Shown here: piece by piece, positions 1-64,000 of the stretch
How the letters are laid out: each line of letters opens with the position of its first letter
Position numbering within the stretch: the first letter of the stretch is position 1
Source of the DNA: Polyangiaceae bacterium
GTDB lineage: Bacteria > Myxococcota_A > Polyangia > Polyangiales > Polyangiaceae
Direction: 5' to 3'
Assembly: GCA_019637295.1 (NCBI GenBank)
Contig: JAHBVX010000002.1
Span: 310,001 to 374,000, forward strand
Length of the DNA stretch: 64,000 nucleotides
Position numbers and translations under genes: made by a program
The notes under the pieces: generated by a model
Database searches by the model: none
Told to the model about the DNA's origin: nothing
Seen by the model: only the letters and a program-made list of their open reading frames with translations

Positions 1-2391
1 GACCACCAGACCCGTGACGTAGTTGGCGAACACCGACGCAGTGCCCGTGACAGCGGCGGAGAAGCGGTGCGTGTGCTCGAGCTCACCCGAGACCACCCGC
101 TCCGGCTCGAGGTTGGGGCTCGGCGCCTGCACGGCGCTCTGGTAGAAGATCTCGTACACGCTCGGGGCGCGGAAGGCGCTGCCGCCCAAGAGCTTGGTCA
201 CGCCGCTGTCGTAGGGCAGCGCGATCAACGCGGCGCGCGGGTTGAACGCGCTGCGGCTCACTTCGCCGAAGGAGAAGTCCCACACGAAGGCGTCGTAGCG
301 GGCGCCGACGTGGGCGCGGAGCTTCTTGCCCAGCTCCGCGTCCGCCACGGCGTAGGCGCCGCCGACGAGGTAGCTGTTGCGCTCGTCGGGCAGGTACACA
401 CCGGAGTCGTCCTCGCCTTTCATGCTCGCGCGAAAGTGCCGCTGCCCCTCGGCGCCGAGGGTGAGGGTCAGGGCCTGCATCGGCTGGAGCACGAACCGCT
501 GCTCGAGCCCCACCCACTGGCCCACGTAGCTCTCCAGTGCCAGACCGCCATCGGCGTCGTCGTAGGGTGCGCCGCTCTCGAACAGGTACACGTTGCCATG
601 GGCGCGGGTCAGGGACTGCACTTCCTTGCCGAGCTTGGGCTCGAAGCGAGCCTCGAGGTAGCCGCGTTGGTCCTTGAAGAAGCTGCGTGAGTCCCCGAAC
701 AGGGTCTCGTACTCGGCGGTGGGCAGCGTCTTTCGCCGATAGTGCCAGAGCCACTGCAGCGTCAGATCCTTCCACCACACGCGACCGGTGGCCGTGCCCA
801 GCTTGGTGTCGTCCACGCCGCGAGCGTTGCCGTCGAGCCCGGACGGGTCGTTCAAGTACTCCTGGAAGTAGAAGTCCCGTCCGGCGCCGCGTCCGCCGGA
901 GACGCTGGCCCAGACGCCGGAGTCCTTCCCCAAGCGGTGGTAGGCCATCACGCGCCCGCGCTGCATGCTGTACTCCACCGCCGAGGCGCCGATCTCGAGG
1001 CGATTGTTCTGATCGCGCCCGTGAGTCACCACGTTGATGACGCCGAAGAACGCGCCCGTACCGTACAGGGCCGAGCCGGGACCGCGCACGACCTCGATCC
1101 GGTCGACGTCCTCGAGGTCCGTGCGGCCCTCGAAGCCCGGGAAGGACTGATACAGGATGTTGTCGTTGTACGGGTGCCCGTCGTACAGGATGAGCACCTT
1201 GTTGCCATAGTCGCCGGGGCGTGAGAAGCCGCGCACGCCGATGGTGCTGTAGCTGCGATCGTCCGAGAGGTAGATCCCGCGCACGCCGCGCACCGCCTCG
1301 GCGATGGTGGGATAGCCCATCTGGCGCAGCTCCTGTTGGCCGATGATGGTCACGGAGGAGGGCGCCTCCTCGACGCGCTGGGCGGCGCGCGAGACGGCGC
1401 TGACCTCCGCTTCGCGGGCCAGCTCCAGGCTGATCCGCTGCTGCCGATCCACCAGGACCACGACGTCCCGCTCGATGGGGCGAAAGCCCGCCAGCGAGAC
1501 CCGCACGCGATGACGCCCTACGGGCAGAGTGAGCACCGCCGGGGTGAAGCCCTTCGGCGTGCCGTCCACCTCGATCAGCGCGTCCTTGAGATCCGTGGAC
1601 AGCACCAGGGTGCCGGTGAGCGCCGCCATCACGGGCCGCACGATCTGCGCCCGGTTGGCTTGCACCACGACGTCCACGTCCGCCGTGCGAAACCCCGGTC
1701 GCGTGAGCACGAGGCGCCGCGTGCCTGGGGGCAAGCGAACCTCCGCGGGCGCCACCGCCAGCACCTCGGCTCGTTCACTGCCGACGCGCACCTCCGCGCC
1801 GTCGGCGCCCTCGATGCGCACCGTGCCCAGGATGGGGGTGAGCTCGAGGGACACGGACTTCTTCTCGCCGGCCTTGATCTCGAGGGTCTGCGAGCGCGCG
1901 TCCTTGTGGCCATCCAGCGACACGATCACCGTGTACTTCCCGGGGGCGAGTCCGAGCGCGCGCGGGGTGGAGCCCCGTGCGCCGAGATCCTTCCGGTCGA
2001 TGTACACGCTCGCGCCGGGTGGGTTGGTGGTGATCTCCACCACCCCCACGAACGGCGCGATGCGGCGCAGGGAGTCCTGAACGCGCGTCTTGCCGTCGGG
2101 GGTCGTCTCCAGATCGAGCACGGCGCTGTAGCTGCGCCAGGCGTTGGGGTACTCGGACAGTTGCTCGTAGCAGCGCGCGACGTTGAAGAGCACGTTGCGA
2201 TTGGGCACCAGGCGATTGGATCGCAGGAAGTGCTCCAGTGCGGAGGTGAAATCCCCCGCTTGGTAGTGCTTGGCGCCGAGACGAAAGTGCAGGTCGGCCT
2301 CGTCCGCCACGTCGTCCGCGGCCGCGCGGGTGGAGAGGGCCAAGACGAACAGGAGGCACGCGCGAGCGAGCCACGAGCTACGGAGCGTCAT
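1..2391 (-). CDS. TonB-dependent receptor with N-terminal TPR and PEGA domains (3' end outside window)
   Basis: The frame is open for exactly 797 codons from an ATG at 2391 to the left edge, so the C-terminus is missing. A Sec signal peptide (basic start, then a Leu/Val-rich stretch ending near ARAA) is followed by a TPR-like segment with phrases such as HYQAGDFTSALEHFLRS. Next come two or three PEGA-type beta repeats (NPPGASVYIDRKDLG; LKDALIEVDGTPKGFTP). A TonB receptor plug follows (SVTIIGQQELRQMGYPTIAE, GVRGFSRPGDYGNKVLILYDG, VDRIEVVRGPGSALYGTGAF) and then beta-barrel strands. The plug and barrel imply an outer-membrane importer or surface receptor. The periplasmic TPR/PEGA front is not part of ordinary siderophore receptors. 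The upstream kinase gene stops 6 bp before this start, so the two are probably co-transcribed. The substrate cannot be inferred. Confidence 0.85.
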   Translation of the reverse strand, partial: MTLRSSWLARACLLFVLALSTRAAADDVADEADLHFRLGAKHYQAGDFTSALEHFLRSNRLVPNRNVLFNVARCYEQLSEYPNAWRSYSAVLDLETTPDGKTRVQDSLRRIAPFVGVVEITTNPPGASVYIDRKDLGARGSTPRALGLAPGKYTVIVSLDGHKDARSQTLEIKAGEKKSVSLELTPILGTVRIEGADGAEVRVGSERAEVLAVAPAEVRLPPGTRRLVLTRPGFRTADVDVVVQANRAQIVRPVMAALTGTLVLSTDLKDALIEVDGTPKGFTPAVLTLPVGRHRVRVSLAGFRPIERDVVVLVDRQQRISLELAREAEVSAVSRAAQRVEEAPSSVTIIGQQELRQMGYPTIAEAVRGVRGIYLSDDRSYSTIGVRGFSRPGDYGNKVLILYDGHPYNDNILYQSFPGFEGRTDLEDVDRIEVVRGPGSALYGTGAFFGVINVVTHGRDQNNRLEIGASAVEYSMQRGRVMAYHRLGKDSGVWASVSGGRGAGRDFYFQEYLNDPSGLDGNARGVDDTKLGTATGRVWWKDLTLQWLWHYRRKTLPTAEYETLFGDSRSFFKDQRGYLEARFEPKLGKEVQSLTRAHGNVYLFESGAPYDDADGGLALESYVGQWVGLEQRFVLQPMQALTLTLGAEGQRHFRASMKGEDDSGVYLPDERNSYLVGGAYAVADAELGKKLRAHVGARYDAFVWDFSFGEVSRSAFNPRAALIALPYDSGVTKLLGGSAFRAPSVYEIFYQSAVQAPSPNLEPERVVSGELEHTHRFSAAVTGTASVFANYVTGLVV

Positions 2392-2397
2392 GTCGGG

Positions 2398-3813
2398 TCA
2401 GCGCTCGAGTCGGATCTCGAGCTTCGGTTGGGAGGGGGCGGGGGGAGGATCGGGGGTGGCGGCGGCGGTCTTCACGGGCGGGCGCGGATGCGCGGCGCGC
2501 TTGGCGGTCGCCGCGGGCACCTCGGCGCTCGGTGGCGAGGCGGTCGCCGGCTCTGACTCCGGCTCGGCGGAGGCGCTCGCCACGGGCTCCGCGGCTGCGG
2601 CGGTGGGCTCGGGAGCTGGGGGTGCAGTGGGCTGCACGCTGGCTGCGGGTTGAGCCGTCGTCGTGGCCTCGGCGGACTTGCCGCGCAGCGCCGCCAGCGA
2701 CAGCAGGATGATCGCGAGGGCAGCGACCACGCCCCCCGCCGCCCATCGGCCGAGGCGCTGCCGAGGGCGCGCCAGGGTCACTGCGGTCGCCGTGGCCAGG
2801 GGAGTCACGCTGAGCGAGGTCGAGCCAAGCTCGAGGCTGACTCGTGACGGCTCTGCCGGCGGCACCGAAGGCACCCGCACCGAGCTCAGACCCGCGATGC
2901 GCTGCACGCGCGTGAGGTGCTCGAGGGTGGCGTGCTGTCGCGGGTGGGCGAACTGCAGCACGTCGATGGCCAGCTCGGTGACGGACTGGTAGCGCTGGGC
3001 GGCGCTCTTCGAGAGGCAGCGGGCGATGACCCGATCGACCTCCGGGGGAAGCTCCGGGCGCAGTGAGCTGGCGGACGGCGGGTCGTCCTCCAGGATCATG
3101 GCGCAAACCTCGGGCAGACTCTCTGCCACGAACGGGGGCCGCCCGGTGAGCAACTCGTAGAACACGGCCCCCAGCGCCCAGATGTCGGCGCGATGGTCCA
3201 CTTGCTTGCTCGCGCGCACCTGCTCCGGCGACATGTACAGCGGCGTGCCGATCATCTGCGACGTCACGCCCAACTCTTCGGGCGCCGCATCGCCCGTGAG
3301 ACCGAACTTGGAGACACCGAAGTCGAGCAGCTTCACGCTCGCGCGCCCGTGCTGCTCGACCAAGAACAGGTTCTCCGGCTTCACGTCGCGGTGAATGATG
3401 CCGTGGGCATGGGCTTCGCCGAGCGCATCGCACGCCTCGATGACCCAGTCGGCGGCGTCCCGCAGCCCGGCGGGGCCGCGATTCATCACGGTCCCGAGAT
3501 CCTCGCCCTGGAGGTACTCCATCACCATGAACGGAATACCCGAGGCGGTCTTGCCCACGTCGAGCACCCGGGCGACGTGCTCGCCCTTGAGCTTCACTGC
3601 GGCGCGGGCCTCGCGGTTGAAGCGCTGCAGCACCTCCTCTTTGTCCAGCCAGTCCGGCTTGAGGAACTTGAGCGCTACGGGGATGCCCAGGTCCCGGTGC
3701 GCGGCCCGCACCACGGTACCCATGCCACCGTCGCCGATGATGTCCTCGACGACGTACTTGTCGACGACGACGTCTCCCGGCTTCCAGGAGGTTGGCGCGG
3801 CACCCTCGGGCAC
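2398..3813 (-). CDS. Hanks-type serine/threonine protein kinase, membrane anchored
   Basis: This is a 471-residue protein with a complete N-terminal kinase domain: glycine loop GDGGMGTVV (about 27-35), catalytic Lys in VALKF (49), HRDVKPEN (141-148), DFG (164-166) and the activation-segment end GTPLYMSPEQ. The kinase domain ends near residue 290. A linker follows, then one transmembrane helix (about 355-375, GGVVAALAIILLSLAAL), then a Pro/Ala/Glu-rich low-complexity tail predicted to lie outside the cytoplasm. Multi-kinase signalling is typical of Myxococcota. The stop codon is 6 bp upstream of the TonB-receptor start, so the receptor is a plausible functional partner, but no substrate can be read from the sequence. 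Confidence 0.93.
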   Translation of the reverse strand: MPEGAAPTSWKPGDVVVDKYVVEDIIGDGGMGTVVRAAHRDLGIPVALKFLKPDWLDKEEVLQRFNREARAAVKLKGEHVARVLDVGKTASGIPFMVMEYLQGEDLGTVMNRGPAGLRDAADWVIEACDALGEAHAHGIIHRDVKPENLFLVEQHGRASVKLLDFGVSKFGLTGDAAPEELGVTSQMIGTPLYMSPEQVRASKQVDHRADIWALGAVFYELLTGRPPFVAESLPEVCAMILEDDPPSASSLRPELPPEVDRVIARCLSKSAAQRYQSVTELAIDVLQFAHPRQHATLEHLTRVQRIAGLSSVRVPSVPPAEPSRVSLELGSTSLSVTPLATATAVTLARPRQRLGRWAAGGVVAALAIILLSLAALRGKSAEATTTAQPAASVQPTAPPAPEPTAAAAEPVASASAEPESEPATASPPSAEVPAATAKRAAHPRPPVKTAAATPDPPPAPSQPKLEIRLER

Positions 3814-3872
3814 CCCGCAATACTACTGCCCACGCTCACACGACGGAAGTCATTCGCCGCTGTAGGTCCGCA

Positions 3873-4496
3873 TCACACATACGCCGACTTCTCGCCCAGG
3901 ACTGCGCCGGTCAGCTCCGCCGCGCGAGCGCGCACGGCGCCGCGGGTGGCTTCGGCCCAAGCCGCGATCGGGGCCAGCTCCGCCGCGCTCAGCGCGAGGC
4001 GAGGCCGACCCCGCAGGGCGTGGGCGATGCGGGATGCGATGGATGCGCCCGTCGTGTGCTCGTCCGAGACCCCGCGGGCGAGCAGCGCGGAGGCCAGGGC
4101 GCACAACCGGGTGCCCTCCAGAGTTGGCTCCGCCAGCTCGGGTGCGTGCGCCAGCGCCCGGAGATACGCGGCGGCCGCGTCGCTATCCCGAGACAGCTCG
4201 CGGTCGAGCAGCAGCTCCACCCCGATGTGCGCCGCGGCCCGGGCCGCGCCGCGCGCGACCCCCGCGCGCCGGAGCTCGCCGACGCCGGTGGCCACGAGCT
4301 CGATGAACGCTGCTCGCGCGTGGAAGTCCGCGTCCGTCCGGTGGTGATGGGCGACGCCCTCGGCCACCCTCGGACTGCGCGACAGCTCGCTCTGCGTGCG
4401 GAGCATGGTCTGGAAGTCCGGGAGCATGGCGCCGAACACGAACGCGGGCTCGCGGTCCGTCCAGCTCGCGACCACCGCGTGCCCGAAGAAGTTCAC
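3873..4496 (-). CDS. Small alpha-helical protein resembling ACP phosphodiesterase/DUF479-like hydrolases
   Basis: This 207-residue protein starts with GTG. That GTG overlaps the TGA of the preceding gene (GTGA, 4 bp), which supports this start over longer read-throughs. The N-terminus, VNFFGHAVVASW followed by FVFGAMLPDFQTM, is reminiscent of the N-terminal pattern (NFLAH, then GNLLADF) of ACP phosphodiesterase-like proteins. A later HHHRTDADFH cluster could bind metal. The remainder is Ala/Arg-rich helix. Translational coupling suggests it is made together with the large lipoprotein upstream. The family assignment is a weak pattern match, and it could equally be an uncharacterised metal-dependent hydrolase. 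Confidence 0.55.
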   Translation of the reverse strand: MNFFGHAVVASWTDREPAFVFGAMLPDFQTMLRTQSELSRSPRVAEGVAHHHRTDADFHARAAFIELVATGVGELRRAGVARGAARAAAHIGVELLLDRELSRDSDAAAAYLRALAHAPELAEPTLEGTRLCALASALLARGVSDEHTTGASIASRIAHALRGRPRLALSAAELAPIAAWAEATRGAVRARAAELTGAVLGEKSAYV

Positions 4497-7222
4497 GGTC
4501 CCGCCCCACCGACGAGCGCCACCTCGAAGTCGAGCGTCGGTAGCACGGTCGGGTCGAAGTCGACGGTCGCGGCGTTGGCGGTGCTCGCCAGCACCGTTCC
4601 GTTGGTTTGGAGCTGCCCCAGCTCGTAGCCCGGAGGCGCGACGAGCCGCAGCTCTCGCCTGCTGCGTCCGCTCGGGCGATAGCTGCCGCGGAGCCGCGCG
4701 GCGTCGAGTTCGAGCTCGAGCAGGGCGCTCTTGAGCGCGAGTGCCGGCGTGACGGATGGCGGCTCGATCACCAGACCGTGTGCGCCGGCGTCGATGCCCG
4801 CGACGCGCAAGGCCGCCAACAGCGGCATCACGTGGGCGTTGTTGTTCTGCGTCGGAAAGTCCAGCATGGGGGTGACTTGGCTCGACCAGGTCAGCCCAGT
4901 CTTGCTGTCGAGCCCGTCCGGCGCGCTCCAGATGCCGTACCAGACGTTGGGGAACGCTCGCGCGTGGGCGCTCAGGGTGTTGCGCGCGAAGTGTGCGAAG
5001 GCGCGCTCGGGCGCGCGCTTGGCGTAGCCCCAGGTGAGCAGCGCGCTGATCGCGGGCCACACCTGCGCGCCCGGCAGCAAGCTGGCGCCGATGGGGGAGG
5101 GGTCGTCCAGGCGGCTGGCGATCTCTGCCAGCAGCCCCGGCTCGAGCGCGGGTGGCGCCGCGTCGCCGATCAAGGCCCACACCTGCGCTTCCAAGTTGAT
5201 CGTGTCCGCGTAGGCCGGCTTTCCGTCGCCGAAGTACGCGCGGTAGAAGAACTTGCCGTTGTGCGCGCCCGCGAGCGCCGCGCGGTACCCGGCTATCTGC
5301 GCGCGGATCTCGCTGGCCAGCGCCGAGTCCCGAGCCTCGAGCAGATCCGCGATCCGCGGCAGCACCGCCACCGCCATCTGGGTGTTCGGGATGCTCTCGC
5401 CCTTGGCGATGGCCAGCGGGCGATCCTTGGCCTCGACCACGATCCCGTCGCTCCAGTCCCCGGTCCCGATGCGGACGAGCCCGTGCTCTCCGGTGCCGAC
5501 CACGTCGAACAGATGCCGCACCGCTCCGCGCAGGTGGCTGAGCACCGTGGCGTTCGGGCGCGAGTGCCTCGGGTAGTAGGGCGCGCGCTCCTCGAGGAAG
5601 CCGAGATCTCCGGTGGCGCCCAGGTACTCTCCGAGCGCCCACAGGAAGAACAGCGTCAGATCGCTGGGTGCGGTGTGGATGCCGCCGTCGTCCAGCATGC
5701 CGTGCCCTTGAAAGGCGTAGCTGAAGCGCTCGTCCGCGTGTTGTACCCCCATGTAGAACAACAGCTCGAGGCGAGCCAAGGCTGGGTCGGTGTAGATGAG
5801 GGGCACGGCGAACAAGCCGAGATCGCGCGCCGCGCCGTCTGCGCCGTGGAGATACAGGTAGGCCGAGCCTTGGGGCACGACCGGGCTCTGCCAGTAGTCG
5901 CGGTAGCCCACGCTGGTCTCGATCTGATAGGAGTGCCAGGCCAGCTCGCGGGTCAGCTCCGGCTGACCGGCCGCGACGAAGCGCAGGAGCTTCGGCTCGA
6001 GCTGCTCGGCGTAGTCCGCCGCGGCGTCATAGGTGGGATCGAACCACTCGGGCCGCGTCGGGAAGGGCTGCCCGGAGCGCGTGAAGCCGTAGACGAAGCG
6101 CAGTCGCCGCGCCTCGCCGGGCTGCAGCGTCAGGTTCGTCTTCATCACGAAGGCGTGGGGTTGCCCGAGGCCGCTCTGTCTCGACAGCTCGCCGCCGCCT
6201 GCCCCCGCGCCCGCCGCGGCGTCCGCAGCCATCCGCGGCGCGCTCGGCCCCGAGACCCCGAAGAACTGCGCCTGATCGACGTACACGTCGTGTACGTCAC
6301 CGATCGCCGCCAGCAGGAACGGCTCGACCGGGTGGTGGTCGATCGGGCTCGGCTCATCCAGCGGCGTGCGCGGTTCGGTGGACGCCCAGCCTCGCCGCAG
6401 CTCGAGGCGCTGCGCCAGCGAGTCGTAGCGCACCACCTCCTCGAACAGCGCGTTGCGGGAGTCGCGAAGCTGGCGCGCGGTCTCCGGCGCCGACGGGATG
6501 GCCGCGCCGGACACGATCCAGTTGATCTCGATCGGTCTGCGCCCCACATCCCAATACTCGTAGTGGACCAGCTGTCGCGGCTCGGATGAGCGGTTGTGGA
6601 GGGTGACGTCGCTGATGACCACCGGAGCCAGGCCCGGCGGCGACGCCGTGGTGCGCGACACCGCGAGTTCGCGGACCTCCGTCGTGGTTCGGCCGTAGCC
6701 CATGCCAAAGCGGCGGCTGGTCTTGGCCCCGGGCGGCCGGTAGCGATAGGCGCTGCTCCAGACGCTCCCGCCGTCGTCCACGTAGCTGAAGCCTCCGCCG
6801 TGGTTGCCCGCGCTGTCGTCGACCTTGTTCAGATACTCGACGCCGCGGTCCTGCGTCACCACCTCGATCACGCCGTCGTTCGACAGCATCGCGTTGACGC
6901 GCCGGTTGCCGAAGGCTGCCCAGTGGTCCCGGCGCTCGATGGGCTCTCCCTCGAGGGTGGTCTCGGTGGTCGGGTAGACGGCCAGCGCGGATCGCTCGTG
7001 CGCCAGTCGATAGTCGTAGGCCACCAGGGCGCGTTCATCGAGCGTCCAGCGCCCGAATGCCCCGCTGCCGGTCGAGCACGCGGCGAACGCCGCGAGGGTG
7101 GCTGCGGTGCAGGACTCGGGCGCCATCGGCGTGCCATCCCCGCCCAGGTCGACGGCGGTGTCCGGGCCGCAGCCCGTGACCGCGACGCCCAAGACAAAGA
7201 GGACCGACCCTGACGTGCGCAC
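4493..7222 (-). CDS. Large lipoprotein with a GH94/GH36-like (alpha/alpha)6 carbohydrate-active domain
   Basis: This 909-residue protein has a GTG start (VRTSGSVLFVLGVAVTGC). It carries a lipoprotein signal whose lipobox is VTGC, with the acylated Cys at residue 18. The first third is beta-rich (NRRVNAMLSNDGVIEVVTQD, and HNRSSEPRQLVHYEYWDVG). It resembles the N-terminal sandwich of cellobiose-phosphorylase-type enzymes. The rest looks like an (alpha/alpha)6 barrel: HGMLDDGGIHTAPSDLTLFF, GTGDWSDGI, INLEAQVWALIGD and FPNVWYGIWSAPDG. GTGDWSDG matches the acid-containing G-x-G-D-W-x-D/N-G segment of GH94 enzymes. The lipid anchor suggests periplasmic or surface glycan processing. Whether it is a phosphorylase or a hydrolase is not decided here. 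The gene overlaps the downstream gene by 4 bp. Confidence 0.72.
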   Translation of the reverse strand: MRTSGSVLFVLGVAVTGCGPDTAVDLGGDGTPMAPESCTAATLAAFAACSTGSGAFGRWTLDERALVAYDYRLAHERSALAVYPTTETTLEGEPIERRDHWAAFGNRRVNAMLSNDGVIEVVTQDRGVEYLNKVDDSAGNHGGGFSYVDDGGSVWSSAYRYRPPGAKTSRRFGMGYGRTTTEVRELAVSRTTASPPGLAPVVISDVTLHNRSSEPRQLVHYEYWDVGRRPIEINWIVSGAAIPSAPETARQLRDSRNALFEEVVRYDSLAQRLELRRGWASTEPRTPLDEPSPIDHHPVEPFLLAAIGDVHDVYVDQAQFFGVSGPSAPRMAADAAAGAGAGGGELSRQSGLGQPHAFVMKTNLTLQPGEARRLRFVYGFTRSGQPFPTRPEWFDPTYDAAADYAEQLEPKLLRFVAAGQPELTRELAWHSYQIETSVGYRDYWQSPVVPQGSAYLYLHGADGAARDLGLFAVPLIYTDPALARLELLFYMGVQHADERFSYAFQGHGMLDDGGIHTAPSDLTLFFLWALGEYLGATGDLGFLEERAPYYPRHSRPNATVLSHLRGAVRHLFDVVGTGEHGLVRIGTGDWSDGIVVEAKDRPLAIAKGESIPNTQMAVAVLPRIADLLEARDSALASEIRAQIAGYRAALAGAHNGKFFYRAYFGDGKPAYADTINLEAQVWALIGDAAPPALEPGLLAEIASRLDDPSPIGASLLPGAQVWPAISALLTWGYAKRAPERAFAHFARNTLSAHARAFPNVWYGIWSAPDGLDSKTGLTWSSQVTPMLDFPTQNNNAHVMPLLAALRVAGIDAGAHGLVIEPPSVTPALALKSALLELELDAARLRGSYRPSGRSRRELRLVAPPGYELGQLQTNGTVLASTANAATVDFDPTVLPTLDFEVALVGGAGP

Positions 7223-7263
7223 GACGGCGCAGCCTACCACCACTTTGCTGCGCCAGCGCGCCC

Positions 7264-9252
<1,989 letters not shown>

Positions 9253-9337
9253 GAGCGACGCGGATGCTAGCCCGAGTGTGGGGTCATCCCAAGGCTTGCC
9301 TCTTCCGTTGATTCGGATTTCGTGGGAGAGGAGGGCC

Positions 9338-10063
9338 GTGAACGAGCCCCACCCCGCCACGAGCGACGCGATCGACACGCGAACCGCCGAGGTCGTGGCC
9401 ACCTCCAGCCTGTCGCCACGCGTGGTGGCCCTGACCCTGCGTGTCGTCGGTGCGCCGGAGCTGCACTGGCAGCCGGGGCAGTACGTGGAGGTCGAAGCTC
9501 CGGGCGCGCGGACCTCGCAGCCGCTGAGCATCGCCTGCGCGCCGGATCCCGAGCGCCCGGGTGAGTTCGAGGTGGCGGTGTCCCCGCACGGTGGGGCCTT
9601 GGATGTCTTTCACGGGCTGCCCCTCGGCGCCAAGGTCGACGTGCGCGGTCCCTTCGGCGGGCTGCTACGCCGCGAGCCTCGCGGCGCGCCGCTGCTGTTG
9701 GTCGCCGCGGGCACGGGGCTGGCGCCGCTGCGCGCGCTCCTGCAGCAGGAGGCGGCGGCTCCCACGGCTCCAGGCATCGCGCTCTTGTTCGGATCGCGCT
9801 CCGCGGCGGAGATCCTGTGGCAGGGCGAGCTTTCTGCGCTCACGGCCCGCGACCCGCGCTTTCGCTTCGAGCCCACGCTCTCCCGCGCCGACGAGCGCTG
9901 GACGGGTCGGCGTGGCTACGTGCAGGAGCACGTCGCGGAGTTGCTCGAGGCCCTCGGCTCACCCGAGATCTACCTCTGCGGGTCCACGGAGATGGTGCGC
10001 GACTGTCGGCTGCGCCTCGCCGAGCTCGGCGTCGAGCCCGAGCGGGTCGTCACCGAGTGGTAG
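9338..10063 (+). CDS. FAD/NAD(P)-binding oxidoreductase of the ferredoxin-NADP reductase fold
   Basis: This is a 241-residue protein. I chose GTG at 9338 because an AGGAGG-like ribosome-binding site lies just upstream; an upstream ATG would add a non-conserved leader. It has the FNR-fold order: a beta-barrel flavin domain (WQPGQYVEVEAPGARTSQPLSIA), then a nucleotide-binding domain (PLLLVAAGTGLAPLRALL, GIALLFGSRSAAEILW, YLCGSTEMVRDCR). The flavin motif that is normally R-x-Y-S reads Q-P-L-S here, so flavin type and affinity may differ from the textbook enzymes. No Fe-S domain is attached, so a separate electron acceptor is expected. The gene is divergent from the carboxylase gene. Confidence 0.82.
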   Translation: MNEPHPATSDAIDTRTAEVVATSSLSPRVVALTLRVVGAPELHWQPGQYVEVEAPGARTSQPLSIACAPDPERPGEFEVAVSPHGGALDVFHGLPLGAKVDVRGPFGGLLRREPRGAPLLLVAAGTGLAPLRALLQQEAAAPTAPGIALLFGSRSAAEILWQGELSALTARDPRFRFEPTLSRADERWTGRRGYVQEHVAELLEALGSPEIYLCGSTEMVRDCRLRLAELGVEPERVVTEW

Positions 10064-10066
10064 GGC

Positions 10067-10498
10067 TCACGGACTCGACGCGGCGCCGGCGAGGATGCCC
10101 AGCCCCATCAGCCCGAAGACGAAGATCATCAGCACGACGTTGAGGATCAAGAACAGGCCGTTGACGACCAAGCCGGCGATGGCGAGCCCCCGGCCCGCGT
10201 AGCGCGCGGGCTCACCCTTGATCTTGCTCAGGCTCAGAAAGCCCAGGATCAGCCCGATCAGGTTGGCCGCCAGGGCCAGGCCGCCGCAGCAGAAGTACAG
10301 GGGCAGGCTCAGCGCGGCGAGCACCAGCGACACGATGCCCATCGGCTCTTGCTGCGACCCCATGCCGGGCATCTGTCCGGCTGCGCTCGGGTGGACGCCC
10401 GGCGGCAGGCCCGTGCCCCAGCCTCCGGGCGGTCCGGCCGGGCCCGGCGGCGGGCCCCAGCCCTGAGGGCCGGGTGGAGCGCCGGGAGGACCAACCAT
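10067..10498 (-). CDS. DUF4190-type membrane protein with Pro/Gly-rich N-terminus
   Basis: This 143-residue protein starts at MVGPPGAPPG. The first 50 residues are a Pro/Gly-rich disordered tail. Two hydrophobic helices follow (GIVSLVLAALSLPLYFCCGGLALAANLIGLILGFLSL and GRGLAIAGLVVNGLFLILNVVLMIFVFGLMGL), joined by a short basic loop containing the typical GRGLAIAGLV. This layout is that of DUF4190 proteins, which have no known enzymatic role. It is convergent with the flavin reductase (3 bp apart) and divergent from the Cys-rich lipoprotein gene. Confidence 0.75.
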   Translation of the reverse strand: MVGPPGAPPGPQGWGPPPGPAGPPGGWGTGLPPGVHPSAAGQMPGMGSQQEPMGIVSLVLAALSLPLYFCCGGLALAANLIGLILGFLSLSKIKGEPARYAGRGLAIAGLVVNGLFLILNVVLMIFVFGLMGLGILAGAASSP

Positions 10499-10615
10499 GC
10501 GGCGCCCATGAAAAGCGGAGGGCGCGAGGCTGTCAACCTCGAGTCGCTTGCGTCCGCGCTCCGGGTCGCGGAAGGCTAGCCCTCGCGCGGCGGTCGCGCG
10601 GGTTTCGAAGAAGGT

Positions 10616-11704
10616 GTGACGATGGCTTGGGTGCGACGTTCGAGTCTGGCAGTAGTCGTCTGTGCGGCGGTGGCCACCACCACGAGCTGCGCAGGAATGA
10701 GTGGCTTCGGCGTCCCGGGGGCGTCCTGCCCCGGGCTCAGCGCCGCGGACCCGCTGAGCCTCGAGTACTCCGCCAACGCGCAGGCGAACGCGAAGATCAA
10801 GACGTTCGTCAAGGCGTCCCGCGACCTCATGGATGCGTCGGTGCGCCTCGAGGCGCTCACCGCGGACGCGTGCTCCGCCATCGCTCGCGATCTCGGCGCG
10901 CCGCCCGCGGAGATCGCGCCGCGCGACGACGAGCCCGGCAGCCGTGCGAAGGCCGCGTGCGGCGCGGCGTCGGCGCGTATCGACGCCATCCTGCGCATGG
11001 GCGTCTCCTTCCGCATCCAAGTTCAGCCGCCGCAGTGTCAGGCGGATTTCCAGGCCAAGGCCCGCTGCGACGCGAGCTGCGACGTCAGCATCGATCCGGG
11101 TCAGATCGTCGCGCAGTGCGAGCCGGCCAAGCTGTCCGGCTTCTGCCAAGGGCGTTGCGAGGGACGGTGCGATGGACGCTGTCAAGGGCAGTGCCAGGGA
11201 CAGTGCTCCGCCGTCGACGCGAACGGCCAGTGCAACGGCACCTGCAGCGGTTCGTGCAGCGGCGGCTGCGACGCCACCTGCCACGCGCGCTGTGAAGGCC
11301 AGTGGCAGGCGCCCCAGTGCGAGGGCATGGTCAGGCCGCCGAGCGCCGACGCGGAGTGCAACGCCAGCTGCAACGCCAGCGCCAACCTCCGCGCGGAGTG
11401 TACGCCCGCGGTCGTGACGGTGCAGACCAACGCCAATCACGAGGCCGCCATGCGGCTGGTCGCGTCCCTGCAAGCGCACCTGCCCTGGCTGCTCAAGGCC
11501 GAGCTCGGGCTCGGGCGGCGCATCCTCCAAGACGCCAAGGTCGTCGTCGACGTGGGCGCGCAGCTGCCAAAGATCGTGGGCAACGCCGGGCTCACCGGGC
11601 TCGCCTGCGTCGCAGCCTCGGCGAGCGCCTCGGTCAAGGCCAGCGCGCGCATCAACGTCAGCGTGCAAGCTAGCGCCAGCGTGAGCGCGAAGGCCAGCGG
11701 CTGA
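10616..11704 (+). CDS. Cysteine-rich lipoprotein with Cys-x3-Cys repeats
   Basis: This is a 362-residue protein. Translation can start at GTG 10616 (preceded by GAAGAAGG) or ATG 10622. The signal peptide ends in a lipobox-like TTSC. A helical region (about 45-140) is followed by a run of cysteines spaced exactly four residues apart: CQGRCEGRCDGRCQGQC, then CNGTC, CSGSCSGGC, CDATC, CHARCEG. More C-x3-C pairs occur before it (CDASCDV) and after it (CNASCNAS). The C-terminus is Ala/Ser/Val-rich (ASASASVKASARINVSVQA). The regular spacing suggests stacked disulfides or metal binding on the cell surface. The function is unknown and I recognise no named family. Confidence 0.8.
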   Translation: MTMAWVRRSSLAVVVCAAVATTTSCAGMSGFGVPGASCPGLSAADPLSLEYSANAQANAKIKTFVKASRDLMDASVRLEALTADACSAIARDLGAPPAEIAPRDDEPGSRAKAACGAASARIDAILRMGVSFRIQVQPPQCQADFQAKARCDASCDVSIDPGQIVAQCEPAKLSGFCQGRCEGRCDGRCQGQCQGQCSAVDANGQCNGTCSGSCSGGCDATCHARCEGQWQAPQCEGMVRPPSADAECNASCNASANLRAECTPAVVTVQTNANHEAAMRLVASLQAHLPWLLKAELGLGRRILQDAKVVVDVGAQLPKIVGNAGLTGLACVAASASASVKASARINVSVQASASVSAKASG

Positions 11705-11766
11705 CAGCGCCGCCACTCCCGAAAACCAGCGACGTCCGCGCGCTGCGGTACTACACCTCCGGGTGC

Positions 11767-13824
11767 ATGCGGAACCTTCTCCACTGGCTCTTGCTTGCGT
11801 GGGTGGCGTGCGCTCTGCCGGGCTGTCGCGGGCGGCAGCAAGACTCCCCCCGCGTCGACCCCGCGGCTGACGCTGGTTCCGTGGCGGTCGAGTCCCCACC
11901 GCTGCTGCCCGAGGCTAGCGGCGACGTCGTGGTCGCGGTGGCGAGCTCCGCTGACTCCGGCTTGCTAGCGGTCGCGTCCGCGCGTGGGCTGACGCTCTGG
12001 AGCCTGCCGGGCGGCCGACTCGTCGCGGTGAAGGACCTCGCGGCGCCGAGCGCGATGGCGTGGGCGCCCTCCGCACGCAAGCTGGCGGTCGCGAGCGGTG
12101 GGTCCCTGGTGGTGTTCGACCACGCTCCCGGCGCGCCCCTGCGCCAGAGCGCGCGGGTGGAGGTTGGAGCCCCCGTCCTCGCCGTCGGGTGGCGGGACTC
12201 GGAGCGCATGCTCGTGGCGTTGCAGGATGGCGGCCTGCGCGAGTACGCGGGCGAGCCCCCGAAGCCGAGCCAGACGCGGGCGCCGGGCGTCGAGATCGAG
12301 CGCGCGGTCTTCGAGCGCAGCACCGCGCGCGTCGCGCTCGTGCCGCGAGGGGGCGAAGGTCTGTTCGTGCGCGAGCTCGCTGCTGGCACCGAGGTGACCG
12401 TCGCGAGCGGCCTGCGCATCGGCGCCCTCGCGCTGCCACCCGTGGGGCGACGGATCGCCGCGGTCGACTTGGCCCGACCGCGGACGGTCCTGCTCTGGGA
12501 GACCGAACGCGTCGCGCAGCCTCGGTCCGTGCCCGTGGCCGTCGACGGCGACATCGACTCGCTGGCCTGGCTCCCCGACGGCAGCACGCTGGCCGTCACC
12601 GCCGGTGGCCGGGTGGCCGTCATCGACGTGCGGACCGGCGCCCATAGCGCCCGGCTCGCCCTCGCGACCAGCTCGGCGCGCGCGGTCGACGTGTCGCCGG
12701 ATGGCCACGCCGTGGTCGTCGGCTCCGCCGCGCTCGAGGTGTTCGACGCGCGGGGCGCGCTGAAGTGGCGCAGCGGCGGCGCGGCGGAGCACCCGCATGG
12801 CGTCGCGTGCTCTCGAACGGCAGTAGCGCTGCTCGACGCCGGCCAGGGGCTGAGCCTCATCGATTTCGCGCAGCGGCGCGTAGCGCGGATCGAGGCGAGC
12901 GCTACCGGCGCGCTGGCGCTCGCGTGGCCCGAGCCCCGTCGCATCGACGTCGCGTGGCCGACTCGCGTGCAAGGCATCTATCCGGTCTCCGGCGGGCAGG
13001 AGCGCGCGGTTGCGCTGACGGGTGTTGCCGAGACCCTGGTCTTCAGCGCCAATGGGCGGGTGCTCGCGGGTACGATGCGTGACGAGTCGGGCCTGCGGGC
13101 CTCGGTTTGGCAGCGCTCGACCGGCGCTCGAAAGGATTTGGGTCCGGCCGAGGCCCAGGCTGACTTCGCGTTCTCGCCAAGCGCCGATGAGATCGCCATC
13201 ACGACGTCCGACGCCATCGCGGTCCACGCCGTGAGCAGCGGCCAGCCGCGTCGGCGGATCCGAATCGCCAACCCGGGCGACGACGACCGCGGACAGCCGT
13301 CGCGTCCGCTCGCCTGGAGCGCCGCGGGCGATCTGTTCGCGGTGGCGGGTCCCGAGCGGCGCGGAGTCGAGCTGTTCGACGCGCAAGACGGCGTTCGTGC
13401 GCGGCACCTGCCCCTCGCCGTCGCGCCCGTCGTCTTCAGCCCCGACGGCGCGTGGCTCGCTGACCGAGATGGGCGCTGGCTCGATGCGCGCAGCGGCGCC
13501 ATCCTGGTACAGCCCGAGGAGCGCCCCGCGCTGCGTCTGCAGACCAAGCAGGGCGCGTGCTTCGCGCCGGACGGCTCCTGGGCGGTGTTCTCGGCCCACG
13601 CCGGGGTGGTCTTCGTGAGGCGGGGCGGCCAGCGACTGCAGCTGGTGCGCGTGCCCGTCGGCGCCACGACGGAGCTCGTGGCCATCGATGCCGCAGGTCG
13701 CTTCGAGGGCAGCGACGCCGCCCTCGCCAACCTGATCCTGCACTACGACGGCGCGCGTCGCCGCGCCCTCGACCTGCCGCGGTTTCGCAGCTCCGGGCTG
13801 ATGGTGCTGCTGCCGGCGCGGTGA
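11767..13824 (+). CDS. Lipoprotein with WD40/beta-propeller-like repeats
   Basis: This 685-residue protein has a lipoprotein signal ending LPGC (MRNLLHWLLLAWVACALPGC). The rest repeats the propeller-blade pattern of a small-residue beta strand followed by L-x-V-x-D or V-x-D: GLLAVASARGLTLWSLPGGRLV, KLAVASGGSLVVFD, STLAVTAGGRVAVIDVRTG, HAVVVGSAALEVFDARG, DLFAVAGPERRGVELFDAQDG, and AWLADRDGRWLDARSG. This suggests at least seven blades. Such propellers usually act as protein-interaction scaffolds; no catalytic motif is visible. The gene runs into a perfect hairpin shared with the convergent lipoprotein gene. Confidence 0.8.
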   Translation: MRNLLHWLLLAWVACALPGCRGRQQDSPRVDPAADAGSVAVESPPLLPEASGDVVVAVASSADSGLLAVASARGLTLWSLPGGRLVAVKDLAAPSAMAWAPSARKLAVASGGSLVVFDHAPGAPLRQSARVEVGAPVLAVGWRDSERMLVALQDGGLREYAGEPPKPSQTRAPGVEIERAVFERSTARVALVPRGGEGLFVRELAAGTEVTVASGLRIGALALPPVGRRIAAVDLARPRTVLLWETERVAQPRSVPVAVDGDIDSLAWLPDGSTLAVTAGGRVAVIDVRTGAHSARLALATSSARAVDVSPDGHAVVVGSAALEVFDARGALKWRSGGAAEHPHGVACSRTAVALLDAGQGLSLIDFAQRRVARIEASATGALALAWPEPRRIDVAWPTRVQGIYPVSGGQERAVALTGVAETLVFSANGRVLAGTMRDESGLRASVWQRSTGARKDLGPAEAQADFAFSPSADEIAITTSDAIAVHAVSSGQPRRRIRIANPGDDDRGQPSRPLAWSAAGDLFAVAGPERRGVELFDAQDGVRARHLPLAVAPVVFSPDGAWLADRDGRWLDARSGAILVQPEERPALRLQTKQGACFAPDGSWAVFSAHAGVVFVRRGGQRLQLVRVPVGATTELVAIDAAGRFEGSDAALANLILHYDGARRRALDLPRFRSSGLMVLLPAR

Positions 13825-13843
13825 CGGCGGGTCAGCCGCCGTC
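13823..13843. terminator. Hairpin between convergent genes, possible bidirectional terminator
   Basis: GACGGCGG, a 5-nt loop (GTCAG), then CCGCCGTC form a perfect 8-bp stem. It covers the end of the propeller gene and the stop of the opposing lipoprotein gene. There is no U-tract, so intrinsic termination is not certain. Confidence 0.4.
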
Positions 13844-14167
13844 GCCCGCGTCGGGCGCGGCCGCACCCGCGGCGCCGCTGCTGCCGCTCGCACCCGCGCT
13901 GCCGGATGCTCCGCTCGAGCCCGCGGAGCCGCTCGAGCCGCCGGATCCCGCGGAGCCGCCCGAGCCGCCGGATCCCGCGGAGCCACCCGAGCCGCCCGAA
14001 CCTGCCGAGCCCGCGGAGCCACCCGAGCCACCCGAGCCACCGACCGCCGCGTCAGCGCCACCGCTGCCGCCGATGCTGGGCGCGAGCTTGCCTTGCTCGT
14101 CGAAGCCGCAGCTCGGGGCAAGGAGCAGTAGAGGTGAGAGGCTGATCAGGAAGAAAGCTCGATTCAT
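13832..14167 (-). CDS. Small lipoprotein with long Gly/Ser/Ala linker
   Basis: This is a 111-residue protein starting MNRAFFLISLSPLLLLAPSC, a lipoprotein signal with the acylated Cys at about residue 20. After CGFDEQGKLAPSIGGSGG almost the whole mature chain is a repeat of Gly-Gly-Ser, Ala-Gly-Ser and related tripeptides. It ends in PDAGDGG with no folded domain. Similar linkers begin several lipoproteins further along the window, where they precede a domain. Here the linker is all there is, so this may be a decayed lipoprotein or a bare spacer peptide. Confidence 0.68.
   Translation of the reverse strand: MNRAFFLISLSPLLLLAPSCGFDEQGKLAPSIGGSGGADAAVGGSGGSGGSAGSAGSGGSGGSAGSGGSGGSAGSGGSSGSAGSSGASGSAGASGSSGAAGAAAPDAGDGG
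13905..14045. repeat. Low-complexity GC-rich repeat encoding Gly/Ser/Ala tripeptides
   Basis: Imperfect direct repeats of 9-21 bp built from CCGGATCCCGCGGAGCC and CGAGCCGCCCGAGCC-type units lie inside the small lipoprotein gene. They are coding repeats (GGS/AGS) and could expand or contract in steps of 3 without a frameshift. Confidence 0.6.
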
Positions 14168-14240
14168 GATGTCAGCAGTGTAGCTCTCGAGAGCCGCGTG
14201 AGCCTGTCGGGCGACCGACCCGACCCCGTGTGACCGCAAT

Positions 14241-15860
<1,620 letters not shown>

Positions 15861-15920
15861 GAGAGCCTAGGGCGCGCTCGGGCTCGCGGGCAAGCTCCAG
15901 CGGTGCGTGGCGTGTTCGGC

Positions 15921-16529
15921 CTAGGCCGCGAGCGCGCGAGAGTCGTCGAGGACGCGGCTCAGGCGCGCGACCAGCTTGTGCTTCTTGCTGTAGACCGTCG
16001 CCACCGCGATACCCATCTCCTTGGCCGCGTGCTCTGGCGCGGTGCGACCCGCGATGCACAGATCGAACAGCTGACGCTCCCGCGGGGGCAGCTCAGCCAG
16101 GGCGCTGCCGAGCAGGTCTTCCCGCTCTCGCTCCAGGCAGGTGGCGTGGGGGTCGTCGGTGGAGGTGAACAGCGCCTCGACGTCGAGCACGCTCGTGCGA
16201 CGTCGTCGCAGCTTGCGGACGTGGTCGTAGGCGGCCTGCTTGGCGATGCGCACCAGCCACTGCTCGAGAGTCAGTCCTCGGCCCGCGCGGAACGCGCGCA
16301 GCTTGTCGCCGCGGTGGCGCAGCAGGCGGATCCAGAGCTCGCCGAGCACCTCATCCACGGTGTCGGAGCAGGACAGCCCCGGGAACCGGCACACCACCGA
16401 CGAGACGGCGCGCCGCAGCCTGGCGCCGTAGCGCTCTTGGCACTGCGCCCAGGCGCGGGAGTCGGCGTCCGCGAGGCGGATGGCGAGGGAGGTATCGGAA
16501 GCAAGCGAGTCGAAGGTAGGGTCCGTCAT
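15921..16529 (-). CDS. RNA polymerase sigma factor, ECF/sigma-70 family
   Basis: This 202-residue protein has a region-2-like segment (TVDEVLGELWIRLLRHRGDKLRAF, then WLVRIAKQAAYDHVRKLRRRRTS). A region-4 helix-turn-helix follows (ALAELPPRERQLFDLCIAGRTAPEHAAKEMGIAVATVYSKKHKLVARL). The order and length fit an ECF-type alternative sigma factor. No anti-sigma gene is adjacent. Its own promoter would lie in the 193-bp non-coding stretch 16530-16722, where I see no other feature. The target promoters are unknown. Confidence 0.87.
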   Translation of the reverse strand: MTDPTFDSLASDTSLAIRLADADSRAWAQCQERYGARLRRAVSSVVCRFPGLSCSDTVDEVLGELWIRLLRHRGDKLRAFRAGRGLTLEQWLVRIAKQAAYDHVRKLRRRRTSVLDVEALFTSTDDPHATCLEREREDLLGSALAELPPRERQLFDLCIAGRTAPEHAAKEMGIAVATVYSKKHKLVARLSRVLDDSRALAA

Positions 16530-16722
16530 GTCGGGCGGCCCCTTCGCAACCGCCGTGCCAACGCCGAACCCGCGGCGAAATTGCCTGTGGTCGTCGCAGA
16601 CTGGGGCTCGGGCGCCACGACGGCTGGCCCGGTTTGGGGCGGTGGCGCCACGTCTCGCCGAGTCCGGCTCTCGCGAAGCCCGCCTGCTACGTCACGGGCC
16701 GAGCGGATCTTCCTTCCCTCGG

Positions 16723-17595
16723 CTAGCCGAGCGCTGCCGCCGCCGTGACGCCGTTGTCGAACAGGCGCAGTCCGTCCGCTCCCACGTGCTGCCCGGTGCC
16801 GCGGCGACGGGCGAAATCCGGATGCTGGAAGGGGTAGAGGAAGGCGTCCGGGTGCGGCATCAGGCCGAACAGGCGCCCGCTGGGATCGCACAGCCCTGCC
16901 GCGCCGCCAGGTGAACCGTTGGGGTTCTGCGGAAAGCTCTCGGTGGGCTCGAGGTCGGCGCCGACGTAGCGGGCGGCGACGAGGTGGCCGGCCTCGACCA
17001 CCTCGCGCACCCCGTCGGCGAACAGCAGCTTGCCCTCGCCGTGCCGAGCCGGCAGGCTCATCGACTCGAGCCCGCGGGTCCACAGACAGGGCGAGCGCTC
17101 GTCGAACCCCAGGCGCACCCAGGCGTCGCGGTAGCCCGGCCGGTCGTTGGGCGCGAGGGTGGCGCGCGGCGTGCGGTAGTCGCCGTCGAGGCCCGGGAGC
17201 AGCCCCAGGCGCGTCATCGTCTGAAACCCGTTGCATACGCCCAGCGCCAGCCCGCCGTTCTCGATGAAGCCCACCAGCGTGTCGTACATCCGCGAGCGGA
17301 TCTTGTTGGCGAACACGAAGCCGGCGCCCAGGTGATCACCAAAGGCGAAGCCGCCGACGAACGCCAGGATGCGAAAGTCCATCAGCTGCGCGGGCCGCTC
17401 GAGCAAGTCGAGCAGGTGCATGCGGGTCACGCTCGCCCCCACGGTCTCGAAGGCGTACTGCGTCTCGTCCTCGCAGTTGAGCCCGAGACCCGTGGGCACG
17501 AGCACGCGCACCGCGCCTCGCCGCGCCGCTTGCTCCTCCGCGGGCAGCGCGGAGAACTCCGCGAGCTTCTGGGAGGTTTCCAGGGCGAGTCCCAT
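16723..17595 (-). CDS. purQ: Phosphoribosylformylglycinamidine synthase, glutaminase subunit
   Basis: This 290-residue class I glutamine amidotransferase supplies ammonia to PurL in step 4 of purine synthesis. Visible motifs are the start of the fold ([22 protein letters not shown]), [14 protein letters not shown], the nucleophile elbow GVCNGFQ (catalytic Cys) and the C-terminal MPHPDAF. In most family members the last motif is HPE, the Glu being part of the triad; here it is HPD. The longer size (about 290 against 225) goes with the PurS-fused PurL in this window. The purL gene lies 2 kb away on the same strand, separated by two plus-strand genes. Confidence 0.9.
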
Positions 17596-17686
17596 GCGCC
17601 GTGGAGCCTACAACAACCGGGCGATTTGCGGGGCACCGATCCGGCGCGGCCATGCTACAAGGGCGCCCTCGACAAGGAGACGTGCC

Positions 17687-18205
17687 ATGGCCAACCCGAC
17701 CGCGACCTTCGACACCTCCCTCGGTAGCTTCACCGCGGAGATCTATCTGGACAAGATGCCGATCACGGCGAAGAACTTCCTCGATCTCGCCAAGAGCGGC
17801 TTCTACGACGGCCTGCACTTTCACCGCGTGATCAAGGGCTTCATGATCCAGTTTGGCTGCCCCCACTCCCGGGACCCGAACAGCTCCCGCGCCGGCACCG
17901 GGGGCCCGCCCCACGGCACCATCCAAGACGAGCACCCGGCCGAGCACAAGCTCTCGAACGAGCCGCTCACCTTGAGCATGGCCAACACTGGCCGGCCCAA
18001 CAGCGGCGGCTCCCAGTTCTTCATCAACGCCGCGCACAACACCTACCTCGACTGGTTCACCCCCGGTCAGTCCAAGCACCCGGTGTTCGGCAAGGTCACC
18101 TCCGGCGCGGACGTGGTGCAGAAGATCGAGACGACGCCCACCGGCAGCGGCGACAAACCCCGCACTCCCGCGCAGGTCATCAAGATCACCGTCAGCGGCT
18201 ACTGA
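17687..18205 (+). CDS. Cyclophilin-type peptidyl-prolyl cis-trans isomerase
   Basis: This 172-residue cytoplasmic cyclophilin has no signal peptide. ATG 17687 follows AAGGAGA at good spacing. It has the family core: [43 protein letters not shown] (catalytic Arg in HFHRV), [18 protein letters not shown] (SQFFI binding face), and [18 protein letters not shown]. It catalyses proline isomerisation during protein folding. A short insertion, [15 protein letters not shown], replaces the usual GDPTGTG loop. It is divergent from purQ. Confidence 0.94.
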
Positions 18206-18452
18206 GCGGAGCGCTCGCAGCACTAGTCGGTCGCCTGTCGGTCCGACGCGGTTACGTCCGGTCGGCGCCGGCACTGGTGCGTCTCCGGGCTTGGGCTGCC
18301 CAACCTGGCGAACCGCCGCCAGCCGCCAGCGTCCGCCACCCATCGGGCGGCTCCCTTGCTCGCGATCCGTCGCGCTGGAGTCCACCCCAGGGGCGCGGCA
18401 CGCGCCGTGCAAGTCCGGTGCGCGTGCTACCCTTGCCCTGTTCGGTGTCGTC

Positions 18453-19169
18453 ATGACCACCCCCGTTCTCGAGTCTCGAACCACGGCCCTCGAGGCCGCC
18501 ATGGCAGAGCTAGCGGTAGCGCAAGTCACCGCCGCTCGCAGCCTCGATCGCCTCAGCCGCGAGATGACGGACTTCAAGCGCGAGATGGCCCAGTTCAAAG
18601 ACGAGATGGCCCAGTTCAAAGACGAGATGGCTTCGTCTTGGGAGCGGAACGATCGCGCCCGCGCGGACGACCGCCGCGACTGGGAAGTGCGCTTGGCCGA
18701 AGACCGTCGCGACTGGAACCGGCGCTGGGGCGAGCTCTCCAATCGCCTTGGCACCATGGTGGAAGACTTGGTCGCGCCGAGTCTTCCGCGCGTCGCCGAG
18801 CCGTATCTCCAGCTCCCCGAGGGTTACCCGATCGAGACGGCCCTGCGCGTCAAGCGCCGCCACCCGGCGGATCCCAGCCGCACGCGCGAGGTCGACGCGC
18901 TCTGCTCGTCGCCCTCGACCTGGATCGTGTGCGAAGCCCGCAGCCGGCTGACCGCGCGCCACGTCAGCGCGTTCGCGCAGGGCCTGGCGGAGCTGCGCGA
19001 GTTCTTCCCGGAGTACCGAGACCGACGTTTGTTCGGGTGCCTGGCCTCGCTCGCGGTCGAGCCGGAAGTAGTCACGTTCGCCGAGCGTGGCGGCCTGCTC
19101 GTCCTCGCCATCGGCGACGAGCTGATGGACGTACTGAACTCACCCGGCTTCGTGCCGAGAGCCTATTGA
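18453..19169 (+). CDS. Coiled-coil protein with PD-(D/E)XK nuclease-like C-terminal domain
   Basis: This is a 238-residue protein starting MTTPVLESRTTALEAAMAEL. Residues about 15-90 form a charged coiled coil containing exact heptads (EMAQFKD repeated) followed by Arg/Asp-rich WERND-RADDRRDW segments. The C-terminal half resembles DUF3782-like proteins of the PD-(D/E)XK superfamily: LPEGYPIETALRVKRRH, then TREVDALCSSPSTWIVCEARSRL. This places the Asp and the E-x-K-like motif where the nuclease fold has them, but the motif reads E-A-R instead of E-x-K. The activity may therefore be altered or lost. No partner gene is adjacent. The 247 bp upstream (18206-18452) show no gene. Confidence 0.72.
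   Translation: MTTPVLESRTTALEAAMAELAVAQVTAARSLDRLSREMTDFKREMAQFKDEMAQFKDEMASSWERNDRARADDRRDWEVRLAEDRRDWNRRWGELSNRLGTMVEDLVAPSLPRVAEPYLQLPEGYPIETALRVKRRHPADPSRTREVDALCSSPSTWIVCEARSRLTARHVSAFAQGLAELREFFPEYRDRRLFGCLASLAVEPEVVTFAERGGLLVLAIGDELMDVLNSPGFVPRAY
18561..18623 (+). repeat. Three tandem 21-bp repeats encoding coiled-coil heptads
   Basis: Units start at 18561, 18582 and 18603. The second and third are identical; the first is diverged. Each encodes one heptad of the type EMAQFKD, so a change in copy number would lengthen the coiled coil without shifting frame. Confidence 0.85.
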
Positions 19170-19363
19170 GCCCCGAGCCGCGGCCGCGCTGAAGAGCGCA
19201 CGGTGTCCTGCCCCGGGTTGGGCCTGCGGCACGGTCGCCAACTGGACACTCCCCCTCGGCGGCGCCTGCTTTCAGCTCAGGTTCGAACGCGGCTAGCCGC
19301 CGCCCGCCGCCGTCACGCTCGGCGGCGGGCTCCGCTTCGACTCGGACTGACCGCTGCGAGCTC

Positions 19364-19510
19364 CTACGACCAGTCCTCGACCTCGAGACCGGGGACACGT
19401 GCCATGTGCTTCAGATTCGCGGTGAGAAGGACACAACCCGCAGCCAACGCGTGCGCAGCGACGGCAGCGTCGATGTCTTCGGTTCGGTCGCCCTGGCCCA
19501 AGCGCAACCG
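19364..19510 (-). pseudogene. Remnant of a VapC-type PIN-domain toxin (C-terminal part only)
   Basis: On the minus strand, ending at a TAG at 19364-19366, one frame reads TEDIDAAVAAHALAAGCVLLTANLKHMARVPGLEVEDWS. This is the signature C-terminal end of a VapC PIN ribonuclease: an acidic D-x-x-x-A-A-x-A-L helix, then L-L/V-T-x-N-x-x-H-x-x-R-V-P-G-L-x-V-x-D-W. Upstream in the same frame the sequence dissolves into a GGC-rich low-complexity tract, and purL begins at 19593. The N-terminal half with the first catalytic Asp is absent. No VapB antitoxin is visible. It lies in the otherwise gene-free 423-bp stretch 19170-19592 between convergent genes. Confidence 0.62.
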
Positions 19511-19592
19511 AACCCGCGTCCCTCCGCCGCCGCCGCGATCTCCCCGCCGCCGATCTCCCCGCCGCTGCCGCCGCCGCCGCTGCCGCCCCGAC

Positions 19593-22500
19593 TCAGTCCA
19601 GCGTCCCCCTCCATCCCGCCTTCAGCTCCAGTACCTCCGCGTTCACCACCGAGCGCCCCCCGTGTCGGATCGAGAGCGGCCCGGTCGCCGTGACCCGGCC
19701 TATCTCCACGCAGGGTCGTCCCGCCATCAGTGACTCGAACCCTCTCTGATCTCGGGGCGCGACGGTGACGACGAGTCGCCCCAGGGACTCCGAGAACAGC
19801 GCGCGATCGGCGGCGAGCGCGCGCAGATCCCCGGCCCGATCGAGATCGACCTCGAGCCCGAGTTCGGCGGCCATGGCCATGCGCGCGAGTGCGGCCCCGA
19901 GCCCGCCGAGCGCCGGTACCGCGGCGCTCCGAACCAGGCCTGCCGCAGTAGCGAGCGCCACGCCGCGGTACAGCGAGTGCGACGCCTTCAGAGCCAGGCG
20001 CGGCACGCGGTTGCCGACGTAGGGTTGGGGCTGCCCGAGGGGCGCGCTCTGCCCCGCCTGCTGCCCGAGATGGCGGAAGTACTCGCTTCCTCCGCACTCG
20101 TCGAGCGTCGTGCCGAGCACGTAGACCAGCTCCCCGGGTGCTTTGGGATCGAGGGTGATGGCGTCGTACACGTCGGGGAGCTGGCCGATGGCGCTGACGA
20201 GCAGGGTGGCGGGCACGCTGATGCGCCTGCCCCCGAGCGTCGAGTCGTTCTTCATCGAGTCCTTGCCGCTCACGAGCGGCGCTTCGAACCCGACGCAGGC
20301 TTCGTATAGCCCCCGGCACGCGCGTACGAGCTGCGCGAGCTTGTGCGCGCCGTCGGGGTTGTGCTCGCTCGCCACGGGATCCGGCCAACAGAAGTTGTCG
20401 AGCAGCGCGATGCGCTCGAGCGGCGCGCCCGCGGCGAGCTGTCTGCGAATGGCCAAATCCACGGCCGCTTGCGCCATCGCAAAAGCATCGATGTCCGAGT
20501 AGAACGGGTTGACGCCCTCGCTCAGCACGTAGCCGCGTCGCGTGCCGTGGCGCGCCAAGAACACCGTCGCCTCGGCCGGGACGTCCGCGCGGGCGCCGAC
20601 GTAGGGCTTGATCACCGTGAGCCCCTTCACCTCGTGATCGTAGTGGCGGGCCATGCTCTCGCCCGAGGCGAGGTTCGGCCGAGCGAGCAGCGCGGCGAGG
20701 GTGGCGCTCAGATCCGCGGCGGGCAGACCTTTGGGTTCGTCCCAGACGACGGGGGCGTGCTTGGCGTCGAGCACCAGCGGCGGGTTGCCCTCGTGCAAGA
20801 ACTTCATGCCGATGAGCGCGACCGTCTCCGCACCGTACTGGACGTGAAAGTTGCCGCTGCTCGTGAACTCGCCCAGGCAGGTGGCTTCCACGTCGCGGCG
20901 TGCGGCCAGGGCCATCAGCGCGTCGAGGTGCTCTGGAGGCACGGCGAGGGTCATCCGCTCCTGCGCCTCGCTGACCAGGATCTCCCAAGGCGCGAGCCCC
21001 TCGTACTTCAGCGGAGCCAACGCCAGATCGAGCCTCGCGCCGCCGGGCTTCTCGGCCATCTCGCCCACGCTCGACGACAGGCCGCCGGCGCCGTTGTCCG
21101 TGATCGCGCTGTACAGACCCAAGTCGCGAGCCTCCAGCAAGAAGTCGAACATACACTTCTGGGTGATGGGATCCCCGATCTGCACTGCCTGCACCGGCGC
21201 GCTCTCGTCGAGGGCGGCGCTCGAGAAGGTCGCGCCGTGGATGCCGTCGGCGCCGATGCGCCCGCCGACCATCACGATGTGATCCCCCGGTCTGGCCGCC
21301 TTCTCGTGTCCCGGCTGGCCCGCCACCGTCACGGGCAAGAGCCCAACGGTGCCGCAGAACACCAGCGGCTTGCCGAGGAAGCGGGTGTCGAACAGCTCCC
21401 AGCCTCGGCCGTAGGGCACGCCGCTCTGGTTGCCGCCGTCGATCACGCCGCGGTGCACGCCCTCGCGGATGCGACGCGGGTGCATCAGCCCGCGCGGCAC
21501 CTCGCCGTCGTAGGCGGGCTCCGCGAAGCAGTAGCCCCACACGTTGCTGCGCAGCTCTGCGCCGAGTCCGGTGCCGAACGGATCGCGATTGACGCCCACG
21601 ATGCCGGTCATGGCGCCGCCGTAGGGATCGAGCGCGCTCGGTGAGTTGTGGGTCTCCACCTTGTAGACCAAGTGATGAGTGTCGTCGAAGCGCACCACGC
21701 CGGCGTTGTCGTGGAACACGCTGACCAGGAACGAGCCGTCGCGTTGCCCGAGGGCCCGGTCCACCGCGTGCGTGGCGCCGCGAATGAAGGTGCGGAACAC
21801 GCTGGAGATGGTCTCCGGCGGGCGTCCGTCTTCTTCGTAGCGGATGATGGCGTTGAACAGCTTGTGCTTGCAGTGCTCGCTCCAGGTCTGCGCCAAGCAC
21901 TCGAGCTCCGCGTCCGTCGGATCCGGCCCCAGGCCCGCTCGTGCTCTGTCCGCGGTGACGTCGGCGAAGTAGTCGCGAATGGCGCGCAGCTCGGCGACCG
22001 TGAGCGCGAGCACCCGCTCCTGGCTGAGCGCCGCGAGGCGCGCGTCGTCGTCGGGTAGCGGTATGGTCTCGACCGGTCGATGCCCCTGGCCGTGCACCCG
22101 CGGAACCGTCAGGTCCGGCGGATCCCGCAGCAGCTCGGCGCGGGTCTGCACCGTGATGGTCTGGATCACGGGGTTGGCCAGGAGCTCCAAGGCGATGTGC
22201 TCTGCCTCGGCGGGCCCGACGCCGTCGAGCAAGTACAGCGTGCTCGTGAACACGGCGGCCTGCTTCGGCAGCTTGCGCCCCAGCATGTCGCTCACCGCCA
22301 CCAGCGCGCTCTTGCCCACGGGATCGGTGACGCCGGGCTTGAACGCCACCGTCACCGCGACGTCGAAGGGCCCATCATCCAGACGGCCCAAGGCGCCCGT
22401 CTGCAGCACTGGATCGATGAGCTCGCCGAGCACCCGCTCGGCCTCCGCCCCGTTCAGATCTCCGAGCAGTCGATACACGTCACGCGTGCGCGCGCGGGCC

Positions 22501-22610
22501 ACGCGGAGCCCGAGGTGGCGCTCGGCGCTCCGAACGACGGACTCGGCTCTCGGATCGCGCTGGGCAGGCTTCAGTCCTAGCTCGAATCTGACGACACCGA
22601 GTTCATCCAA
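19593..22610 (-). CDS. purL: Phosphoribosylformylglycinamidine synthase, PurS-PurL fusion type
   Basis: This is a 1005-residue ATP-dependent FGAM synthase. The first roughly 170 residues (VVRFELGLKPAQRDPRAESVVRSA; DVAVTVAFKPGVTDPVGKSAL) look like two PurS-like modules fused to PurL. The synthetase follows with LAQTWSEHCKHKLFNA, YKVETHNSPSALDPYGGAMTG, DNGAGGLSSSVGEMAEK and SGKDSMKND. The glutaminase domain is absent and is supplied by PurQ at 16723-17595. The start is a TTG at 22610 preceded by GGAGG at 5-nt spacing. No in-frame ATG or GTG fits, and the out-of-frame ATG four bases later is ignored. Confidence 0.93.
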   Translation of the reverse strand: MDELGVVRFELGLKPAQRDPRAESVVRSAERHLGLRVARARTRDVYRLLGDLNGAEAERVLGELIDPVLQTGALGRLDDGPFDVAVTVAFKPGVTDPVGKSALVAVSDMLGRKLPKQAAVFTSTLYLLDGVGPAEAEHIALELLANPVIQTITVQTRAELLRDPPDLTVPRVHGQGHRPVETIPLPDDDARLAALSQERVLALTVAELRAIRDYFADVTADRARAGLGPDPTDAELECLAQTWSEHCKHKLFNAIIRYEEDGRPPETISSVFRTFIRGATHAVDRALGQRDGSFLVSVFHDNAGVVRFDDTHHLVYKVETHNSPSALDPYGGAMTGIVGVNRDPFGTGLGAELRSNVWGYCFAEPAYDGEVPRGLMHPRRIREGVHRGVIDGGNQSGVPYGRGWELFDTRFLGKPLVFCGTVGLLPVTVAGQPGHEKAARPGDHIVMVGGRIGADGIHGATFSSAALDESAPVQAVQIGDPITQKCMFDFLLEARDLGLYSAITDNGAGGLSSSVGEMAEKPGGARLDLALAPLKYEGLAPWEILVSEAQERMTLAVPPEHLDALMALAARRDVEATCLGEFTSSGNFHVQYGAETVALIGMKFLHEGNPPLVLDAKHAPVVWDEPKGLPAADLSATLAALLARPNLASGESMARHYDHEVKGLTVIKPYVGARADVPAEATVFLARHGTRRGYVLSEGVNPFYSDIDAFAMAQAAVDLAIRRQLAAGAPLERIALLDNFCWPDPVASEHNPDGAHKLAQLVRACRGLYEACVGFEAPLVSGKDSMKNDSTLGGRRISVPATLLVSAIGQLPDVYDAITLDPKAPGELVYVLGTTLDECGGSEYFRHLGQQAGQSAPLGQPQPYVGNRVPRLALKASHSLYRGVALATAAGLVRSAAVPALGGLGAALARMAMAAELGLEVDLDRAGDLRALAADRALFSESLGRLVVTVAPRDQRGFESLMAGRPCVEIGRVTATGPLSIRHGGRSVVNAEVLELKAGWRGTLD

Positions 22611-22735
22611 GGGGGCCTCCGGGGCAGGGCGGGCGCAGCCTACCTCACCGCTGTGGCATCGGCGACACCGTTCGGGCGCCTCGTGTTCGAGCTCTGCGTT
22701 TTCGCTCGACTCGTGCGCGTCGCGCCGTTCTCGCG

Positions 22736-23581
22736 TCAACGACTCGTCGGGGAGCCCCCTCCTGCGCCATCCCGCTTGGGCACGTGGCGATTGCGCGCGA
22801 GGACGCGCATCGAGTTGATCGTGCCCTTGTCGCCCACCCACAGCTCGATGCCGCGAGCTCGCCACAGGAACATCTCGAGCGGGCCGGTGGACTCCCTCTG
22901 CTCGTAGGCCGGTCCGAGGGCGTCGAACGCGAGCTTTGCGGGGCGACCGGGACCAATGCCCTCCGGCGTCGTGAGGTGGCGCTGGCTGAAGCCGATGAAG
23001 ATCTCGTCGAGCTTGCCGTCCTTGAAGCTGAAGCTGGAGGGCCTGAGCCAGCTCTGCGGGCTGTCGTACTCGTCGCGATAGCTGATGGTCTGTATGGGAC
23101 CTTTGTCCTTGGGATAGCGGTACAGCTGCGTGGCCGAGCCGAAGACGCGCAGCACGTCCTCGGGCGTGGACTTTCCGATCTCGAGGTCGAGCAATCCGCG
23201 ACCAGGCTCGATGATGATGGGGACCCAGACGCAGCCCTTGTCTTGCTCGAGGCGGCTGCCGTCGGGGCACTGGCCGGTCTCGTCGTAGCGGACCAGGAAG
23301 GTGCCCGGCTGTTGTCCGGCGGTCGCCGACTCCGTCCGCGGGAGCCGCAACACCCACCACGCGAGCAGCGAAAGCGCGCCTGCCGCTGCGGCGACGAGGA
23401 TGCGCAGGTTACGCAGCCGTCTGTGAGCCGCGGCCTCGGCTTTTCGCGCGAGCGATAGCTGGGTGCCCAGCTCCCCGAGCTGCTTCTCGAGCGCGGCCAC
23501 GTCGCCGGTCTCGAGCTCGGCGATCCGGTCCTCGAGGGAGCGGATCTGCGCGCGGAGGGCCGGCTCGTCGCTGCGGAACAC
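22736..23581 (-). CDS. Membrane-anchored protein of unknown function with N-terminal coiled coil
   Basis: This is a 281-residue protein. Residues 1-60 are a coiled coil (LRAQIRSLEDRIAELETGDVAALEKQLGELGTQLSLARKAE). One transmembrane helix follows (LRILVAAAAGALSLLAWWVLRL). The C-terminal domain of about 180 residues contains GLLDLEIGKSTPEDVLRVFGSATQLYRYPKDKG and LWVGDKGTINSMRVLAR. The phrase IGKSTPEDVLRVFG resembles small outer-membrane or SmpA/OmlA-like modules, where a similar helix follows a beta strand, but the match is loose. The orientation suggests a coiled coil in the cytoplasm and the C-domain outside. The 125 bp between it and purL show nothing recognisable. Confidence 0.6.
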   Translation of the reverse strand: MFRSDEPALRAQIRSLEDRIAELETGDVAALEKQLGELGTQLSLARKAEAAAHRRLRNLRILVAAAAGALSLLAWWVLRLPRTESATAGQQPGTFLVRYDETGQCPDGSRLEQDKGCVWVPIIIEPGRGLLDLEIGKSTPEDVLRVFGSATQLYRYPKDKGPIQTISYRDEYDSPQSWLRPSSFSFKDGKLDEIFIGFSQRHLTTPEGIGPGRPAKLAFDALGPAYEQRESTGPLEMFLWRARGIELWVGDKGTINSMRVLARNRHVPKRDGAGGGSPTSR

Positions 23582-23632
23582 CCTGCAGCGATTAGCGCGA
23601 GACGCTGCGCGGGTCGATCCCCTCGGCGGCGC

Positions 23633-25705
23633 TCACCTCTCGGGGGCGGGCGTCTTTGGCGGCGGCTTGGTCTTCGGCTTCGCGGGCGTCAGCCTGCCGT
23701 AGCCTGCGCCCGTACCTCGGCCTCGGGTGCCGAGAGAGCCGAGTCCGATGCCGTCGCCCGTGCCGCCGCCGCCCAGGCCGGTGCCACGCAGGCCGAGGCC
23801 GCCGTAGCCGGGCTGCGAGTCGATGAGGTCCCCGAGCCCCCCGCCGAGCCCGTCGCCGAGGCTCGAGCCCCAGATCCCAGCGAGCCCCGGCGGGCTCGGG
23901 CGACGCACGGCCTCGTCGAGCACCACGGTCGCGCTGACGCTCGACGGTGCGCGCGCGAGCAGGCGTGGACCCACGTGCTGCAGACACTCGAGCACCGCCG
24001 TGGTCTGAGCGTCGCCGCGATCGGCCTTCGCCTCGACCGCGACGCGGCCGTCCGGGAACACCTGGGCGCGCAGCGTGATGGTCGCCACGCGACGCTGCTT
24101 GCCGCTGCCGTTCGCCGGCGGCAGGCGCGTGCGCACCGGCTCGAGGCAGGCCCGCATCGCCGAGCGCACGTTGTGAGCGACCGGGCTCTCGTCCTGCTCG
24201 CTCGCCGTCTGTCCGGTATCGTCGTCATCCGCCTTGCGCCGCAGCTGCGCCGCCAGGTGGCGCTCATCGGGCTCGGCGTCGGCGCCGACCCAGTCGCGGT
24301 AGCCGAGCGGGAGCTTCGCGCGGGCGCGAGCGAGCTCTTCCACTCGCTCGGACTCTCCCTTGTGCAGCGCCAGGGCGCGCAACACGTCGAGCGCACCCCG
24401 CGAGCCCGCGAACGCGCCCAAGTTCCGCGCCGCTTCGGCGAGCTGCCGCGCGCGCTCGGGATCGTTACGGTACAGGGCGCGCGTCGCGAGTACGCTCAGG
24501 ATGGCCGCTCGCGCCTGCGCTGCGCCGCCGAGGCGCAACGGATCGCGGCCCAGGCGCTCCACGCAGTCGGCCGCGAGACGAGCGACGCCGTCGGCGTCGA
24601 GCTCGGAACCGCCGCTGTCGAGCAGCCCCAACACGCCGTACTGGACGGCGTCTTGCAGGCCGGCGGGTCGGGCGGCTTGCAGCGCAGAGAGCGCGGCTGG
24701 CGCGGGGGGCACGGGGGTGGTCGGCACGGGGCGCGCACTCTCATCGAACACGCGAAACGCCGCGCCCAGCGCGCGCTCGAAGTCGAGGGCGCGATAGCGC
24801 GCCACGAGCGCGGCCATGGCCAGCGTCTTGACCGACACCGCGCTGCCCGCCACGTGCTCCTCCAGCGCGCGGTCGAAGCCATCGGCCGCCTTCGCGTCGT
24901 CTCCGTCGAGGGCGTCGAGCAGCGCCGCACGGTAGCGGAGCTCCGCGCGCCACTCCGCGGGGGCCACGGGCGCGAGCTCGTCGATCACGCGGCGCGCCTG
25001 CTCGCTGTCGTCCGCTGACCACAGCCCGTGCAGCAGCTCCCGGCGCACGTGTTGTCCCGCCTCGGTGTGAGCGCCGGCGAGCTCTGCGGCGCGCTCGAGC
25101 GCGGCGACGCCCGCGGCGCGCTCCCCGGCTTCGGCGTAGCGCACCGAGCGGCTGGCGGCGCCGCGTCGTCGCCCTTCCTGCAGTCGCGCCAGCGCGACGC
25201 CGACCTCGGGCGCCGCCTTGGGCGAACCGAGCTGCCGCTCGAGGGCGGCTGACGCGCGCTCCACCGCCGTGTCGCGCGCCCGGCGCGCCTGCACGCCCGC
25301 GCGCAGGGTGACCGTCCTCTGCTGCTCGAGTCGCGCGCGCTCGCGGCAGTCGTTGCAGCGGTACAGCTCGGTCGTCGCGCGCGACGCCTTGCGAGCCGCA
25401 TCGGCTGCGAGCTTCTCCGCGCGCTCGACCGCGTCGAGCTCGCGGCGCGCCGCGGCGGGCAGTCGTGCACGCAGCTGGTCGTGGCTCCAGAGCGCCGGCC
25501 GTAGGTTCCCGAGTCCGAGCTGGACGAACCCGCGCTCGATGGTCAGCTCGATGGCCTCGTTGGCGAGCGGCGCGAGCGGGGCTGGCGGCTCGGCGCTGGG
25601 CGGCAGCGCCGCGAGCGGTGCTTCGGTCGGTGGCGCTGCCGGCGGCGGCGCGTTGGCACACGCCGAGATCAGGCTAGCGACGGCGAGGACTGCAGACGAG
25701 CGCAT
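23633..25705 (-). CDS. Lipoprotein with TPR-like helices and AgmX/PglI-like C-terminal domain
   Basis: This is a 690-residue protein. The signal MRSSAVLAVASLISAC gives a lipoprotein with Cys at 16, followed by a Pro/Ala linker. The central part (about 55-480) is helical and Ala/Arg/Glu-rich with TPR-like spacing. About 520-590 (AMRACLEPVRTRLP, RRVATITLRAQVFPDGRVAVEAKAD, AVLECLQHVGPRLLA) follows the pattern of the AgmX/PglI or TonB-like C-terminal domain of Myxococcota: a Cys, then a strand with G-R-V, then a second Cys. The last 100 residues are Gly/Leu/Thr-rich (GLGLRGTGLGGGGTGDGIGLGSLGTRG) and end Pro/Lys-rich. AgmX-type proteins are known from gliding motility and envelope complexes; the actual role here is unknown. 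Confidence 0.68.
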   Translation of the reverse strand: MRSSAVLAVASLISACANAPPPAAPPTEAPLAALPPSAEPPAPLAPLANEAIELTIERGFVQLGLGNLRPALWSHDQLRARLPAAARRELDAVERAEKLAADAARKASRATTELYRCNDCRERARLEQQRTVTLRAGVQARRARDTAVERASAALERQLGSPKAAPEVGVALARLQEGRRRGAASRSVRYAEAGERAAGVAALERAAELAGAHTEAGQHVRRELLHGLWSADDSEQARRVIDELAPVAPAEWRAELRYRAALLDALDGDDAKAADGFDRALEEHVAGSAVSVKTLAMAALVARYRALDFERALGAAFRVFDESARPVPTTPVPPAPAALSALQAARPAGLQDAVQYGVLGLLDSGGSELDADGVARLAADCVERLGRDPLRLGGAAQARAAILSVLATRALYRNDPERARQLAEAARNLGAFAGSRGALDVLRALALHKGESERVEELARARAKLPLGYRDWVGADAEPDERHLAAQLRRKADDDDTGQTASEQDESPVAHNVRSAMRACLEPVRTRLPPANGSGKQRRVATITLRAQVFPDGRVAVEAKADRGDAQTTAVLECLQHVGPRLLARAPSSVSATVVLDEAVRRPSPPGLAGIWGSSLGDGLGGGLGDLIDSQPGYGGLGLRGTGLGGGGTGDGIGLGSLGTRGRGTGAGYGRLTPAKPKTKPPPKTPAPER

Positions 25706-25716
25706 GGGTCAGGATG

Positions 25717-27075
25717 CTACGTCGCCCGCGCCCGCGCCCTTCCCCGCCCGCGCAGCGCCCACAGCAGCCCCACCACGACGGCGAGAGAGCCCCCACCCCC
25801 GCGCCGAGGCAGGCTGCAGCCGCAGCCCGACTCGGACTCCTCGTTCCTCACGTTCGGCGTCACGCCGGGGCCGCCGCCCGTTCCCAGAGCCGCCCCCGAG
25901 CCGCCCGTGCCCGTCAGCCCGCCCGAGCCACCCCAGCCGCCGTCCGGATCGCCGTTGCCCGGGCCGACGGTCAACTTCAGCTGCGGCGGGTGAGCGGAGG
26001 AGCCCTCCTTGGAGAAGAAGTGCGTGCCGTTGCCGTCCGTCGCTGGGGAGATGACCGCGAAGCTGTAGGTGCCCGGCCCCGGGATGGCGGCGGTGATGTC
26101 GAGGGAGACTGTCTCGTCGACCCCCACCGGACCGATGCGCCCGAGGGAGGTTGGCGAGGCCACGGGACGCGCGCTGTAGGTGAGCGTGGTCTCGGACCAC
26201 TGGTTGCTCGACACCGGGTGCACCTCGCCACCGTCGCCGTTGGCGAACGACTCGGTGCGACTGCGCATGACCAGCAGCGCTTGCGTGATCGTGCCATTGA
26301 TCGCCGGCACCACGAACTTAAGGTACGCCTGGTTGTCCGCGGCCTCGACCGCGAGATCGCCGACGTCCGCGAAGACCGTGGTCGGAGTGCTCGGTGCCAC
26401 GGTCACGTCTTCCGCGACCGGGATCGTGATCGTTTGAGCCGGGGTCACGGCGGTCTCGTAGCAGACCTGCACGTTCTGTGCGGACGCGTTGGGCAGCGAC
26501 CAGGTCTTGCCGCCGCCGGGGAGCAGGTACTCGAGCACGGCGATCTGACTGACGACGTTGCCTTCGTCGTTGTCCCCCACGGCGTCGAAGGTGCTCGCCC
26601 CGCACTCGAGCTTGTAGCCAATCGAACTCGGCCTGGTCCACATCGTGACCTTGCACTGCTCGCTGCCGTCCGCGAAGATGACCGCAGATGGGTTTGGGTC
26701 GGCCCACTTCTCGCCGCAGGTCCCGGACGGACAGCAGGCGTTGCCGTATTCCAGCTTGAGGGTGCCTGGTGGATGCGCGGTGTTGAGCGGCTCGGACGTT
26801 CCGTACACCTTGATCACCGAGTCCTGCTCGCCGCCGTTGCAGGTCGTGTTGCGCATCTGCGCGAGGGAGCCCTTGTCGTTGTGGAAGTCGGCGGGGCTCA
26901 CGCCCACGAGGTCGAAGGTCAGCGTGACGTCGCTCGAGCTGGTGGCGCTGCCCGCCATGGCGGCGTTGAAGTCTGCCAAGGTGCCGCACACCGGGGCCGC
27001 TCGCGAGGGAGCGGCAGCGAGCATCGATGCGAGCGAGACCAGCGATCCGACCCCAAGCAGCCCACGACGCGACAT
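25717..27075 (-). CDS. Surface protein with DNRLRE/CBM96-like domain and MYXO-CTERM-type sorting tail
   Basis: This 452-residue protein has a signal peptide (SRRGLLGVGSLVSLASMLAAAPSRAA). The N-terminal domain is Cys-containing. A beta-sandwich domain (about 225-375: DQAYLKF-type strand, LLVMRSRTES, SSNQWSETTLTYSARP, LDITAAIPGPGTYSFAV) matches the DNRLRE/CBM96 pattern of adhesive surface proteins. A Gly-rich linker follows, and the end GCGCSLPRR-GGGG-hydrophobic helix-RGRGRARAR is the tripartite MYXO-CTERM arrangement: Cys motif, transmembrane segment, basic tail. That signal is thought to lead to processing and anchoring at the cell surface. The substrate or ligand is unknown. Confidence 0.78.
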   Translation of the reverse strand: MSRRGLLGVGSLVSLASMLAAAPSRAAPVCGTLADFNAAMAGSATSSSDVTLTFDLVGVSPADFHNDKGSLAQMRNTTCNGGEQDSVIKVYGTSEPLNTAHPPGTLKLEYGNACCPSGTCGEKWADPNPSAVIFADGSEQCKVTMWTRPSSIGYKLECGASTFDAVGDNDEGNVVSQIAVLEYLLPGGGKTWSLPNASAQNVQVCYETAVTPAQTITIPVAEDVTVAPSTPTTVFADVGDLAVEAADNQAYLKFVVPAINGTITQALLVMRSRTESFANGDGGEVHPVSSNQWSETTLTYSARPVASPTSLGRIGPVGVDETVSLDITAAIPGPGTYSFAVISPATDGNGTHFFSKEGSSAHPPQLKLTVGPGNGDPDGGWGGSGGLTGTGGSGAALGTGGGPGVTPNVRNEESESGCGCSLPRRGGGGSLAVVVGLLWALRGRGRARARAT

Positions 27076-27242
27076 GGCCTCAGGGTAGCAGCCTTCGGCG
27101 AGGTACGGTTCGGCTGCGTCGCGGGGTTCGCAGCGTCACCCGGGTTCACGCGAAGTGTCGCCCCGCGGCCGCAGCCGGCCCGAGCACCCCGACGGCAAGG
27201 CCCATTTCCCGTGTGGCACGAGCCGTGCAAATCTCGGCCGCC

Positions 27243-28040
27243 ATGAAGAATGTCGCTTGTTGGCTGCTGCTGGCGTCAGCCTCCGGATGTACCACCCTGG
27301 GCCCCATGCCCGCGATGACCGGCTCGACCGGCGCGGTCGAGCGCCGCGCTGGCGTCGAGCTGCAGGCCGCGGCGGTGCCCGGCTTCTACCTGAGCTCCAC
27401 GACCCAGTCCCAGCCCGAGCAAGGCGGGGTCGGCCAGCTCGGCGTGTGGCTCGACAGCGGTGAGCTGCTCTCCGCCCCCGGGCTCGCGGTCGGCGGCCGT
27501 ATGGTCAGCGGCGGCGACGACGCGGCGTACCCGGAGCCCATGCTGCGCTATCGCAGCGCGATCGATGACGAGGAGCGCTTCACGCTCGGTGGCGCCGTGT
27601 TCGGCACCCATGCCAGCGGTGGAGCGCGCAGCGCGTCCTACTCGGCGACCCGGGTGGGGGGTGAGGTGATGGCCAACGGGCGAGTGACGCCCAAGAGTCA
27701 CTGGCTCGAGCTACACGCGTTCATTGGCGCGAGCGCGCTCGGTCTGTCGGCGGACGGCCGCTACTGTGTGGGCGACGACGGCACCGGCGTGGACTGCGCC
27801 GAGGAGGGCCCGATCACGAACCTCGTGGACGGCGAGTTCGCCGGCGTCTACCCCGCGGGTTTCGCCGGCCTGGGCCTCGACTTCGCGCGCCACCTGGGCT
27901 TGCCGCTGCACGGCGTGCGGCTCGACGCGACGGTCGCCGGCGGCATGATGCCCGAGATCCGCAGCGGTGAGCAGACCGGCCGGGCGCTGTGGACCAACAT
28001 CGGGCTCGGCATCACGCTGCGCGGCGGCGTCGTCGACTGA
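27243..28040 (+). CDS. Lipoprotein with outer-membrane beta-barrel-like pattern
   Basis: This is a 265-residue protein starting at ATG 27243, with lipoprotein signal MKNVACWLLLASASGC. The mature part has alternating hydrophobic/polar strands separated by short polar turns: VELQAAAVPGFYLSS, GVGQLGVWLDSG, EPMLRYRSAI, SHWLELHAFIGASALGLS, VYPAGFAGLGLDF, and ALWTNIGLGITLRG. This is typical of small eight-stranded barrel or barrel-like outer-membrane proteins. It is divergent from the MYXO-CTERM protein (167-bp shared upstream region). The function is not recognised. Confidence 0.65.
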   Translation: MKNVACWLLLASASGCTTLGPMPAMTGSTGAVERRAGVELQAAAVPGFYLSSTTQSQPEQGGVGQLGVWLDSGELLSAPGLAVGGRMVSGGDDAAYPEPMLRYRSAIDDEERFTLGGAVFGTHASGGARSASYSATRVGGEVMANGRVTPKSHWLELHAFIGASALGLSADGRYCVGDDGTGVDCAEEGPITNLVDGEFAGVYPAGFAGLGLDFARHLGLPLHGVRLDATVAGGMMPEIRSGEQTGRALWTNIGLGITLRGGVVD

Positions 28041-28123
28041 GCCAGCTCGGCAAGGGAGGCCAAGACCCACGGAGAGAACCGGCGGGGCCGGCGCGTGCTC
28101 GCTTGCGATCGCCCAAGTCGCGT

Positions 28124-29500
28124 CTAGCGGGGCTCGGCCTTCGCCTTCAGCCGCTGCAAGTGGCGGCGAGCCACACCGGCCGCGGCGGCGGCGCGGGTCA
28201 CGTTGCCACCATGCTGAGCGAGGGTGTGGTCGACGTAGCGCGCGTCGAACTCCTCCACGAGCCTCTGTCGCGCCTCGGCCAGCGGCAGGTCGAGGGCCAA
28301 GATGCGCGCGATGGGATCGCTGCCTGTCGGTGCCGGCGCGGAGGACAGCGAGCGCGCGCGCGTGGGGCCCTCGTCCGAGGGCATCCCGTCGGCGAGATCG
28401 CCCAGGGCGACGCGGCGCATGACGGCGTTGCGCAGCTCGCGCACGTTGCCAGGCCAGGCGTAGTCCTCCCAGCGGCGCAAGAGCTCGTGGGGAATGGCCT
28501 CGGGAGCCGCGTGCATTTGCGCGCAGAAGTAGGACACCAAGAGGCGCACGTCCCCCTGCCGCTCGCGCAGCGGGGGCAGCTCGATGCGCGTCACCGCGAT
28601 GCGGTGGAACAGGTCGTCTCGAAAGCGACCGAGCTGGACCTCGCGATCCAGATCCCGTCGCGTGGCGGCCAGCAGCCTGACGTCCACGCGGATCGAGCGT
28701 TCCCCGCCGACGCGGGTGATCTCCGAGCGCTCGATGGCGCGCAGGAGCTTGGGCTGCAGCTCCAGCGGCAGGTCACCGATCTCGTCGATCAGCAGCGTGC
28801 CGCCGTCAGCGCGCTCGAACACGCCCTTGCGCAGTCCAATGGAACCCGTGAAGGCGCCCTTCTCGTGACCGAACAGCTCGGACTCGATCAGGCTCGGCGC
28901 CACGGCGGTGCAGTCGAACACGACGAAGGGCTTGCTCGCGCGGGAGCCCTCCTCGTGCAGCGCCTCCGCCAGCTGCTCCTTGCCCGTGCCGGTCTCGCCC
29001 TCGATCACGACGGGTACGTCCGACCTCGCCAGCCGCGCGCACAGCGGGTACATCATGCGCATGCTCGGGCTCGCGCCGATGACGCGACCGAACTGCACCC
29101 CCGGGGGGAGTGAGTGCTCGCGGTAGGGGCCGACCTCGTCGACGCGAACCGCGGTCCCGCCGAGCCGCACGACCTCGCCGCCTCGCAAGAAACCGTCAGC
29201 CACGGCCACGCCGTCGACGAAGGTGCCGTTGGTCGAGTCGTGATCGCGGATGCGCAGTCGCCGGCCGACCAGCTCCACGGTGGCGTGTCGCCGCGACACG
29301 CTCGGGTCCTTCAGGCGCAGGGTGCAGGCCGGGCTCGTGCCGATCAGCACGCGCACGACCTCGTCGCCGTCGAGGGTGACCGCGGCGCCGGCGTCCGGGC
29401 CCTCGAGCAGGCGCAGCGCGAAGCTGCTGGCCGAGAAGGTGCTCTCCAGGTGGAGCACGGCGGTCGAGCTCTGAAGCGTTTCGAGGGGCTCGCGCGCCAT
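28124..29500 (-). CDS. FHA-domain sigma54-dependent transcriptional activator
   Basis: This 458-residue protein has three parts. The N-terminal FHA domain (about 40-120; LIGTSPACTLRLKDPSVSRRHATVEL, DHDSTNGTFVDGV) reads phosphothreonine signals. The AAA+ domain carries Walker A GETGTGKEQLA, the sigma54 loop GAFTGS, Walker B GGTLLIDEIGDLP and the arginine finger region GRFRDDLFHRI. The C-terminal Fis-type helix-turn-helix is GGNVTRAAAAAGVARRHLQRLKAK. The sigma54-contacting loop is normally GAFTGA; the last residue here is Ser. The FHA domain suggests control by a Ser/Thr kinase such as the one at 2398-3813, but that link is inference. Confidence 0.93.
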   Translation of the reverse strand: MAREPLETLQSSTAVLHLESTFSASSFALRLLEGPDAGAAVTLDGDEVVRVLIGTSPACTLRLKDPSVSRRHATVELVGRRLRIRDHDSTNGTFVDGVAVADGFLRGGEVVRLGGTAVRVDEVGPYREHSLPPGVQFGRVIGASPSMRMMYPLCARLARSDVPVVIEGETGTGKEQLAEALHEEGSRASKPFVVFDCTAVAPSLIESELFGHEKGAFTGSIGLRKGVFERADGGTLLIDEIGDLPLELQPKLLRAIERSEITRVGGERSIRVDVRLLAATRRDLDREVQLGRFRDDLFHRIAVTRIELPPLRERQGDVRLLVSYFCAQMHAAPEAIPHELLRRWEDYAWPGNVRELRNAVMRRVALGDLADGMPSDEGPTRARSLSSAPAPTGSDPIARILALDLPLAEARQRLVEEFDARYVDHTLAQHGGNVTRAAAAAGVARRHLQRLKAKAEPR

Positions 29501-29575
29501 GGCAGCGGGGAGTCTACCCAGAGTCAGCCGCGCAGCGCTCGCACAATCGTGAGCGCTGTGGCTGGTCCCGCGAGC

Positions 29576-30307
29576 TCAGAAGGGCGACGAGAGCCGGGCG
29601 ACCGCCGCGTGCGTGAGCGCGCGTACCAGCTCCACGTCGCGGCGGCGGAAGGCGTGATCACTGCGACCGAGCTCGAGGACCGCGACGAGTTGTCCGGACT
29701 GCACCATGGGCACGAGCGCGACGCCGGCGACGGGCGCTTCGATCGCGAGCCGGGCGGAGATCCTTCGGCCGAGAGGGCCGTCGTCCGGCTTGCCGAACAC
29801 CACTCGTCCGCTACGAGCCACGAGGATGGCGGGGTCGTCCCGCTCGATGGGGCGCTCGAGCAGGTCGAGCAAGCCTGCGCCGCGCACGCAGGTCGTCACG
29901 GGACGGTCATAGCGACGGTGAGAGCGGTGGATGGCGCCGAGCTCGGCGCCGGTGCGGTCCATCAGGGCGTTGAGCAGCAGGGTGGCGACCTCGACCGGGT
30001 CGCTGGCCGCGGCGAACGAGCCCTCGAGCGCTTCGGGCAGCGGTGGTCGTCGGCGGATGCGCGGTGCGTCGAAGCCGAGCCGCCGGGCGCGCCTCGTGGA
30101 CGCCACTTCACGGACTTGATCCAGCGCGCGGTACTCGCGCCAGCGCGCCTCGCGAACCCAGCAGTCCCCGGGTATGCGGTCGAACCACACCCCACGCATG
30201 AGCAAGTCGCTGCGCACGGGGCCGACCGTCGTCTCGCCGTTGGAGACGTACCAGAGCGGCGGAGGAAGCGCTGGGGAGGCGGGGAAGGGGCGTTGAACGA
30301 GCTGCAT
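29576..30307 (-). CDS. GAF-domain protein with N-terminal GYF_2-like module
   Basis: This is a 243-residue soluble protein. Residues about 15-60 (LWYVSNGETTVGPVRSDLLMRGVWFDRIPGDCWVREARWREY) match the GYF_2-like module that often precedes signalling domains in Myxococcota. Residues about 95-240 look like a GAF domain: LLLNALMDRTGAELGAIHR, GRRISARLAIEAPVAGVALVPMVQSGQLVAVLELGR, FRRRDVELVRALTHAAVARL. GAF domains bind small ligands or sense redox state; the ligand is unknown. The start ATG follows GGAG at about 8 nt. That site sits in the loop of a possible hairpin (30308-30330). Confidence 0.72.
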   Translation of the reverse strand: MQLVQRPFPASPALPPPLWYVSNGETTVGPVRSDLLMRGVWFDRIPGDCWVREARWREYRALDQVREVASTRRARRLGFDAPRIRRRPPLPEALEGSFAAASDPVEVATLLLNALMDRTGAELGAIHRSHRRYDRPVTTCVRGAGLLDLLERPIERDDPAILVARSGRVVFGKPDDGPLGRRISARLAIEAPVAGVALVPMVQSGQLVAVLELGRSDHAFRRRDVELVRALTHAAVARLSSPF

Positions 30308-30332
30308 ACGATTCTCCAAGAACGAATCGTTC
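30308..30332 (-). promoter_or_regulatory. Inverted repeat at the ribosome-binding site of the GAF-protein gene
   Basis: ACGATTC (30308-30314) and GAATCGT (30324-30330) are perfect inverted repeats with a 9-nt spacer. Overlapping it, GAACGA-A-TCGTTC (30320-30332) is a second perfect 6-bp palindrome. On the minus strand the first repeat ends directly before the ATG and its loop holds the GGAG ribosome-binding site. It could be an RNA hairpin limiting translation or a protein operator. Confidence 0.4.
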
Positions 30333-30357
30333 CTCGTCGCCCGGCGGCGGGCCAAAT

Positions 30358-31698
30358 TCAGAGACGAATCTCCGACCAGCGACCGCGCGCGAAGATGACG
30401 CCGAGCAGGATGGCGCGGAAGATCCAGTCCACCAGGCTGGCCCACCAGATGCCGACGATGCCGTAGCCGAGGCCGATGCCCAGGGCGTACGCCAGCGCGA
30501 CCCGCAGCACGAGTCCTCCCACGATCGCCGCCAGCAGTGGGGAGCGGGTGTCTCCGGCGCCTCGCAGGGCCTGGGCCAAGACGACGCTGACGGCCATGAA
30601 GGGCTGGGCGACGACCAGGAGCGGCAGCACCCGTCCGGCCTCGCTGGCGAGTGGGCCCGGCTCCGCGCCTGCGGGCGTGAACGCGCCCAAGGTCCAGGGG
30701 GAACTGGCCCACAGCAGCAGGCCGAGCCCGGTCAGCGCTCCGCTGGCGATCATGGCGGCCAGCGAGCCTCCGCGCTTCGCGGACGCGGGCTCTTGGCGGC
30801 CGAGGGACTGCCCGACCACCGTGGCCGCGGCCACGCCGAAGCCGTCCGCGGCCAGGAAGCACACCGACTCCAGGGTGATGAGGGCCTGGTTCGTCGCCAT
30901 CACCAGCGGACCGAGCTGGGTGATGACCCACACGTAGGCCAGGTAGCCCACGTGAATGATGGTCCGCTCCAGGACGGCCGGAGCGCTGATGCGCAGCAGC
31001 GCCAAGCCCGCGCTGCGATCGAACGGAGCGCGCCAGCGCAGGCCGAGGCCTGACCTCGAGCCCAGCGCCGCGACGAGCAGCGCCGCCTCCAGCGTGAAGG
31101 CGACGACCGAGCCCGTGGCCGCGCCGCCCACACCCAGAGAAGGGATCTGCCCGAGGCTCCCGAGATCGGCGCCGAAGACCAGGAGCACGCTCAGTACGAC
31201 GTTCACGCCGTTCGAGACCAGCCCCGCGAAGAAGGGCGTGCGAGTGTTGCCCGAGGCCGCCAGGATCATCGCGGCGGTGGTGGCCACGAACATGGGCGGG
31301 AAGCCGAAGAGCGCGATCTCGAGGTAGTCTCGCGACAGCGCCCGCACGTCCTCGGCCTCGGGCCCGAGCGCGCGCACCAGCGGCTCGATGGTCGCGCCGC
31401 AGCCCAGGGCGATGGCGATGGCGACGGCGAGCGCCACCAACACGGAGGTGCGCGCCACCGCGCGGGCCCGCGCCTGATCACCGTGTCCGGTCGCGCGCGC
31501 CACGAGCGGGACCGTCCCGACGAGCAGTCCGCCGAACACACCGAACAGCGACCACAGCAGCGGCCCCTGCACCTGCATGGAGGCGAGTGCGTCCTGACTG
31601 TAGCGAGCAAGTACGACGCGATCGACGAGGAACACCAAGGTCTGCAGCAGGCTGGTGAGCACCGCCGGCCACGCCAGCCGGAGCAGCTCCCGGGCCAC
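30358..31698 (-). CDS. MATE-family multidrug/toxin extrusion transporter
   Basis: The protein has 446 residues from the GTG at 31698, which has GGAG six bases upstream and leads straight into the first transmembrane helix. In-frame ATGs at 31767 and 31794 would add a polar leader and overlap the divergent S4 gene. It has about 12 hydrophobic helices in two related halves, with MATE-type phrases: LLRLAWPAVLTSLLQTLVFLVDRVVLARY, SGNTRTPFFAGLVSNGVNVVLSVLLVFG, QALITLESVCFLAADGFGVAAATVVGQSLGRQEP, and ALRGAGDTRSPLLAAIVGGLVLRVALAYALG. It is expected to export cationic or toxic compounds in exchange for H+ or Na+. The substrate is unknown. Confidence 0.9.
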   Translation of the reverse strand: MARELLRLAWPAVLTSLLQTLVFLVDRVVLARYSQDALASMQVQGPLLWSLFGVFGGLLVGTVPLVARATGHGDQARARAVARTSVLVALAVAIAIALGCGATIEPLVRALGPEAEDVRALSRDYLEIALFGFPPMFVATTAAMILAASGNTRTPFFAGLVSNGVNVVLSVLLVFGADLGSLGQIPSLGVGGAATGSVVAFTLEAALLVAALGSRSGLGLRWRAPFDRSAGLALLRISAPAVLERTIIHVGYLAYVWVITQLGPLVMATNQALITLESVCFLAADGFGVAAATVVGQSLGRQEPASAKRGGSLAAMIASGALTGLGLLLWASSPWTLGAFTPAGAEPGPLASEAGRVLPLLVVAQPFMAVSVVLAQALRGAGDTRSPLLAAIVGGLVLRVALAYALGIGLGYGIVGIWWASLVDWIFRAILLGVIFARGRWSEIRL

Positions 31699-31741
31699 GC
31701 CACGCTCCAGCCCAGGGCCCGAGTCTGCTACGCTCGCGCGG

Positions 31742-32095
31742 GTGAGTGAGTCATCGTCGGTGCGCATCGATCGTTGGCTCTGTGCCGCGCGCATCTACAA
31801 GTCGAGATCGCTCGCGACGCAAGCCTGCGCGGGCGGACGGGTCAAGATCAACGGCCAAGCGGTGCGTCCGAGTCACCTGGTGCGAGTCGGGGATCGCGTC
31901 GAGGCGAGCGCGCCGCGGGGCCCGGTCGTGCTCGACGTCAAGGCCATCGCCGAGAAGCGCGTGTCGCCGGCGCTCGCGCGCGCGCTGTACGACGATCACT
32001 CACCGCCTCCGCCCCCTCGGGACGAACGACCGCGCGGGCTCGGTCGCCCGACCAAGGCGGATCGACGCGCCCTGAGCCGCCTGCGCGGGTTGTGA
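31742..32095 (+). CDS. S4-domain RNA-binding protein, Hsp15-like
   Basis: This 117-residue protein starts at GTG 31742 (VSESSSVRIDRWLCAARIYKSRSLATQACAGGRVKINGQAVRPSHLVRVGDRVE). It is a clear S4 RNA-binding fold with the R-x-D-x-W-L start typical of Hsp15, the ribosome-associated heat-shock protein that binds free 50S subunits carrying nascent chains. The tail is Pro/Arg-rich (PPPPPRDERPRGLGRPTKADRRAL). An in-frame GTG five codons later (VRIDRWL) is an alternative start. Confidence 0.85.
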   Translation: MSESSSVRIDRWLCAARIYKSRSLATQACAGGRVKINGQAVRPSHLVRVGDRVEASAPRGPVVLDVKAIAEKRVSPALARALYDDHSPPPPPRDERPRGLGRPTKADRRALSRLRGL

Positions 32096-32098
32096 CGC

Positions 32099-32641
32099 TC
32101 AACGACGGGGGAGCATCGGCGCGGGCAGCATCCGCAGCGGGCCGGCCAGCGTGGGACGACGAGCGCCCGCGATGTCCGCGGGCTCGCTCGGCTCGCTCGG
32201 CTCTTCCGCGTCCTCTTCCTCGGCCTCGACTTCGGCCACGGGCTCGGGGGGGCGGTCGGGCACGTGCGGTTGCGGCGGCGGCGGCGGCTCGGAACGGGGC
32301 GCCATCTCCGCGGGCCGCTCGTCGGTCAGGGCGGGAGCGGCCGTCATCACGACCTGCGGCGTGGGCGGAGTGTAGGTGGGGCGCGGCTCGGCCGCGCGCG
32401 GCGCGAACGCCGGCTCGGGCGTGGCGCCGCGGGGAGGGCGCGTAGCGCTGAGCGCGTTCTCGACGGGGCTCGACTCGCCGAGCGCAGCGACACGGCTCGT
32501 GCCCGAGCTCGGCTCGGCGCCGATCTGCGCCGGCATGACCAGCGCCATGAGCAGGGCGTACACGGTGGCGCTGCCGATGAGCGCGACGCACGGCGTCCAC
32601 CGCCATTGCAGCCCTTCCGTCACCGCTTGCCCGAGGCGCAT
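32099..32641 (-). CDS. Membrane-anchored proline/glutamate-rich protein, unknown function
   Basis: This 180-residue protein starts MRLGQAVTEGLQWRWTPCVALIGSATVYALLMALVMP, giving a short cytoplasmic segment and one transmembrane helix. The remainder is disordered, with Pro-rich runs (EPPPPPQPHVPDRPPEP) and an acidic run (VAEVEAEEEDAEEPSEPSEPAD). No domain is recognisable. The layout recalls TonB-like spacers but without the C-terminal domain. It ends 3 bp from the convergent S4 gene. Confidence 0.55.
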   Translation of the reverse strand: MRLGQAVTEGLQWRWTPCVALIGSATVYALLMALVMPAQIGAEPSSGTSRVAALGESSPVENALSATRPPRGATPEPAFAPRAAEPRPTYTPPTPQVVMTAAPALTDERPAEMAPRSEPPPPPQPHVPDRPPEPVAEVEAEEEDAEEPSEPSEPADIAGARRPTLAGPLRMLPAPMLPRR

Positions 32642-32710
32642 CGCCCGTGCAGTGTACCCGACCTGAGGCCGCTGGCCAGGGGTTCCCGAGCTGCCCCCTT
32701 CGCGCACGAA

Positions 32711-33889
32711 TTAGCCCCCGCTGGTGGCGTCCTCGGCGTCGGCGCCCGGGGGCGTCGCATCCTGCAGGTCGTCCAGGTACCCCTCGGGGAGGCTGACCGC
32801 CTGCGTCCCCGAGCCCTTGCCGCGGGGGACGCGCATGGCCGTGGGCGGGAACGCCTCGCTGCCGTCGAGCCCTTCGAGCACGCTCTCGAGCTCGGCCAGG
32901 GACCCAATGCGCATCAGCTGGCTGCGTGCCCGGGCGCTGCCGCGAAACCCCTTGGTGTACCAGGTCGCGTGCTTGCGAAACTGACGCAGGGCGAGGCCCT
33001 CGCCCATCCAGGCGCTGAGTCGTCCCGCGTGGTCCAGCATCACCCCGCAGATCTCGCCGAGTCGCGGCGGGTCGGACGGCTCCTTCCCGGCGAAGGCATC
33101 CGCCAGATCGCGAAAGAGCCACGGGCGCCCGAGGCACCCTCGCCCCACGATCACGCCGTCGCAGCCGGTCAGTCGCATCATGCGCAGAGCGTCGCCGTAC
33201 TCCCAGATGTCGCCGTTGCCGAGCACCGGGATGCGCGAGCGAGACTTCAAGTCAGCGATGTGCTCCCAGCGCGCGAGCCCATCGTAGAGCTGCGCCGCCG
33301 TGCGGGCGTGCAGGCCTACCGCCGCGCAGCCCTCCTCTTCTGCGATCGCCCCGGTGGTGCGATAGGTCAGCAAGTCCTCGTCCACCCCCAGGCGAAACTT
33401 CAGCGTCACCGGCACCCCGGCGGCGTTCGAGACCGCCGCGCGCACGATGTTCCGCAGCAGATTGGGCTTCAGCGGGATGGCCGAGCCACCTCCCTTGCGC
33501 GTGACCTTGCGCACCGGGCAGCCAAAGTTCATGTCGACGTGGTCGACGCGACCCTCGCCGACCAAGCGCTTGACGGCTTCACCGACGTAGTACGGATCCA
33601 CGCCGTAGAGCTGCAGCGAGCGCGGCGACTCATCCGGTCCGAAGTCGGACAGTCGGAGCGTCTTCTCGCGGCCCTCCACCAACGGTCGGGCGGTGATCAT
33701 CTCGCTCACGTACAGTCCCGCGCCGAAGTGGCGGCAGATGCTGCGGAACGGGTAGTTCGTCACGCCGGCCATCGGCGCGAGCACCACCGGTGGCCACACC
33801 ACGATGGGGCCGAGCTGCAGCGGCCGGAACTCGCCTGGTCGGGCCAGCGGCTCGCCTTGATTGTCCGGGCTCTTGTAGCGGGGATCCAT
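32711..33889 (-). CDS. tRNA-dihydrouridine synthase, DusB-like
   Basis: This 392-residue FMN-dependent TIM-barrel enzyme reduces uridines in tRNA. Family motifs are LAPMAGVTNYPFRSICRHFGAGLYVSEMI, VDMNFGCPVRKVTRKGGGSA (catalytic Cys in NFGCP), VTLKFRLGVDED, VGLHARTAAQLYDG, IPVLGNGDIWEYGDALRMM and VIVGRGCLGRPWLF. It has the usual helical RNA-binding C-domain (LRQFRKHATWYTKGFRGS) and then an extra roughly 40-residue low-complexity tail. The next gene upstream on the strand stops 13 bp from its start. Confidence 0.94.
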   Translation of the reverse strand: MDPRYKSPDNQGEPLARPGEFRPLQLGPIVVWPPVVLAPMAGVTNYPFRSICRHFGAGLYVSEMITARPLVEGREKTLRLSDFGPDESPRSLQLYGVDPYYVGEAVKRLVGEGRVDHVDMNFGCPVRKVTRKGGGSAIPLKPNLLRNIVRAAVSNAAGVPVTLKFRLGVDEDLLTYRTTGAIAEEEGCAAVGLHARTAAQLYDGLARWEHIADLKSRSRIPVLGNGDIWEYGDALRMMRLTGCDGVIVGRGCLGRPWLFRDLADAFAGKEPSDPPRLGEICGVMLDHAGRLSAWMGEGLALRQFRKHATWYTKGFRGSARARSQLMRIGSLAELESVLEGLDGSEAFPPTAMRVPRGKGSGTQAVSLPEGYLDDLQDATPPGADAEDATSGG

Positions 33890-33902
33890 CGAGCGAGGGC
33901 GA

Positions 33903-34472
33903 TCAGAAGAAGCGGAGCTGGGGCGAGTCGAGTCGCTCGGCGACGGCTCGTTCGGTCACGTCCAGCCACGCTTGTCGAGCGTGGTCCGAGAGATCGAGCA
34001 CCGCCAGGGAGCGGGCCCGCAGCTCGCTGCGCAAGCGGGCCTCGACCGCGCGCTGGAACTCCGGATCCGTCGCGCGGATGCCGTCTGCGGCGAGGGCGCC
34101 GCTGGTGGGGACGAACACGAGCAACTGGTAGCCGCTCATCCAGCTCGTGACCAAGGTCTCGAGCTCCGCCTGCGGTCCCCGCGCCAGGAGCAGGTACACG
34201 TAGTTGTCGAGTGCGCTGCGATCGCAGAGCACCACGGGGTAACGCTCGGAGGCCACGAGCTCCTCGGCGATCTGCGTGTGCAAGATCCAGGACTGGGCTC
34301 CGACGCCGGTGCCTTCGTTGATGGGCAGGGGACAGCGGCGGGCGACCTCGTGGACCACCTCCAGCACCACGTCGCGAGCCTTGAGCCGAGCGGCGAGTCC
34401 GTAGCACAGCGTCGTCTTGCCCACGCCGTGGGTCCCGATGAACGCGATCTTGAGCCGCCGGGGGACCGTCAC
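33903..34472 (-). CDS. P-loop ATPase/kinase-like protein
   Basis: This is a 189-residue protein with GTG start overlapping the stop of the carboxypeptidase gene (GTGA). The Walker A motif is FIGTHGVGKTTLC, followed by EVVHEVARRCPLPINEGTG and a Walker-B-like VVLCDRSALDNYVYL. This pattern (GTHGVGKTT, E-x-A-R, DRS-x-x-D) is that of NadR-kinase/TTD14-like AAA_28 proteins, which phosphorylate or bind small ligands. The coupling to an M14 peptidase suggests a shared task, but no substrate can be named. Confidence 0.75.
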   Translation of the reverse strand: MTVPRRLKIAFIGTHGVGKTTLCYGLAARLKARDVVLEVVHEVARRCPLPINEGTGVGAQSWILHTQIAEELVASERYPVVLCDRSALDNYVYLLLARGPQAELETLVTSWMSGYQLLVFVPTSGALAADGIRATDPEFQRAVEARLRSELRARSLAVLDLSDHARQAWLDVTERAVAERLDSPQLRFF

Positions 34473-36193
34473 GGCGAGATCTCGATGGCGGCCTGTACCG
34501 ATCCTAGGCGCGGACTCTCCACCACCAGTCGCGCCGTGCCGGCGCCGGTCAGCGTGAAGGTGAGCACCCGGCGGCTGGTCGTCCCGCGGCTGCGCGGGAT
34601 GTGAAAGGCGAACTCCCGGCTGCCGGCGCCGCGCCCCCAACCATCGAGGTGGCCGAGCTCGCGCTTGGTCGAGTCGAGGCAGCGGGCGCCGCCCTCGGTG
34701 GTCAGGGTGGCCACCGGCGGCGCCGAGAGGGGCAGGTCCTTCGCGCTGTCCAGGACGTGCGTCGGCAGGTACCCGAGGTTCTCGATGGTGGCGACGAGCT
34801 GGCACACGCCGGCCTCGACGCCCTGGACCTCGAGCGAGAGCCGAAGTCGCGGGGACAAGGCAGCGATCCGAAAGAAGGCGTCGGCTTGACGGCGACAGAT
34901 GTCGGCGAGCTCGCGCTCGGGTGGGTTCCAGATGCCGATGCGCGCGTCGAACCCACCGAGCTCGACGGGGCCGAGCTGGGGATGCTCGAAGCGCTCCCAC
35001 GCCTGAAAGATGCGCTGCTCGTTGTGCTCTCGATCCCAGGCCGCGAGCTTCAGGAGCTCCTCCCGCCCCAGCCGGATGTAGTAGTCGCAGAAGCGCTTGG
35101 GCTTGGGGAGCTCGAGCCGCGCGAACAGATCCCACAGCTCGCACACGTAGGCGATGGCGCCGCGTTGGTGGTAGGCGAAGTCGGACAGATCGCCGTGCAA
35201 GGGCTTCGACTCGGAGTAGGTGAACTCCTCGAAGCCGCTCACCATCGGGTAGCCCGTGTACTCGGTCGTCCAGCGCTCGAGCTGCGCGAAGATGGCGCGA
35301 TCGAAGTCGGCGAGCTGAGTGTCCGGAGCGCCGCCGAGCGGGCGGATGAACACACCGCCGAAGGTGTGATAGTTCACCCAGTAGAAGATCTCCGGCCGGG
35401 CGGTGGCGGCCTCGATCACGGCCCGAGACTCGGGCTCGCTCCCCGGGAACTCGCCAGCGCCAACCTGCTCGCGCTCCGGCGCCCACGACCACGGGAAGTT
35501 GCGGTTGAGGTCCGGCGAGTTGTCCGACATGAAGTGCGGGGAAGGCACGTGCTGCCCGTCGAAGCCCGTGATCACGCCCTCGGGATAGAGCTTGTAGAAC
35601 GGTCCCGGGTCCTCGATGTCCCGCGGCACGAGCACGGAGCTGTTCGGGTCCGGCGCGATCCACTCGCCGGTCGGGTCCTCCTTGCGCATGAGCAGCGCAC
35701 GGCCGTCTCCGTCCAGATCGCGCGCGACCCAGCGCGGCTGCCCGCCGTGCTTCCTCTCGTCGCGAGGGACGGAGCGGATCCAGCGCGCATGCGTGAGCAC
35801 CGCCTCGGCGCCGTCCGGCGAGATGCGCGGGACGACGTAGAACAAGACGTCCGAGAGCGTCTCGCGCAGCGGGGCGGGGATGCGGGATGACTCGGGAGCC
35901 AGGTGCAGCCCGAGCACGTCCTCGGCGAGCGCGAGGGCCACGCTCGAGCCACACAGCTCGGAGGCGTGCATGTTGCCGTCGACCCAGACCGCCGGACGCT
36001 TGCGGTCGGGCTCCGGCCCCAGCGTCACGAGCCAGATGTCGCGACCTTCGCGGGTGACGCCGATGGACTCCACGCGGACCAGACCGGGGAACGACGCGCG
36101 CCAGGCTTCGAGCTGCGCCGTCAGCTCGGCGTGATCCAAGTACCGCTCGCGAAAGCCGCGGTAGCACGCGCTGAGGAGGGGGCCGACCGACAT
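34469..36193 (-). CDS. M14-family zinc carboxypeptidase
   Basis: This 574-residue protein starts MSVGPLLSACYRGF; no classic signal peptide is seen. It has the M14 core: GREGRDIWLVTLG-type strand, zinc site NMHASEL (H-x-x-E equivalent), PRISPDGAEAVLTHAR, and then SDNSPDLNRNFPWSW (substrate-binding N-R) with the third zinc His in the later NYHTFGG. A long insertion (RWVARDLDGDGRALLMRKEDPTGEW) follows the first zinc motif. The C-terminal roughly 130 residues form beta strands (LRLSLEVQGVEAGVCQLVATIENLGYLPTHV). It cleaves C-terminal residues or peptidoglycan-type peptides; specificity is unknown. The gene overlaps the P-loop gene by 4 bp. Confidence 0.9.
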   Translation of the reverse strand: MSVGPLLSACYRGFRERYLDHAELTAQLEAWRASFPGLVRVESIGVTREGRDIWLVTLGPEPDRKRPAVWVDGNMHASELCGSSVALALAEDVLGLHLAPESSRIPAPLRETLSDVLFYVVPRISPDGAEAVLTHARWIRSVPRDERKHGGQPRWVARDLDGDGRALLMRKEDPTGEWIAPDPNSSVLVPRDIEDPGPFYKLYPEGVITGFDGQHVPSPHFMSDNSPDLNRNFPWSWAPEREQVGAGEFPGSEPESRAVIEAATARPEIFYWVNYHTFGGVFIRPLGGAPDTQLADFDRAIFAQLERWTTEYTGYPMVSGFEEFTYSESKPLHGDLSDFAYHQRGAIAYVCELWDLFARLELPKPKRFCDYYIRLGREELLKLAAWDREHNEQRIFQAWERFEHPQLGPVELGGFDARIGIWNPPERELADICRRQADAFFRIAALSPRLRLSLEVQGVEAGVCQLVATIENLGYLPTHVLDSAKDLPLSAPPVATLTTEGGARCLDSTKRELGHLDGWGRGAGSREFAFHIPRSRGTTSRRVLTFTLTGAGTARLVVESPRLGSVQAAIEISP

Positions 36194-36295
36194 GGCCGGC
36201 AGCGTAGTCCGAGCTTGGGATCTTTTCGAGAGGCCGCGGGGTCGGGAGCCCGTGCGCGGCGCCGAGGCCGTTTTCTTGCTAAGCTCCGTCACAGC

Positions 36296-37342
36296 ATGAC
36301 AGCACTGTTGCCCAACCGCGCCTATCGCGCCGCCTACAAGGCCCAGCAGGCGGCGTTCTTGCTCAACTGCTTGGCCGCACATCGGATCCTGCGCACCGTG
36401 AGCGGCACGTCGTACCGTCCGGGTTCGGACGTCGAGGCGCTCGCCCGTCGCCGCTACGATGAGCTGCTCGAGCTCGACCTCCGCAACGTGGAGCAGGGGT
36501 ACTATCCGCGCTCGCTGCTGTTTCAGGTGCCGCTCGCCGAGTACGCCCGGGTGATGCCCAGCCTGGTGCGGGACTTTCCGCGCACCATCGTGCGCGCCAA
36601 GAACAAGAACTTCAAGGACCTGCCGGCGGAGGTGGAGCTGGAGCGCTACCCGCCCTACTTCCGGCGCAACTTCCACTGGCAGACGGACGGCTACCTGAGC
36701 CGTCGCTCCGCGGATCTCTACGACGTGGGGGTGGAGTTTCTGTTCCTCGGCACGGCGGACATCATGCGCCGTCAGGTGATCCCGCCGCTCGCGCGAGGGC
36801 TCTCGAGCACGCCGGCGACGTCGCGGCCGAAGATCCTCGACGTCGCCTGTGGCACCGGCCGCACCCTGCGGCAGATCGCCGAGGCGCTCCCCGACGCCAA
36901 GCTCTATGGCCTCGATCTGTCGCCCTATTACGTGGGGGCGGCGCGCCGGCTCTTGCGCCATGCGGCGCCGGACGCCTCCTTCCTGGTGGAGAACGCCGAG
37001 AGCACCCCGCTGCGCGACGACACCTTCGATGCGGTCGTCAGCGTGTTCTTGTTTCACGAGCTGCCGCGCGCCGCTCGACGCAACACCTTTCGCGAGATGT
37101 ACCGGGTGCTCAAGCCGGGCGGTACGCTCGTGATCGAGGACTCGGCTCAGTACTCGGAGGCGGGGCCGATCGCCGGGCTGCTCGAGCGCTTCGCCGTGGA
37201 CTTCCACGAGCCGTACTATCGGGACTACCTCCGAGATGAGCTCGCGGACCTCGCCCGCGAGGTCGGCTTCTCCGTCGAGCACTCGGGGCCGTGCTTCGTG
37301 TCGAAGATCGTCGTCGCCAAGAAGCCGCCGCTCGCCAGCTGA
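36296..37342 (+). CDS. Class I SAM-dependent methyltransferase
   Basis: This is a 348-residue protein. The N-terminal roughly 175 residues are a helical extension (FLLNCLAAHRILRTVSG; YYPRSLLFQVPLAEYARVMPSLVRDFPRTIVRAKNKNF). The methyltransferase domain follows: KILDVACGTGRTLRQIAEALPDAKLYGLDLSPYYVGAAR (motif I and the acidic loop), ENAESTPLRDDTFDAVVSVFLFHELP (motifs II/III), and EMYRVLKPGGTLVIEDSAQ. It resembles UbiE/methyltransferase-11 enzymes. The acceptor is unknown. It is divergent from the M14 gene. Confidence 0.88.
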   Translation: MTALLPNRAYRAAYKAQQAAFLLNCLAAHRILRTVSGTSYRPGSDVEALARRRYDELLELDLRNVEQGYYPRSLLFQVPLAEYARVMPSLVRDFPRTIVRAKNKNFKDLPAEVELERYPPYFRRNFHWQTDGYLSRRSADLYDVGVEFLFLGTADIMRRQVIPPLARGLSSTPATSRPKILDVACGTGRTLRQIAEALPDAKLYGLDLSPYYVGAARRLLRHAAPDASFLVENAESTPLRDDTFDAVVSVFLFHELPRAARRNTFREMYRVLKPGGTLVIEDSAQYSEAGPIAGLLERFAVDFHEPYYRDYLRDELADLAREVGFSVEHSGPCFVSKIVVAKKPPLAS

Positions 37343-37355
37343 CGTCTCCGCACCC

Positions 37356-37982
37356 TCAGGGGTCCAAGTTCACGTCCACGAGCCCTCCCGGCGCGGGCAG
37401 AGTGAAGTCCACGCTCACGTCGTGACTCGGGTTGCCTTCGAGGGCGTCCGTCTCGCTGGCGTACACCGGAACACTGACGCGGTACTTTCCGGCGGGGGCC
37501 GCGTGCATCTCGTGACAGCTGCAGCCGTTCTCGGTCCCGAACGTGAACGTGTTGCCGGCCCAGCTCTGTTCGAACTCCTCACCGGGACCGATCAGCGGCG
37601 CATCTTGCATGCACGCGCCGCACATGACGCAGCCTGGCGCGCCCGGGCCGCAGGGTCCGGTGCAGTCGGCGCTCAGCGAGAGCGAGTCCGTGTAGCCGTC
37701 CGCGCAGCTCGTCACGGTCATGCGCAGCTGGCAGCCGCGGTACAGGTACGCCTCCACCGTGGACTGGAAGCGGAAGGTCACCGCGTACGGTCCGGGGGAG
37801 CTCGACGGCGCGAAGCACTGCGGCGGCAATCCACCCGACCCGCCCGCGCCGCCGGACCCACCCGTGCCCGCGCCGCCGCTGCCACCTCCGCCGCTCGAGT
37901 CGCCGTCGGTGTTGCCACCGCAGGCAAGCAAGAACGCGAGCGAGCCGACGGCGAGCCCTGATGCAGCGCGAAGTAGGGTCAT
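37356..37982 (-). CDS. Lipoprotein with Gly/Ser linker and Cys-rich domain
   Basis: This is a 208-residue protein. The lipoprotein signal MTLLRAASGLAVGSLAFLLAC puts the acylated Cys at 21. A Gly/Ser linker (SSGGGGSGGAGTGGSGG) precedes a domain with many cysteines (RGCQLRMTVTSCADG, CTGPCGPGAPGCVMCGACMQD, NGCSCHEMHAAPAGKYRVSVPVY). The C-x2-C pairs suggest disulfides or metal binding. The end is beta-rich. The function is unknown. It is the first of five consecutive minus-strand lipoprotein genes running to 42652. Confidence 0.7.
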   Translation of the reverse strand: MTLLRAASGLAVGSLAFLLACGGNTDGDSSGGGGSGGAGTGGSGGAGGSGGLPPQCFAPSSSPGPYAVTFRFQSTVEAYLYRGCQLRMTVTSCADGYTDSLSLSADCTGPCGPGAPGCVMCGACMQDAPLIGPGEEFEQSWAGNTFTFGTENGCSCHEMHAAPAGKYRVSVPVYASETDALEGNPSHDVSVDFTLPAPGGLVDVNLDP

Positions 37983-38067
37983 GAACGCTGACGAGTAGCA
38001 CGACTCGTGCCTGGCGAGATCCGTCGCTCAATCCGCACCGGTGTGCCAGGTTGCGCCGGGCCGGGCG

Positions 38068-39132
38068 TCAGGGCGGGGTGATCCGGTAGCAGCTATCCAC
38101 CCGCACCTCGGTCGTCAGGGGACCGAGCGCCGAGCTGCCGGTCAGCCGCGCGAGGAAGATGGGCGGTGGGGGCGCGTAGGGATCGGGCTCGGTGGTGGGA
38201 GCGACGTAGGGGCACGCGTCGTGCCCGAGCTGATCCTTCTGCGCGTCGAGCAGCACGCTAGTGGCCGGCCCCGAGCCATAGGTGGATTCACTGATGTGCG
38301 CCGTCCACTCGTCCGTGTCGAGGGGCTCGAGCAACGGCCCACCGCCGAACGCTCCCCAGGTGTAGGGGACGATCCGGATCGCACCATCGACGCTGAGGAT
38401 CTGGCCTTGTCCTGGGAGATGCGGGAACGTCAAGTACGCGCTGGTGAACACGAACGACTGACCTTGGAAGCTGGACTCCTTGACCTCGATGCTCGTCGAT
38501 GTCGGCGGGAGCGTCACGTTCCGATGGCAGCTCATCATGACCCGCGGCGGCCAGCCGCTGCTCCCGGCCGTGGCGCCGCAGGTCGCGCTGAAGGTTCCGC
38601 CATGCATGCGGCCCTTGGCGTGGAACCGGAACGGCTCGACGCGCTTCTTCTCGTCAGCGCACAGCTCGGCGACGGGCGCGGCCGCGGGGACCTCGAACCA
38701 CACGCGACTGAGTCCGGTCGCCGTGGGCGCGCCGGAGAGCGAGATGACCTGCAGCGGTGACGGCGCATCGCCGAGGGTGACCTCGTCGAGCACCAGGCAG
38801 TCGTCGGCGTTCGGCGCCGTCCCCAGGATCCGCCCGTAAACGCTGAGCACTTTGTCCGAGCCCCGCTCGATCACGCTCACGTGGATGTCGTCGCAGTATA
38901 GGTCGTCGTGCCCGGTCCCTGCGGTCGGCTCGCAGCTCGACCCGCCTGCGCCACCCCCGCCGCCCGCCGCTCCGCCGCTGCCGCTCGCCGCGCCCGTGCC
39001 CGCCGCGCCGGCGCTTCCGCCGCTCGCACCGCCGCCCGCGCTTCCGCCGGCTCCGCCGCTCGAGCCCGAGCCCGAGCCCCCGCACGCGAGACAAAGCGAG
39101 GCCAGCGCCAGCTGTAAGAGCCCTCTCCTCAT
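38068..39132 (-). CDS. Lipoprotein with long Gly/Ala/Ser linker and beta-rich domain
   Basis: This is a 354-residue protein from MRRGLLQLALASLCLAC (Cys 17). A longer in-frame start 13 codons upstream would put a polar stretch before the signal and is less likely. About 50 residues of Gly/Ala/Ser linker are followed by a beta-rich domain (YCDDIHVSVIERGSDKVLSVYGRIL, TGLSRVWFEVPAAAPVAELC, SFQGQSFVFTSAYLTF) with four or five cysteines. It ends in RVDSCYRITPP. No family is recognised. Confidence 0.68.
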   Translation of the reverse strand: MRRGLLQLALASLCLACGGSGSGSSGGAGGSAGGGASGGSAGAAGTGAASGSGGAAGGGGGAGGSSCEPTAGTGHDDLYCDDIHVSVIERGSDKVLSVYGRILGTAPNADDCLVLDEVTLGDAPSPLQVISLSGAPTATGLSRVWFEVPAAAPVAELCADEKKRVEPFRFHAKGRMHGGTFSATCGATAGSSGWPPRVMMSCHRNVTLPPTSTSIEVKESSFQGQSFVFTSAYLTFPHLPGQGQILSVDGAIRIVPYTWGAFGGGPLLEPLDTDEWTAHISESTYGSGPATSVLLDAQKDQLGHDACPYVAPTTEPDPYAPPPPIFLARLTGSSALGPLTTEVRVDSCYRITPP

Positions 39133-39180
39133 GGTGGCCCGTACGATGCGGACGCCAGGCGAGACGTTCACCGCCGACGC

Positions 39181-39405
39181 TCAATGCTGCGACAAGCACG
39201 CCAGACACGGCGGCTGACGCTGCCCCACGCACGGCACGTCGTTGCAGACGCCGAGCACACCCGGGGCGAGGCGGCACTTCTGTCCGAGCTTGCTGCACTG
39301 CGCGGTCTCCTCGCCGCTCGGCGCGGCGCTCCGTTCAGGGCAGCCCGTCAAGCTCAGACCAAGCGGCAGCAGCGCAGCCAGGCGGCGTCGCACGAAGTGG
39401 GGCAT
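39181..39405 (-). CDS. Small Cys-rich lipoprotein
   Basis: This 74-residue protein starts MPHFVRRRLAALLPLGLSLTGC, with a clear lipobox at Cys 22. The short mature part has six further cysteines in a compact pattern (AQCSKLGQKCRLAPGVLGVCNDVPCVGQRQPPCLACLSQH), likely three disulfides. This resembles the small Cys-knot-like domains often found in longer myxobacterial lipoproteins, here standing alone. The 116-bp gap to the next gene contains a GCGCGCC-TT-GGCGCGC palindrome (39469-39484) of unknown meaning. Confidence 0.62.
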   Translation of the reverse strand: MPHFVRRRLAALLPLGLSLTGCPERSAAPSGEETAQCSKLGQKCRLAPGVLGVCNDVPCVGQRQPPCLACLSQH

Positions 39406-39521
39406 GGGGGAGTTCGCAGGATACCAGCAAAGTCCGGGGGGGGCGCCTCGCACCGCCGGTTCCCCCGCGCGCGCCTTGGCGCGCTTGCCCCTGCGTGGGA
39501 GGGGCCGGCGCTGTGAGCGAG

Positions 39522-40661
39522 TCATTGAGCGGCGTCCGGCGGCGACGCGTCCGCGCCGGCGTCGGGTGGGGGAGCGGGGGGGAGGGTGCGGACTAGGCGG
39601 AAGCCGCCCGCGCTTCCGCGCGCAGACCGTGGAGAAGTGAAAAAGTGCGCAGCGGAGCGACAACTGCGAGCATAGTCTATGACGCTTCCGCCGCGCCACA
39701 GGACCTGGCTCGAGGGAAACCCGTTCGACTCGTCTGGGTCGACTAGCGGGCCCGGTCCGTGGCCGATGCCGTCGGTCACGTCGTTCGTCCATTCGTAGGC
39801 GTTGCCCGCCATGTCGTACAGACCCCAAGCGTTCGGCTGCTTGCCGCCGACCGGGTGGGTGGTGCCGCCGGCGTTGAAGCAGTACCACGCGATCTTGTCT
39901 AGGTTGCCATCGAACTCGCAGATCGCTACCTTCGGCTGACTGGTGATCTCACCGGAGTAGAACGCCGTCTTCGTCCCAGCACGCGCTGCGTACTCCCATT
40001 CCGCTGCAGTAGGAAGGCGGTAGCCTTCGCATTGGTATGGCGAGGCAGCGCTCATCGTGACCGAATTGCACGCCATACCCTCGCCCAACACACCGGTGCA
40101 CTCAGTCAGGTGATAACAAGGCGCGAGGGCTGGAGTTCGCTGCCCCGAGAGAAGGTTCGCGTAGGCTGCGGCCTCGTACCAGTTGACGTTACCGACGGGA
40201 CACTTCTGTTCTAGGCAGTCGCCTGGGGAGCCGGCTTGCGGTGACGGGGCGCTAGGGTTCGTGAGCCCGAGCGCCTCCCACTGCGCCTGCGTGACCTCGT
40301 GCTGCTGGATCTCGAAGGAGCGTGTGAGCGTGACCTTGGCCTGATCCTCGTCGTATGCACCACGTCCCCACTCGTCCTTGGGCGAGCCCATGATGAAGCA
40401 GCCCGCCGGGATGCGGCACCAGCCGTCAACGCAGGACTTCTCGACCGTCACGTGGTAACAGTCGAGGTCCGGCTTGACGCCACCGGTGCCGCCACCACTC
40501 GATGCGCCGCTAGCGCCCGACGCGCCCCCCAGCGCGCTGTCGATACCGCCACCGACGCCTCCGGTGCTCGTAGCGCCGCCGGCGCTGGGGTGCGCGTCGT
40601 TCGAGTCGGAACAACCGCAGCCGCCAGCAATGAACGCAAGCGGGAAGAGCCACGCGCGCAT
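39522..40661 (-). CDS. Lipoprotein with formylglycine-generating-enzyme (SUMF1-like) domain
   Basis: This is a 379-residue protein starting MRAWLFPLAFIAGGCGC (lipobox near Cys 15). After a Gly/Ser/Ala linker comes an FGE-sulfatase/SUMF1-like domain: CRIPAGCFIMGSPKDEWGR, FEIQQHEVTQAQWEALG, PVGNVNWYEAAAYANLLSG, YRLPTAAEWEYAARAG, NAWGLYDMAGNAYEWTNDV, and RGGSVIDYARSCRSAAHFF then GGFRLVR. True sulfatase-activating enzymes are cytoplasmic or ER proteins. Lipid-anchored bacterial relatives like this one are mostly of unknown or ligand-binding function. The gene is noticeably lower in GC than its surroundings. Its ATG shares one base with the stop of the metalloprotease gene upstream (TGATG). Confidence 0.85.
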   Translation of the reverse strand: MRAWLFPLAFIAGGCGCSDSNDAHPSAGGATSTGGVGGGIDSALGGASGASGASSGGGTGGVKPDLDCYHVTVEKSCVDGWCRIPAGCFIMGSPKDEWGRGAYDEDQAKVTLTRSFEIQQHEVTQAQWEALGLTNPSAPSPQAGSPGDCLEQKCPVGNVNWYEAAAYANLLSGQRTPALAPCYHLTECTGVLGEGMACNSVTMSAASPYQCEGYRLPTAAEWEYAARAGTKTAFYSGEITSQPKVAICEFDGNLDKIAWYCFNAGGTTHPVGGKQPNAWGLYDMAGNAYEWTNDVTDGIGHGPGPLVDPDESNGFPSSQVLWRGGSVIDYARSCRSAAHFFTSPRSARGSAGGFRLVRTLPPAPPPDAGADASPPDAAQ

Positions 40662-42652
40662 CAGTGGTTGATTCCGTAGGTGCTCGACTGCACTTGAAGG
40701 TGAACGTATCGTGGGTCCAGGAGACTTCCGTAGTACGCAAACGCCGCCCCATCGAACGTGGGCCAGTCCATCGGGTCGAACTGGCAGTACGTGCCGCACC
40801 CCTGGCGATGGATCGCGAACAGATCGTCGAGCGTGGTGCGTTGACCGGGCGGAGCGGTGTAGATGCTCCAGAGGAAGTTGTTCCAGTCCCATTGCACGCC
40901 GCGGTCTGGGGCCAGGCACTCGTTCTCGAGCCAGCGCACGGGGTAGGTGCAATCCGTGGGGACTGGCGGAGGCAGCGTGATCCCGAAGTGCTTCACGTCC
41001 TTGTAGTACACGAACATGCAGTCGCCTCCATTGGGGTCGTTGAAGAGCTTGTTCGCGTAGAAGTGGGCGAAAGCTTCGATATGTGCGGTGCTCGTGTGTT
41101 CGCGGGATTGCAGGCAATGAAACGGGTTCGATGAGTCGACGTGCTCGCAAGTGCAGAGCAGAGGGGCTTCGTCTGTTTTCCAGGCGCCGTAGTTCTGATG
41201 GAACCTACCCGAGTTGAAATGCTGGATCACGTGGCCCAGCTCATGACCGATCGTGTACTTGTAGTCCGTGGTCATGATGTAGTGACCCGAGGGCAGCTTC
41301 TGGTTGGACCTTCCGAACTTGATACTTCCCACCTTGGTGGTGTAGTCGCCGCTGGCGCAAGCGAAGGCGCAGACCCCGCTTTGGCAGCAGTCGTCGTACA
41401 GCGTCACCGTGGTCGCGTTGGCTACGGCGGGGAAGCCGTTGTCTGGTGTTGCGAGCGCCAGGCCCATCACCGCCGCGGTGTTGGAATAGGTGATGGGGAG
41501 CGGGCTCGGGAAGTCGAGGGTGAGTGGGAGCGCGTTGGGTCCCGTCTTCACGAACGCGCTGGACATGAACGTGTAGTGAGGGAAGCCGCCGAGGCTGTTC
41601 ACGGACTGGATGTCGATCTTCGACTCGTCTTGTCTCAGCGTGGAGAAGAAGGTCAGCACGTAGGTGCCGGTCTCCGCGAGTTGGATGATGGGTGTGCAGC
41701 CGAAGGCGTTCAGGTGTCCCGCGAAGAGGACCTCCGCGGTGTCGGCGCGCCGGATCTGAGCTGCGGCGAACCGGGCCGGCTCGGCGCTCCAGTCCTTGCT
41801 CGCCATGTGGTCCTCCCCAAAGCCCGAGTCCACGAACTTCGCGAGCCAGCTGCCGCACAGTTGCGCTTGGTTTGGCCCGAGCACCGGGCCTTCGTAGTGA
41901 GGTTGCGTGGCCAGCGGGTCCGGCAAGGAAGCGGGCCAGGGCTCGTTCGTGTCCGAGCCGCCGGAGTAGCGGATGATGCCGCCGCCCGCGCCGTTCGGCG
42001 GCAGCCGGCCGACGGGGACGTACCGATCGGTGACCCAGACCTCTCCGGCCACGTTCAGCAGCTCGGCGGCGAGGCTCCGAAGCTGCCGCCGTTCCCGGCG
42101 GGGGTCGTGGGGGTGGCGCAGATTGCGAAGGGCGTTGCCGATACCGTGGAACGTGACCGTGCTCAGCGCGCGGTCGAACGCCGCGGTGAGCCTCTCGGAG
42201 GCCACTGACAGCCGCTGCCCGTTCACGGTCACGCGTCCCTCCGCGAAGATCGTCGCTGGCGCGGAGTGGCTCCGCAGCGGAAAGCGGGCAGCTGCGATCG
42301 GGATCGTGCGCTGCTCGCCGCCGCGAAGGTCGTAGGAGCCGTAGCTGCGGTCGGAGCGGCGCTGGTCGAGGCCGAAGCCGACGAGAGTGAGCGAGACGCT
42401 CAGCGTCTCGCTCGTGGTGTTCGTCACCAGCAGGTTGACGAAGTGAGGCATCCGATAGGTGCCGCGCAGGTCGGGATCCTCGAAGTGCACGACGATCGCC
42501 GGTGGCGTACCGTGCTCGTCTGCCTGCAAGGGCGGGTCGGGGGGAGGGACCTCATCATCGGCGTGTGGCTCGCAGCCTAGCGCCGCGAGCAACGTGACGA
42601 GTACAGCGACGACGAGTCGCCAACCGCTGCCCAACCCGAACGGTCGTGGCAC
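40661..42652 (-). CDS. Putative zinc metalloprotease lipoprotein, start controlled by a tetranucleotide repeat
   Basis: The protein has 663 residues if started at GTG 42652 (VPRPFGLGSGWRLVVAVLVTLLAALGC, a lipoprotein signal with lipobox AALGC). The N-terminal half is beta-rich. The zinc site is YTIGHELGHVIQHF (HExxH with a Gly), and a downstream helix HIEAFAHFYANKLF may supply a third ligand. The best ribosome-binding site and ATG (AAGGGG six bases before ATG 42697-42699) lie just upstream, but a (TGCG)7 tract between them puts that ATG out of frame; eight or five copies would restore it. Expression therefore probably depends on repeat number, with the GTG as a weaker start. The GC content of the gene is lower than its neighbours. 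The substrate is unknown. Confidence 0.72.
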   Translation of the reverse strand: MPRPFGLGSGWRLVVAVLVTLLAALGCEPHADDEVPPPDPPLQADEHGTPPAIVVHFEDPDLRGTYRMPHFVNLLVTNTTSETLSVSLTLVGFGLDQRRSDRSYGSYDLRGGEQRTIPIAAARFPLRSHSAPATIFAEGRVTVNGQRLSVASERLTAAFDRALSTVTFHGIGNALRNLRHPHDPRRERRQLRSLAAELLNVAGEVWVTDRYVPVGRLPPNGAGGGIIRYSGGSDTNEPWPASLPDPLATQPHYEGPVLGPNQAQLCGSWLAKFVDSGFGEDHMASKDWSAEPARFAAAQIRRADTAEVLFAGHLNAFGCTPIIQLAETGTYVLTFFSTLRQDESKIDIQSVNSLGGFPHYTFMSSAFVKTGPNALPLTLDFPSPLPITYSNTAAVMGLALATPDNGFPAVANATTVTLYDDCCQSGVCAFACASGDYTTKVGSIKFGRSNQKLPSGHYIMTTDYKYTIGHELGHVIQHFNSGRFHQNYGAWKTDEAPLLCTCEHVDSSNPFHCLQSREHTSTAHIEAFAHFYANKLFNDPNGGDCMFVYYKDVKHFGITLPPPVPTDCTYPVRWLENECLAPDRGVQWDWNNFLWSIYTAPPGQRTTLDDLFAIHRQGCGTYCQFDPMDWPTFDGAAFAYYGSLLDPRYVHLQVQSSTYGINH

Positions 42653-42663
42653 GATGCCTGCAA

Positions 42664-42691
42664 TGCGTGCGTGCGTGCGTGCGTGCGTGCG
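42664..42691. repeat. Simple sequence repeat (TGCG)7 at the 5' end of the metalloprotease gene
   Basis: There are seven perfect copies of TGCG on the plus strand (CGCA in the direction of the gene), flanked by CAA and TCC. The tract lies between a strong ATG with its ribosome-binding site and the open frame of the gene. The unit length of 4 is not a multiple of 3, so each slip changes frame. Confidence 0.95.
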
Positions 42692-42699
42692 TCCCTCAT

Positions 42700-43105
42700 G
42701 ATCGACCCCTTTCGGCCTCCCTGACAGCCACTGCACGCCAGTGTAGCCCGACGTGAACTCCCCTGCCAGCTCACCCACCTTTGATCGGTGGTCCCCTGGG
42801 GTGAGTTCGCGTGGTCGGTCGTTGGAGCCGAATCGGGGGCGGCTCAACGGAGGCGGCTGGCATCAGGGCGAGCGAAGGCGTCTCCCGCTACTTGGCGTGC
42901 GGGAGACGGGGACGGTCGGCCAGGACGCCGATATGTGGATGATGGTGGGGCGTCAGCCCTGTTTGGAGTCAGCCATCGTGCTCATCCGGAAGGCGCGAGC
43001 GGGCGATGTCGAAGCCGCAAGTAAAGTCGAGCGCGACGGGACGTCCCTCCGCGCCCGACTCGCCGGAGCTAGCCCGAACGCTCCACTAGGCGGACCAGTG
43101 AGCCG
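42700..43105. other. Gene-poor stretch between the metalloprotease and the TfuA-like gene
   Basis: About 400 bp without a convincing gene. The left end holds the ribosome-binding site of the metalloprotease (42706-42711, complement). The right end should contain the missing N-terminal part of the TfuA-like gene but does not, in any frame I read. A perfect-looking C+G palindrome around CCCCTGGGG is the only other structure. Confidence 0.5.
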
Positions 43106-44482
43106 ATGATGCGATCGAAGTTTTCCCGCATCTCGGCAGAGACGGGCGGGATGCGCGCGGCGGAGCTCTCGAGCTACGGCATGGTCGGTGTCGGGGGCAT
43201 CTTCGAGGACTTCCGCGAGGGTCGGCTGGTGGATGACGACGAGGTCGCCGTCGTTCACTCCTCGTCGGGGCAGCCCCTCTCGACCGCGATGGTCGACATT
43301 CGCGCCACCCTCGAGAGCGCCGTCGAGTCTGGTGTATTGAGCGCGTCGGTGGCGACTCGCGCGCTGGCTTTCGCCAAAGACACCTTCTATCCGGAGCGCT
43401 CCTTCGCTCGGCTGCTCGACGGACTCGGAGGCGAGCCGGAGGCGAGTCGGCTCGCGCGCTGGCTGGCCCACGGTGGACTGGTGCAGCGAAAGCGGGACGA
43501 CGCGCTGCTGGCGCTTCGGACAGTCGCCGGGCGCGACTTCGGCGAAGCGCCCCGCCCCGCACTCGTGCAGGTCCCGCGCACGTCGTTCCTGCGGGTGCTC
43601 CTGCGACACGTGGCCTGCAGCGCACTGCTCGGTCAGAGCGCGCAGCTGCCCAAGACCGAACGGGTGGTGCAGGCGGCGCGGTTCCTCGGCGAACCGTACC
43701 GCGACGCCAAGCGCCTGGCGGAGCTGATGGCGGCGCTGCACGAGATCGCGCCGGCCGAGGCGGGGCCCGAGTCGGACGGATGGTGGCTCCCCGAGATGCG
43801 GGAGGACCGCTGGGCCGAGGTGAACGAGCTGAGCCCCGACGAGTGGGCCGCCCTCGTGACCCGGGTGCGCCAGCTCGCTCGGCTCCAGCACGCGCTGCTG
43901 CGCGTGCCTGCGGAGGCTCAGGCCAGGCTCGCCTTTCGCGCACGTACGCAAGAGAGCCGCTATCTGCGCTGGCTCGACGCGCTCGACGACGTGCGGCGCG
44001 GCCCGGGGTCGGAGCCGGGAAGAGTGCGTACTCTGCTCGCTCGCGCTTGGCGTCTGCTCGACGAGGCTGGGCGCCGCGCGGGGCTCGTCCCTCGAACGGA
44101 GCTGCTCGACTCGTTCTTCGGCGAGCTTCGTCGGCAGCATGGACTGAGCTCGGGCGAGCAGGTCGAAGGGTGGCTGACGGCGCATCGGCTCGGTCGACAC
44201 GAACTCGCGGCGCTGCTCATCGCGCGCCTTCGCTGGCACGCCATCGCGTCCGAGGCGCAACCCGCCGCTCTCGGGCAGCAGCGCTCGAGCGATGACGTGT
44301 TCTGGCTGCTCGACGCGCTTCGCTGCAGCGGGCTCTATGCTCGCGCTCGCGAGCTGCTGGAGACGAGCCCCGAGGCTCGCGCCAGGTCCGCCGAGCTCCC
44401 CGAGCACCTCGGCCAGGCGCTCGAACGCGACTTCGACACGGACGACCGCGCGACGCTGCTGCGACGCCTGACGACGCTGTGA
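43106..44482 (+). CDS. TfuA-like protein, apparently missing its N-terminal part
   Basis: This is a 458-residue reading frame. From residue 16 it follows the TfuA core: MRAAELSSYGMVGVGGIFEDFREGRLVDDDEVAVVH, then a helical region (STAMVDIRATLESAVESGVLSASVATRALAFAKDTFYPERSF). In TfuA proteins this is preceded by about 70 residues ending in a GASMGALRAAEL-type strand. Here the first 15 residues (MMRSKFSRISAETGG) are unrelated, and the MGAL part is absent. TfuA proteins partner YcaO enzymes in thioamide formation; no YcaO gene or precursor peptide is in the window. The C-terminal 250 residues are helical and of unknown function. This is probably a truncated, possibly inactive gene. Confidence 0.62.
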   Translation: MMRSKFSRISAETGGMRAAELSSYGMVGVGGIFEDFREGRLVDDDEVAVVHSSSGQPLSTAMVDIRATLESAVESGVLSASVATRALAFAKDTFYPERSFARLLDGLGGEPEASRLARWLAHGGLVQRKRDDALLALRTVAGRDFGEAPRPALVQVPRTSFLRVLLRHVACSALLGQSAQLPKTERVVQAARFLGEPYRDAKRLAELMAALHEIAPAEAGPESDGWWLPEMREDRWAEVNELSPDEWAALVTRVRQLARLQHALLRVPAEAQARLAFRARTQESRYLRWLDALDDVRRGPGSEPGRVRTLLARAWRLLDEAGRRAGLVPRTELLDSFFGELRRQHGLSSGEQVEGWLTAHRLGRHELAALLIARLRWHAIASEAQPAALGQQRSSDDVFWLLDALRCSGLYARARELLETSPEARARSAELPEHLGQALERDFDTDDRATLLRRLTTL

Positions 44483-44485
44483 GGC

Positions 44486-44500
44486 GCCCGACGGTCGGGC
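44486..44500. terminator. Hairpin between convergent genes
   Basis: GCCCGA-CGG-TCGGGC is a perfect 6-bp stem with a 3-nt loop, located between the stops of the TfuA-like and TTC38-like genes. No U-tract follows on either strand, so its role as a terminator is tentative. Confidence 0.35.
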
Positions 44501-44527
44501 TCGAGGGACACCCGGGCCGAAGTCCCG

Positions 44528-45241
44528 CTATGCGGCGCGGGACCTCGGCATCGACTCCGCCCGCTCGGCAGCCCGCGCCGCGATGCGCTCGAAGAGCGCG
44601 TTCTGCGCCCGACTGCCGCCGAGTCGATGGAGCTCGGGGGTGACGGCCGCGAGCGCCGTCGCGGCGGCGTCCCAGTCCTCCGCCGCGAAGGACTCGAGGG
44701 CCGTCGCCATGCCCAGCAGCAGGTCGCGCTTGCGGCCCGGCGGCTCGAGCTGACGACGCTGGATGTAGCGCAACAGGCCGGCGTGGTCGCGGGCGCCGCC
44801 GAGCGCGAGCAGGGCGTGCAGCTCCGCATAGGCGTGGCTCTCGCTGCTCAAGGTGCGCGCGGCCTGGCGCCGCGCAGCGGCCCAAGGCAGTGGCGCGCCG
44901 TCGGGCAGCGCGAGAGCGAGTCGCCAGAGCGCGGAGGGGCCGTCGGTGGCCGCGTCGCCGCGCTCCATCGCCGGCAGGATGTGGCGTGCGAAGCGCTCCG
45001 CTGCGTCAGCGGTGTGACCGAGCTCGAGCTCGAACACGAGCTGGTGCCAGTGTAAGTGAACACTCCGAGAGGAGTCGGCCGCGACGTGCTCGAGAGCGGA
45101 GCCGAGCATCGCGTGGCCGCTGCGGAAGCTCCCCGAGTCCAGGGCTCGATGCGCGCTGACGTGCACGAGCCCGGTCCCGCCGTCGGCGAAGGGGCGGAAG
45201 CCAGCGGGAGCCACGGCGTCGCGGAGGGCTAGGTCGTCCAT
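44528..45241 (-). CDS. TTC38-like helical-repeat protein, likely only the C-terminal half
   Basis: This is a 237-residue protein starting MDDLALRDAVAPAGF. The pattern RSGHAMLGSALEHVAADSSRSVHLHWHQLVFELELGHTADAAERFARHILP, followed by SALWRLALALPDG, matches the later part of TTC38-type tetratricopeptide proteins (H-x-x-W-H-x-x-L-x-x-L-E-L-G, then LLWRL). Full-length members are roughly twice as long. No in-frame continuation is convincing, because the mocA-like gene ends 62 bp upstream. It is the last gene of the aromatic operon by position. It could be a passenger left at the island border rather than a pathway component. Confidence 0.55.
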   Translation of the reverse strand: MDDLALRDAVAPAGFRPFADGGTGLVHVSAHRALDSGSFRSGHAMLGSALEHVAADSSRSVHLHWHQLVFELELGHTADAAERFARHILPAMERGDAATDGPSALWRLALALPDGAPLPWAAARRQAARTLSSESHAYAELHALLALGGARDHAGLLRYIQRRQLEPPGRKRDLLLGMATALESFAAEDWDAAATALAAVTPELHRLGGSRAQNALFERIAARAAERAESMPRSRAA

Positions 45242-45303
45242 GGTGGCCAGCCTGACCTCGGGGGGTGGTAGCTCGCGTGTGAGCCTCCGTGGAAAGCGCT
45301 CGC

Positions 45304-45885
45304 TCAGGGGAGGGCACCCGCCCGGGCCAGCTCCCCGGGCGTGTCGAGATCCTCGAGCACCGCGGGATCGGCGATCGGCACGTCGAGGCCGGGCAGGTCC
45401 CGCAGCACGTCGCACAGCCGCCTGTGGCTTGGCGCGGCGGCGACGGCGGCGAGCGCGGGGCGAGTCAGGACGATGGGGTGGCCGCGTCGACCTCCCGAGG
45501 CGGGCCGCACCACCCACGCGCTTCCGAGGGCGGCGTGGGCGATGAGCGTTTGGATGGTGCTCGCGCGTGCGTGAGGGTGGTCGATCAGCGCGAGGACGGC
45601 GCCTGTCAGCTCGCGGCGCGCGAGCGCCGCCTGGGCTGCCAGCGCCGCCGAGCTCAGCATGCCACGCTCGGGCTCGGGGTTCAGCAGGACCTCTGCCCGC
45701 GTCTCGACCGCGATCCGGGCGCCGTGAGGAGGTCCGAGAACGATCAAGCACTCGCGCACGCCACCCCCCCGCAGCGCGCGCTCGCTGCGCGCGACGAGGG
45801 TCTCGCCGTCGATGCGATAAAGAGCCTTGGGGCGCCCTATGCGCCGCGACGCGCCTGCCGCGAGGATGATCCCGAGCCAGGTCAT
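45304..45885 (-). CDS. mocA: Molybdenum-cofactor cytidylyltransferase-like (MocA/MobA family)
   Basis: This is a 193-residue nucleotidyltransferase: N-terminal LGIILAAGASRRIGRPKAL (the L-A-A-G-x-S-x-R-x-G-x-x-K signature), later VLALIDHPHARASTIQTLI (D-x-P substrate loop), and SGGRRGHPIVLTR. MocA-type enzymes add CMP to molybdopterin, making the dinucleotide cofactor used by xanthine-oxidase-family enzymes. That is exactly what the adjacent 4-hydroxybenzoyl-CoA reductase needs. The ATG overlaps the hcrB stop by 4 bp, supporting a role in maturing that enzyme. Confidence 0.85.
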   Translation of the reverse strand: MTWLGIILAAGASRRIGRPKALYRIDGETLVARSERALRGGGVRECLIVLGPPHGARIAVETRAEVLLNPEPERGMLSSAALAAQAALARRELTGAVLALIDHPHARASTIQTLIAHAALGSAWVVRPASGGRRGHPIVLTRPALAAVAAAPSHRRLCDVLRDLPGLDVPIADPAVLEDLDTPGELARAGALP

Positions 45886-46886
45886 GCCGCGCCTGCCGCG
45901 CGGAGCAAGGCGCGGCGCACGAGCACCGGCACCAGCTTGCGTCGGTACTCGGGATCGCCCGGCACGTTCGCCACCGGATGACACTGGTCGCGGGCCCTGA
46001 GCCCGAGCTGAGCTGCGGCGGCCTCGAAGGCCTCGCCGTGGATGGGCACACCGACGATCAGCGAGTCGATGCGCGCGACGCGGCGAGGCTTGGCCTGCAG
46101 CGCCGTGAGCACGACGTCGACGTCGGTCACCACGGCGGAGTCGGGGTCCACGTCGAGTCGCACCGCGACCCCGAGCAAGGGGTAGTCGATGGCCTCCCGA
46201 ACGCGCAGCTTCTCGTACGCGCCGCGGTGGCCGGGTCGCTGAGCGGGGACGACGAGCTCGGTCAAGAGCTCGTCCGGTCGGAGCACGGTGTTGGCGATTC
46301 CGTCGTTGCGATAGAGGTCGAGCAGGGGTAGCGCGCGCACACCGTGCTGGCTCTCCAGCGTCACCCTGGCGCCGAGCGTGAGGAGCGCCGGCGCCGTGTC
46401 CCCGCTGGCTGCGGCGACGCACTTCTTTCCACCCTCCACGACGTGGCAGAGCGTGCCGTCCTTCTTCAGACAAAACCCCAGCGCCTTGCGCCAGAAGTGG
46501 CTCTGGTTGTAGTAGCGGCACCGGGTGGACAACAGCGCGTTGCCGCCGATGGTGGCGACCTGGCGGACCTGTGGGCTCGCCACGCTGCGAGCCGCCTCGC
46601 CGAGCGCTGGCGCGAGTCGTCGCACGAGATCGCTCGCGCCGAGCTGCGCCAGCGTCACGCGCGCACCGATGGCCAACGACCCCTCCTGCTCGGTCACGTG
46701 GTCGAGCCCGCCGACGCGAGCCAGACTGACCACGCGCTGGGGGACCTCGAGCCGGTTCTTCAGGGCGACGAGCAAGTCCGTACCGCCAGCCATCACCCGC
46801 GTGTCGAGCTCGGACTCCGCCAACAGCGCGAGCGCCTCGGGCAGGCTCTCGGGGCAGCTCACCTCGAAGCGGGGCATCCTCAGCAT
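45882..46886 (-). CDS. hcrB: 4-hydroxybenzoyl-CoA reductase, beta (FAD and [4Fe-4S]) subunit
   Basis: This 334-residue FAD-binding protein of the molybdenum hydroxylase family (VMAGGTDLLVALKNR; VATIGGNALLSTRC) carries the insertion that distinguishes 4-hydroxybenzoyl-CoA reductase from xanthine dehydrogenase. Cys 123, 139, 147 and 156 (TRCRYYNQSHFW, GFCLKKDGTLCHVV, KKCVAA) are spaced as the extra [4Fe-4S] ligands of the Thauera enzyme. The cluster lets electrons run in the reductive direction, removing the para hydroxyl to give benzoyl-CoA. The start ATG follows AGGAGG. The gene overlaps hcrA by 7 bp and mocA by 4 bp. Confidence 0.92.
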   Translation of the reverse strand: MLRMPRFEVSCPESLPEALALLAESELDTRVMAGGTDLLVALKNRLEVPQRVVSLARVGGLDHVTEQEGSLAIGARVTLAQLGASDLVRRLAPALGEAARSVASPQVRQVATIGGNALLSTRCRYYNQSHFWRKALGFCLKKDGTLCHVVEGGKKCVAAASGDTAPALLTLGARVTLESQHGVRALPLLDLYRNDGIANTVLRPDELLTELVVPAQRPGHRGAYEKLRVREAIDYPLLGVAVRLDVDPDSAVVTDVDVVLTALQAKPRRVARIDSLIVGVPIHGEAFEAAAAQLGLRARDQCHPVANVPGDPEYRRKLVPVLVRRALLRAAGAA

Positions 46887-49225
46887 CGGGCCCTCCTCCC
46901 TTCGAGCGCTGCCCGCTGCTGCTCGAGCTCGGCGAGCACCCGCGCGGGCGTGAACGGCAAGTGGCGCAGGCGCACGCCGACGGCGTCGTAGACCGCGTTG
47001 GCGATGGCGGGGACGGCAGGGTGCAGCGGACCTTCGCCCGCCTCCTTCGCGCCGTACGGCCCCTCGGGGTCGATGCTCTCGACGATCAGGCTCGACAGCC
47101 CGGGCACGTCCAGCGCCGTCGGGATGGGGTAGTCGAGCAGGGACGGGCCGCGATGCAGGCCGCGCTCGTCGACGTCGTGATCCTCCATCAACGCCTCGGC
47201 GGCGCCCATGTAGGCCGAGCCGTCCATTTGCCCGGCGACCAACATGGGATTGAGCGCGCGCCCACAATCGTGTGCGACGTACAGGTGTTCGCAGGTGATT
47301 CGACCCGTCTCGTCATCCACGCGCACCTCGGCGACGTGAGCGGTGAAGGAGTACGAGGGCGAGGCGCCGATGGTGCCTCCCCGGTACGCGCCGCCGAGCT
47401 TGGGCGTGTTGTAGGAGCCCGCGGTGGCCAACGTGTCGTACTTCGCTTCGGCGATGGCGATCGCTTCCTTCAACGACAAGCGACGAGTCGGCTCCTTCCG
47501 GTCGAAGGCCTCGCCCTCGGACAGCACGATGTCACCCTCGAACGTCTCCCAGTGTGCCGCGAGCGCGGAGGTGAGCTTGGCGCGGAGCTTGCGGCACGCG
47601 TCGATCGCAGCGTTGCCGACCATGAACGTCACGCGGCTCGAGTAGGCGCCGAGATCCACCGGACACAGATCGGTGTCGGCGGCGACCACGCGCACCTGGT
47701 CGAGCGCCAGACCGAGCTCCTCGGCGACCAGCATGCGCACGATGGTGCTCGCGCCCTGGCCGATGTCGTTGCTCCCGGTCAGCACGGTGACCAGCCCGGA
47801 GCGGTTCGCCTCCAGCACGATCCCCGCCTGTGGCATCTCGTTCGGATAGACCGGGTAGTTCGTGCCCGAGATGTACATCGAAGCCGCGACGCCGAGGCCC
47901 ACCCCGAACGGCAACCGGCCCCGACGAACTCTCCATTCGCTCGCTCGCTCGACGGCGGTGAGGCAGGCCAACAGGCCATTGGAGGTGATGCGCTGACCGT
48001 TGAGCGTCTCGGTGTACGCCGGCAGGGCCCCGCGACGACGCAGCTCGATGGGGTCCAGGTCGAGCCGAGTCGCCAGCTCGTCGAGCTGGACCTCGAACGC
48101 GAAGCGGGGCTGAACCGCGCCATGGCCGCGCTTCGGCCCACAGGGTGGCTTGTTGGTGAACACCCGGGTCGAGTCGAAGCGCAGCGCGTCCAGGGCATAG
48201 GGGCCCGCCAGCAGCTGCCCCGAGTAGTAGGTGGTGACCAGGCCGAAGGAGCTGTAGGCGCCTCCGTCGAGCACGGTGCGCGCGTCGAGCGCGAGCAGCT
48301 TGCCCTCGCGGGTGGCCGCGGTCCGAAAGTGCATCTGCATCGGGTGTCGGCCCCGGTGCGTGTAGAAGACCTCCTCACGGTCGTAGAGCATCTTGACCGG
48401 GCGCCCGGTGATACAGGCCAGCTTGCAGACGCAGAGCTCCAGGCTGAACGGATCGCTCTTGCCCCCGAACCCGCCGCCGACGCAGGGCTGGATCACACGC
48501 ACCAGGTGCTCGGGGAGCTCGAGCACCTTGGCCACCGTGCGCTGAACGTAGTGCGTGATCTGTGTCGAGCTGTACAGCGTGAGCACGCCGTCGGCGCCGA
48601 GGCGGGCCAGCGCGCAGTGCGGCTCGATCGCCGCGTGGGTGGTGCCGTGAAAGGAGTAGTGCTCGTCGATCACGACGTCGGCCCGAGCAAACTCCGCGTT
48701 CACGTCGCCGAACTCGAGCAGCACGTTCTTGGACACGTTGCGCTCGCGTGTGTCGTGGATGGGAGCCGCGTCGTCCCGCAGGGCGTCCAGGGGATCGAAG
48801 TGCGGGGTGAGCAGCTCGTACTCGATCCGAATGAGCTCGAGGGCGTCGATGGCCGTGTCCTCGTCCACCGCCGCGACCGCCGCCACGGGCTCACCCACGA
48901 AGCGCACCTTCTCCAGGGCGAGGGCCGTCTCGTCCTGTGTCCAGGGCAGCACGCCGAAGCGACCGGGCAGATCCCGGCCCGTGATGACGGCGCGGACACC
49001 GGGCAAGGCCGCCGCTCGAGTCGTGTCGATGGCGACGATCCGCGCGTGGGCGTGCGGGCTGCGCAGGGTCTTGGCGTGCAGCATCCCGGGCAGGGTGATG
49101 TCGTCGGTGAACACCGCTTCGCCCGTGGCCTTGGCCATGCCGTCCACCTTGCGCGCGGAGGTGCCCACGACCTTGAACACGTCGCCGAAGGGGGGGCCCG
49201 AGCCGTGGCGGTCGCGAGCGGCCAT
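46880..49225 (-). CDS. hcrA: 4-hydroxybenzoyl-CoA reductase, alpha (molybdopterin) subunit
   Basis: This is a 781-residue catalytic subunit of the xanthine-oxidase family. Motifs are GKATGEAVFTDD-type N-terminus (MAKATGEAVFTDDITLPGMLHAKTLRS), QPCVGGGFGGKSDPFSLE (Mo-pterin contact), GRHPMQMHFRTAATREGKLLALD, GSNDIGQGASTIVRMLVAEELG and the C-terminal EGPYGAKEAGEGPLHPAVPAIANA with the active-site Glu region. With the adjacent FAD/[4Fe-4S] and [2Fe-2S] subunits it removes the phenolic OH of 4-hydroxybenzoyl-CoA, feeding the benzoyl-CoA reductase encoded upstream in the same operon. Length and gene order (C-A-B) are complete. Confidence 0.92.
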   Translation of the reverse strand: MAARDRHGSGPPFGDVFKVVGTSARKVDGMAKATGEAVFTDDITLPGMLHAKTLRSPHAHARIVAIDTTRAAALPGVRAVITGRDLPGRFGVLPWTQDETALALEKVRFVGEPVAAVAAVDEDTAIDALELIRIEYELLTPHFDPLDALRDDAAPIHDTRERNVSKNVLLEFGDVNAEFARADVVIDEHYSFHGTTHAAIEPHCALARLGADGVLTLYSSTQITHYVQRTVAKVLELPEHLVRVIQPCVGGGFGGKSDPFSLELCVCKLACITGRPVKMLYDREEVFYTHRGRHPMQMHFRTAATREGKLLALDARTVLDGGAYSSFGLVTTYYSGQLLAGPYALDALRFDSTRVFTNKPPCGPKRGHGAVQPRFAFEVQLDELATRLDLDPIELRRRGALPAYTETLNGQRITSNGLLACLTAVERASEWRVRRGRLPFGVGLGVAASMYISGTNYPVYPNEMPQAGIVLEANRSGLVTVLTGSNDIGQGASTIVRMLVAEELGLALDQVRVVAADTDLCPVDLGAYSSRVTFMVGNAAIDACRKLRAKLTSALAAHWETFEGDIVLSEGEAFDRKEPTRRLSLKEAIAIAEAKYDTLATAGSYNTPKLGGAYRGGTIGASPSYSFTAHVAEVRVDDETGRITCEHLYVAHDCGRALNPMLVAGQMDGSAYMGAAEALMEDHDVDERGLHRGPSLLDYPIPTALDVPGLSSLIVESIDPEGPYGAKEAGEGPLHPAVPAIANAVYDAVGVRLRHLPFTPARVLAELEQQRAALEGRRARC

Positions 49226-49226
49226 C

Positions 49227-49781
49227 TCAGGGCTCCTCGTCTCGGGGTTCGATGGACCACGCGGGCGCCGGCGGGTCCTCGCCTCGCTCGACGGCTGCGG
49301 CCCGCAGCACCGCCTCGATGATCTGCGCGTAGCCCGTGCAGCGACATAGGTTGCCCGAGAGAGCGGCGCGCACTTCGTCTGCCGTGGGAGACGGATTCTT
49401 TCGGAGCAGCGCGGCGCTCGACAGGAGCATGCCGGGCTGACAGAACCCGCACTGCAGCGCACCCGAGCGATCGAACGCCTCCTGAACCGGGTGAGGGCGA
49501 CCCTCGGCGCGGCGATGCTCGGCGCCCAGGCCTTCGATGGTGGTGACGGCGCGACCCGCCACCGTCACCGCGAGGGTCAGACAAGAAAGCACCGGGCTGC
49601 CGTCGAGCAGCACCGTGCACGCTCCGCAGTCGCCCTTGTCGCAACCTTGCTTGGTTCCCGTCAGTCCCTGACGATAGCGGAGCAGCTCGAGCAGGGTATG
49701 GTGAGCCGGTGCGGACACCGTGACCGTCTCTCCGTTCAGCTCGAACGCGAAGACCGGGTCCGGGGCGGGGCGGCTCGTCAT
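49227..49781 (-). CDS. hcrC: 4-hydroxybenzoyl-CoA reductase, gamma ([2Fe-2S]) subunit
   Basis: This is a 184-residue small subunit with two [2Fe-2S] clusters. The plant-ferredoxin-like site is TKQGCDKGDCGACTVLLDG plus a later LSC. The helical-domain site is LQCGFCQPGMLLSS together with GNLCRCTGYAQIIEAV. It passes electrons between the molybdenum and flavin subunits. It lies 10 bp downstream of the GNAT gene stop and one base before hcrA. It has a slightly longer C-terminal tail (EDPPAPAWSIEPRDEEP) than typical members. Confidence 0.93.
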   Translation of the reverse strand: MTSRPAPDPVFAFELNGETVTVSAPAHHTLLELLRYRQGLTGTKQGCDKGDCGACTVLLDGSPVLSCLTLAVTVAGRAVTTIEGLGAEHRRAEGRPHPVQEAFDRSGALQCGFCQPGMLLSSAALLRKNPSPTADEVRAALSGNLCRCTGYAQIIEAVLRAAAVERGEDPPAPAWSIEPRDEEP

Positions 49782-49791
49782 GGTGGCCTCG

Positions 49792-50274
49792 TCAGGGCGC
49801 GCGGCCCAGGGAGAGCTCGAGGCACAGTCGCGGCGCGAGCAGGAACCCCTCGCGGCGGAAGAAGGCGATCAAGTCGCCTTGATCCCAGTCGACCTGCGTC
49901 TGAACTCGGTCCACGCCCAAGGCGCGCAAGTTCATCGTCAGCTGGCGCATCAAGGCGCCGCCGACGTGCTGCCCCGCGCGCGCGCCGTCCACGCCGATGG
50001 AGTCGATCAGCGCCACGGGCTCGGGTCGACCGAACTCGCCGTAGTAGAGCCGCCCGGTGAGAAACCCCGCGGGCTCCCCGTCGATCAGCGCAGCCAGCGA
50101 GATGCGCACGCCGGTGTCTTCGTCCGCTTCGACCAGCTTCTTGCGGAAGTACTCGCTGCGGGTTCGCTGCGAGTACTGCCGATCGATGCGCACTACCCAG
50201 TCGAGGTCCGAGCTGCGCAGGTTGCGGACTTCCACCGCGTCGGTCTCCAAGAGCCCAGGTTCGAGGTCACTCAT
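49792..50274 (-). CDS. GNAT-family N-acetyltransferase within the aromatic operon
   Basis: This 160-residue protein has a GNAT fold: VEVRNLRSSDLDWVVRIDRQYSQRTR at the N-terminus, then a strand ending in DSIGVD followed by the acetyl-CoA-binding loop RAGQHVGGALMRQL (R/Q-x-x-G-x-G/A), and a C-terminal FFRREGFLL. The start overlaps the hemerythrin stop by 4 bp. Benzoate clusters of Rhodopseudomonas palustris also contain an acetyltransferase gene (badL), so a role in controlling pathway enzymes by acetylation or in detoxification is possible. The substrate cannot be read. Confidence 0.82.
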   Translation of the reverse strand: MSDLEPGLLETDAVEVRNLRSSDLDWVVRIDRQYSQRTRSEYFRKKLVEADEDTGVRISLAALIDGEPAGFLTGRLYYGEFGRPEPVALIDSIGVDGARAGQHVGGALMRQLTMNLRALGVDRVQTQVDWDQGDLIAFFRREGFLLAPRLCLELSLGRAP

Positions 50275-50705
50275 GCTACCGCCACGCCGCGCAGGCGCCC
50301 CCAGTGTCGAAGGTTGTCGTCGAGCTGTCCCGATGCGCGCAGGGTGCTCTGTGCGACGGGGAAGAGGATGGCCTCCTCCTTGGCCAGGTGGTCGCGGGTG
50401 ACGCTGGCCAGGGCCGCAAACGCCGCGCGCGCCTGGGGCAGCGTCTTGGCCGCGTACAGTTCGGCGATTCGCTCGTCGATGAGCTCGTGCTCCGAGTGCA
50501 TCACCGCGATGGGGCCGCTCTGGGCCAGCAGCGAGAAGAGCAGGTCCTCCTCCAGCCGCGCGTGCGAGCTCAGCGCTTCGCCCAGTAGCTCGAACCCCGA
50601 GCGCAGCGCGCCGACGTCGCTCGCCTCGGCGACCAAGACCTCCATCCGATCGAACAGGGCGTACAGCACGCCGTGCTCGCCCAAGAGTGCTTCCGTCAGG
50701 TCCAT
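50271..50705 (-). CDS. Hemerythrin-like di-iron protein within the benzoyl-CoA reductase operon
   Basis: This is a 144-residue four-helix protein with the metal-binding pattern of hemerythrin/HHE proteins: H11 (GEHGVLY), H48 and E52 (SSHARLEED), H70/H73 (MHSEHELID), and H106 and E110 (RDHLAKEEAILFP). Such proteins bind O2 or NO at a di-iron centre. Sitting between the O2-sensitive benzoyl-CoA reductase and hydroxybenzoyl-CoA reductase genes, it may scavenge O2 or NO or sense them. This is inference from position. It is 24 bp downstream of bcrD and overlaps the GNAT gene. Confidence 0.85.
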   Translation of the reverse strand: MDLTEALLGEHGVLYALFDRMEVLVAEASDVGALRSGFELLGEALSSHARLEEDLLFSLLAQSGPIAVMHSEHELIDERIAELYAAKTLPQARAAFAALASVTRDHLAKEEAILFPVAQSTLRASGQLDDNLRHWGRLRGVAVA

Positions 50706-50729
50706 TCCGTCCTTCCTTTCCCGAAGTCG

Positions 50730-51587
50730 TCAACCAGCCTGTCGCTCGGCGAGCTGCTGCACGCGGTACGCGCCGAGCAGCGCGGCGCCCATCGCTCCCG
50801 CGAGGATCCCGTCGGCGTGAGCCAGCAAGGTCACGTCCGCGTGTTGCTTCTTCTTCTTGTTCTTCTCCTCGGCCAGCACCTCGTCGATGGCGGCGACCAT
50901 GCCTTCGTCACGGGACAGCCCGCCGGTGACCACCACTGTGCCCGCGGCACCCACCGAGCGAAGCAGCTGGACGAGCCGGCCCGCGATGCTGAGGTGGATG
51001 CCCTTGAGGATGTCCGGAGCCGCGATGCCCCGGCTGACCATGTTGATCACGTCCGTCTCGGCGAGCACGGCGCAGATGCTCGACACCTTCTCTGGCGTCC
51101 CCGCCTGCCGGCTCAGCGCGCCGACGTCTTCGAGCGGCACCCCGAGGTAGCGGGCGATGTTCTCCAGGAACTGGCCGCTGCCGCTGGCACACTGGCTGGT
51201 CATGCGGTGGGACAGCACCCGGCCGACGTCGTTCATGCGCAGACCGCGCGCGTGCAAGGCGCCGATGTCGAGGGCAGCGCGTGCGCTCTTGCACAGCTGT
51301 AGCGCGCCGCGAGCGTGGGTGGTCATGCTGTAGAAGTGCCCGGTGCGGAAGCCCACCGAGTCCCCGTCACCCGTGCTCGCGATGTAGTCGAAGTCGCGGT
51401 CCGTACAGCCCGCCTCCGCGCAGGCCTCGTCGAAGGTCGCCCGCACGACCTGGGCCACGTCCCTCCGGCGAATGCGCTGAACACGCGACGCCAAGAGCTC
51501 GGCGTCCTGGCCGGCGTTGCTACGAAAGATGGCGACCTTCACCGTGCTCGCGCCCGGGTCTACTCCTGCCGTCAAATGCCGACTCAT
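50730..51587 (-). CDS. bcrD: Benzoyl-CoA reductase (class I), subunit D, ATPase
   Basis: This is a 285-residue BadF/BadG-type ATPase. The start is best placed at ATG 51587, six bases after AGGAGG. Upstream in-frame GTG 51602 and ATG 51593 are alternatives, and the GTG would overlap the bcrA stop. Motifs are GVDPGASTVKVAIF (phosphate loop), ASTGDGDSVGF, ALDIGALHARGLRM, the Cys-bearing SQCASGSGQFLENI and SSICAVLAETDVINMVSRG (ligands for the [4Fe-4S] shared with BcrA), and VVVTGGLSRDEGM. It couples ATP hydrolysis to low-potential electron transfer to the BcrBC ring-reducing module. Confidence 0.92.
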   Translation of the reverse strand: MSRHLTAGVDPGASTVKVAIFRSNAGQDAELLASRVQRIRRRDVAQVVRATFDEACAEAGCTDRDFDYIASTGDGDSVGFRTGHFYSMTTHARGALQLCKSARAALDIGALHARGLRMNDVGRVLSHRMTSQCASGSGQFLENIARYLGVPLEDVGALSRQAGTPEKVSSICAVLAETDVINMVSRGIAAPDILKGIHLSIAGRLVQLLRSVGAAGTVVVTGGLSRDEGMVAAIDEVLAEEKNKKKKQHADVTLLAHADGILAGAMGAALLGAYRVQQLAERQAG

Positions 51588-51598
51588 GCTCATCCTCC

Positions 51599-52957
51599 TC
51601 ACGCGCCCGTGGTGAGCGCATCCAGCGCGAACGTGGGCAGGACCTGCGGTCGTCCAGCCACGACGTCGTCAAGCCCGTACAGCGCGGCGCCCAGTGCACC
51701 CATGTAGATGGAGTCCGGGTGGGCGTTGAGCGTGATGCCCTCGCCATAGCTGTCCGTGACCAGCTCGCGGAGCACCCGCGTGGCCATCGGGTTCTTGCAC
51801 ACCCCGCCGGTGAAGGTCAGCTCGTTCGAGACACCGCCGGAGCGCGCCAGGAGCGACATCGCCCGCAGCATGATGGAGCGGTGCAGCCCCGCGAGGATGT
51901 CCTCGCGGCGCTCGCCGAGGCCGAGCCGCTCGCGCAGTTCGGCGCCGGCAAAGACGGTGCAGGTCGAGTTGACCTTCACCACGCGCTTCGCGCCCAGGGC
52001 GAGCGGGCCCAGCTCGTGCAGACCCAGGTTCAGCTCGTCCGCGATGTAGCCCAGGTAGCGTCCGCAGCCGGCGGCGCAGCGATCGTTCATCTGGAAGGAG
52101 GTGACCACCCCGTGTCCGTCCACCTGGATCGCCTTGGTGTCCTGTCCGCCGATGTCGAGCACCGTGCGCGTACCGCCGAACACGCGGTGGGCGCCGCGGC
52201 CGTGGCACAGGATCTCGCTGCGCACGGCCTCCTTGGGGAAGGGCAGGGTCTGGCGACCGTAGCCGGTGCCCACGAACGCCAGCTCCTGGATGGGTGCTCT
52301 GGCGGCGCGAGCCACGGCGGACTCGAAGCGCTTGCGCTCCTCACCGGAGGTACCTCGCTCGAGCACGTGACGCGCGGCGCGCGCGAGCAGATCCCCGAAG
52401 TCGCGACGGCGGAGCTCCGTCTCGACGTTCAGTACGGCGCGGTCGAACAGCCCAACGAGCCGCTCGTAGGGCACGTTCTGCTCGCGGCTCACCTCCTCGG
52501 CGGCGCTGATGAACGCTGCGCCGGCCAAGTCGCGAAAGAAGTCGCTCTTGCGGGGCGCGCCCACGACGAAGAGCTCGGGCGCGTGCAGGCGCATCCGCTC
52601 GTGCACCTCGCGCGCCGCCGGCTCGAGCGTGGCCTTCTGGCCGACGTAGGTCAGCGCGCGCAGCGCGACGGCCACCTCCGCTTCGAGCTCCGCCAGCTGA
52701 TCCCGATACAGCTCGAGCCGGAATGCTTCGTGCAGCTGGTCCCGCCAGCTCTGAGCGTCGTCCGCGAAGCTCTCGAGCTCGCGCTGCAGCAGCGTGAACC
52801 GGACGGCGATCAGGGCCTCTTCACGTGCCACGGCGCAGGCCACCTCGTAGTTGCTGCGGCTGTTGGTGATGCCTCGTCCGACGACGCGGCCCTGCTCGTC
52901 GAGCAGCACCGCCTTGGTGGTGGTGGAGCCCAAGTCGATGCCGACGACGCACCTCAT
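51599..52957 (-). CDS. bcrA: Benzoyl-CoA reductase (class I), subunit A, ATPase
   Basis: This 452-residue ATPase subunit is the partner of BcrD. Motifs are VVGIDLGSTTTKAVLLDEQGRVVGRGITNS (phosphate loop), FVGTGYGRQTLPFP, TVLDIGGQDTKAIQVD, NDRCAAGCGRYLGYIADELN and VNSTCTVFAGAELRERLGLG (the two Fe-S Cys), and LTFTGGVCKNPMATR. It has an N-terminal insertion of about 150 helical residues, as BcrA/BadF proteins do. The presence of two distinct ATPase subunits identifies the ATP-dependent class I enzyme rather than the ATP-independent tungsten BamB type. Its start overlaps the bcrB stop by 4 bp. Confidence 0.94.
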   Translation of the reverse strand: MRCVVGIDLGSTTTKAVLLDEQGRVVGRGITNSRSNYEVACAVAREEALIAVRFTLLQRELESFADDAQSWRDQLHEAFRLELYRDQLAELEAEVAVALRALTYVGQKATLEPAAREVHERMRLHAPELFVVGAPRKSDFFRDLAGAAFISAAEEVSREQNVPYERLVGLFDRAVLNVETELRRRDFGDLLARAARHVLERGTSGEERKRFESAVARAARAPIQELAFVGTGYGRQTLPFPKEAVRSEILCHGRGAHRVFGGTRTVLDIGGQDTKAIQVDGHGVVTSFQMNDRCAAGCGRYLGYIADELNLGLHELGPLALGAKRVVKVNSTCTVFAGAELRERLGLGERREDILAGLHRSIMLRAMSLLARSGGVSNELTFTGGVCKNPMATRVLRELVTDSYGEGITLNAHPDSIYMGALGAALYGLDDVVAGRPQVLPTFALDALTTGA

Positions 52958-54261
52958 GCGCTGGCCCTCCCGCGGCGTGCCTCGAGCATCTGCAGGTAGC
53001 TCTGCAGCCGGTTCTCGATGTTGGCCTTACCGAAGTAGCGAGGGTCCACCAGATCCGACTCGATGAAGCCGCCGGGCACCCCGGTGCGCTTCTCGAGTTC
53101 CCGCAGCATCACGAGCTGACCGGCAGAGAAGGAGTTGCAGCTCTTGACGCTGTTGATCAAGAAGCCGTCTGCCTCGTAGCGCCGGATGTAGTCCTCCAAG
53201 AGCGCCGTGCGCGTGGGCAGACCCAGGTTCGTGTAGCAACCGAGGCAGTAGTCGGCGAGGCTCTCGAGGGGCTCGTCCGGCGAGTGACGGAAGCCCTTGT
53301 CGTACAGACCGCCGACGCGGGTGTAGGTGCTCGCGACCACGGTTGCCCCCTCTCGGCTGAACATCCGCCAGAAGTCGAGGAAGCTGGTCCAGTTGGGCGG
53401 ACCTTCCACGACCAGTCGAAAGCGCTCCTCGCCCGCGGGGCCGTCGGGCGTCATGGGCCCCTCCTTCCGTCGCACCCGTTCGTCCACCTCGGCCCGCAGC
53501 ATCTGGTAGTAGCGGACGGCGTCTTCGGTGCCGCGGAAGGCGCTGAAGATGGGACCCACGTAGTAGACACCGCCAAAGTAGCCGTCGATGGGCGAGGGGC
53601 GATGGCGCGCGGACTCCCACACGGCCACCAGATCGTCCTCCGCCCGGTGGCTCAGCTGCAGCCGCCGCGAGAGCTCTCTCATGTCGAGCTTCTTGCCGGC
53701 CACCTGCTCCATCGCCGGGATGACCACGTCCTTCAGCTGACGCACGATGTACTCGCGCATCTCGGGGGTGATCTCGCCGTCCGTCTGGTAAGGAACGTGC
53801 AGCATCACCACCGGACACTTGTACTCTTCGCGCAACAGCTCGAACCACTTCATGAACGTGAAGCAGCCGGTGTAGGACAGCAGCAGTAGATCCGGCTCCG
53901 GCAGCTTGGTGCCGGTGGGCCCGATGTTCCCGCTCTTGAGCATGCCGATGTCGCACTTGACGTAGGTGCAGACATCTTCAGAGTGTCCGGCCTTCTCGGC
54001 CTCGGCGATGTAGCCGGCGCTCTTCTTGCGCATGCCCGATTGCAGCGCGTTGATCTCGGGCAGAACGGCGAGCATGTCGAGGGCGCCGATCAGCTCGGTC
54101 AAGTTGCCGGGCACGAAGGTGTAGACCACCTTCTTGCCTTCGGCCTTGGCGCGCGCCAAGCGCTCGAAGTGGTCAGCGATCATGCGCTTCTGTTCGATCT
54201 GACTCTGGTCCTTCTCCGCCGGCTCGAGCTGCGCACTTTGGGTCATGGCTGGGTTACTCAT
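52954..54261 (-). CDS. bcrB: Benzoyl-CoA reductase (class I), subunit B
   Basis: This is a 435-residue protein of the 2-hydroxyglutaryl-CoA dehydratase D family. Visible motifs are VVYTFVPGNLTELIGALDMLAVLPEINAL, DVCTYVKCDIGML, LSYTGCFTFMKWFELL, VVMLHVPYQ, LADYCLGCYTNLGLPTRTALLEDYI and NSVKSCNSFSAGQLVMLRELEKRTG. The conserved cysteines would hold the active-site Fe-S cluster. With BcrC it performs the two-electron reduction of benzoyl-CoA to cyclohexa-1,5-diene-1-carbonyl-CoA. The 4-bp overlaps on both sides imply tight co-translation. Confidence 0.94.
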   Translation of the reverse strand: MSNPAMTQSAQLEPAEKDQSQIEQKRMIADHFERLARAKAEGKKVVYTFVPGNLTELIGALDMLAVLPEINALQSGMRKKSAGYIAEAEKAGHSEDVCTYVKCDIGMLKSGNIGPTGTKLPEPDLLLLSYTGCFTFMKWFELLREEYKCPVVMLHVPYQTDGEITPEMREYIVRQLKDVVIPAMEQVAGKKLDMRELSRRLQLSHRAEDDLVAVWESARHRPSPIDGYFGGVYYVGPIFSAFRGTEDAVRYYQMLRAEVDERVRRKEGPMTPDGPAGEERFRLVVEGPPNWTSFLDFWRMFSREGATVVASTYTRVGGLYDKGFRHSPDEPLESLADYCLGCYTNLGLPTRTALLEDYIRRYEADGFLINSVKSCNSFSAGQLVMLRELEKRTGVPGGFIESDLVDPRYFGKANIENRLQSYLQMLEARRGRASA

Positions 54262-55451
54262 GCTGCACTTCCCCAGAGCTTGACGGCGTCCGAGAAGGCG
54301 CCGGCTTGTTCACGGATCACCTGAAACTGACCGCTATTTTCCGCATACTTCAGGCTGGTGTGCGGGATGCCTTGGCGGTCGAGGGCGGCTTCGAGCATGG
54401 GCTGGTCGAGCAGCGCTGGATCGCAGAACGAGGCAGCGGCAAAGATGACCCCCTCGGCGGCCGCGGCGCGGACGCTCTCGATCAGCGCGTCGCCTTTGGT
54501 CGCCTCGCCGATGTAGCGGCTCGAAGTGGCGACGCCCCGGTCGAGGTAGGCGTTCGACAGCGCCGTCCAGGGGTCGATGCTCGAGTCCTCCTCGATGTCC
54601 CCCTCGATGAAGTGAAGGCCCAGCTGGAAGTCGTCATCGACGATGTCGCAGCCCGCTGCCTCCAGCGTTCGAATCAAGCCCAGCGGAGGCTGCTCGCAGA
54701 ACGCGCCGCGGACCACGACCCGCACGTTGTCGTAGGCGCGTGCCTCACGTCTCTCCAGGGCGGCCAGCAGCTCCCGGAGCCAGGCCTCGTGCTCCTGCGC
54801 CTCGAGCACGCTGCCGGCGCGCGCCGCGAGGTACGCCTCCGACGCGCGCAGTCGCCAGGGCTCTCGACGGCGCAGGGCGCTGAGCTCGCTCAGTACGCGC
54901 CGGCGCGAGTTCTCTCGGCGAATGGCCGCTCGCAGCTCCTCGTCCGAGGGGGGCTTGGCGCCGCGGCCGACGAGTCCCGCCGCGATGCGCCGAAGCTCAC
55001 CGGTGTAGAAGCGCCCGCCGATGTCGCGATCGAAGTTCTGGGGCAGGTCCACGTAGGCGGTGAAGCGCTCGGGGAAGAGCATGTTCCAAATCCCGCCCAG
55101 GTTGCGGATCACGTCGCAGATCGACGGGAACAGCATGCCGTCGAGCACGTCGAGCTGCCCACCCATCGCCAGCTCGAGCGTGCTGCGGGGGATGCGGCAG
55201 ATGTAGGACTGAAAGTAGGAGTCCCCCCGGATCACGTCGAGCTGGTCGCCGCCGCCGAAGATGGAGACGGGCAGGCAACCCATGGCCTCGAGCAACGGGC
55301 GGGGGACGTAGATGGGGAGCGCGCCGATGGCCAAGCCCCCGGGATGCGCCTCTTTCCAGCGTCGGACCCGGGAGAAGCTCATGTCTTCGTACAGCGCGAG
55401 GCAGCGCGCGAGCACCTCCGCGGCGGGGTCCGATGCAGTCGAGTCGGTCAT
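54258..55451 (-). CDS. bcrC: Benzoyl-CoA reductase (class I), subunit C
   Basis: This is a 397-residue protein with the same fold as BcrB. Motifs are LAIGALPIYVPRPLLEAMGCLPVSIFGGGDQLDVIRGDSYFQSYICRIPRSTLELA, LDGMLFPSICDVIRNLGGIW, VVVRGAFCEQPPLGLIRTLEAAGCDIVDDDFQLG, and ASFCDPALLDQPMLEAALDRQGIPHTSLKYAENSGQF. The cysteines in GAFCEQP, AASFCDP and the N-terminal region fit Fe-S ligation at the benzoyl-CoA-reducing site. It is the first structural gene after tetR, overlapping its stop by 4 bp. Confidence 0.94.
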   Translation of the reverse strand: MTDSTASDPAAEVLARCLALYEDMSFSRVRRWKEAHPGGLAIGALPIYVPRPLLEAMGCLPVSIFGGGDQLDVIRGDSYFQSYICRIPRSTLELAMGGQLDVLDGMLFPSICDVIRNLGGIWNMLFPERFTAYVDLPQNFDRDIGGRFYTGELRRIAAGLVGRGAKPPSDEELRAAIRRENSRRRVLSELSALRRREPWRLRASEAYLAARAGSVLEAQEHEAWLRELLAALERREARAYDNVRVVVRGAFCEQPPLGLIRTLEAAGCDIVDDDFQLGLHFIEGDIEEDSSIDPWTALSNAYLDRGVATSSRYIGEATKGDALIESVRAAAAEGVIFAAASFCDPALLDQPMLEAALDRQGIPHTSLKYAENSGQFQVIREQAGAFSDAVKLWGSAA

Positions 55452-56113
55452 CGTATTGGCTCCTGTTCTCCGTCCGCGATCAGCGCTGGGGCGGCGTGGT
55501 CAGACAGCTCCGCTTCCACCCGCGCGAGCAGCGCGTCGTCCGTCCGCCGCTCGACCAGTCCACCGCTCACGAGGTGCATGATGGTACGCGCGAGCCCGTC
55601 GGGAGCGCCGTGTTGCTCGGGATCGTACCAACCGTAGATCCAGTTCAGCACGCCAAACACGCAGTAGGTCGTCTTCTCGACCTCGGCGTACGGCGTGCCT
55701 TCGGGCATCACGCTCGAGACCAGCTCGGAGGCCAGCGTGAAGTACGCGAGCTTGCGCTCCCGCACCAAGCCCCGCTGGGGGGGAGCGAGCGCGGTGGCCT
55801 CCTGGATGAGCACCCGCATCACGTGATCGTGCGACGCGAAGTAGCGCACGTGGTTGAGCACGAAGGCGTACAGGCGCTCCTCCGGTTCGACGAAGCGGCC
55901 GAGCAGGCTGCGCGCCCGGGCGAGGAGCACATCGAACGCCTCGCTCTGAATCGCGAACAGCACCGCCTCTTTGGAGGGGAAGTAGTTGTAGAAACTCGCC
56001 GTGGATCGGCCCGTGGCTTGGGCGAGCTTGCGCATGCTCATGCCGTGGAAGCCGTGCGCGGCCACGGCTCGCGCCGCGGCGTGCAGGATCTCGCTCCGGG
56101 GGCTCGGGTGCAT
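55448..56113 (-). CDS. TetR-family regulator heading the benzoyl-CoA reductase operon
   Basis: This is a 221-residue protein. The helix-turn-helix (RSEILHAAARAVAAHGFHGMSMRKLAQATGRSTASFYNYFPSKEAVLFAI) is typical TetR; the C-terminal domain (about 60-200) would bind a ligand, plausibly an aromatic CoA-ester. It is translationally coupled to bcrC (4-bp overlap), so it is autoregulated with the operon. A 21-bp palindromic site identical to one in front of the had operon starts five bases upstream of its ATG. No ribosome-binding site fits between site and ATG, so the mRNA may be leaderless. The equivalent regulators in known bad/bzd/bcr clusters are MarR- or BzdR-type, so TetR control is a variation. 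Confidence 0.87.
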   Translation of the reverse strand: MHPSPRSEILHAAARAVAAHGFHGMSMRKLAQATGRSTASFYNYFPSKEAVLFAIQSEAFDVLLARARSLLGRFVEPEERLYAFVLNHVRYFASHDHVMRVLIQEATALAPPQRGLVRERKLAYFTLASELVSSVMPEGTPYAEVEKTTYCVFGVLNWIYGWYDPEQHGAPDGLARTIMHLVSGGLVERRTDDALLARVEAELSDHAAPALIADGEQEPIR

Positions 56114-56117
56114 GGGT

Positions 56118-56138
56118 GTACGAACGTTCGTTCGCACG
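56118..56138. promoter_or_regulatory. Palindromic operator candidate for the TetR regulator (tetR-bcr promoter)
   Basis: The core CGAACGTTCG is self-complementary and extends to CGAACGTTCGTTCG. The whole 21 bp recurs without a mismatch at 59165-59185 in front of had. It lies 5 bp before the tetR start codon, where a bound repressor would block RNA polymerase. Confidence 0.78.
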
Positions 56139-56155
56139 TCTGGCGGCGGCTCGCC

Positions 56156-56169
56156 TTGACGGGGGTCAA
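56156..56169. promoter_or_regulatory. FNR-type box upstream of the tetR-bcr operon
   Basis: TTGAC-GGGG-GTCAA is a perfect inverted repeat in FNR/CRP format (TTGAT-N4-ATCAA class). It lies 17 bp upstream of the palindromic operator, the same spacing as in front of had. The centre-to-centre distance of 34.5 bp would allow the box at -41.5 and the operator over the -10 region. Confidence 0.75.
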
Positions 56170-56190
56170 GTTCGCGCGCCATCCGGACCC

Positions 56191-56973
56191 TCAGGCGTGG
56201 CTCCAGGCCGGCGGTCGTCTCGCGATGAAGGCCTCGATGCCTTCGGTAGGGTCGGCGCCCGCCATCAGCTCGTCCAGGTACTGCCGCTCGGCCTGCGCCA
56301 GATCGTGGCTGAAGTCCCGCAGCAGGCTGCGGCGGGCGGCGGCGGTCGCTTGCCGCACGGCGAAGGCCGAGAGCGGGGCGATGTGGGTCTGGTACCAGCC
56401 GAGGGCCGCGTCGAGCAGCTCTACGTCGTCCTCGACCAGCTCCGTCACCAGCCCGAGCTCGGCCGCCTGCGGAGCGCTCAGGTCGGCCCCGGTGAGCAGC
56501 AGCCTCTCGCTGGCGCTCTGCCCCAGACGGGCGGGGCCGAGGGCGGCCAGCACCGGCGGGAACACGCCCAGCTTGATCTCCGGGCAGGCGAACACCGCCG
56601 AGCGCTGGGCGAACACGAAGTGCCCAGCCAGCACGAGCTCGAACGCGCCGCCCAGACAACGCCCCTGCACCAGCGCCGCGATGGGCACGGGATAGCCCGC
56701 GACCCGTCGACACACCGCGTGGAACGACGAGAGCATCCGAGCAGCCTGCGCCTTGCGATGCTCCTCGACGGAGGCGCCAAACGAGAAGTGTCTGCCCTCG
56801 GTACGCACGAGGACCAGGCCGAGAGCCGGCGCGGATTCGTGCTCCGCGAGCGCGGCGTCGAGCTTCGCGAGCAGCGAGCTGGTCAAGATGTTGCCCTTCT
56901 CGCGAGAGAGGGTCACGTCGAGCACGCGACCGTCGGCCAGTAGCCGAGCGCGAACGTGCTCCGCTTCGCTCAC
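56191..56973 (-). CDS. dch: Cyclohexa-1,5-diene-1-carbonyl-CoA hydratase
   Basis: This is a 260-residue crotonase-family enzyme: VLDVTLSREKGNILTSSLLAKL, a CoA/oxyanion loop LVLVRTEGRHFSFGASVEEH, and ALVQGRCLGGAFELVLAGHFVFAQRSAVFACPEIKLGVFPPVLA. The phrases KGNILTS and HFSFGASVEEH resemble dienoyl-CoA hydratases of benzoate pathways rather than fatty-acid enoyl-CoA hydratases. It adds water to the product of benzoyl-CoA reductase, giving 6-hydroxycyclohex-1-ene-1-carbonyl-CoA. It is third gene of the had-oah-dch operon, overlapping oah by 4 bp. Confidence 0.88.
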   Translation of the reverse strand: MSEAEHVRARLLADGRVLDVTLSREKGNILTSSLLAKLDAALAEHESAPALGLVLVRTEGRHFSFGASVEEHRKAQAARMLSSFHAVCRRVAGYPVPIAALVQGRCLGGAFELVLAGHFVFAQRSAVFACPEIKLGVFPPVLAALGPARLGQSASERLLLTGADLSAPQAAELGLVTELVEDDVELLDAALGWYQTHIAPLSAFAVRQATAAARRSLLRDFSHDLAQAERQYLDELMAGADPTEGIEAFIARRPPAWSHA

Positions 56974-58088
56974 GACTCACTCTCCCGGCGAGCCGCCGCA
57001 CCCGGCGGGAGCACCGCGTCGATCAGCGCTTGGTCGAAGCGGTCGCCTCGGGCGACTCGGCGGCGCAGCTCCACGAAATCGATCTCCCGTGCGCTCCTGT
57101 CGCCAAAGTGAAACGCCGGGAAGCCAGCCGCTGCCTCGGTGTTCATGTTGAGGGAGAGCCAGGAGCGGTTGGTCTCGCTGTTGGCGTACCAGTGCACGAG
57201 CTTCTTCTTGCGCACGCTCTCCAGGGTCTTTCGGCTGCAGTCGGGGAACGTGTACAACAGCTTGGTGGCCAGTCGACCGACCGCGGCGTCCAGCTCGGAG
57301 AAGTCGATGACGCAACTCTCGACCACCTTCTTGGCGGCGTCGCGCTCGGCGCCGGTCTTCCACTCGCCGTGCACGATCATGCCGCGCTCGTCGAGGTAGC
57401 GATCCGTGATCACGAACGGGTTCGCGATGAACTTGCCGTCGCTGGTCTTGTAGACCGGTGTGATCTCGTTCACCAGCCCGATGCGGTGTGCCTTGTGGGC
57501 GGACCAGGGCTCGCACAGCACCAGCGACTCCACAGCTCGCGCGAAGCCCACGTACTCGTCGAGGAAGTCCGTGGAGCCGCCGTCGGGCGCGGAGCCGTGC
57601 ACCGGTCCCGCCTGTCCGAAGCGAGCGTGATCGCCCGCGAGCGTGAAGTCGCAAGCCATGCCGATCTCTTGTCCGCCGCCGATGCGCATGCCGTTCACGC
57701 GGCACACGACGGGCTTGTCGCACAGCAAGATGTTGGTGACCATGTCGTTGAACAGCCGCATGTACTGCAAGTACTCGAGCGGCCTGCTCCGATAGTAGGT
57801 CGCGTACTCGGCCGTGTTGCCGCCGGTGCAGAAGGCGCGCTCTCCGACCGCAGTGAACACCACGCACACGGCAGCGCGATCCATGCTCGCGCGGCGGAAG
57901 CCGAGGATCACGTCCTTGACGGCCTCGGTGGTGTAAGAGTTCAGCTGCCGTTCGTTGTCGAGGCTCAGCCACACCTGGTGCAGGCCTTCGACCGGCGTGC
58001 CGCGGCGGTCGAGGACGGGCTTCTTCTCGTAGCGCACGTGGCGGAGCTCTCGGCGGGCATCGAGCTCGTGATCGCAGAGGTCGTTCAT
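56970..58088 (-). CDS. oah: 6-oxocyclohex-1-ene-1-carbonyl-CoA hydrolase
   Basis: This is a 372-residue crotonase-type ring-opening hydrolase, the BamA/Oah family used as a marker of anaerobic aromatic degradation. Motifs are LHQVWLSLDNERQLNSYTTEAVKDVILGFR, VFTAVGERAFCTGGNTAEYATYYRSRPLEYLQYMRLFNDMV, CRVNGMRIGGGQEIGMACDFTLA, and FGQAGPVHGSAPDGGSTDFLDEYVG. Its length fits the family and exceeds that of ordinary hydratases. The product is 3-hydroxypimelyl-CoA. It sits 16 bp after had, and its stop overlaps dch. Confidence 0.95.
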   Translation of the reverse strand: MNDLCDHELDARRELRHVRYEKKPVLDRRGTPVEGLHQVWLSLDNERQLNSYTTEAVKDVILGFRRASMDRAAVCVVFTAVGERAFCTGGNTAEYATYYRSRPLEYLQYMRLFNDMVTNILLCDKPVVCRVNGMRIGGGQEIGMACDFTLAGDHARFGQAGPVHGSAPDGGSTDFLDEYVGFARAVESLVLCEPWSAHKAHRIGLVNEITPVYKTSDGKFIANPFVITDRYLDERGMIVHGEWKTGAERDAAKKVVESCVIDFSELDAAVGRLATKLLYTFPDCSRKTLESVRKKKLVHWYANSETNRSWLSLNMNTEAAAGFPAFHFGDRSAREIDFVELRRRVARGDRFDQALIDAVLPPGAAARRESES

Positions 58089-58104
58089 CGTTTTCTCCTC
58101 GGTG

Positions 58105-59154
58105 TCATGCGTTGGGGTCGAGCACCAGACGCCGGTTCAGGCGATGCTCCTCGAGGGCGTCGAGCCACTCGTTCAGTCGGGACATGGGGGCGCGCTCGAT
58201 GAAGGGCTCGAGCTTCACTTTCCCCTCGTAGATCAGGGAGAGCACGGCGGGGTACGCGTCGATGGGACAGCCCCAGGTGCCGGCCATGGTGGCGTCGAAC
58301 GCCATTAGGTTGGACAAGCGAACCTGCACGGGTTCACGAGTGAAGCCCACCAGCATCAACGTGGCGCCCTGCGCCAGCAACGCGTAGGCCTGGAGCTGGC
58401 CGCCGGCGGTGCCGCTGCACTCGAAGATCCTGTACCGCAGCGAGGGGACCCCGAAGCCGCGCGCCAGGCCGTGAAGCTCCTTCTTCACGTCACGCACGTC
58501 GCGGCCCTGCACGCCGATGCGGGCGTCAGCGGGCAGCTGATCGAGCCGCTCCGGGTGCACGTCGCACACGACCGTCTTGGCGCCGAGGGCGTGAGCGATC
58601 TGAACCACGTAGCCGCCCACGCCGCCGCCGCCCACGACAAAGGCGATGTCCCCGCGCTCGAGCCCCGAGCGGAGCACGGCTTGGTAGGCAGTGCTCACCG
58701 CGTCCGCGACCACCGACAACGAGTCGAGCGCGATCGAGGGCGGTGCGCCGGCGAGGGACACGAGCGCATGAGCCGGCACCAGCAGGTGCGTCTGGAAGCC
58801 GCCGTCGATGTCGTTGCCGGGCATCTTCTGCGCTGGGCACGCGTTGCCGCGGCCCGCGCGGCAGAACGCGCAGTCGCCGCAGGGCATCACGGCCGGTACG
58901 AGCACCGGCTGCGACAGCAGGTGCTCCGCTCCGCTGCCGGCCTCGACGACGGTGCCCACGATCTCGTGCCCGAGCACCAAGGGCAGGTCGTGGCGAGGAG
59001 CCACGCTACCGCGGGCGAAGCCGAGGTCGGTGTGGCACAGCCCGCAGGCGGTCACCTCGACCACCACCTCTCCCGCCTGCGGCGCAGGCAGCGGCCGCAC
59101 GGTCTCCTCGAGGGGGCTGGACGGAGCGTTCAGGACGTAGGCGCGGGTCTTCAT
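58105..59154 (-). CDS. had: 6-hydroxycyclohex-1-ene-1-carbonyl-CoA dehydrogenase
   Basis: This is a 349-residue zinc alcohol dehydrogenase of the MDR family. The catalytic zinc region is VTACGLCHTDLGFARG and LVLGHEIVGTV; the structural zinc lobe is MPCGDCAFCRAGRGNAC; the NAD fold is GDIAFVVGGGGVGGYVVQIAHALGAKTVVCD. It oxidises the hydroxyl made by Dch to the 6-oxo compound cleaved by Oah; substrate specificity is inferred from operon context. The start ATG follows GAGGTGATC, and a palindromic operator plus FNR box lie directly upstream. Confidence 0.9.
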   Translation of the reverse strand: MKTRAYVLNAPSSPLEETVRPLPAPQAGEVVVEVTACGLCHTDLGFARGSVAPRHDLPLVLGHEIVGTVVEAGSGAEHLLSQPVLVPAVMPCGDCAFCRAGRGNACPAQKMPGNDIDGGFQTHLLVPAHALVSLAGAPPSIALDSLSVVADAVSTAYQAVLRSGLERGDIAFVVGGGGVGGYVVQIAHALGAKTVVCDVHPERLDQLPADARIGVQGRDVRDVKKELHGLARGFGVPSLRYRIFECSGTAGGQLQAYALLAQGATLMLVGFTREPVQVRLSNLMAFDATMAGTWGCPIDAYPAVLSLIYEGKVKLEPFIERAPMSRLNEWLDALEEHRLNRRLVLDPNA

Positions 59155-59164
59155 CGATCACCTC

Positions 59165-59185
59165 GTACGAACGTTCGTTCGCACG
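59165..59185. promoter_or_regulatory. Palindromic operator candidate (had-oah-dch promoter)
   Basis: This is the same 21 bp, base for base, as at 56118-56138, here 11 bp upstream of the had ATG. Beyond the 21 bp the flanks differ, so conservation is specific to the site. Confidence 0.78.
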
Positions 59186-59202
59186 CCGGGCGACGGGCCG
59201 CC

Positions 59203-59216
59203 TTGACCGAAGTCAA
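59203..59216. promoter_or_regulatory. FNR-type box upstream of had-oah-dch
   Basis: TTGAC-CGAA-GTCAA lies 17 bp beyond the palindromic operator, exactly as in the tetR-bcr promoter. The spacer bases differ from those of the other box (GGGG), while both half-sites are identical. It also lies between had and the fnr-like gene. Confidence 0.75.
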
Positions 59217-59244
59217 GTTCCCGCGCCGCAGGCCGCGCCTGGTC

Positions 59245-59901
59245 TCAGATGTTCGCGAACTTCTTGAGCGCGTCGAGGTTCGCGATGCGCACGCTCCGCC
59301 CACGGGCGACGGCTCGCCCATCCCTCAGGCGGGCCAGCGCGCGAGAGAACGTCTCGGGGCGCATGCCCAGGACCCGCGCGACCACGCGTTGCTGTACGTC
59401 GAGCGGATCATCGGGGCCGCTCGCTTGGTGGCTGGTCAAGAGGAAGCGCGCGATGCGCTGGACGGCGGTGCCCTCGAGCGCCTGGCGGTCGGCGGCGCGC
59501 CGGCCAGACTCGCGGAGCGCCAGCTCGAGGACGGCGCCCATGGGCGAGCCCAGGCGGCCCATCCAGGCCTTGAACGCGGTCACATCGATGGAGCAGAGCA
59601 CCACGTCGGTCAGCGCCCACACGCTGTGCGGCATGGATTCACCAAGTAGCGACTCCAGTCCGAGGAGCGACTCGGAACCGCGCACTCCGCACGCCCCGAG
59701 GGTTCCCGACTCGGTGAGCGAGCCGAAGACCGCCCGGCCTCGGCGCAGGTACCACACCGTCTGCGGGACCTCTCCCTCGGTGAGCAGCTGCGTTCCCCCG
59801 GTGCGTCGGCTCTCGCGGAAGGGGCAGACTTCGGGGAGCGATGCCGCACCCAGGGTGCAGACTTGGCAGCGCCACGGGATGACTTGGGTCGTTGCTGTCA
59901 T
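59245..59901 (-). CDS. CRP/FNR-family regulator with FNR-like cysteines
   Basis: This is a 218-residue protein from ATG 59901 (preceded by GGAGG; an in-frame GTG at 59907 is less well placed). The N-terminus has RCQVCTLGAASLPEVCPF, a C-x2-C-x10-C motif followed by PF, like the E. coli FNR motif C-x2-C-x5-C-x-PF but with a longer last gap. A fourth Cys occurs in VVLCSIDVTAFKAW, where FNR has Cys122. The cNMP-binding-fold beta roll follows, then the helix-turn-helix RVVARVLGMRPETFSRALARL with E-T-x-S-R as in FNR. It is probably an oxygen-sensing [4Fe-4S] activator, analogous to AadR of R. palustris. A box in its own promoter suggests autoregulation. Confidence 0.88.
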   Translation of the reverse strand: MTATTQVIPWRCQVCTLGAASLPEVCPFRESRRTGGTQLLTEGEVPQTVWYLRRGRAVFGSLTESGTLGACGVRGSESLLGLESLLGESMPHSVWALTDVVLCSIDVTAFKAWMGRLGSPMGAVLELALRESGRRAADRQALEGTAVQRIARFLLTSHQASGPDDPLDVQQRVVARVLGMRPETFSRALARLRDGRAVARGRSVRIANLDALKKFANI

Positions 59902-59943
59902 GGCCACCTCCGGCGTAGTGTACCAAGCCGGCCCTGGAGCGAA

Positions 59944-59957
59944 TTGACGGATGTCAT
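59944..59957. promoter_or_regulatory. FNR-type box upstream of the fnr-like gene
   Basis: TTGAC-GGAT-GTCAT has one mismatch in the second half-site. It is centred about 50 bp upstream of the fnr-like ATG (59901), in the 117-bp gap that otherwise shows no feature. Confidence 0.6.
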
Positions 59958-60018
59958 GTTCACGCGCGCTCCCCCGGCCAACCGTCGGAAATCACGTCCA
60001 GGGCAGATGACGAATGTC

Positions 60019-60984
60019 CTACTTGCAGGGTAGCAGGGTCGCCCACTCCGCCGCGGTGCGCTGGCTGCTCGGCGCCCGCCCCGGCCAGCACGTGATCCGG
60101 CTGGCACACTCCGCGTAGCGGTCGAGCGCGGAGGGATCCGGCAGCGGCCTGACGCCCGAGAGCCACAGGTTGAGCAACAGCAGCTCCATGCAAGTATTCC
60201 CGGTCCGCTCGCCCACGCCGAGGGCGGTGGCGTGGATGCGCTCGACGCCGTACTCGATGGCCCACAGCGCGTTGTCGAGCGCGAGGCCGCGGTCGTTGTG
60301 CCCGTGCCACTCGAGCCCCACCTCGGGTCGACCGCACTCGGTGGTGACGGTGCGAGCGAAGAGCACGAGGTTCCGGACGCCAGACGAGGTCGCGTGGCCG
60401 ACGGTGTCCGCGAGGCAGAGTCGGTGCGCCCCGGCGTCGAGGGCAGCGGTCCACAGCGCGCGCAGCGTGCCTGGGTGCGCGCGCGTGGTGTCTTCGGTGA
60501 CGAAGCAAACCTCGAGTCCTTCGCCCGTGGCGAACGCGACTGCGTCTCGCGTCCTCTGCACTAGCGTGTCCGTGCGCCAGTTCTCGACCCAGCATCGGAT
60601 CTCCGAGCCGCCGAGGAACGCGTAGGCAGCGGGAGCGATGCCGGTGCGTTGGGCGATCTCGACGATGGGGACGAGATCCCCCACGACGGTTCGGCCGGCA
60701 GCGATGGGCAAGATCGGTAGTCGCTGGCGCGCGATGGCGCGGCACAGCGCCTCGGCATGCTCACGATTGCGCGGCGAGGACACGGGCAGTCCGACGTTCA
60801 CATGGTCGATGCCGAGGGCGACCATGTGCTCGACCAACTCCAACTTCTGCTCCGCCGTTGGATCGGTCACGCTCGGGTTCTGGAGTCCGTCGCGCAGCGT
60901 CTCGTCGACGAACTTGGCGTGGGGCGTCAACGGCGAGCCTCGCGCTCCCATGGCGTTCCAATCGCTCAGCGCGGCGCCGCACAT
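60019..60984 (-). CDS. DRE-TIM metallolyase-like enzyme (isopropylmalate/homocitrate synthase or HMG-CoA lyase type), catalytic domain only
   Basis: This is a 321-residue protein; a start at the internal ATG 60951 would give 310. The catalytic signature is KFVDETLRDGLQNPSV (D-E-T-L-R-D-G). The metal-binding motif is LEWHGHNDRGLALDNALWAIEYGVERIHATALGVGERTGNTCMELLLLNL (H-x-H, then G-x-G-E-R-x-G-N). This is closest in pattern to the isopropylmalate/homocitrate/citramalate synthase branch. The C-terminal regulatory domain of those enzymes is missing, which suits a citramalate- or homocitrate-like or unregulated enzyme. Whether it serves the aromatic pathway is unknown. An FNR-type box lies 40 bp upstream. 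Confidence 0.78.
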   Translation of the reverse strand: MCGAALSDWNAMGARGSPLTPHAKFVDETLRDGLQNPSVTDPTAEQKLELVEHMVALGIDHVNVGLPVSSPRNREHAEALCRAIARQRLPILPIAAGRTVVGDLVPIVEIAQRTGIAPAAYAFLGGSEIRCWVENWRTDTLVQRTRDAVAFATGEGLEVCFVTEDTTRAHPGTLRALWTAALDAGAHRLCLADTVGHATSSGVRNLVLFARTVTTECGRPEVGLEWHGHNDRGLALDNALWAIEYGVERIHATALGVGERTGNTCMELLLLNLWLSGVRPLPDPSALDRYAECASRITCWPGRAPSSQRTAAEWATLLPCK

Positions 60985-61022
60985 CTCGAGTGGAGCTTGG
61001 TGGGCCGGGGCGTGACCCCGCC

Positions 61023-61036
61023 ATGACCTCCGTCAA
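61023..61036. promoter_or_regulatory. FNR-type box in the divergent region before the Fe-S factor gene
   Basis: ATGAC-CTCC-GTCAA has one mismatch in the first half-site. It lies between the divergent genes at 60984 (minus) and 61129 (plus) and could serve either. Confidence 0.55.
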
Positions 61037-61128
61037 TCACGTGATGGACGCCTCGCTCACGCGAAGGTTTTGCGCGGGGGAAGCCGCCGGGTGCGGTCGG
61101 TTACGGGGGGCCGCCGCAGGATTCCTCA

Positions 61129-61527
61129 ATGAAACCAGCGTACCAGGAGCTCAGCGCCGCCGCGTCGGACCCGCTGGCGCGTGGCTTGCTTGGAGCGCAG
61201 GACATGAGCTCGATCCTGGACGCGACTGGGCTGGCGGGTGAGGTGCGCCGAGCGCTCGGCTCGGTCATCGACCCCGAGGTCGGCATCGACATCGTCTCAC
61301 TCGGGCTCGTGTACGCCATCGACGTGCGAGGTGGCGAGGTGAGCGTGCAGATGACGATGACGACTCCCGCGTGCCCGCTCGGCGAACACCTCGTGCTGGA
61401 TGCGAAGCGGTGCATTCAGGAGCTTCCGGGTGTGCAATGGGTGGACATCGAGCTCGTGTGGGAGCCACCCTGGGATCCGACGCGGATGTCAGCGGAAGCG
61501 CGTGCGCGGTTCGGTTGGGCGCCGTGA
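61129..61527 (+). CDS. MIP18/DUF59-family metal-sulfur cluster assembly factor
   Basis: This is a 132-residue protein; an in-frame ATG at 61204 would remove a non-conserved 25-residue leader and may be the real start. The core is VRRALGSVIDPEVGIDIVSLGLVYAIDVRGGEVSVQMTMTTPACPLGEHLVLDAKRCIQELPGVQWVDIELVWEPPW. It has the I-D-P-E-x-G-x-D-I-V-x-L-G-L-V and T-x-x-x-C-P motifs of SufT/PaaD-like factors that help build Fe-S clusters. The stop overlaps the NnrS-like gene start (GTGA). A supporting role for the Fe-S-rich benzoyl-CoA reductase is plausible but unproven. Confidence 0.85.
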   Translation: MKPAYQELSAAASDPLARGLLGAQDMSSILDATGLAGEVRRALGSVIDPEVGIDIVSLGLVYAIDVRGGEVSVQMTMTTPACPLGEHLVLDAKRCIQELPGVQWVDIELVWEPPWDPTRMSAEARARFGWAP

Positions 61528-62606
61528 GGCTGGGGGAGCTTCAGCTCCGCCGCGGTCTGCTGCTGTTGGCTGCCGCAGCCGCGCTCAGCGCCGTGCTCGG
61601 GGGTCTGGCCAGGCTCGGTCTCGGAACCGACTGGGGAGACGCACGCGCGGTGGACCACGGTCCGCTGTTCGTGCTCGGTGTATTCGGCACAGTGATCGCG
61701 CTCGAACGAGCCGTCGCTCTGGGCGCGAGCTGGGGTCGGGCGGCACCGCTGCTGGGAGCCATGACGGCGCTCGCGCTGCTGCTCGGATTTCGCGAGCTGG
61801 GTCCACCGCTCGCCGGTGCGTCTGCCGTGGCGCTCGTCGCCGTCAACGCCGCCATCGTTCGGCGCCAAGCGGTCGCGTTCACCTGGTTGATGCTGCTTGG
61901 CTCAGGGCTGTTGCTCGTGGGGAACGTGGCCTGGCTCGTCGGAGTGCCGGTCCATCTCGTCGTCTGCGGCTGGATGGGCTTCTTCGTGCTCACGATCCTG
62001 GCGGAGCGACTCGAACTCTCGCGACTGGCGCCCAAGCCCCGGTGGGCGACCTCGACGCTCTGGCTCACCTCGATCGCGCTCACCGCAGCGGTAGGGCTGT
62101 CGCTCGCGCAAGCGCCCCTCGGGCCGCGCCTGCTCGGCGTCTGCTTCGCGGCGCTGGCGCTGTGGGAGGTCCGCTTCGACATCGCACGGCGCCTGCTGAG
62201 CGTCGACGGACTGCCTCGCTACGCGGCCGTCGGCGTCCTCGCGGGTGCGGGCTGGCTCGGGGTCTCGGGCGCGCTCCTGGCCGCGGGGGGCCTCGCGGCC
62301 GCCGGGCCCCACTACGACGCCGTCCTGCACGGCGTCTTCATCGGGTTCGTGCTGTCGATGGTGTTCGTGCACGCACCCATCATCTTGCCCGCGGTGGCGC
62401 GCCTCGAGTTGCCCTTCAGCTCGACGATGTACGTCGCCCTCGGGGTTCTGCACGTGGGGTTGAGCGTGCGACTCTTCGGAGACTTCTTGCCCCACGCGGC
62501 GCTCCGACGCGTCGGCGGGCTGTCCACTGCCGTCGCGCTGTTGGCGCTTGGCCTGGCGGCACTCTGGTCCAGACGGCGGGTGAGCGAGCGCCGCCCTACG
62601 GCGTGA
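61524..62606 (+). CDS. NnrS-like multi-pass membrane protein
   Basis: This is a 360-residue protein with GTG start overlapping the preceding stop. About ten transmembrane helices are visible. Features include HGPLFVLGVFGTVIALERAVAL, CGWMGFFVLTILAERLELSRL and a late HGVFIGFVLSMVFVHAPIILPAVARLELPF with histidines and Pro/Ser-rich turns. These resemble NnrS proteins, heme- and copper-containing membrane proteins linked to nitric-oxide stress during denitrification. The coupling to a DUF59 factor near an FNR-type box fits such clusters. The assignment rests on pattern only. Confidence 0.65.
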   Translation: MRLGELQLRRGLLLLAAAAALSAVLGGLARLGLGTDWGDARAVDHGPLFVLGVFGTVIALERAVALGASWGRAAPLLGAMTALALLLGFRELGPPLAGASAVALVAVNAAIVRRQAVAFTWLMLLGSGLLLVGNVAWLVGVPVHLVVCGWMGFFVLTILAERLELSRLAPKPRWATSTLWLTSIALTAAVGLSLAQAPLGPRLLGVCFAALALWEVRFDIARRLLSVDGLPRYAAVGVLAGAGWLGVSGALLAAGGLAAAGPHYDAVLHGVFIGFVLSMVFVHAPIILPAVARLELPFSSTMYVALGVLHVGLSVRLFGDFLPHAALRRVGGLSTAVALLALGLAALWSRRRVSERRPTA

Positions 62607-62608
62607 CG

Positions 62609-63157
62609 TCAACGCGCGAGCCAGAGTCGGACGCGATAGGCGAGGCGAGTCGACAGTCCGACACTCACCGACGACACCCGACCATCCGGCGCGATGAAGT
62701 AGCTGGTGGGAAATGCGCTCACTCGATACTGGCCGAGCACGCGCTCGTCGGCCAGCAGCACCGGGTACCGAAGCTCACGCTCGGCGACGAACCGGGCGAC
62801 GGCCGCGCGATCGTCCGCGTCGGCGACCACGGTGATGAGCGCTTCGTCGGGTCCCAGGCGCGCGTGCACCGCGGAGAGGCCCGCGAGCTCCAGCTTGCAG
62901 ACGCCGCACCAGGTGGCCCAGAAGTGGAGCAGGACACGCTTGCCCCGCAGGCTCTCGAGCGACACCGTCGAGCCGCCCAGCGAGGTCAGCTCGAAGCTGG
63001 GTGCCGGCTGGCGCGACAAGTGGTTGCGGGTCTGCCATGCGTTCACGCCCACGAGCACCAGGAGCACGAGCCCCAGCTCGAGTCCGAGCCGGACCAGGCG
63101 TGGCTTCAGCGGGCGCCGCTCGCTCTTGGCTCCGCGGGACTGGGTCTGTGCCGACAC
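62609..63157 (-). CDS. TlpA-like membrane-anchored thioredoxin
   Basis: This is a 182-residue protein. One N-terminal transmembrane helix (LVRLGLELGLVLLVLVGVNAW) precedes a thioredoxin-fold domain facing the periplasm: APSFELTSLGGSTVSLESLRGKRVLLHFWATWCGVCKLELAGLSAVHARLG, with active-site C-G-V-C, and later AFPTSYFIAPDGRV (cis-Pro loop). Such proteins reduce disulfides, for example in cytochrome c maturation. It stops 2 bp from the convergent NnrS-like gene. The next gene upstream ends one base before its start. Confidence 0.9.
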   Translation of the reverse strand: MSAQTQSRGAKSERRPLKPRLVRLGLELGLVLLVLVGVNAWQTRNHLSRQPAPSFELTSLGGSTVSLESLRGKRVLLHFWATWCGVCKLELAGLSAVHARLGPDEALITVVADADDRAAVARFVAERELRYPVLLADERVLGQYRVSAFPTSYFIAPDGRVSSVSVGLSTRLAYRVRLWLAR

Positions 63158-63158
63158 G

Positions 63159-63458
63159 TCAACGCTTCCTGGCGGTCAGCCACGCGCGCACCGCCTGGCG
63201 AGCCAACATCGGGGCAGTGAGCATGCTACGCGCGAGGGATGCCGCCAGGGCCACGGGGGTCGTGCCGTGCGCCTCGAGGGCGACTCGTTCGCCGCTGTGC
63301 ACATCCTCCATCGCTCCGCGTGCGATGGTGCGCGTCCCATCCGAGCGGATCTCCACGATCATCCGCGCGACCACCGGGGGGTCGTCGGGCGCCGTCGTGA
63401 GCGCCTCGACGGGTCGAGTCTGCTTCGGCTCGAGCTCGACGTCGGGTGGGTCGCTCAT
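63159..63458 (-). CDS. Small protein of unknown function
   Basis: This 99-residue protein is acidic at the N-terminus (MSDPPDVELEPKQTRPVEALTTAPDDPP). A short beta segment follows (VVARMIVEIRSDGTRTIARGAMEDVHSGERVALEA), then an Ala/Leu-rich amphipathic helix ending basic (SLARSMLTAPMLARQAVRAWLTARKR). No signal peptide and no known motif. It sits one base upstream of the thioredoxin-like gene on the same strand, so co-transcription is likely. Confidence 0.6.
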   Translation of the reverse strand: MSDPPDVELEPKQTRPVEALTTAPDDPPVVARMIVEIRSDGTRTIARGAMEDVHSGERVALEAHGTTPVALAASLARSMLTAPMLARQAVRAWLTARKR

Positions 63459-63488
63459 GCTCGACGACTGTAGCTCACCGCCAGGGAT

Positions 63489-64000
63489 TCAGCGAGCACC
63501 CGGCAAGCTCTGGCGCGGCTTCTTGCCGCGCCACGGGGTGAAGTCAGACCCTTGCTCGAGCGCAGCGTCGCACGGCGGCGGGTGAAAGGGACCCGAGTAC
63601 CGGGGCTCGTTGCCCTGTCGATTGTCGCTGACCAAGATCCGCTCGTGCTCGTCGATGAAATACACCTCGCTCGGACCCCCCGGCACGGCCGGCCAGCCAT
63701 AGGCGACGAATCGTCGCTCCGCAGCCTCGTCGTCGATCGGATCCTTTGGATCCGCGGTGAGGCCGCCGCCGACTCTGGGCAGACAAACGATGAAGAAGTA
63801 CCCGCCGACGTTGGCCGCCGGTCCCAAGGGTGTGTCGTGCAGCGCGCCGTAGCGAGGGTGGAGCGGTGGCGGGTCGAGCACCCGCAGTCCGCGGACGGGT
63901 TGCTTTCCCGCGAGCTCGCCGAGTAGCGCTGCCGAGCCCACGCCGTCCGCATCGGGATCCACGAACGCCTTCTGCCGCAGCACGTCTTGCGCGAACGAGA
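63489..64000 (-). CDS. Protein with D-x-D-x-D-G motif, similar in pattern to secreted/pilin-like proteins (5' end outside window)
   Basis: The frame is open to the right edge, so the N-terminus is missing; a GTG at 63983 exists but the frame continues beyond it (SFAQD before it). The visible 170 residues contain AFVDPDADGVGSAALLGELAGK, a DxDxDG-like calcium loop next to a G-E-L-x-G, then ANVGGYFFIVCLPRVGGG, RRFVAYGWPAVPGGPSEVYFIDEHERI. This order (acidic loop, GYFF strand, Y-x-W-P and F-I-D-E) is seen in secreted or pseudopilin-like proteins of Myxococcota and Planctomycetes. The function is unknown. Confidence 0.55.
   Translation of the reverse strand, partial: SFAQDVLRQKAFVDPDADGVGSAALLGELAGKQPVRGLRVLDPPPLHPRYGALHDTPLGPAANVGGYFFIVCLPRVGGGLTADPKDPIDDEAAERRFVAYGWPAVPGGPSEVYFIDEHERILVSDNRQGNEPRYSGPFHPPPCDAALEQGSDFTPWRGKKPRQSLPGAR

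Follow-up and report, generated by a model that had tools for sequence, protein, structure and literature searches.

The window analysed here, a stretch of 64,000 nucleotides from a Polyangiaceae bacterium, contains a set of anaerobic dearomatisation genes with a regulator of the CRP/FNR type next to them. The question that this locus raises is which signals allow these genes to be expressed. Judging by profile matches and gene order, the locus encodes a benzoyl-CoA reductase of class I together with the enzymes that follow it in the pathway:

59245-59901, minus strand: FNR-like regulator (Cx2Cx10C plus C103, ETFSR helix)
58105-59154, minus strand: had, 6-hydroxycyclohex-1-ene-1-carbonyl-CoA dehydrogenase (TIGR03201, above cut-off)
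56970-58088, minus strand: oah, 6-oxocyclohex-1-ene-1-carbonyl-CoA hydrolase/hydratase (TIGR03200, above cut-off)
56191-56973, minus strand: dch, cyclohexa-1,5-dienecarbonyl-CoA hydratase (best NCBIfam match TIGR03189, below cut-off)
55448-56113, minus strand: tetR, TetR-family repressor gene in the bcr operon (Pfam TetR_N and TetR_C_24)
54258-55451, minus strand: bcrC, class I benzoyl-CoA reductase subunit (TIGR02263, above cut-off)
50730-54261, minus strand: open reading frames bcrB (52954-54261), bcrA (51599-52957) and bcrD (50730-51602), whose order with bcrC is conserved in the loci compared

The order on the minus strand is had, oah, dch, tetR, bcrC, bcrB, bcrA and bcrD, with the regulator just upstream of had. 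A hemerythrin-domain protein is encoded downstream of bcrD (50271-50705), and other genomes too have hemerythrin-like genes in the vicinity of bcr or of the regulator (loci L057, L059, L180 and L181).

The regulator contains the Pfam domains cNMP_binding and HTH_Crp_2, both above cut-off, and the CRP fold is clear in its AlphaFold model. The ATG at 59901 is a likelier start codon than the GTG at 59907, because GGAGG is found just upstream of it. Numbered from this ATG, the cysteines of the protein are C12, C15, C26 and C103, the first three spaced as C-x2-C-x10-C. When aligned with E. coli FNR (~21% identity), C20, C23 and C122 are kept together with E209, T210, S212 and R213, whereas the third cysteine of the regulator comes 10 residues on, versus 5 in E. 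coli FNR. The preliminary description of this DNA had pointed out the C-x2-C-x10-C triad, its longer spacing, a later cysteine in the FNR position and an E-T-x-S-R helix; all of them are present, and the fourth cysteine is the one aligned with C122. Three features of Fe-S FNR-type regulators are thus found: the CRP fold, three N-terminal cysteines plus one at the C122 position, and the E-x-x-S-R helix. Some 15 residues, which carry the N-terminal helix in CRP/FNR proteins, are absent from the sequence, as they are from the AlphaFold model. Since the N-terminus is too uncertain in that model (pLDDT <50), the model is unfit for judging the geometry of a cluster. No named CRP/FNR equivalog of NCBIfam matched the protein above its curated cut-off, the weak matches to FtrB scoring 41 and 30 bits versus 211 and 300. 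The most likely role of the four cysteines is to hold an oxygen-labile [4Fe-4S] cluster.

Four sites in the window resemble the binding site expected for such a protein, at the places and with the mismatches that had been reported:

59203-59216: FNR-type box TTGACCGAAGTCAA, exact, before had (operon had-oah-dch)
56156-56169: FNR-type box TTGACGGGGGTCAA, exact, before tetR-bcrCBAD
59944-59957: box TTGACGGATGTCAT, one mismatch, in the regulator's own promoter
61023-61036: candidate box ATGACCTCCGTCAA, one mismatch, between an HMGL-like (DRE-TIM) gene and a DUF59 gene

Dinucleotide shuffling of the window, repeated 100 times, gave 0.64 matches on average, and a single shuffle reached the 4 observed here. 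The genome to which the window belongs (7.65 Mb, 25 contigs) was scanned with the same pattern and, as a control, with the reversed one. Exact TTGAC-N4-GTCAA occurs 9 times versus 1 for the control (P ~1e-6 for a mean of 1), so that the random genome-wide frequency which the preliminary description had named as a reason for doubt is not observed. When up to one mismatch is accepted, the 94 sites versus 90 in the control correspond to background. The motif thus places the exact boxes at 56156 and 59203 beyond chance, while those at 59944 and 61023 are not claimable from it alone, and giving the four boxes equal weight is ruled out by the background level of one-mismatch sites. The neighbours of the box at 61023 are not kept in the relatives examined. 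The promoters covered by the boxes are those of the dearomatisation genes, that of the regulator and a divergent one, which leaves the idea of a switch for the whole island unsupported. In turn, the proposal of an FNR-type regulator that would bind these boxes and control the local anaerobic aromatic pathway is well supported by the sequence comparisons.

The conservation of the regulator was studied in 240 genomes of the class, 26 of which contain a homologue (E up to 1e-15). The triad is present in 22 of the 26 as Cx2C-x(8-13)-C, the length of the loop varying from x8 to x13. The four cysteines are invariant in 18-sequence alignments of the homologues, as are the E, T, S and R of the recognition helix in the aligned relatives; the loss of cysteines in homologues sharing the gene order, which would have spoken against the proposal, was looked for and the cysteines are kept. 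The members devoid of the triad (G144, G211, G180 and G131) all come from genomes without bcrC. The 26 regulator genes were scanned over 250 bp of upstream sequence, accepting up to one mismatch, and 13 of them have a box there (12/25 without the window's own). The control patterns (reversed, other spacings, CRP site) were found at 0 or 1, and the canonical FNR site at 5/26, partly as mixed sites (TTGAT-N4-GTCAA) that count for both. The box at 59944 gains support as a putative autoregulatory site because boxes recur in this way upstream of the regulator genes of other members.

The dearomatising operons were scanned in the same fashion. Upstream of the first dearomatisation gene, 14 of the 19 regulator-positive genomes have a box, one mismatch being allowed, and the other 5/19 have none; non-FNR control patterns were found there in 0/19, and shuffles gave 0.03 on average. 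Two of the seven genomes called regulator-negative also have an operon box, but one of them, G027, does carry the regulator; G019, a regulator-negative genome, has an exact box at this operon. Several box-bearing genomes (G029, G175, G082, G101 and G098) encode the regulator at a distance from the operon or on a different contig, hence the link between box and regulator is not mere adjacency. Across the order, exact sites average 4.9 per genome in regulator-positive genomes (the outlier G180 left out) versus 2.0 in negative ones. G180, from the same family and without bcrC, contains 69 exact TTGAC-N4-GTCAA sites versus 1 control site, an excess that may come from a different FNR/HcpR-type protein with a large regulon or from a motif-bearing repeat. 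G098 has 20 exact sites versus 1.

The regulator is also associated with the reductase itself. A search of the 240 genomes with TIGR02263 (E up to 1e-110) detected bcrC in 31: 21 of the 22 with a cysteine-bearing regulator versus 10 of the 218 others (Fisher 1e-21, a value inflated by relatedness). Counted by taxonomic family, which gives a fairer figure, the association is 8/9 versus 5/21 (p 0.0016). Two of the ten bcrC genomes counted as regulator-less, G027 and G134, contain regulator fragments at contig ends. Yet the link is not universal, since Anaeromyxobacter isolates, outside the class, have the regulator without bcrC.

Both exact boxes of the window are followed by a second element, overlooked in the preliminary description together with the TetR repressor:

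59165-59184: predicted TetR operator GTACGAACGTTCGTTCGCAC, 20-bp palindrome, 18 bp gene-proximal to the box at 59203
56118-56137: predicted TetR operator GTACGAACGTTCGTTCGCAC, identical copy, 18 bp gene-proximal to the box at 56156

The palindrome GTACGAACGTTCGTTCGCAC is found nowhere else in the window, and box and operator are separated by 38 bp, start to start, at both promoters. Genome-wide, exact CGAACGTTCGTTCG occurs only at these two operators. The operator core ACGAACGTTCGT is present with 0-1 mismatches in 9/9 promoters of tetR-bearing operons, versus at least 4 mismatches in 18/18 promoters of operons without tetR. The distance from the centre of the box to that of the operator is 36-41 bp in 8 of the 9 tetR-type promoters (19 in G191), and in the two promoters of the window the core follows the box at ~36 bp. 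With the box centred at -41.5, the operator would cover the -10 and the start site, the latter predicted near 59168 and 56121. The promoters thus have the order and spacing expected for two inputs, an FNR box followed by a repressor operator over the predicted core promoter.

Taken together, these comparisons make it quite probable that the dearomatisation promoters are under a double gate, open when oxygen is off and aromatic-CoA is on, and formed by an FNR-type activator and a TetR repressor. A CRP/FNR-type dimer with an oxygen-labile [4Fe-4S] cluster would bind TTGAC-N4-GTCAA when oxygen is absent and recruit the polymerase, activating the had-oah-dch and tetR-bcrCBAD promoters. TetR, bound to ACGAACGTTCGT ~36 bp downstream of the box, on the predicted -10 and start site, would block the same promoter until released by an aromatic acyl-CoA, probably benzoyl-CoA. 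The pathway would then be made solely when oxygen is absent and the substrate present. The regulator may also bind its own promoter. Repression there is at least as probable as activation, because the box stands too close to the regulator's start codon for the usual activating position. The fold, the cysteines, the boxes, the operators, their spacing and their conservation are visible in the sequence; from them we infer the cluster, oxygen as its signal, the direction of control and the ligand of TetR. Several observations count against the gate. Class II spacing would leave leaders of only ~8 nt on the tetR and regulator transcripts. With the variable cysteine loop and the low pLDDT of the N-terminus, the geometry of the cluster is no more than presumed, and the 5/19 box-less genomes, the box of G019 and the bcrC-less Anaeromyxobacter regulators likewise weigh against the gate.

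The principle of such a gate is known from Azoarcus, of which the regulator, the cysteine loop and the promoters described here are a distinct myxobacterial version. At the PN promoter of Azoarcus sp. CIB, AcpR binds at -41.5 and the BzdR operator lies over -10/+1 (PMC6678401). BzdR and the TetR-family MbdR act over the -10 and start site (PMC6678401, PMC4424350), and MbdR responds to 3-methylbenzoyl-CoA (PMC4424350). AcpR with BzdR or MbdR (bzd and mbd genes; PMC6678401, PMC4424350) thus shares with our locus an FNR-type box upstream of a repressor operator, a benzoyl-CoA-type dearomatisation and an aromatic-CoA inducer, the last presumed here. Azoarcus differs in belonging to another phylum and in its operator, ATACN10GTAT, whereas ACGAACGTTCGT, bcr/had/oah/dch genes, a longer cysteine loop and TTGAC-N4-GTCAA are found here. 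AadR, which controls anaerobic aromatic degradation, and FnrN, from Rhodopseudomonas and other alphaproteobacteria (PMC4999443, PMC7713065), are likewise Fe-S FNR-type proteins with a shifted third cysteine. In FnrN/AadR this residue is displaced by two positions (PMC7713065), whereas the myxobacterial proteins have C-x2-C-x8 to x13-C and lack the N-terminal helix. E. coli FNR resembles them in its four cysteines, E-x-x-S-R helix and CRP fold, and differs in its C-x2-C-x5-C spacing, its TTGAT-N4-ATCAA box and the low identity given above.

Other interpretations of the same data have to be considered. One possibility, which we deem unlikely, is that the boxes are genuine but serve mainly a different CRP/FNR protein of the cell (HcpR-, DNR- or FixK-like), the four-cysteine protein being one of several readers. 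The box motif is not new: TTGACnnnnGTCAA is the published motif of HcpR (PMC1274295) and a variant of the Anr box (PMC4974557). Besides, G239 has a cysteine-less FNR relative with an exact box near its gene, and no regulator was detected in G019, despite the exact box at its bcr operon. Nevertheless, the boxes track the four-cysteine regulator across the class and occur at its own gene, and the genome of the window contains a single homologue of it at E <= 1e-5. HcpR shares this consensus in Geobacter, Desulfuromonas and cyanobacteria (PMC1274295) but regulates hcp/frdX, whereas the predicted targets here are dearomatisation genes; no hcp gene was seen beside the regulator.

Alternatively, the cluster could sense NO or the general redox state instead of oxygen. 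Fe-S FNR proteins react with NO too, and there is a hemerythrin-like gene within the operon. Yet no NO-metabolism gene was identified beside the regulator, and the NnrS label formerly given to 61524-62606 is unsupported, as NnrS is absent from the Pfam matches of its product even when E<1 is accepted. Since benzoyl-CoA reductases of this class are oxygen-sensitive, this reading appears improbable. The cysteines could also form a zinc site or a disulfide switch rather than hold a [4Fe-4S] cluster, as the variable loop (x8-x13) and the missing canonical N-terminal helix might suggest. This is doubtful given the alignment of the fourth cysteine with C122 of FNR and the cysteine-less relatives, where the N-terminal triad is missing as a whole and, in two of them, the fourth cysteine as well. 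Finally, chance matches, a very remote explanation to which only the background level of one-mismatch sites lends any weight, are ruled out by the exact-site excess (9 versus 1) and by the conservation of boxes at orthologous regulator and operon promoters.

Some boxes outside the locus may mark further targets of the regulator. The best-supported distant candidate is a B12-binding/radical-SAM-type gene preceded by an exact box in the genome of the window (L129, G000 C1:75000-82000) and in G170 (L124, C152:1000-7500). The two genes are 72% identical, and no NCBIfam name was obtained for this gene at E<=1e-20. G170 also has an exact box in the interval that separates boxC from a BoxR/BzdR-type regulator gene, at the aerobic benzoyl-CoA pathway (L125, C55:8000-14000), which suggests a putative cross-talk with that pathway. 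In the genome of the window, another exact box precedes a korA-like gene for a 2-oxoacid:ferredoxin oxidoreductase alpha subunit with a ferredoxin domain (L130, G000 C1:97000-105000), a system that is a possible electron donor for the reductase. As a conserved target korA was rejected, since the orthologue of G115 lacks a box even when one mismatch is allowed and an orthologue is missing from G170; it is kept as a lead. A site on contig C160 of G170 that shares the spacer of the korA box was discarded, as it sits in an unrelated coding sequence.

More tentatively, and with a chance of holding that we put somewhat short of even, these regulators may form a separate myxobacterial clade of Fe-S FNR-type sensors, with a compact, helix-less N-terminus and an elastic C-x2-C-x8 to x13-C loop, that in one class came to serve class I benzoyl-CoA reductase as its dedicated oxygen gate, even when encoded far away. 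The locus offers a testable circuit for the control of anaerobic aromatic degradation by myxobacteria, a topic on which a literature search gave almost nothing. The homologues form a natural series of FNR-type proteins whose cysteine loops range from 8 to 13 residues, suited to studying how loop length tunes the stability of the Fe-S cluster and its sensitivity to oxygen, and the pair made up of the box and ACGAACGTTCGT could serve as a genome marker for such operons.
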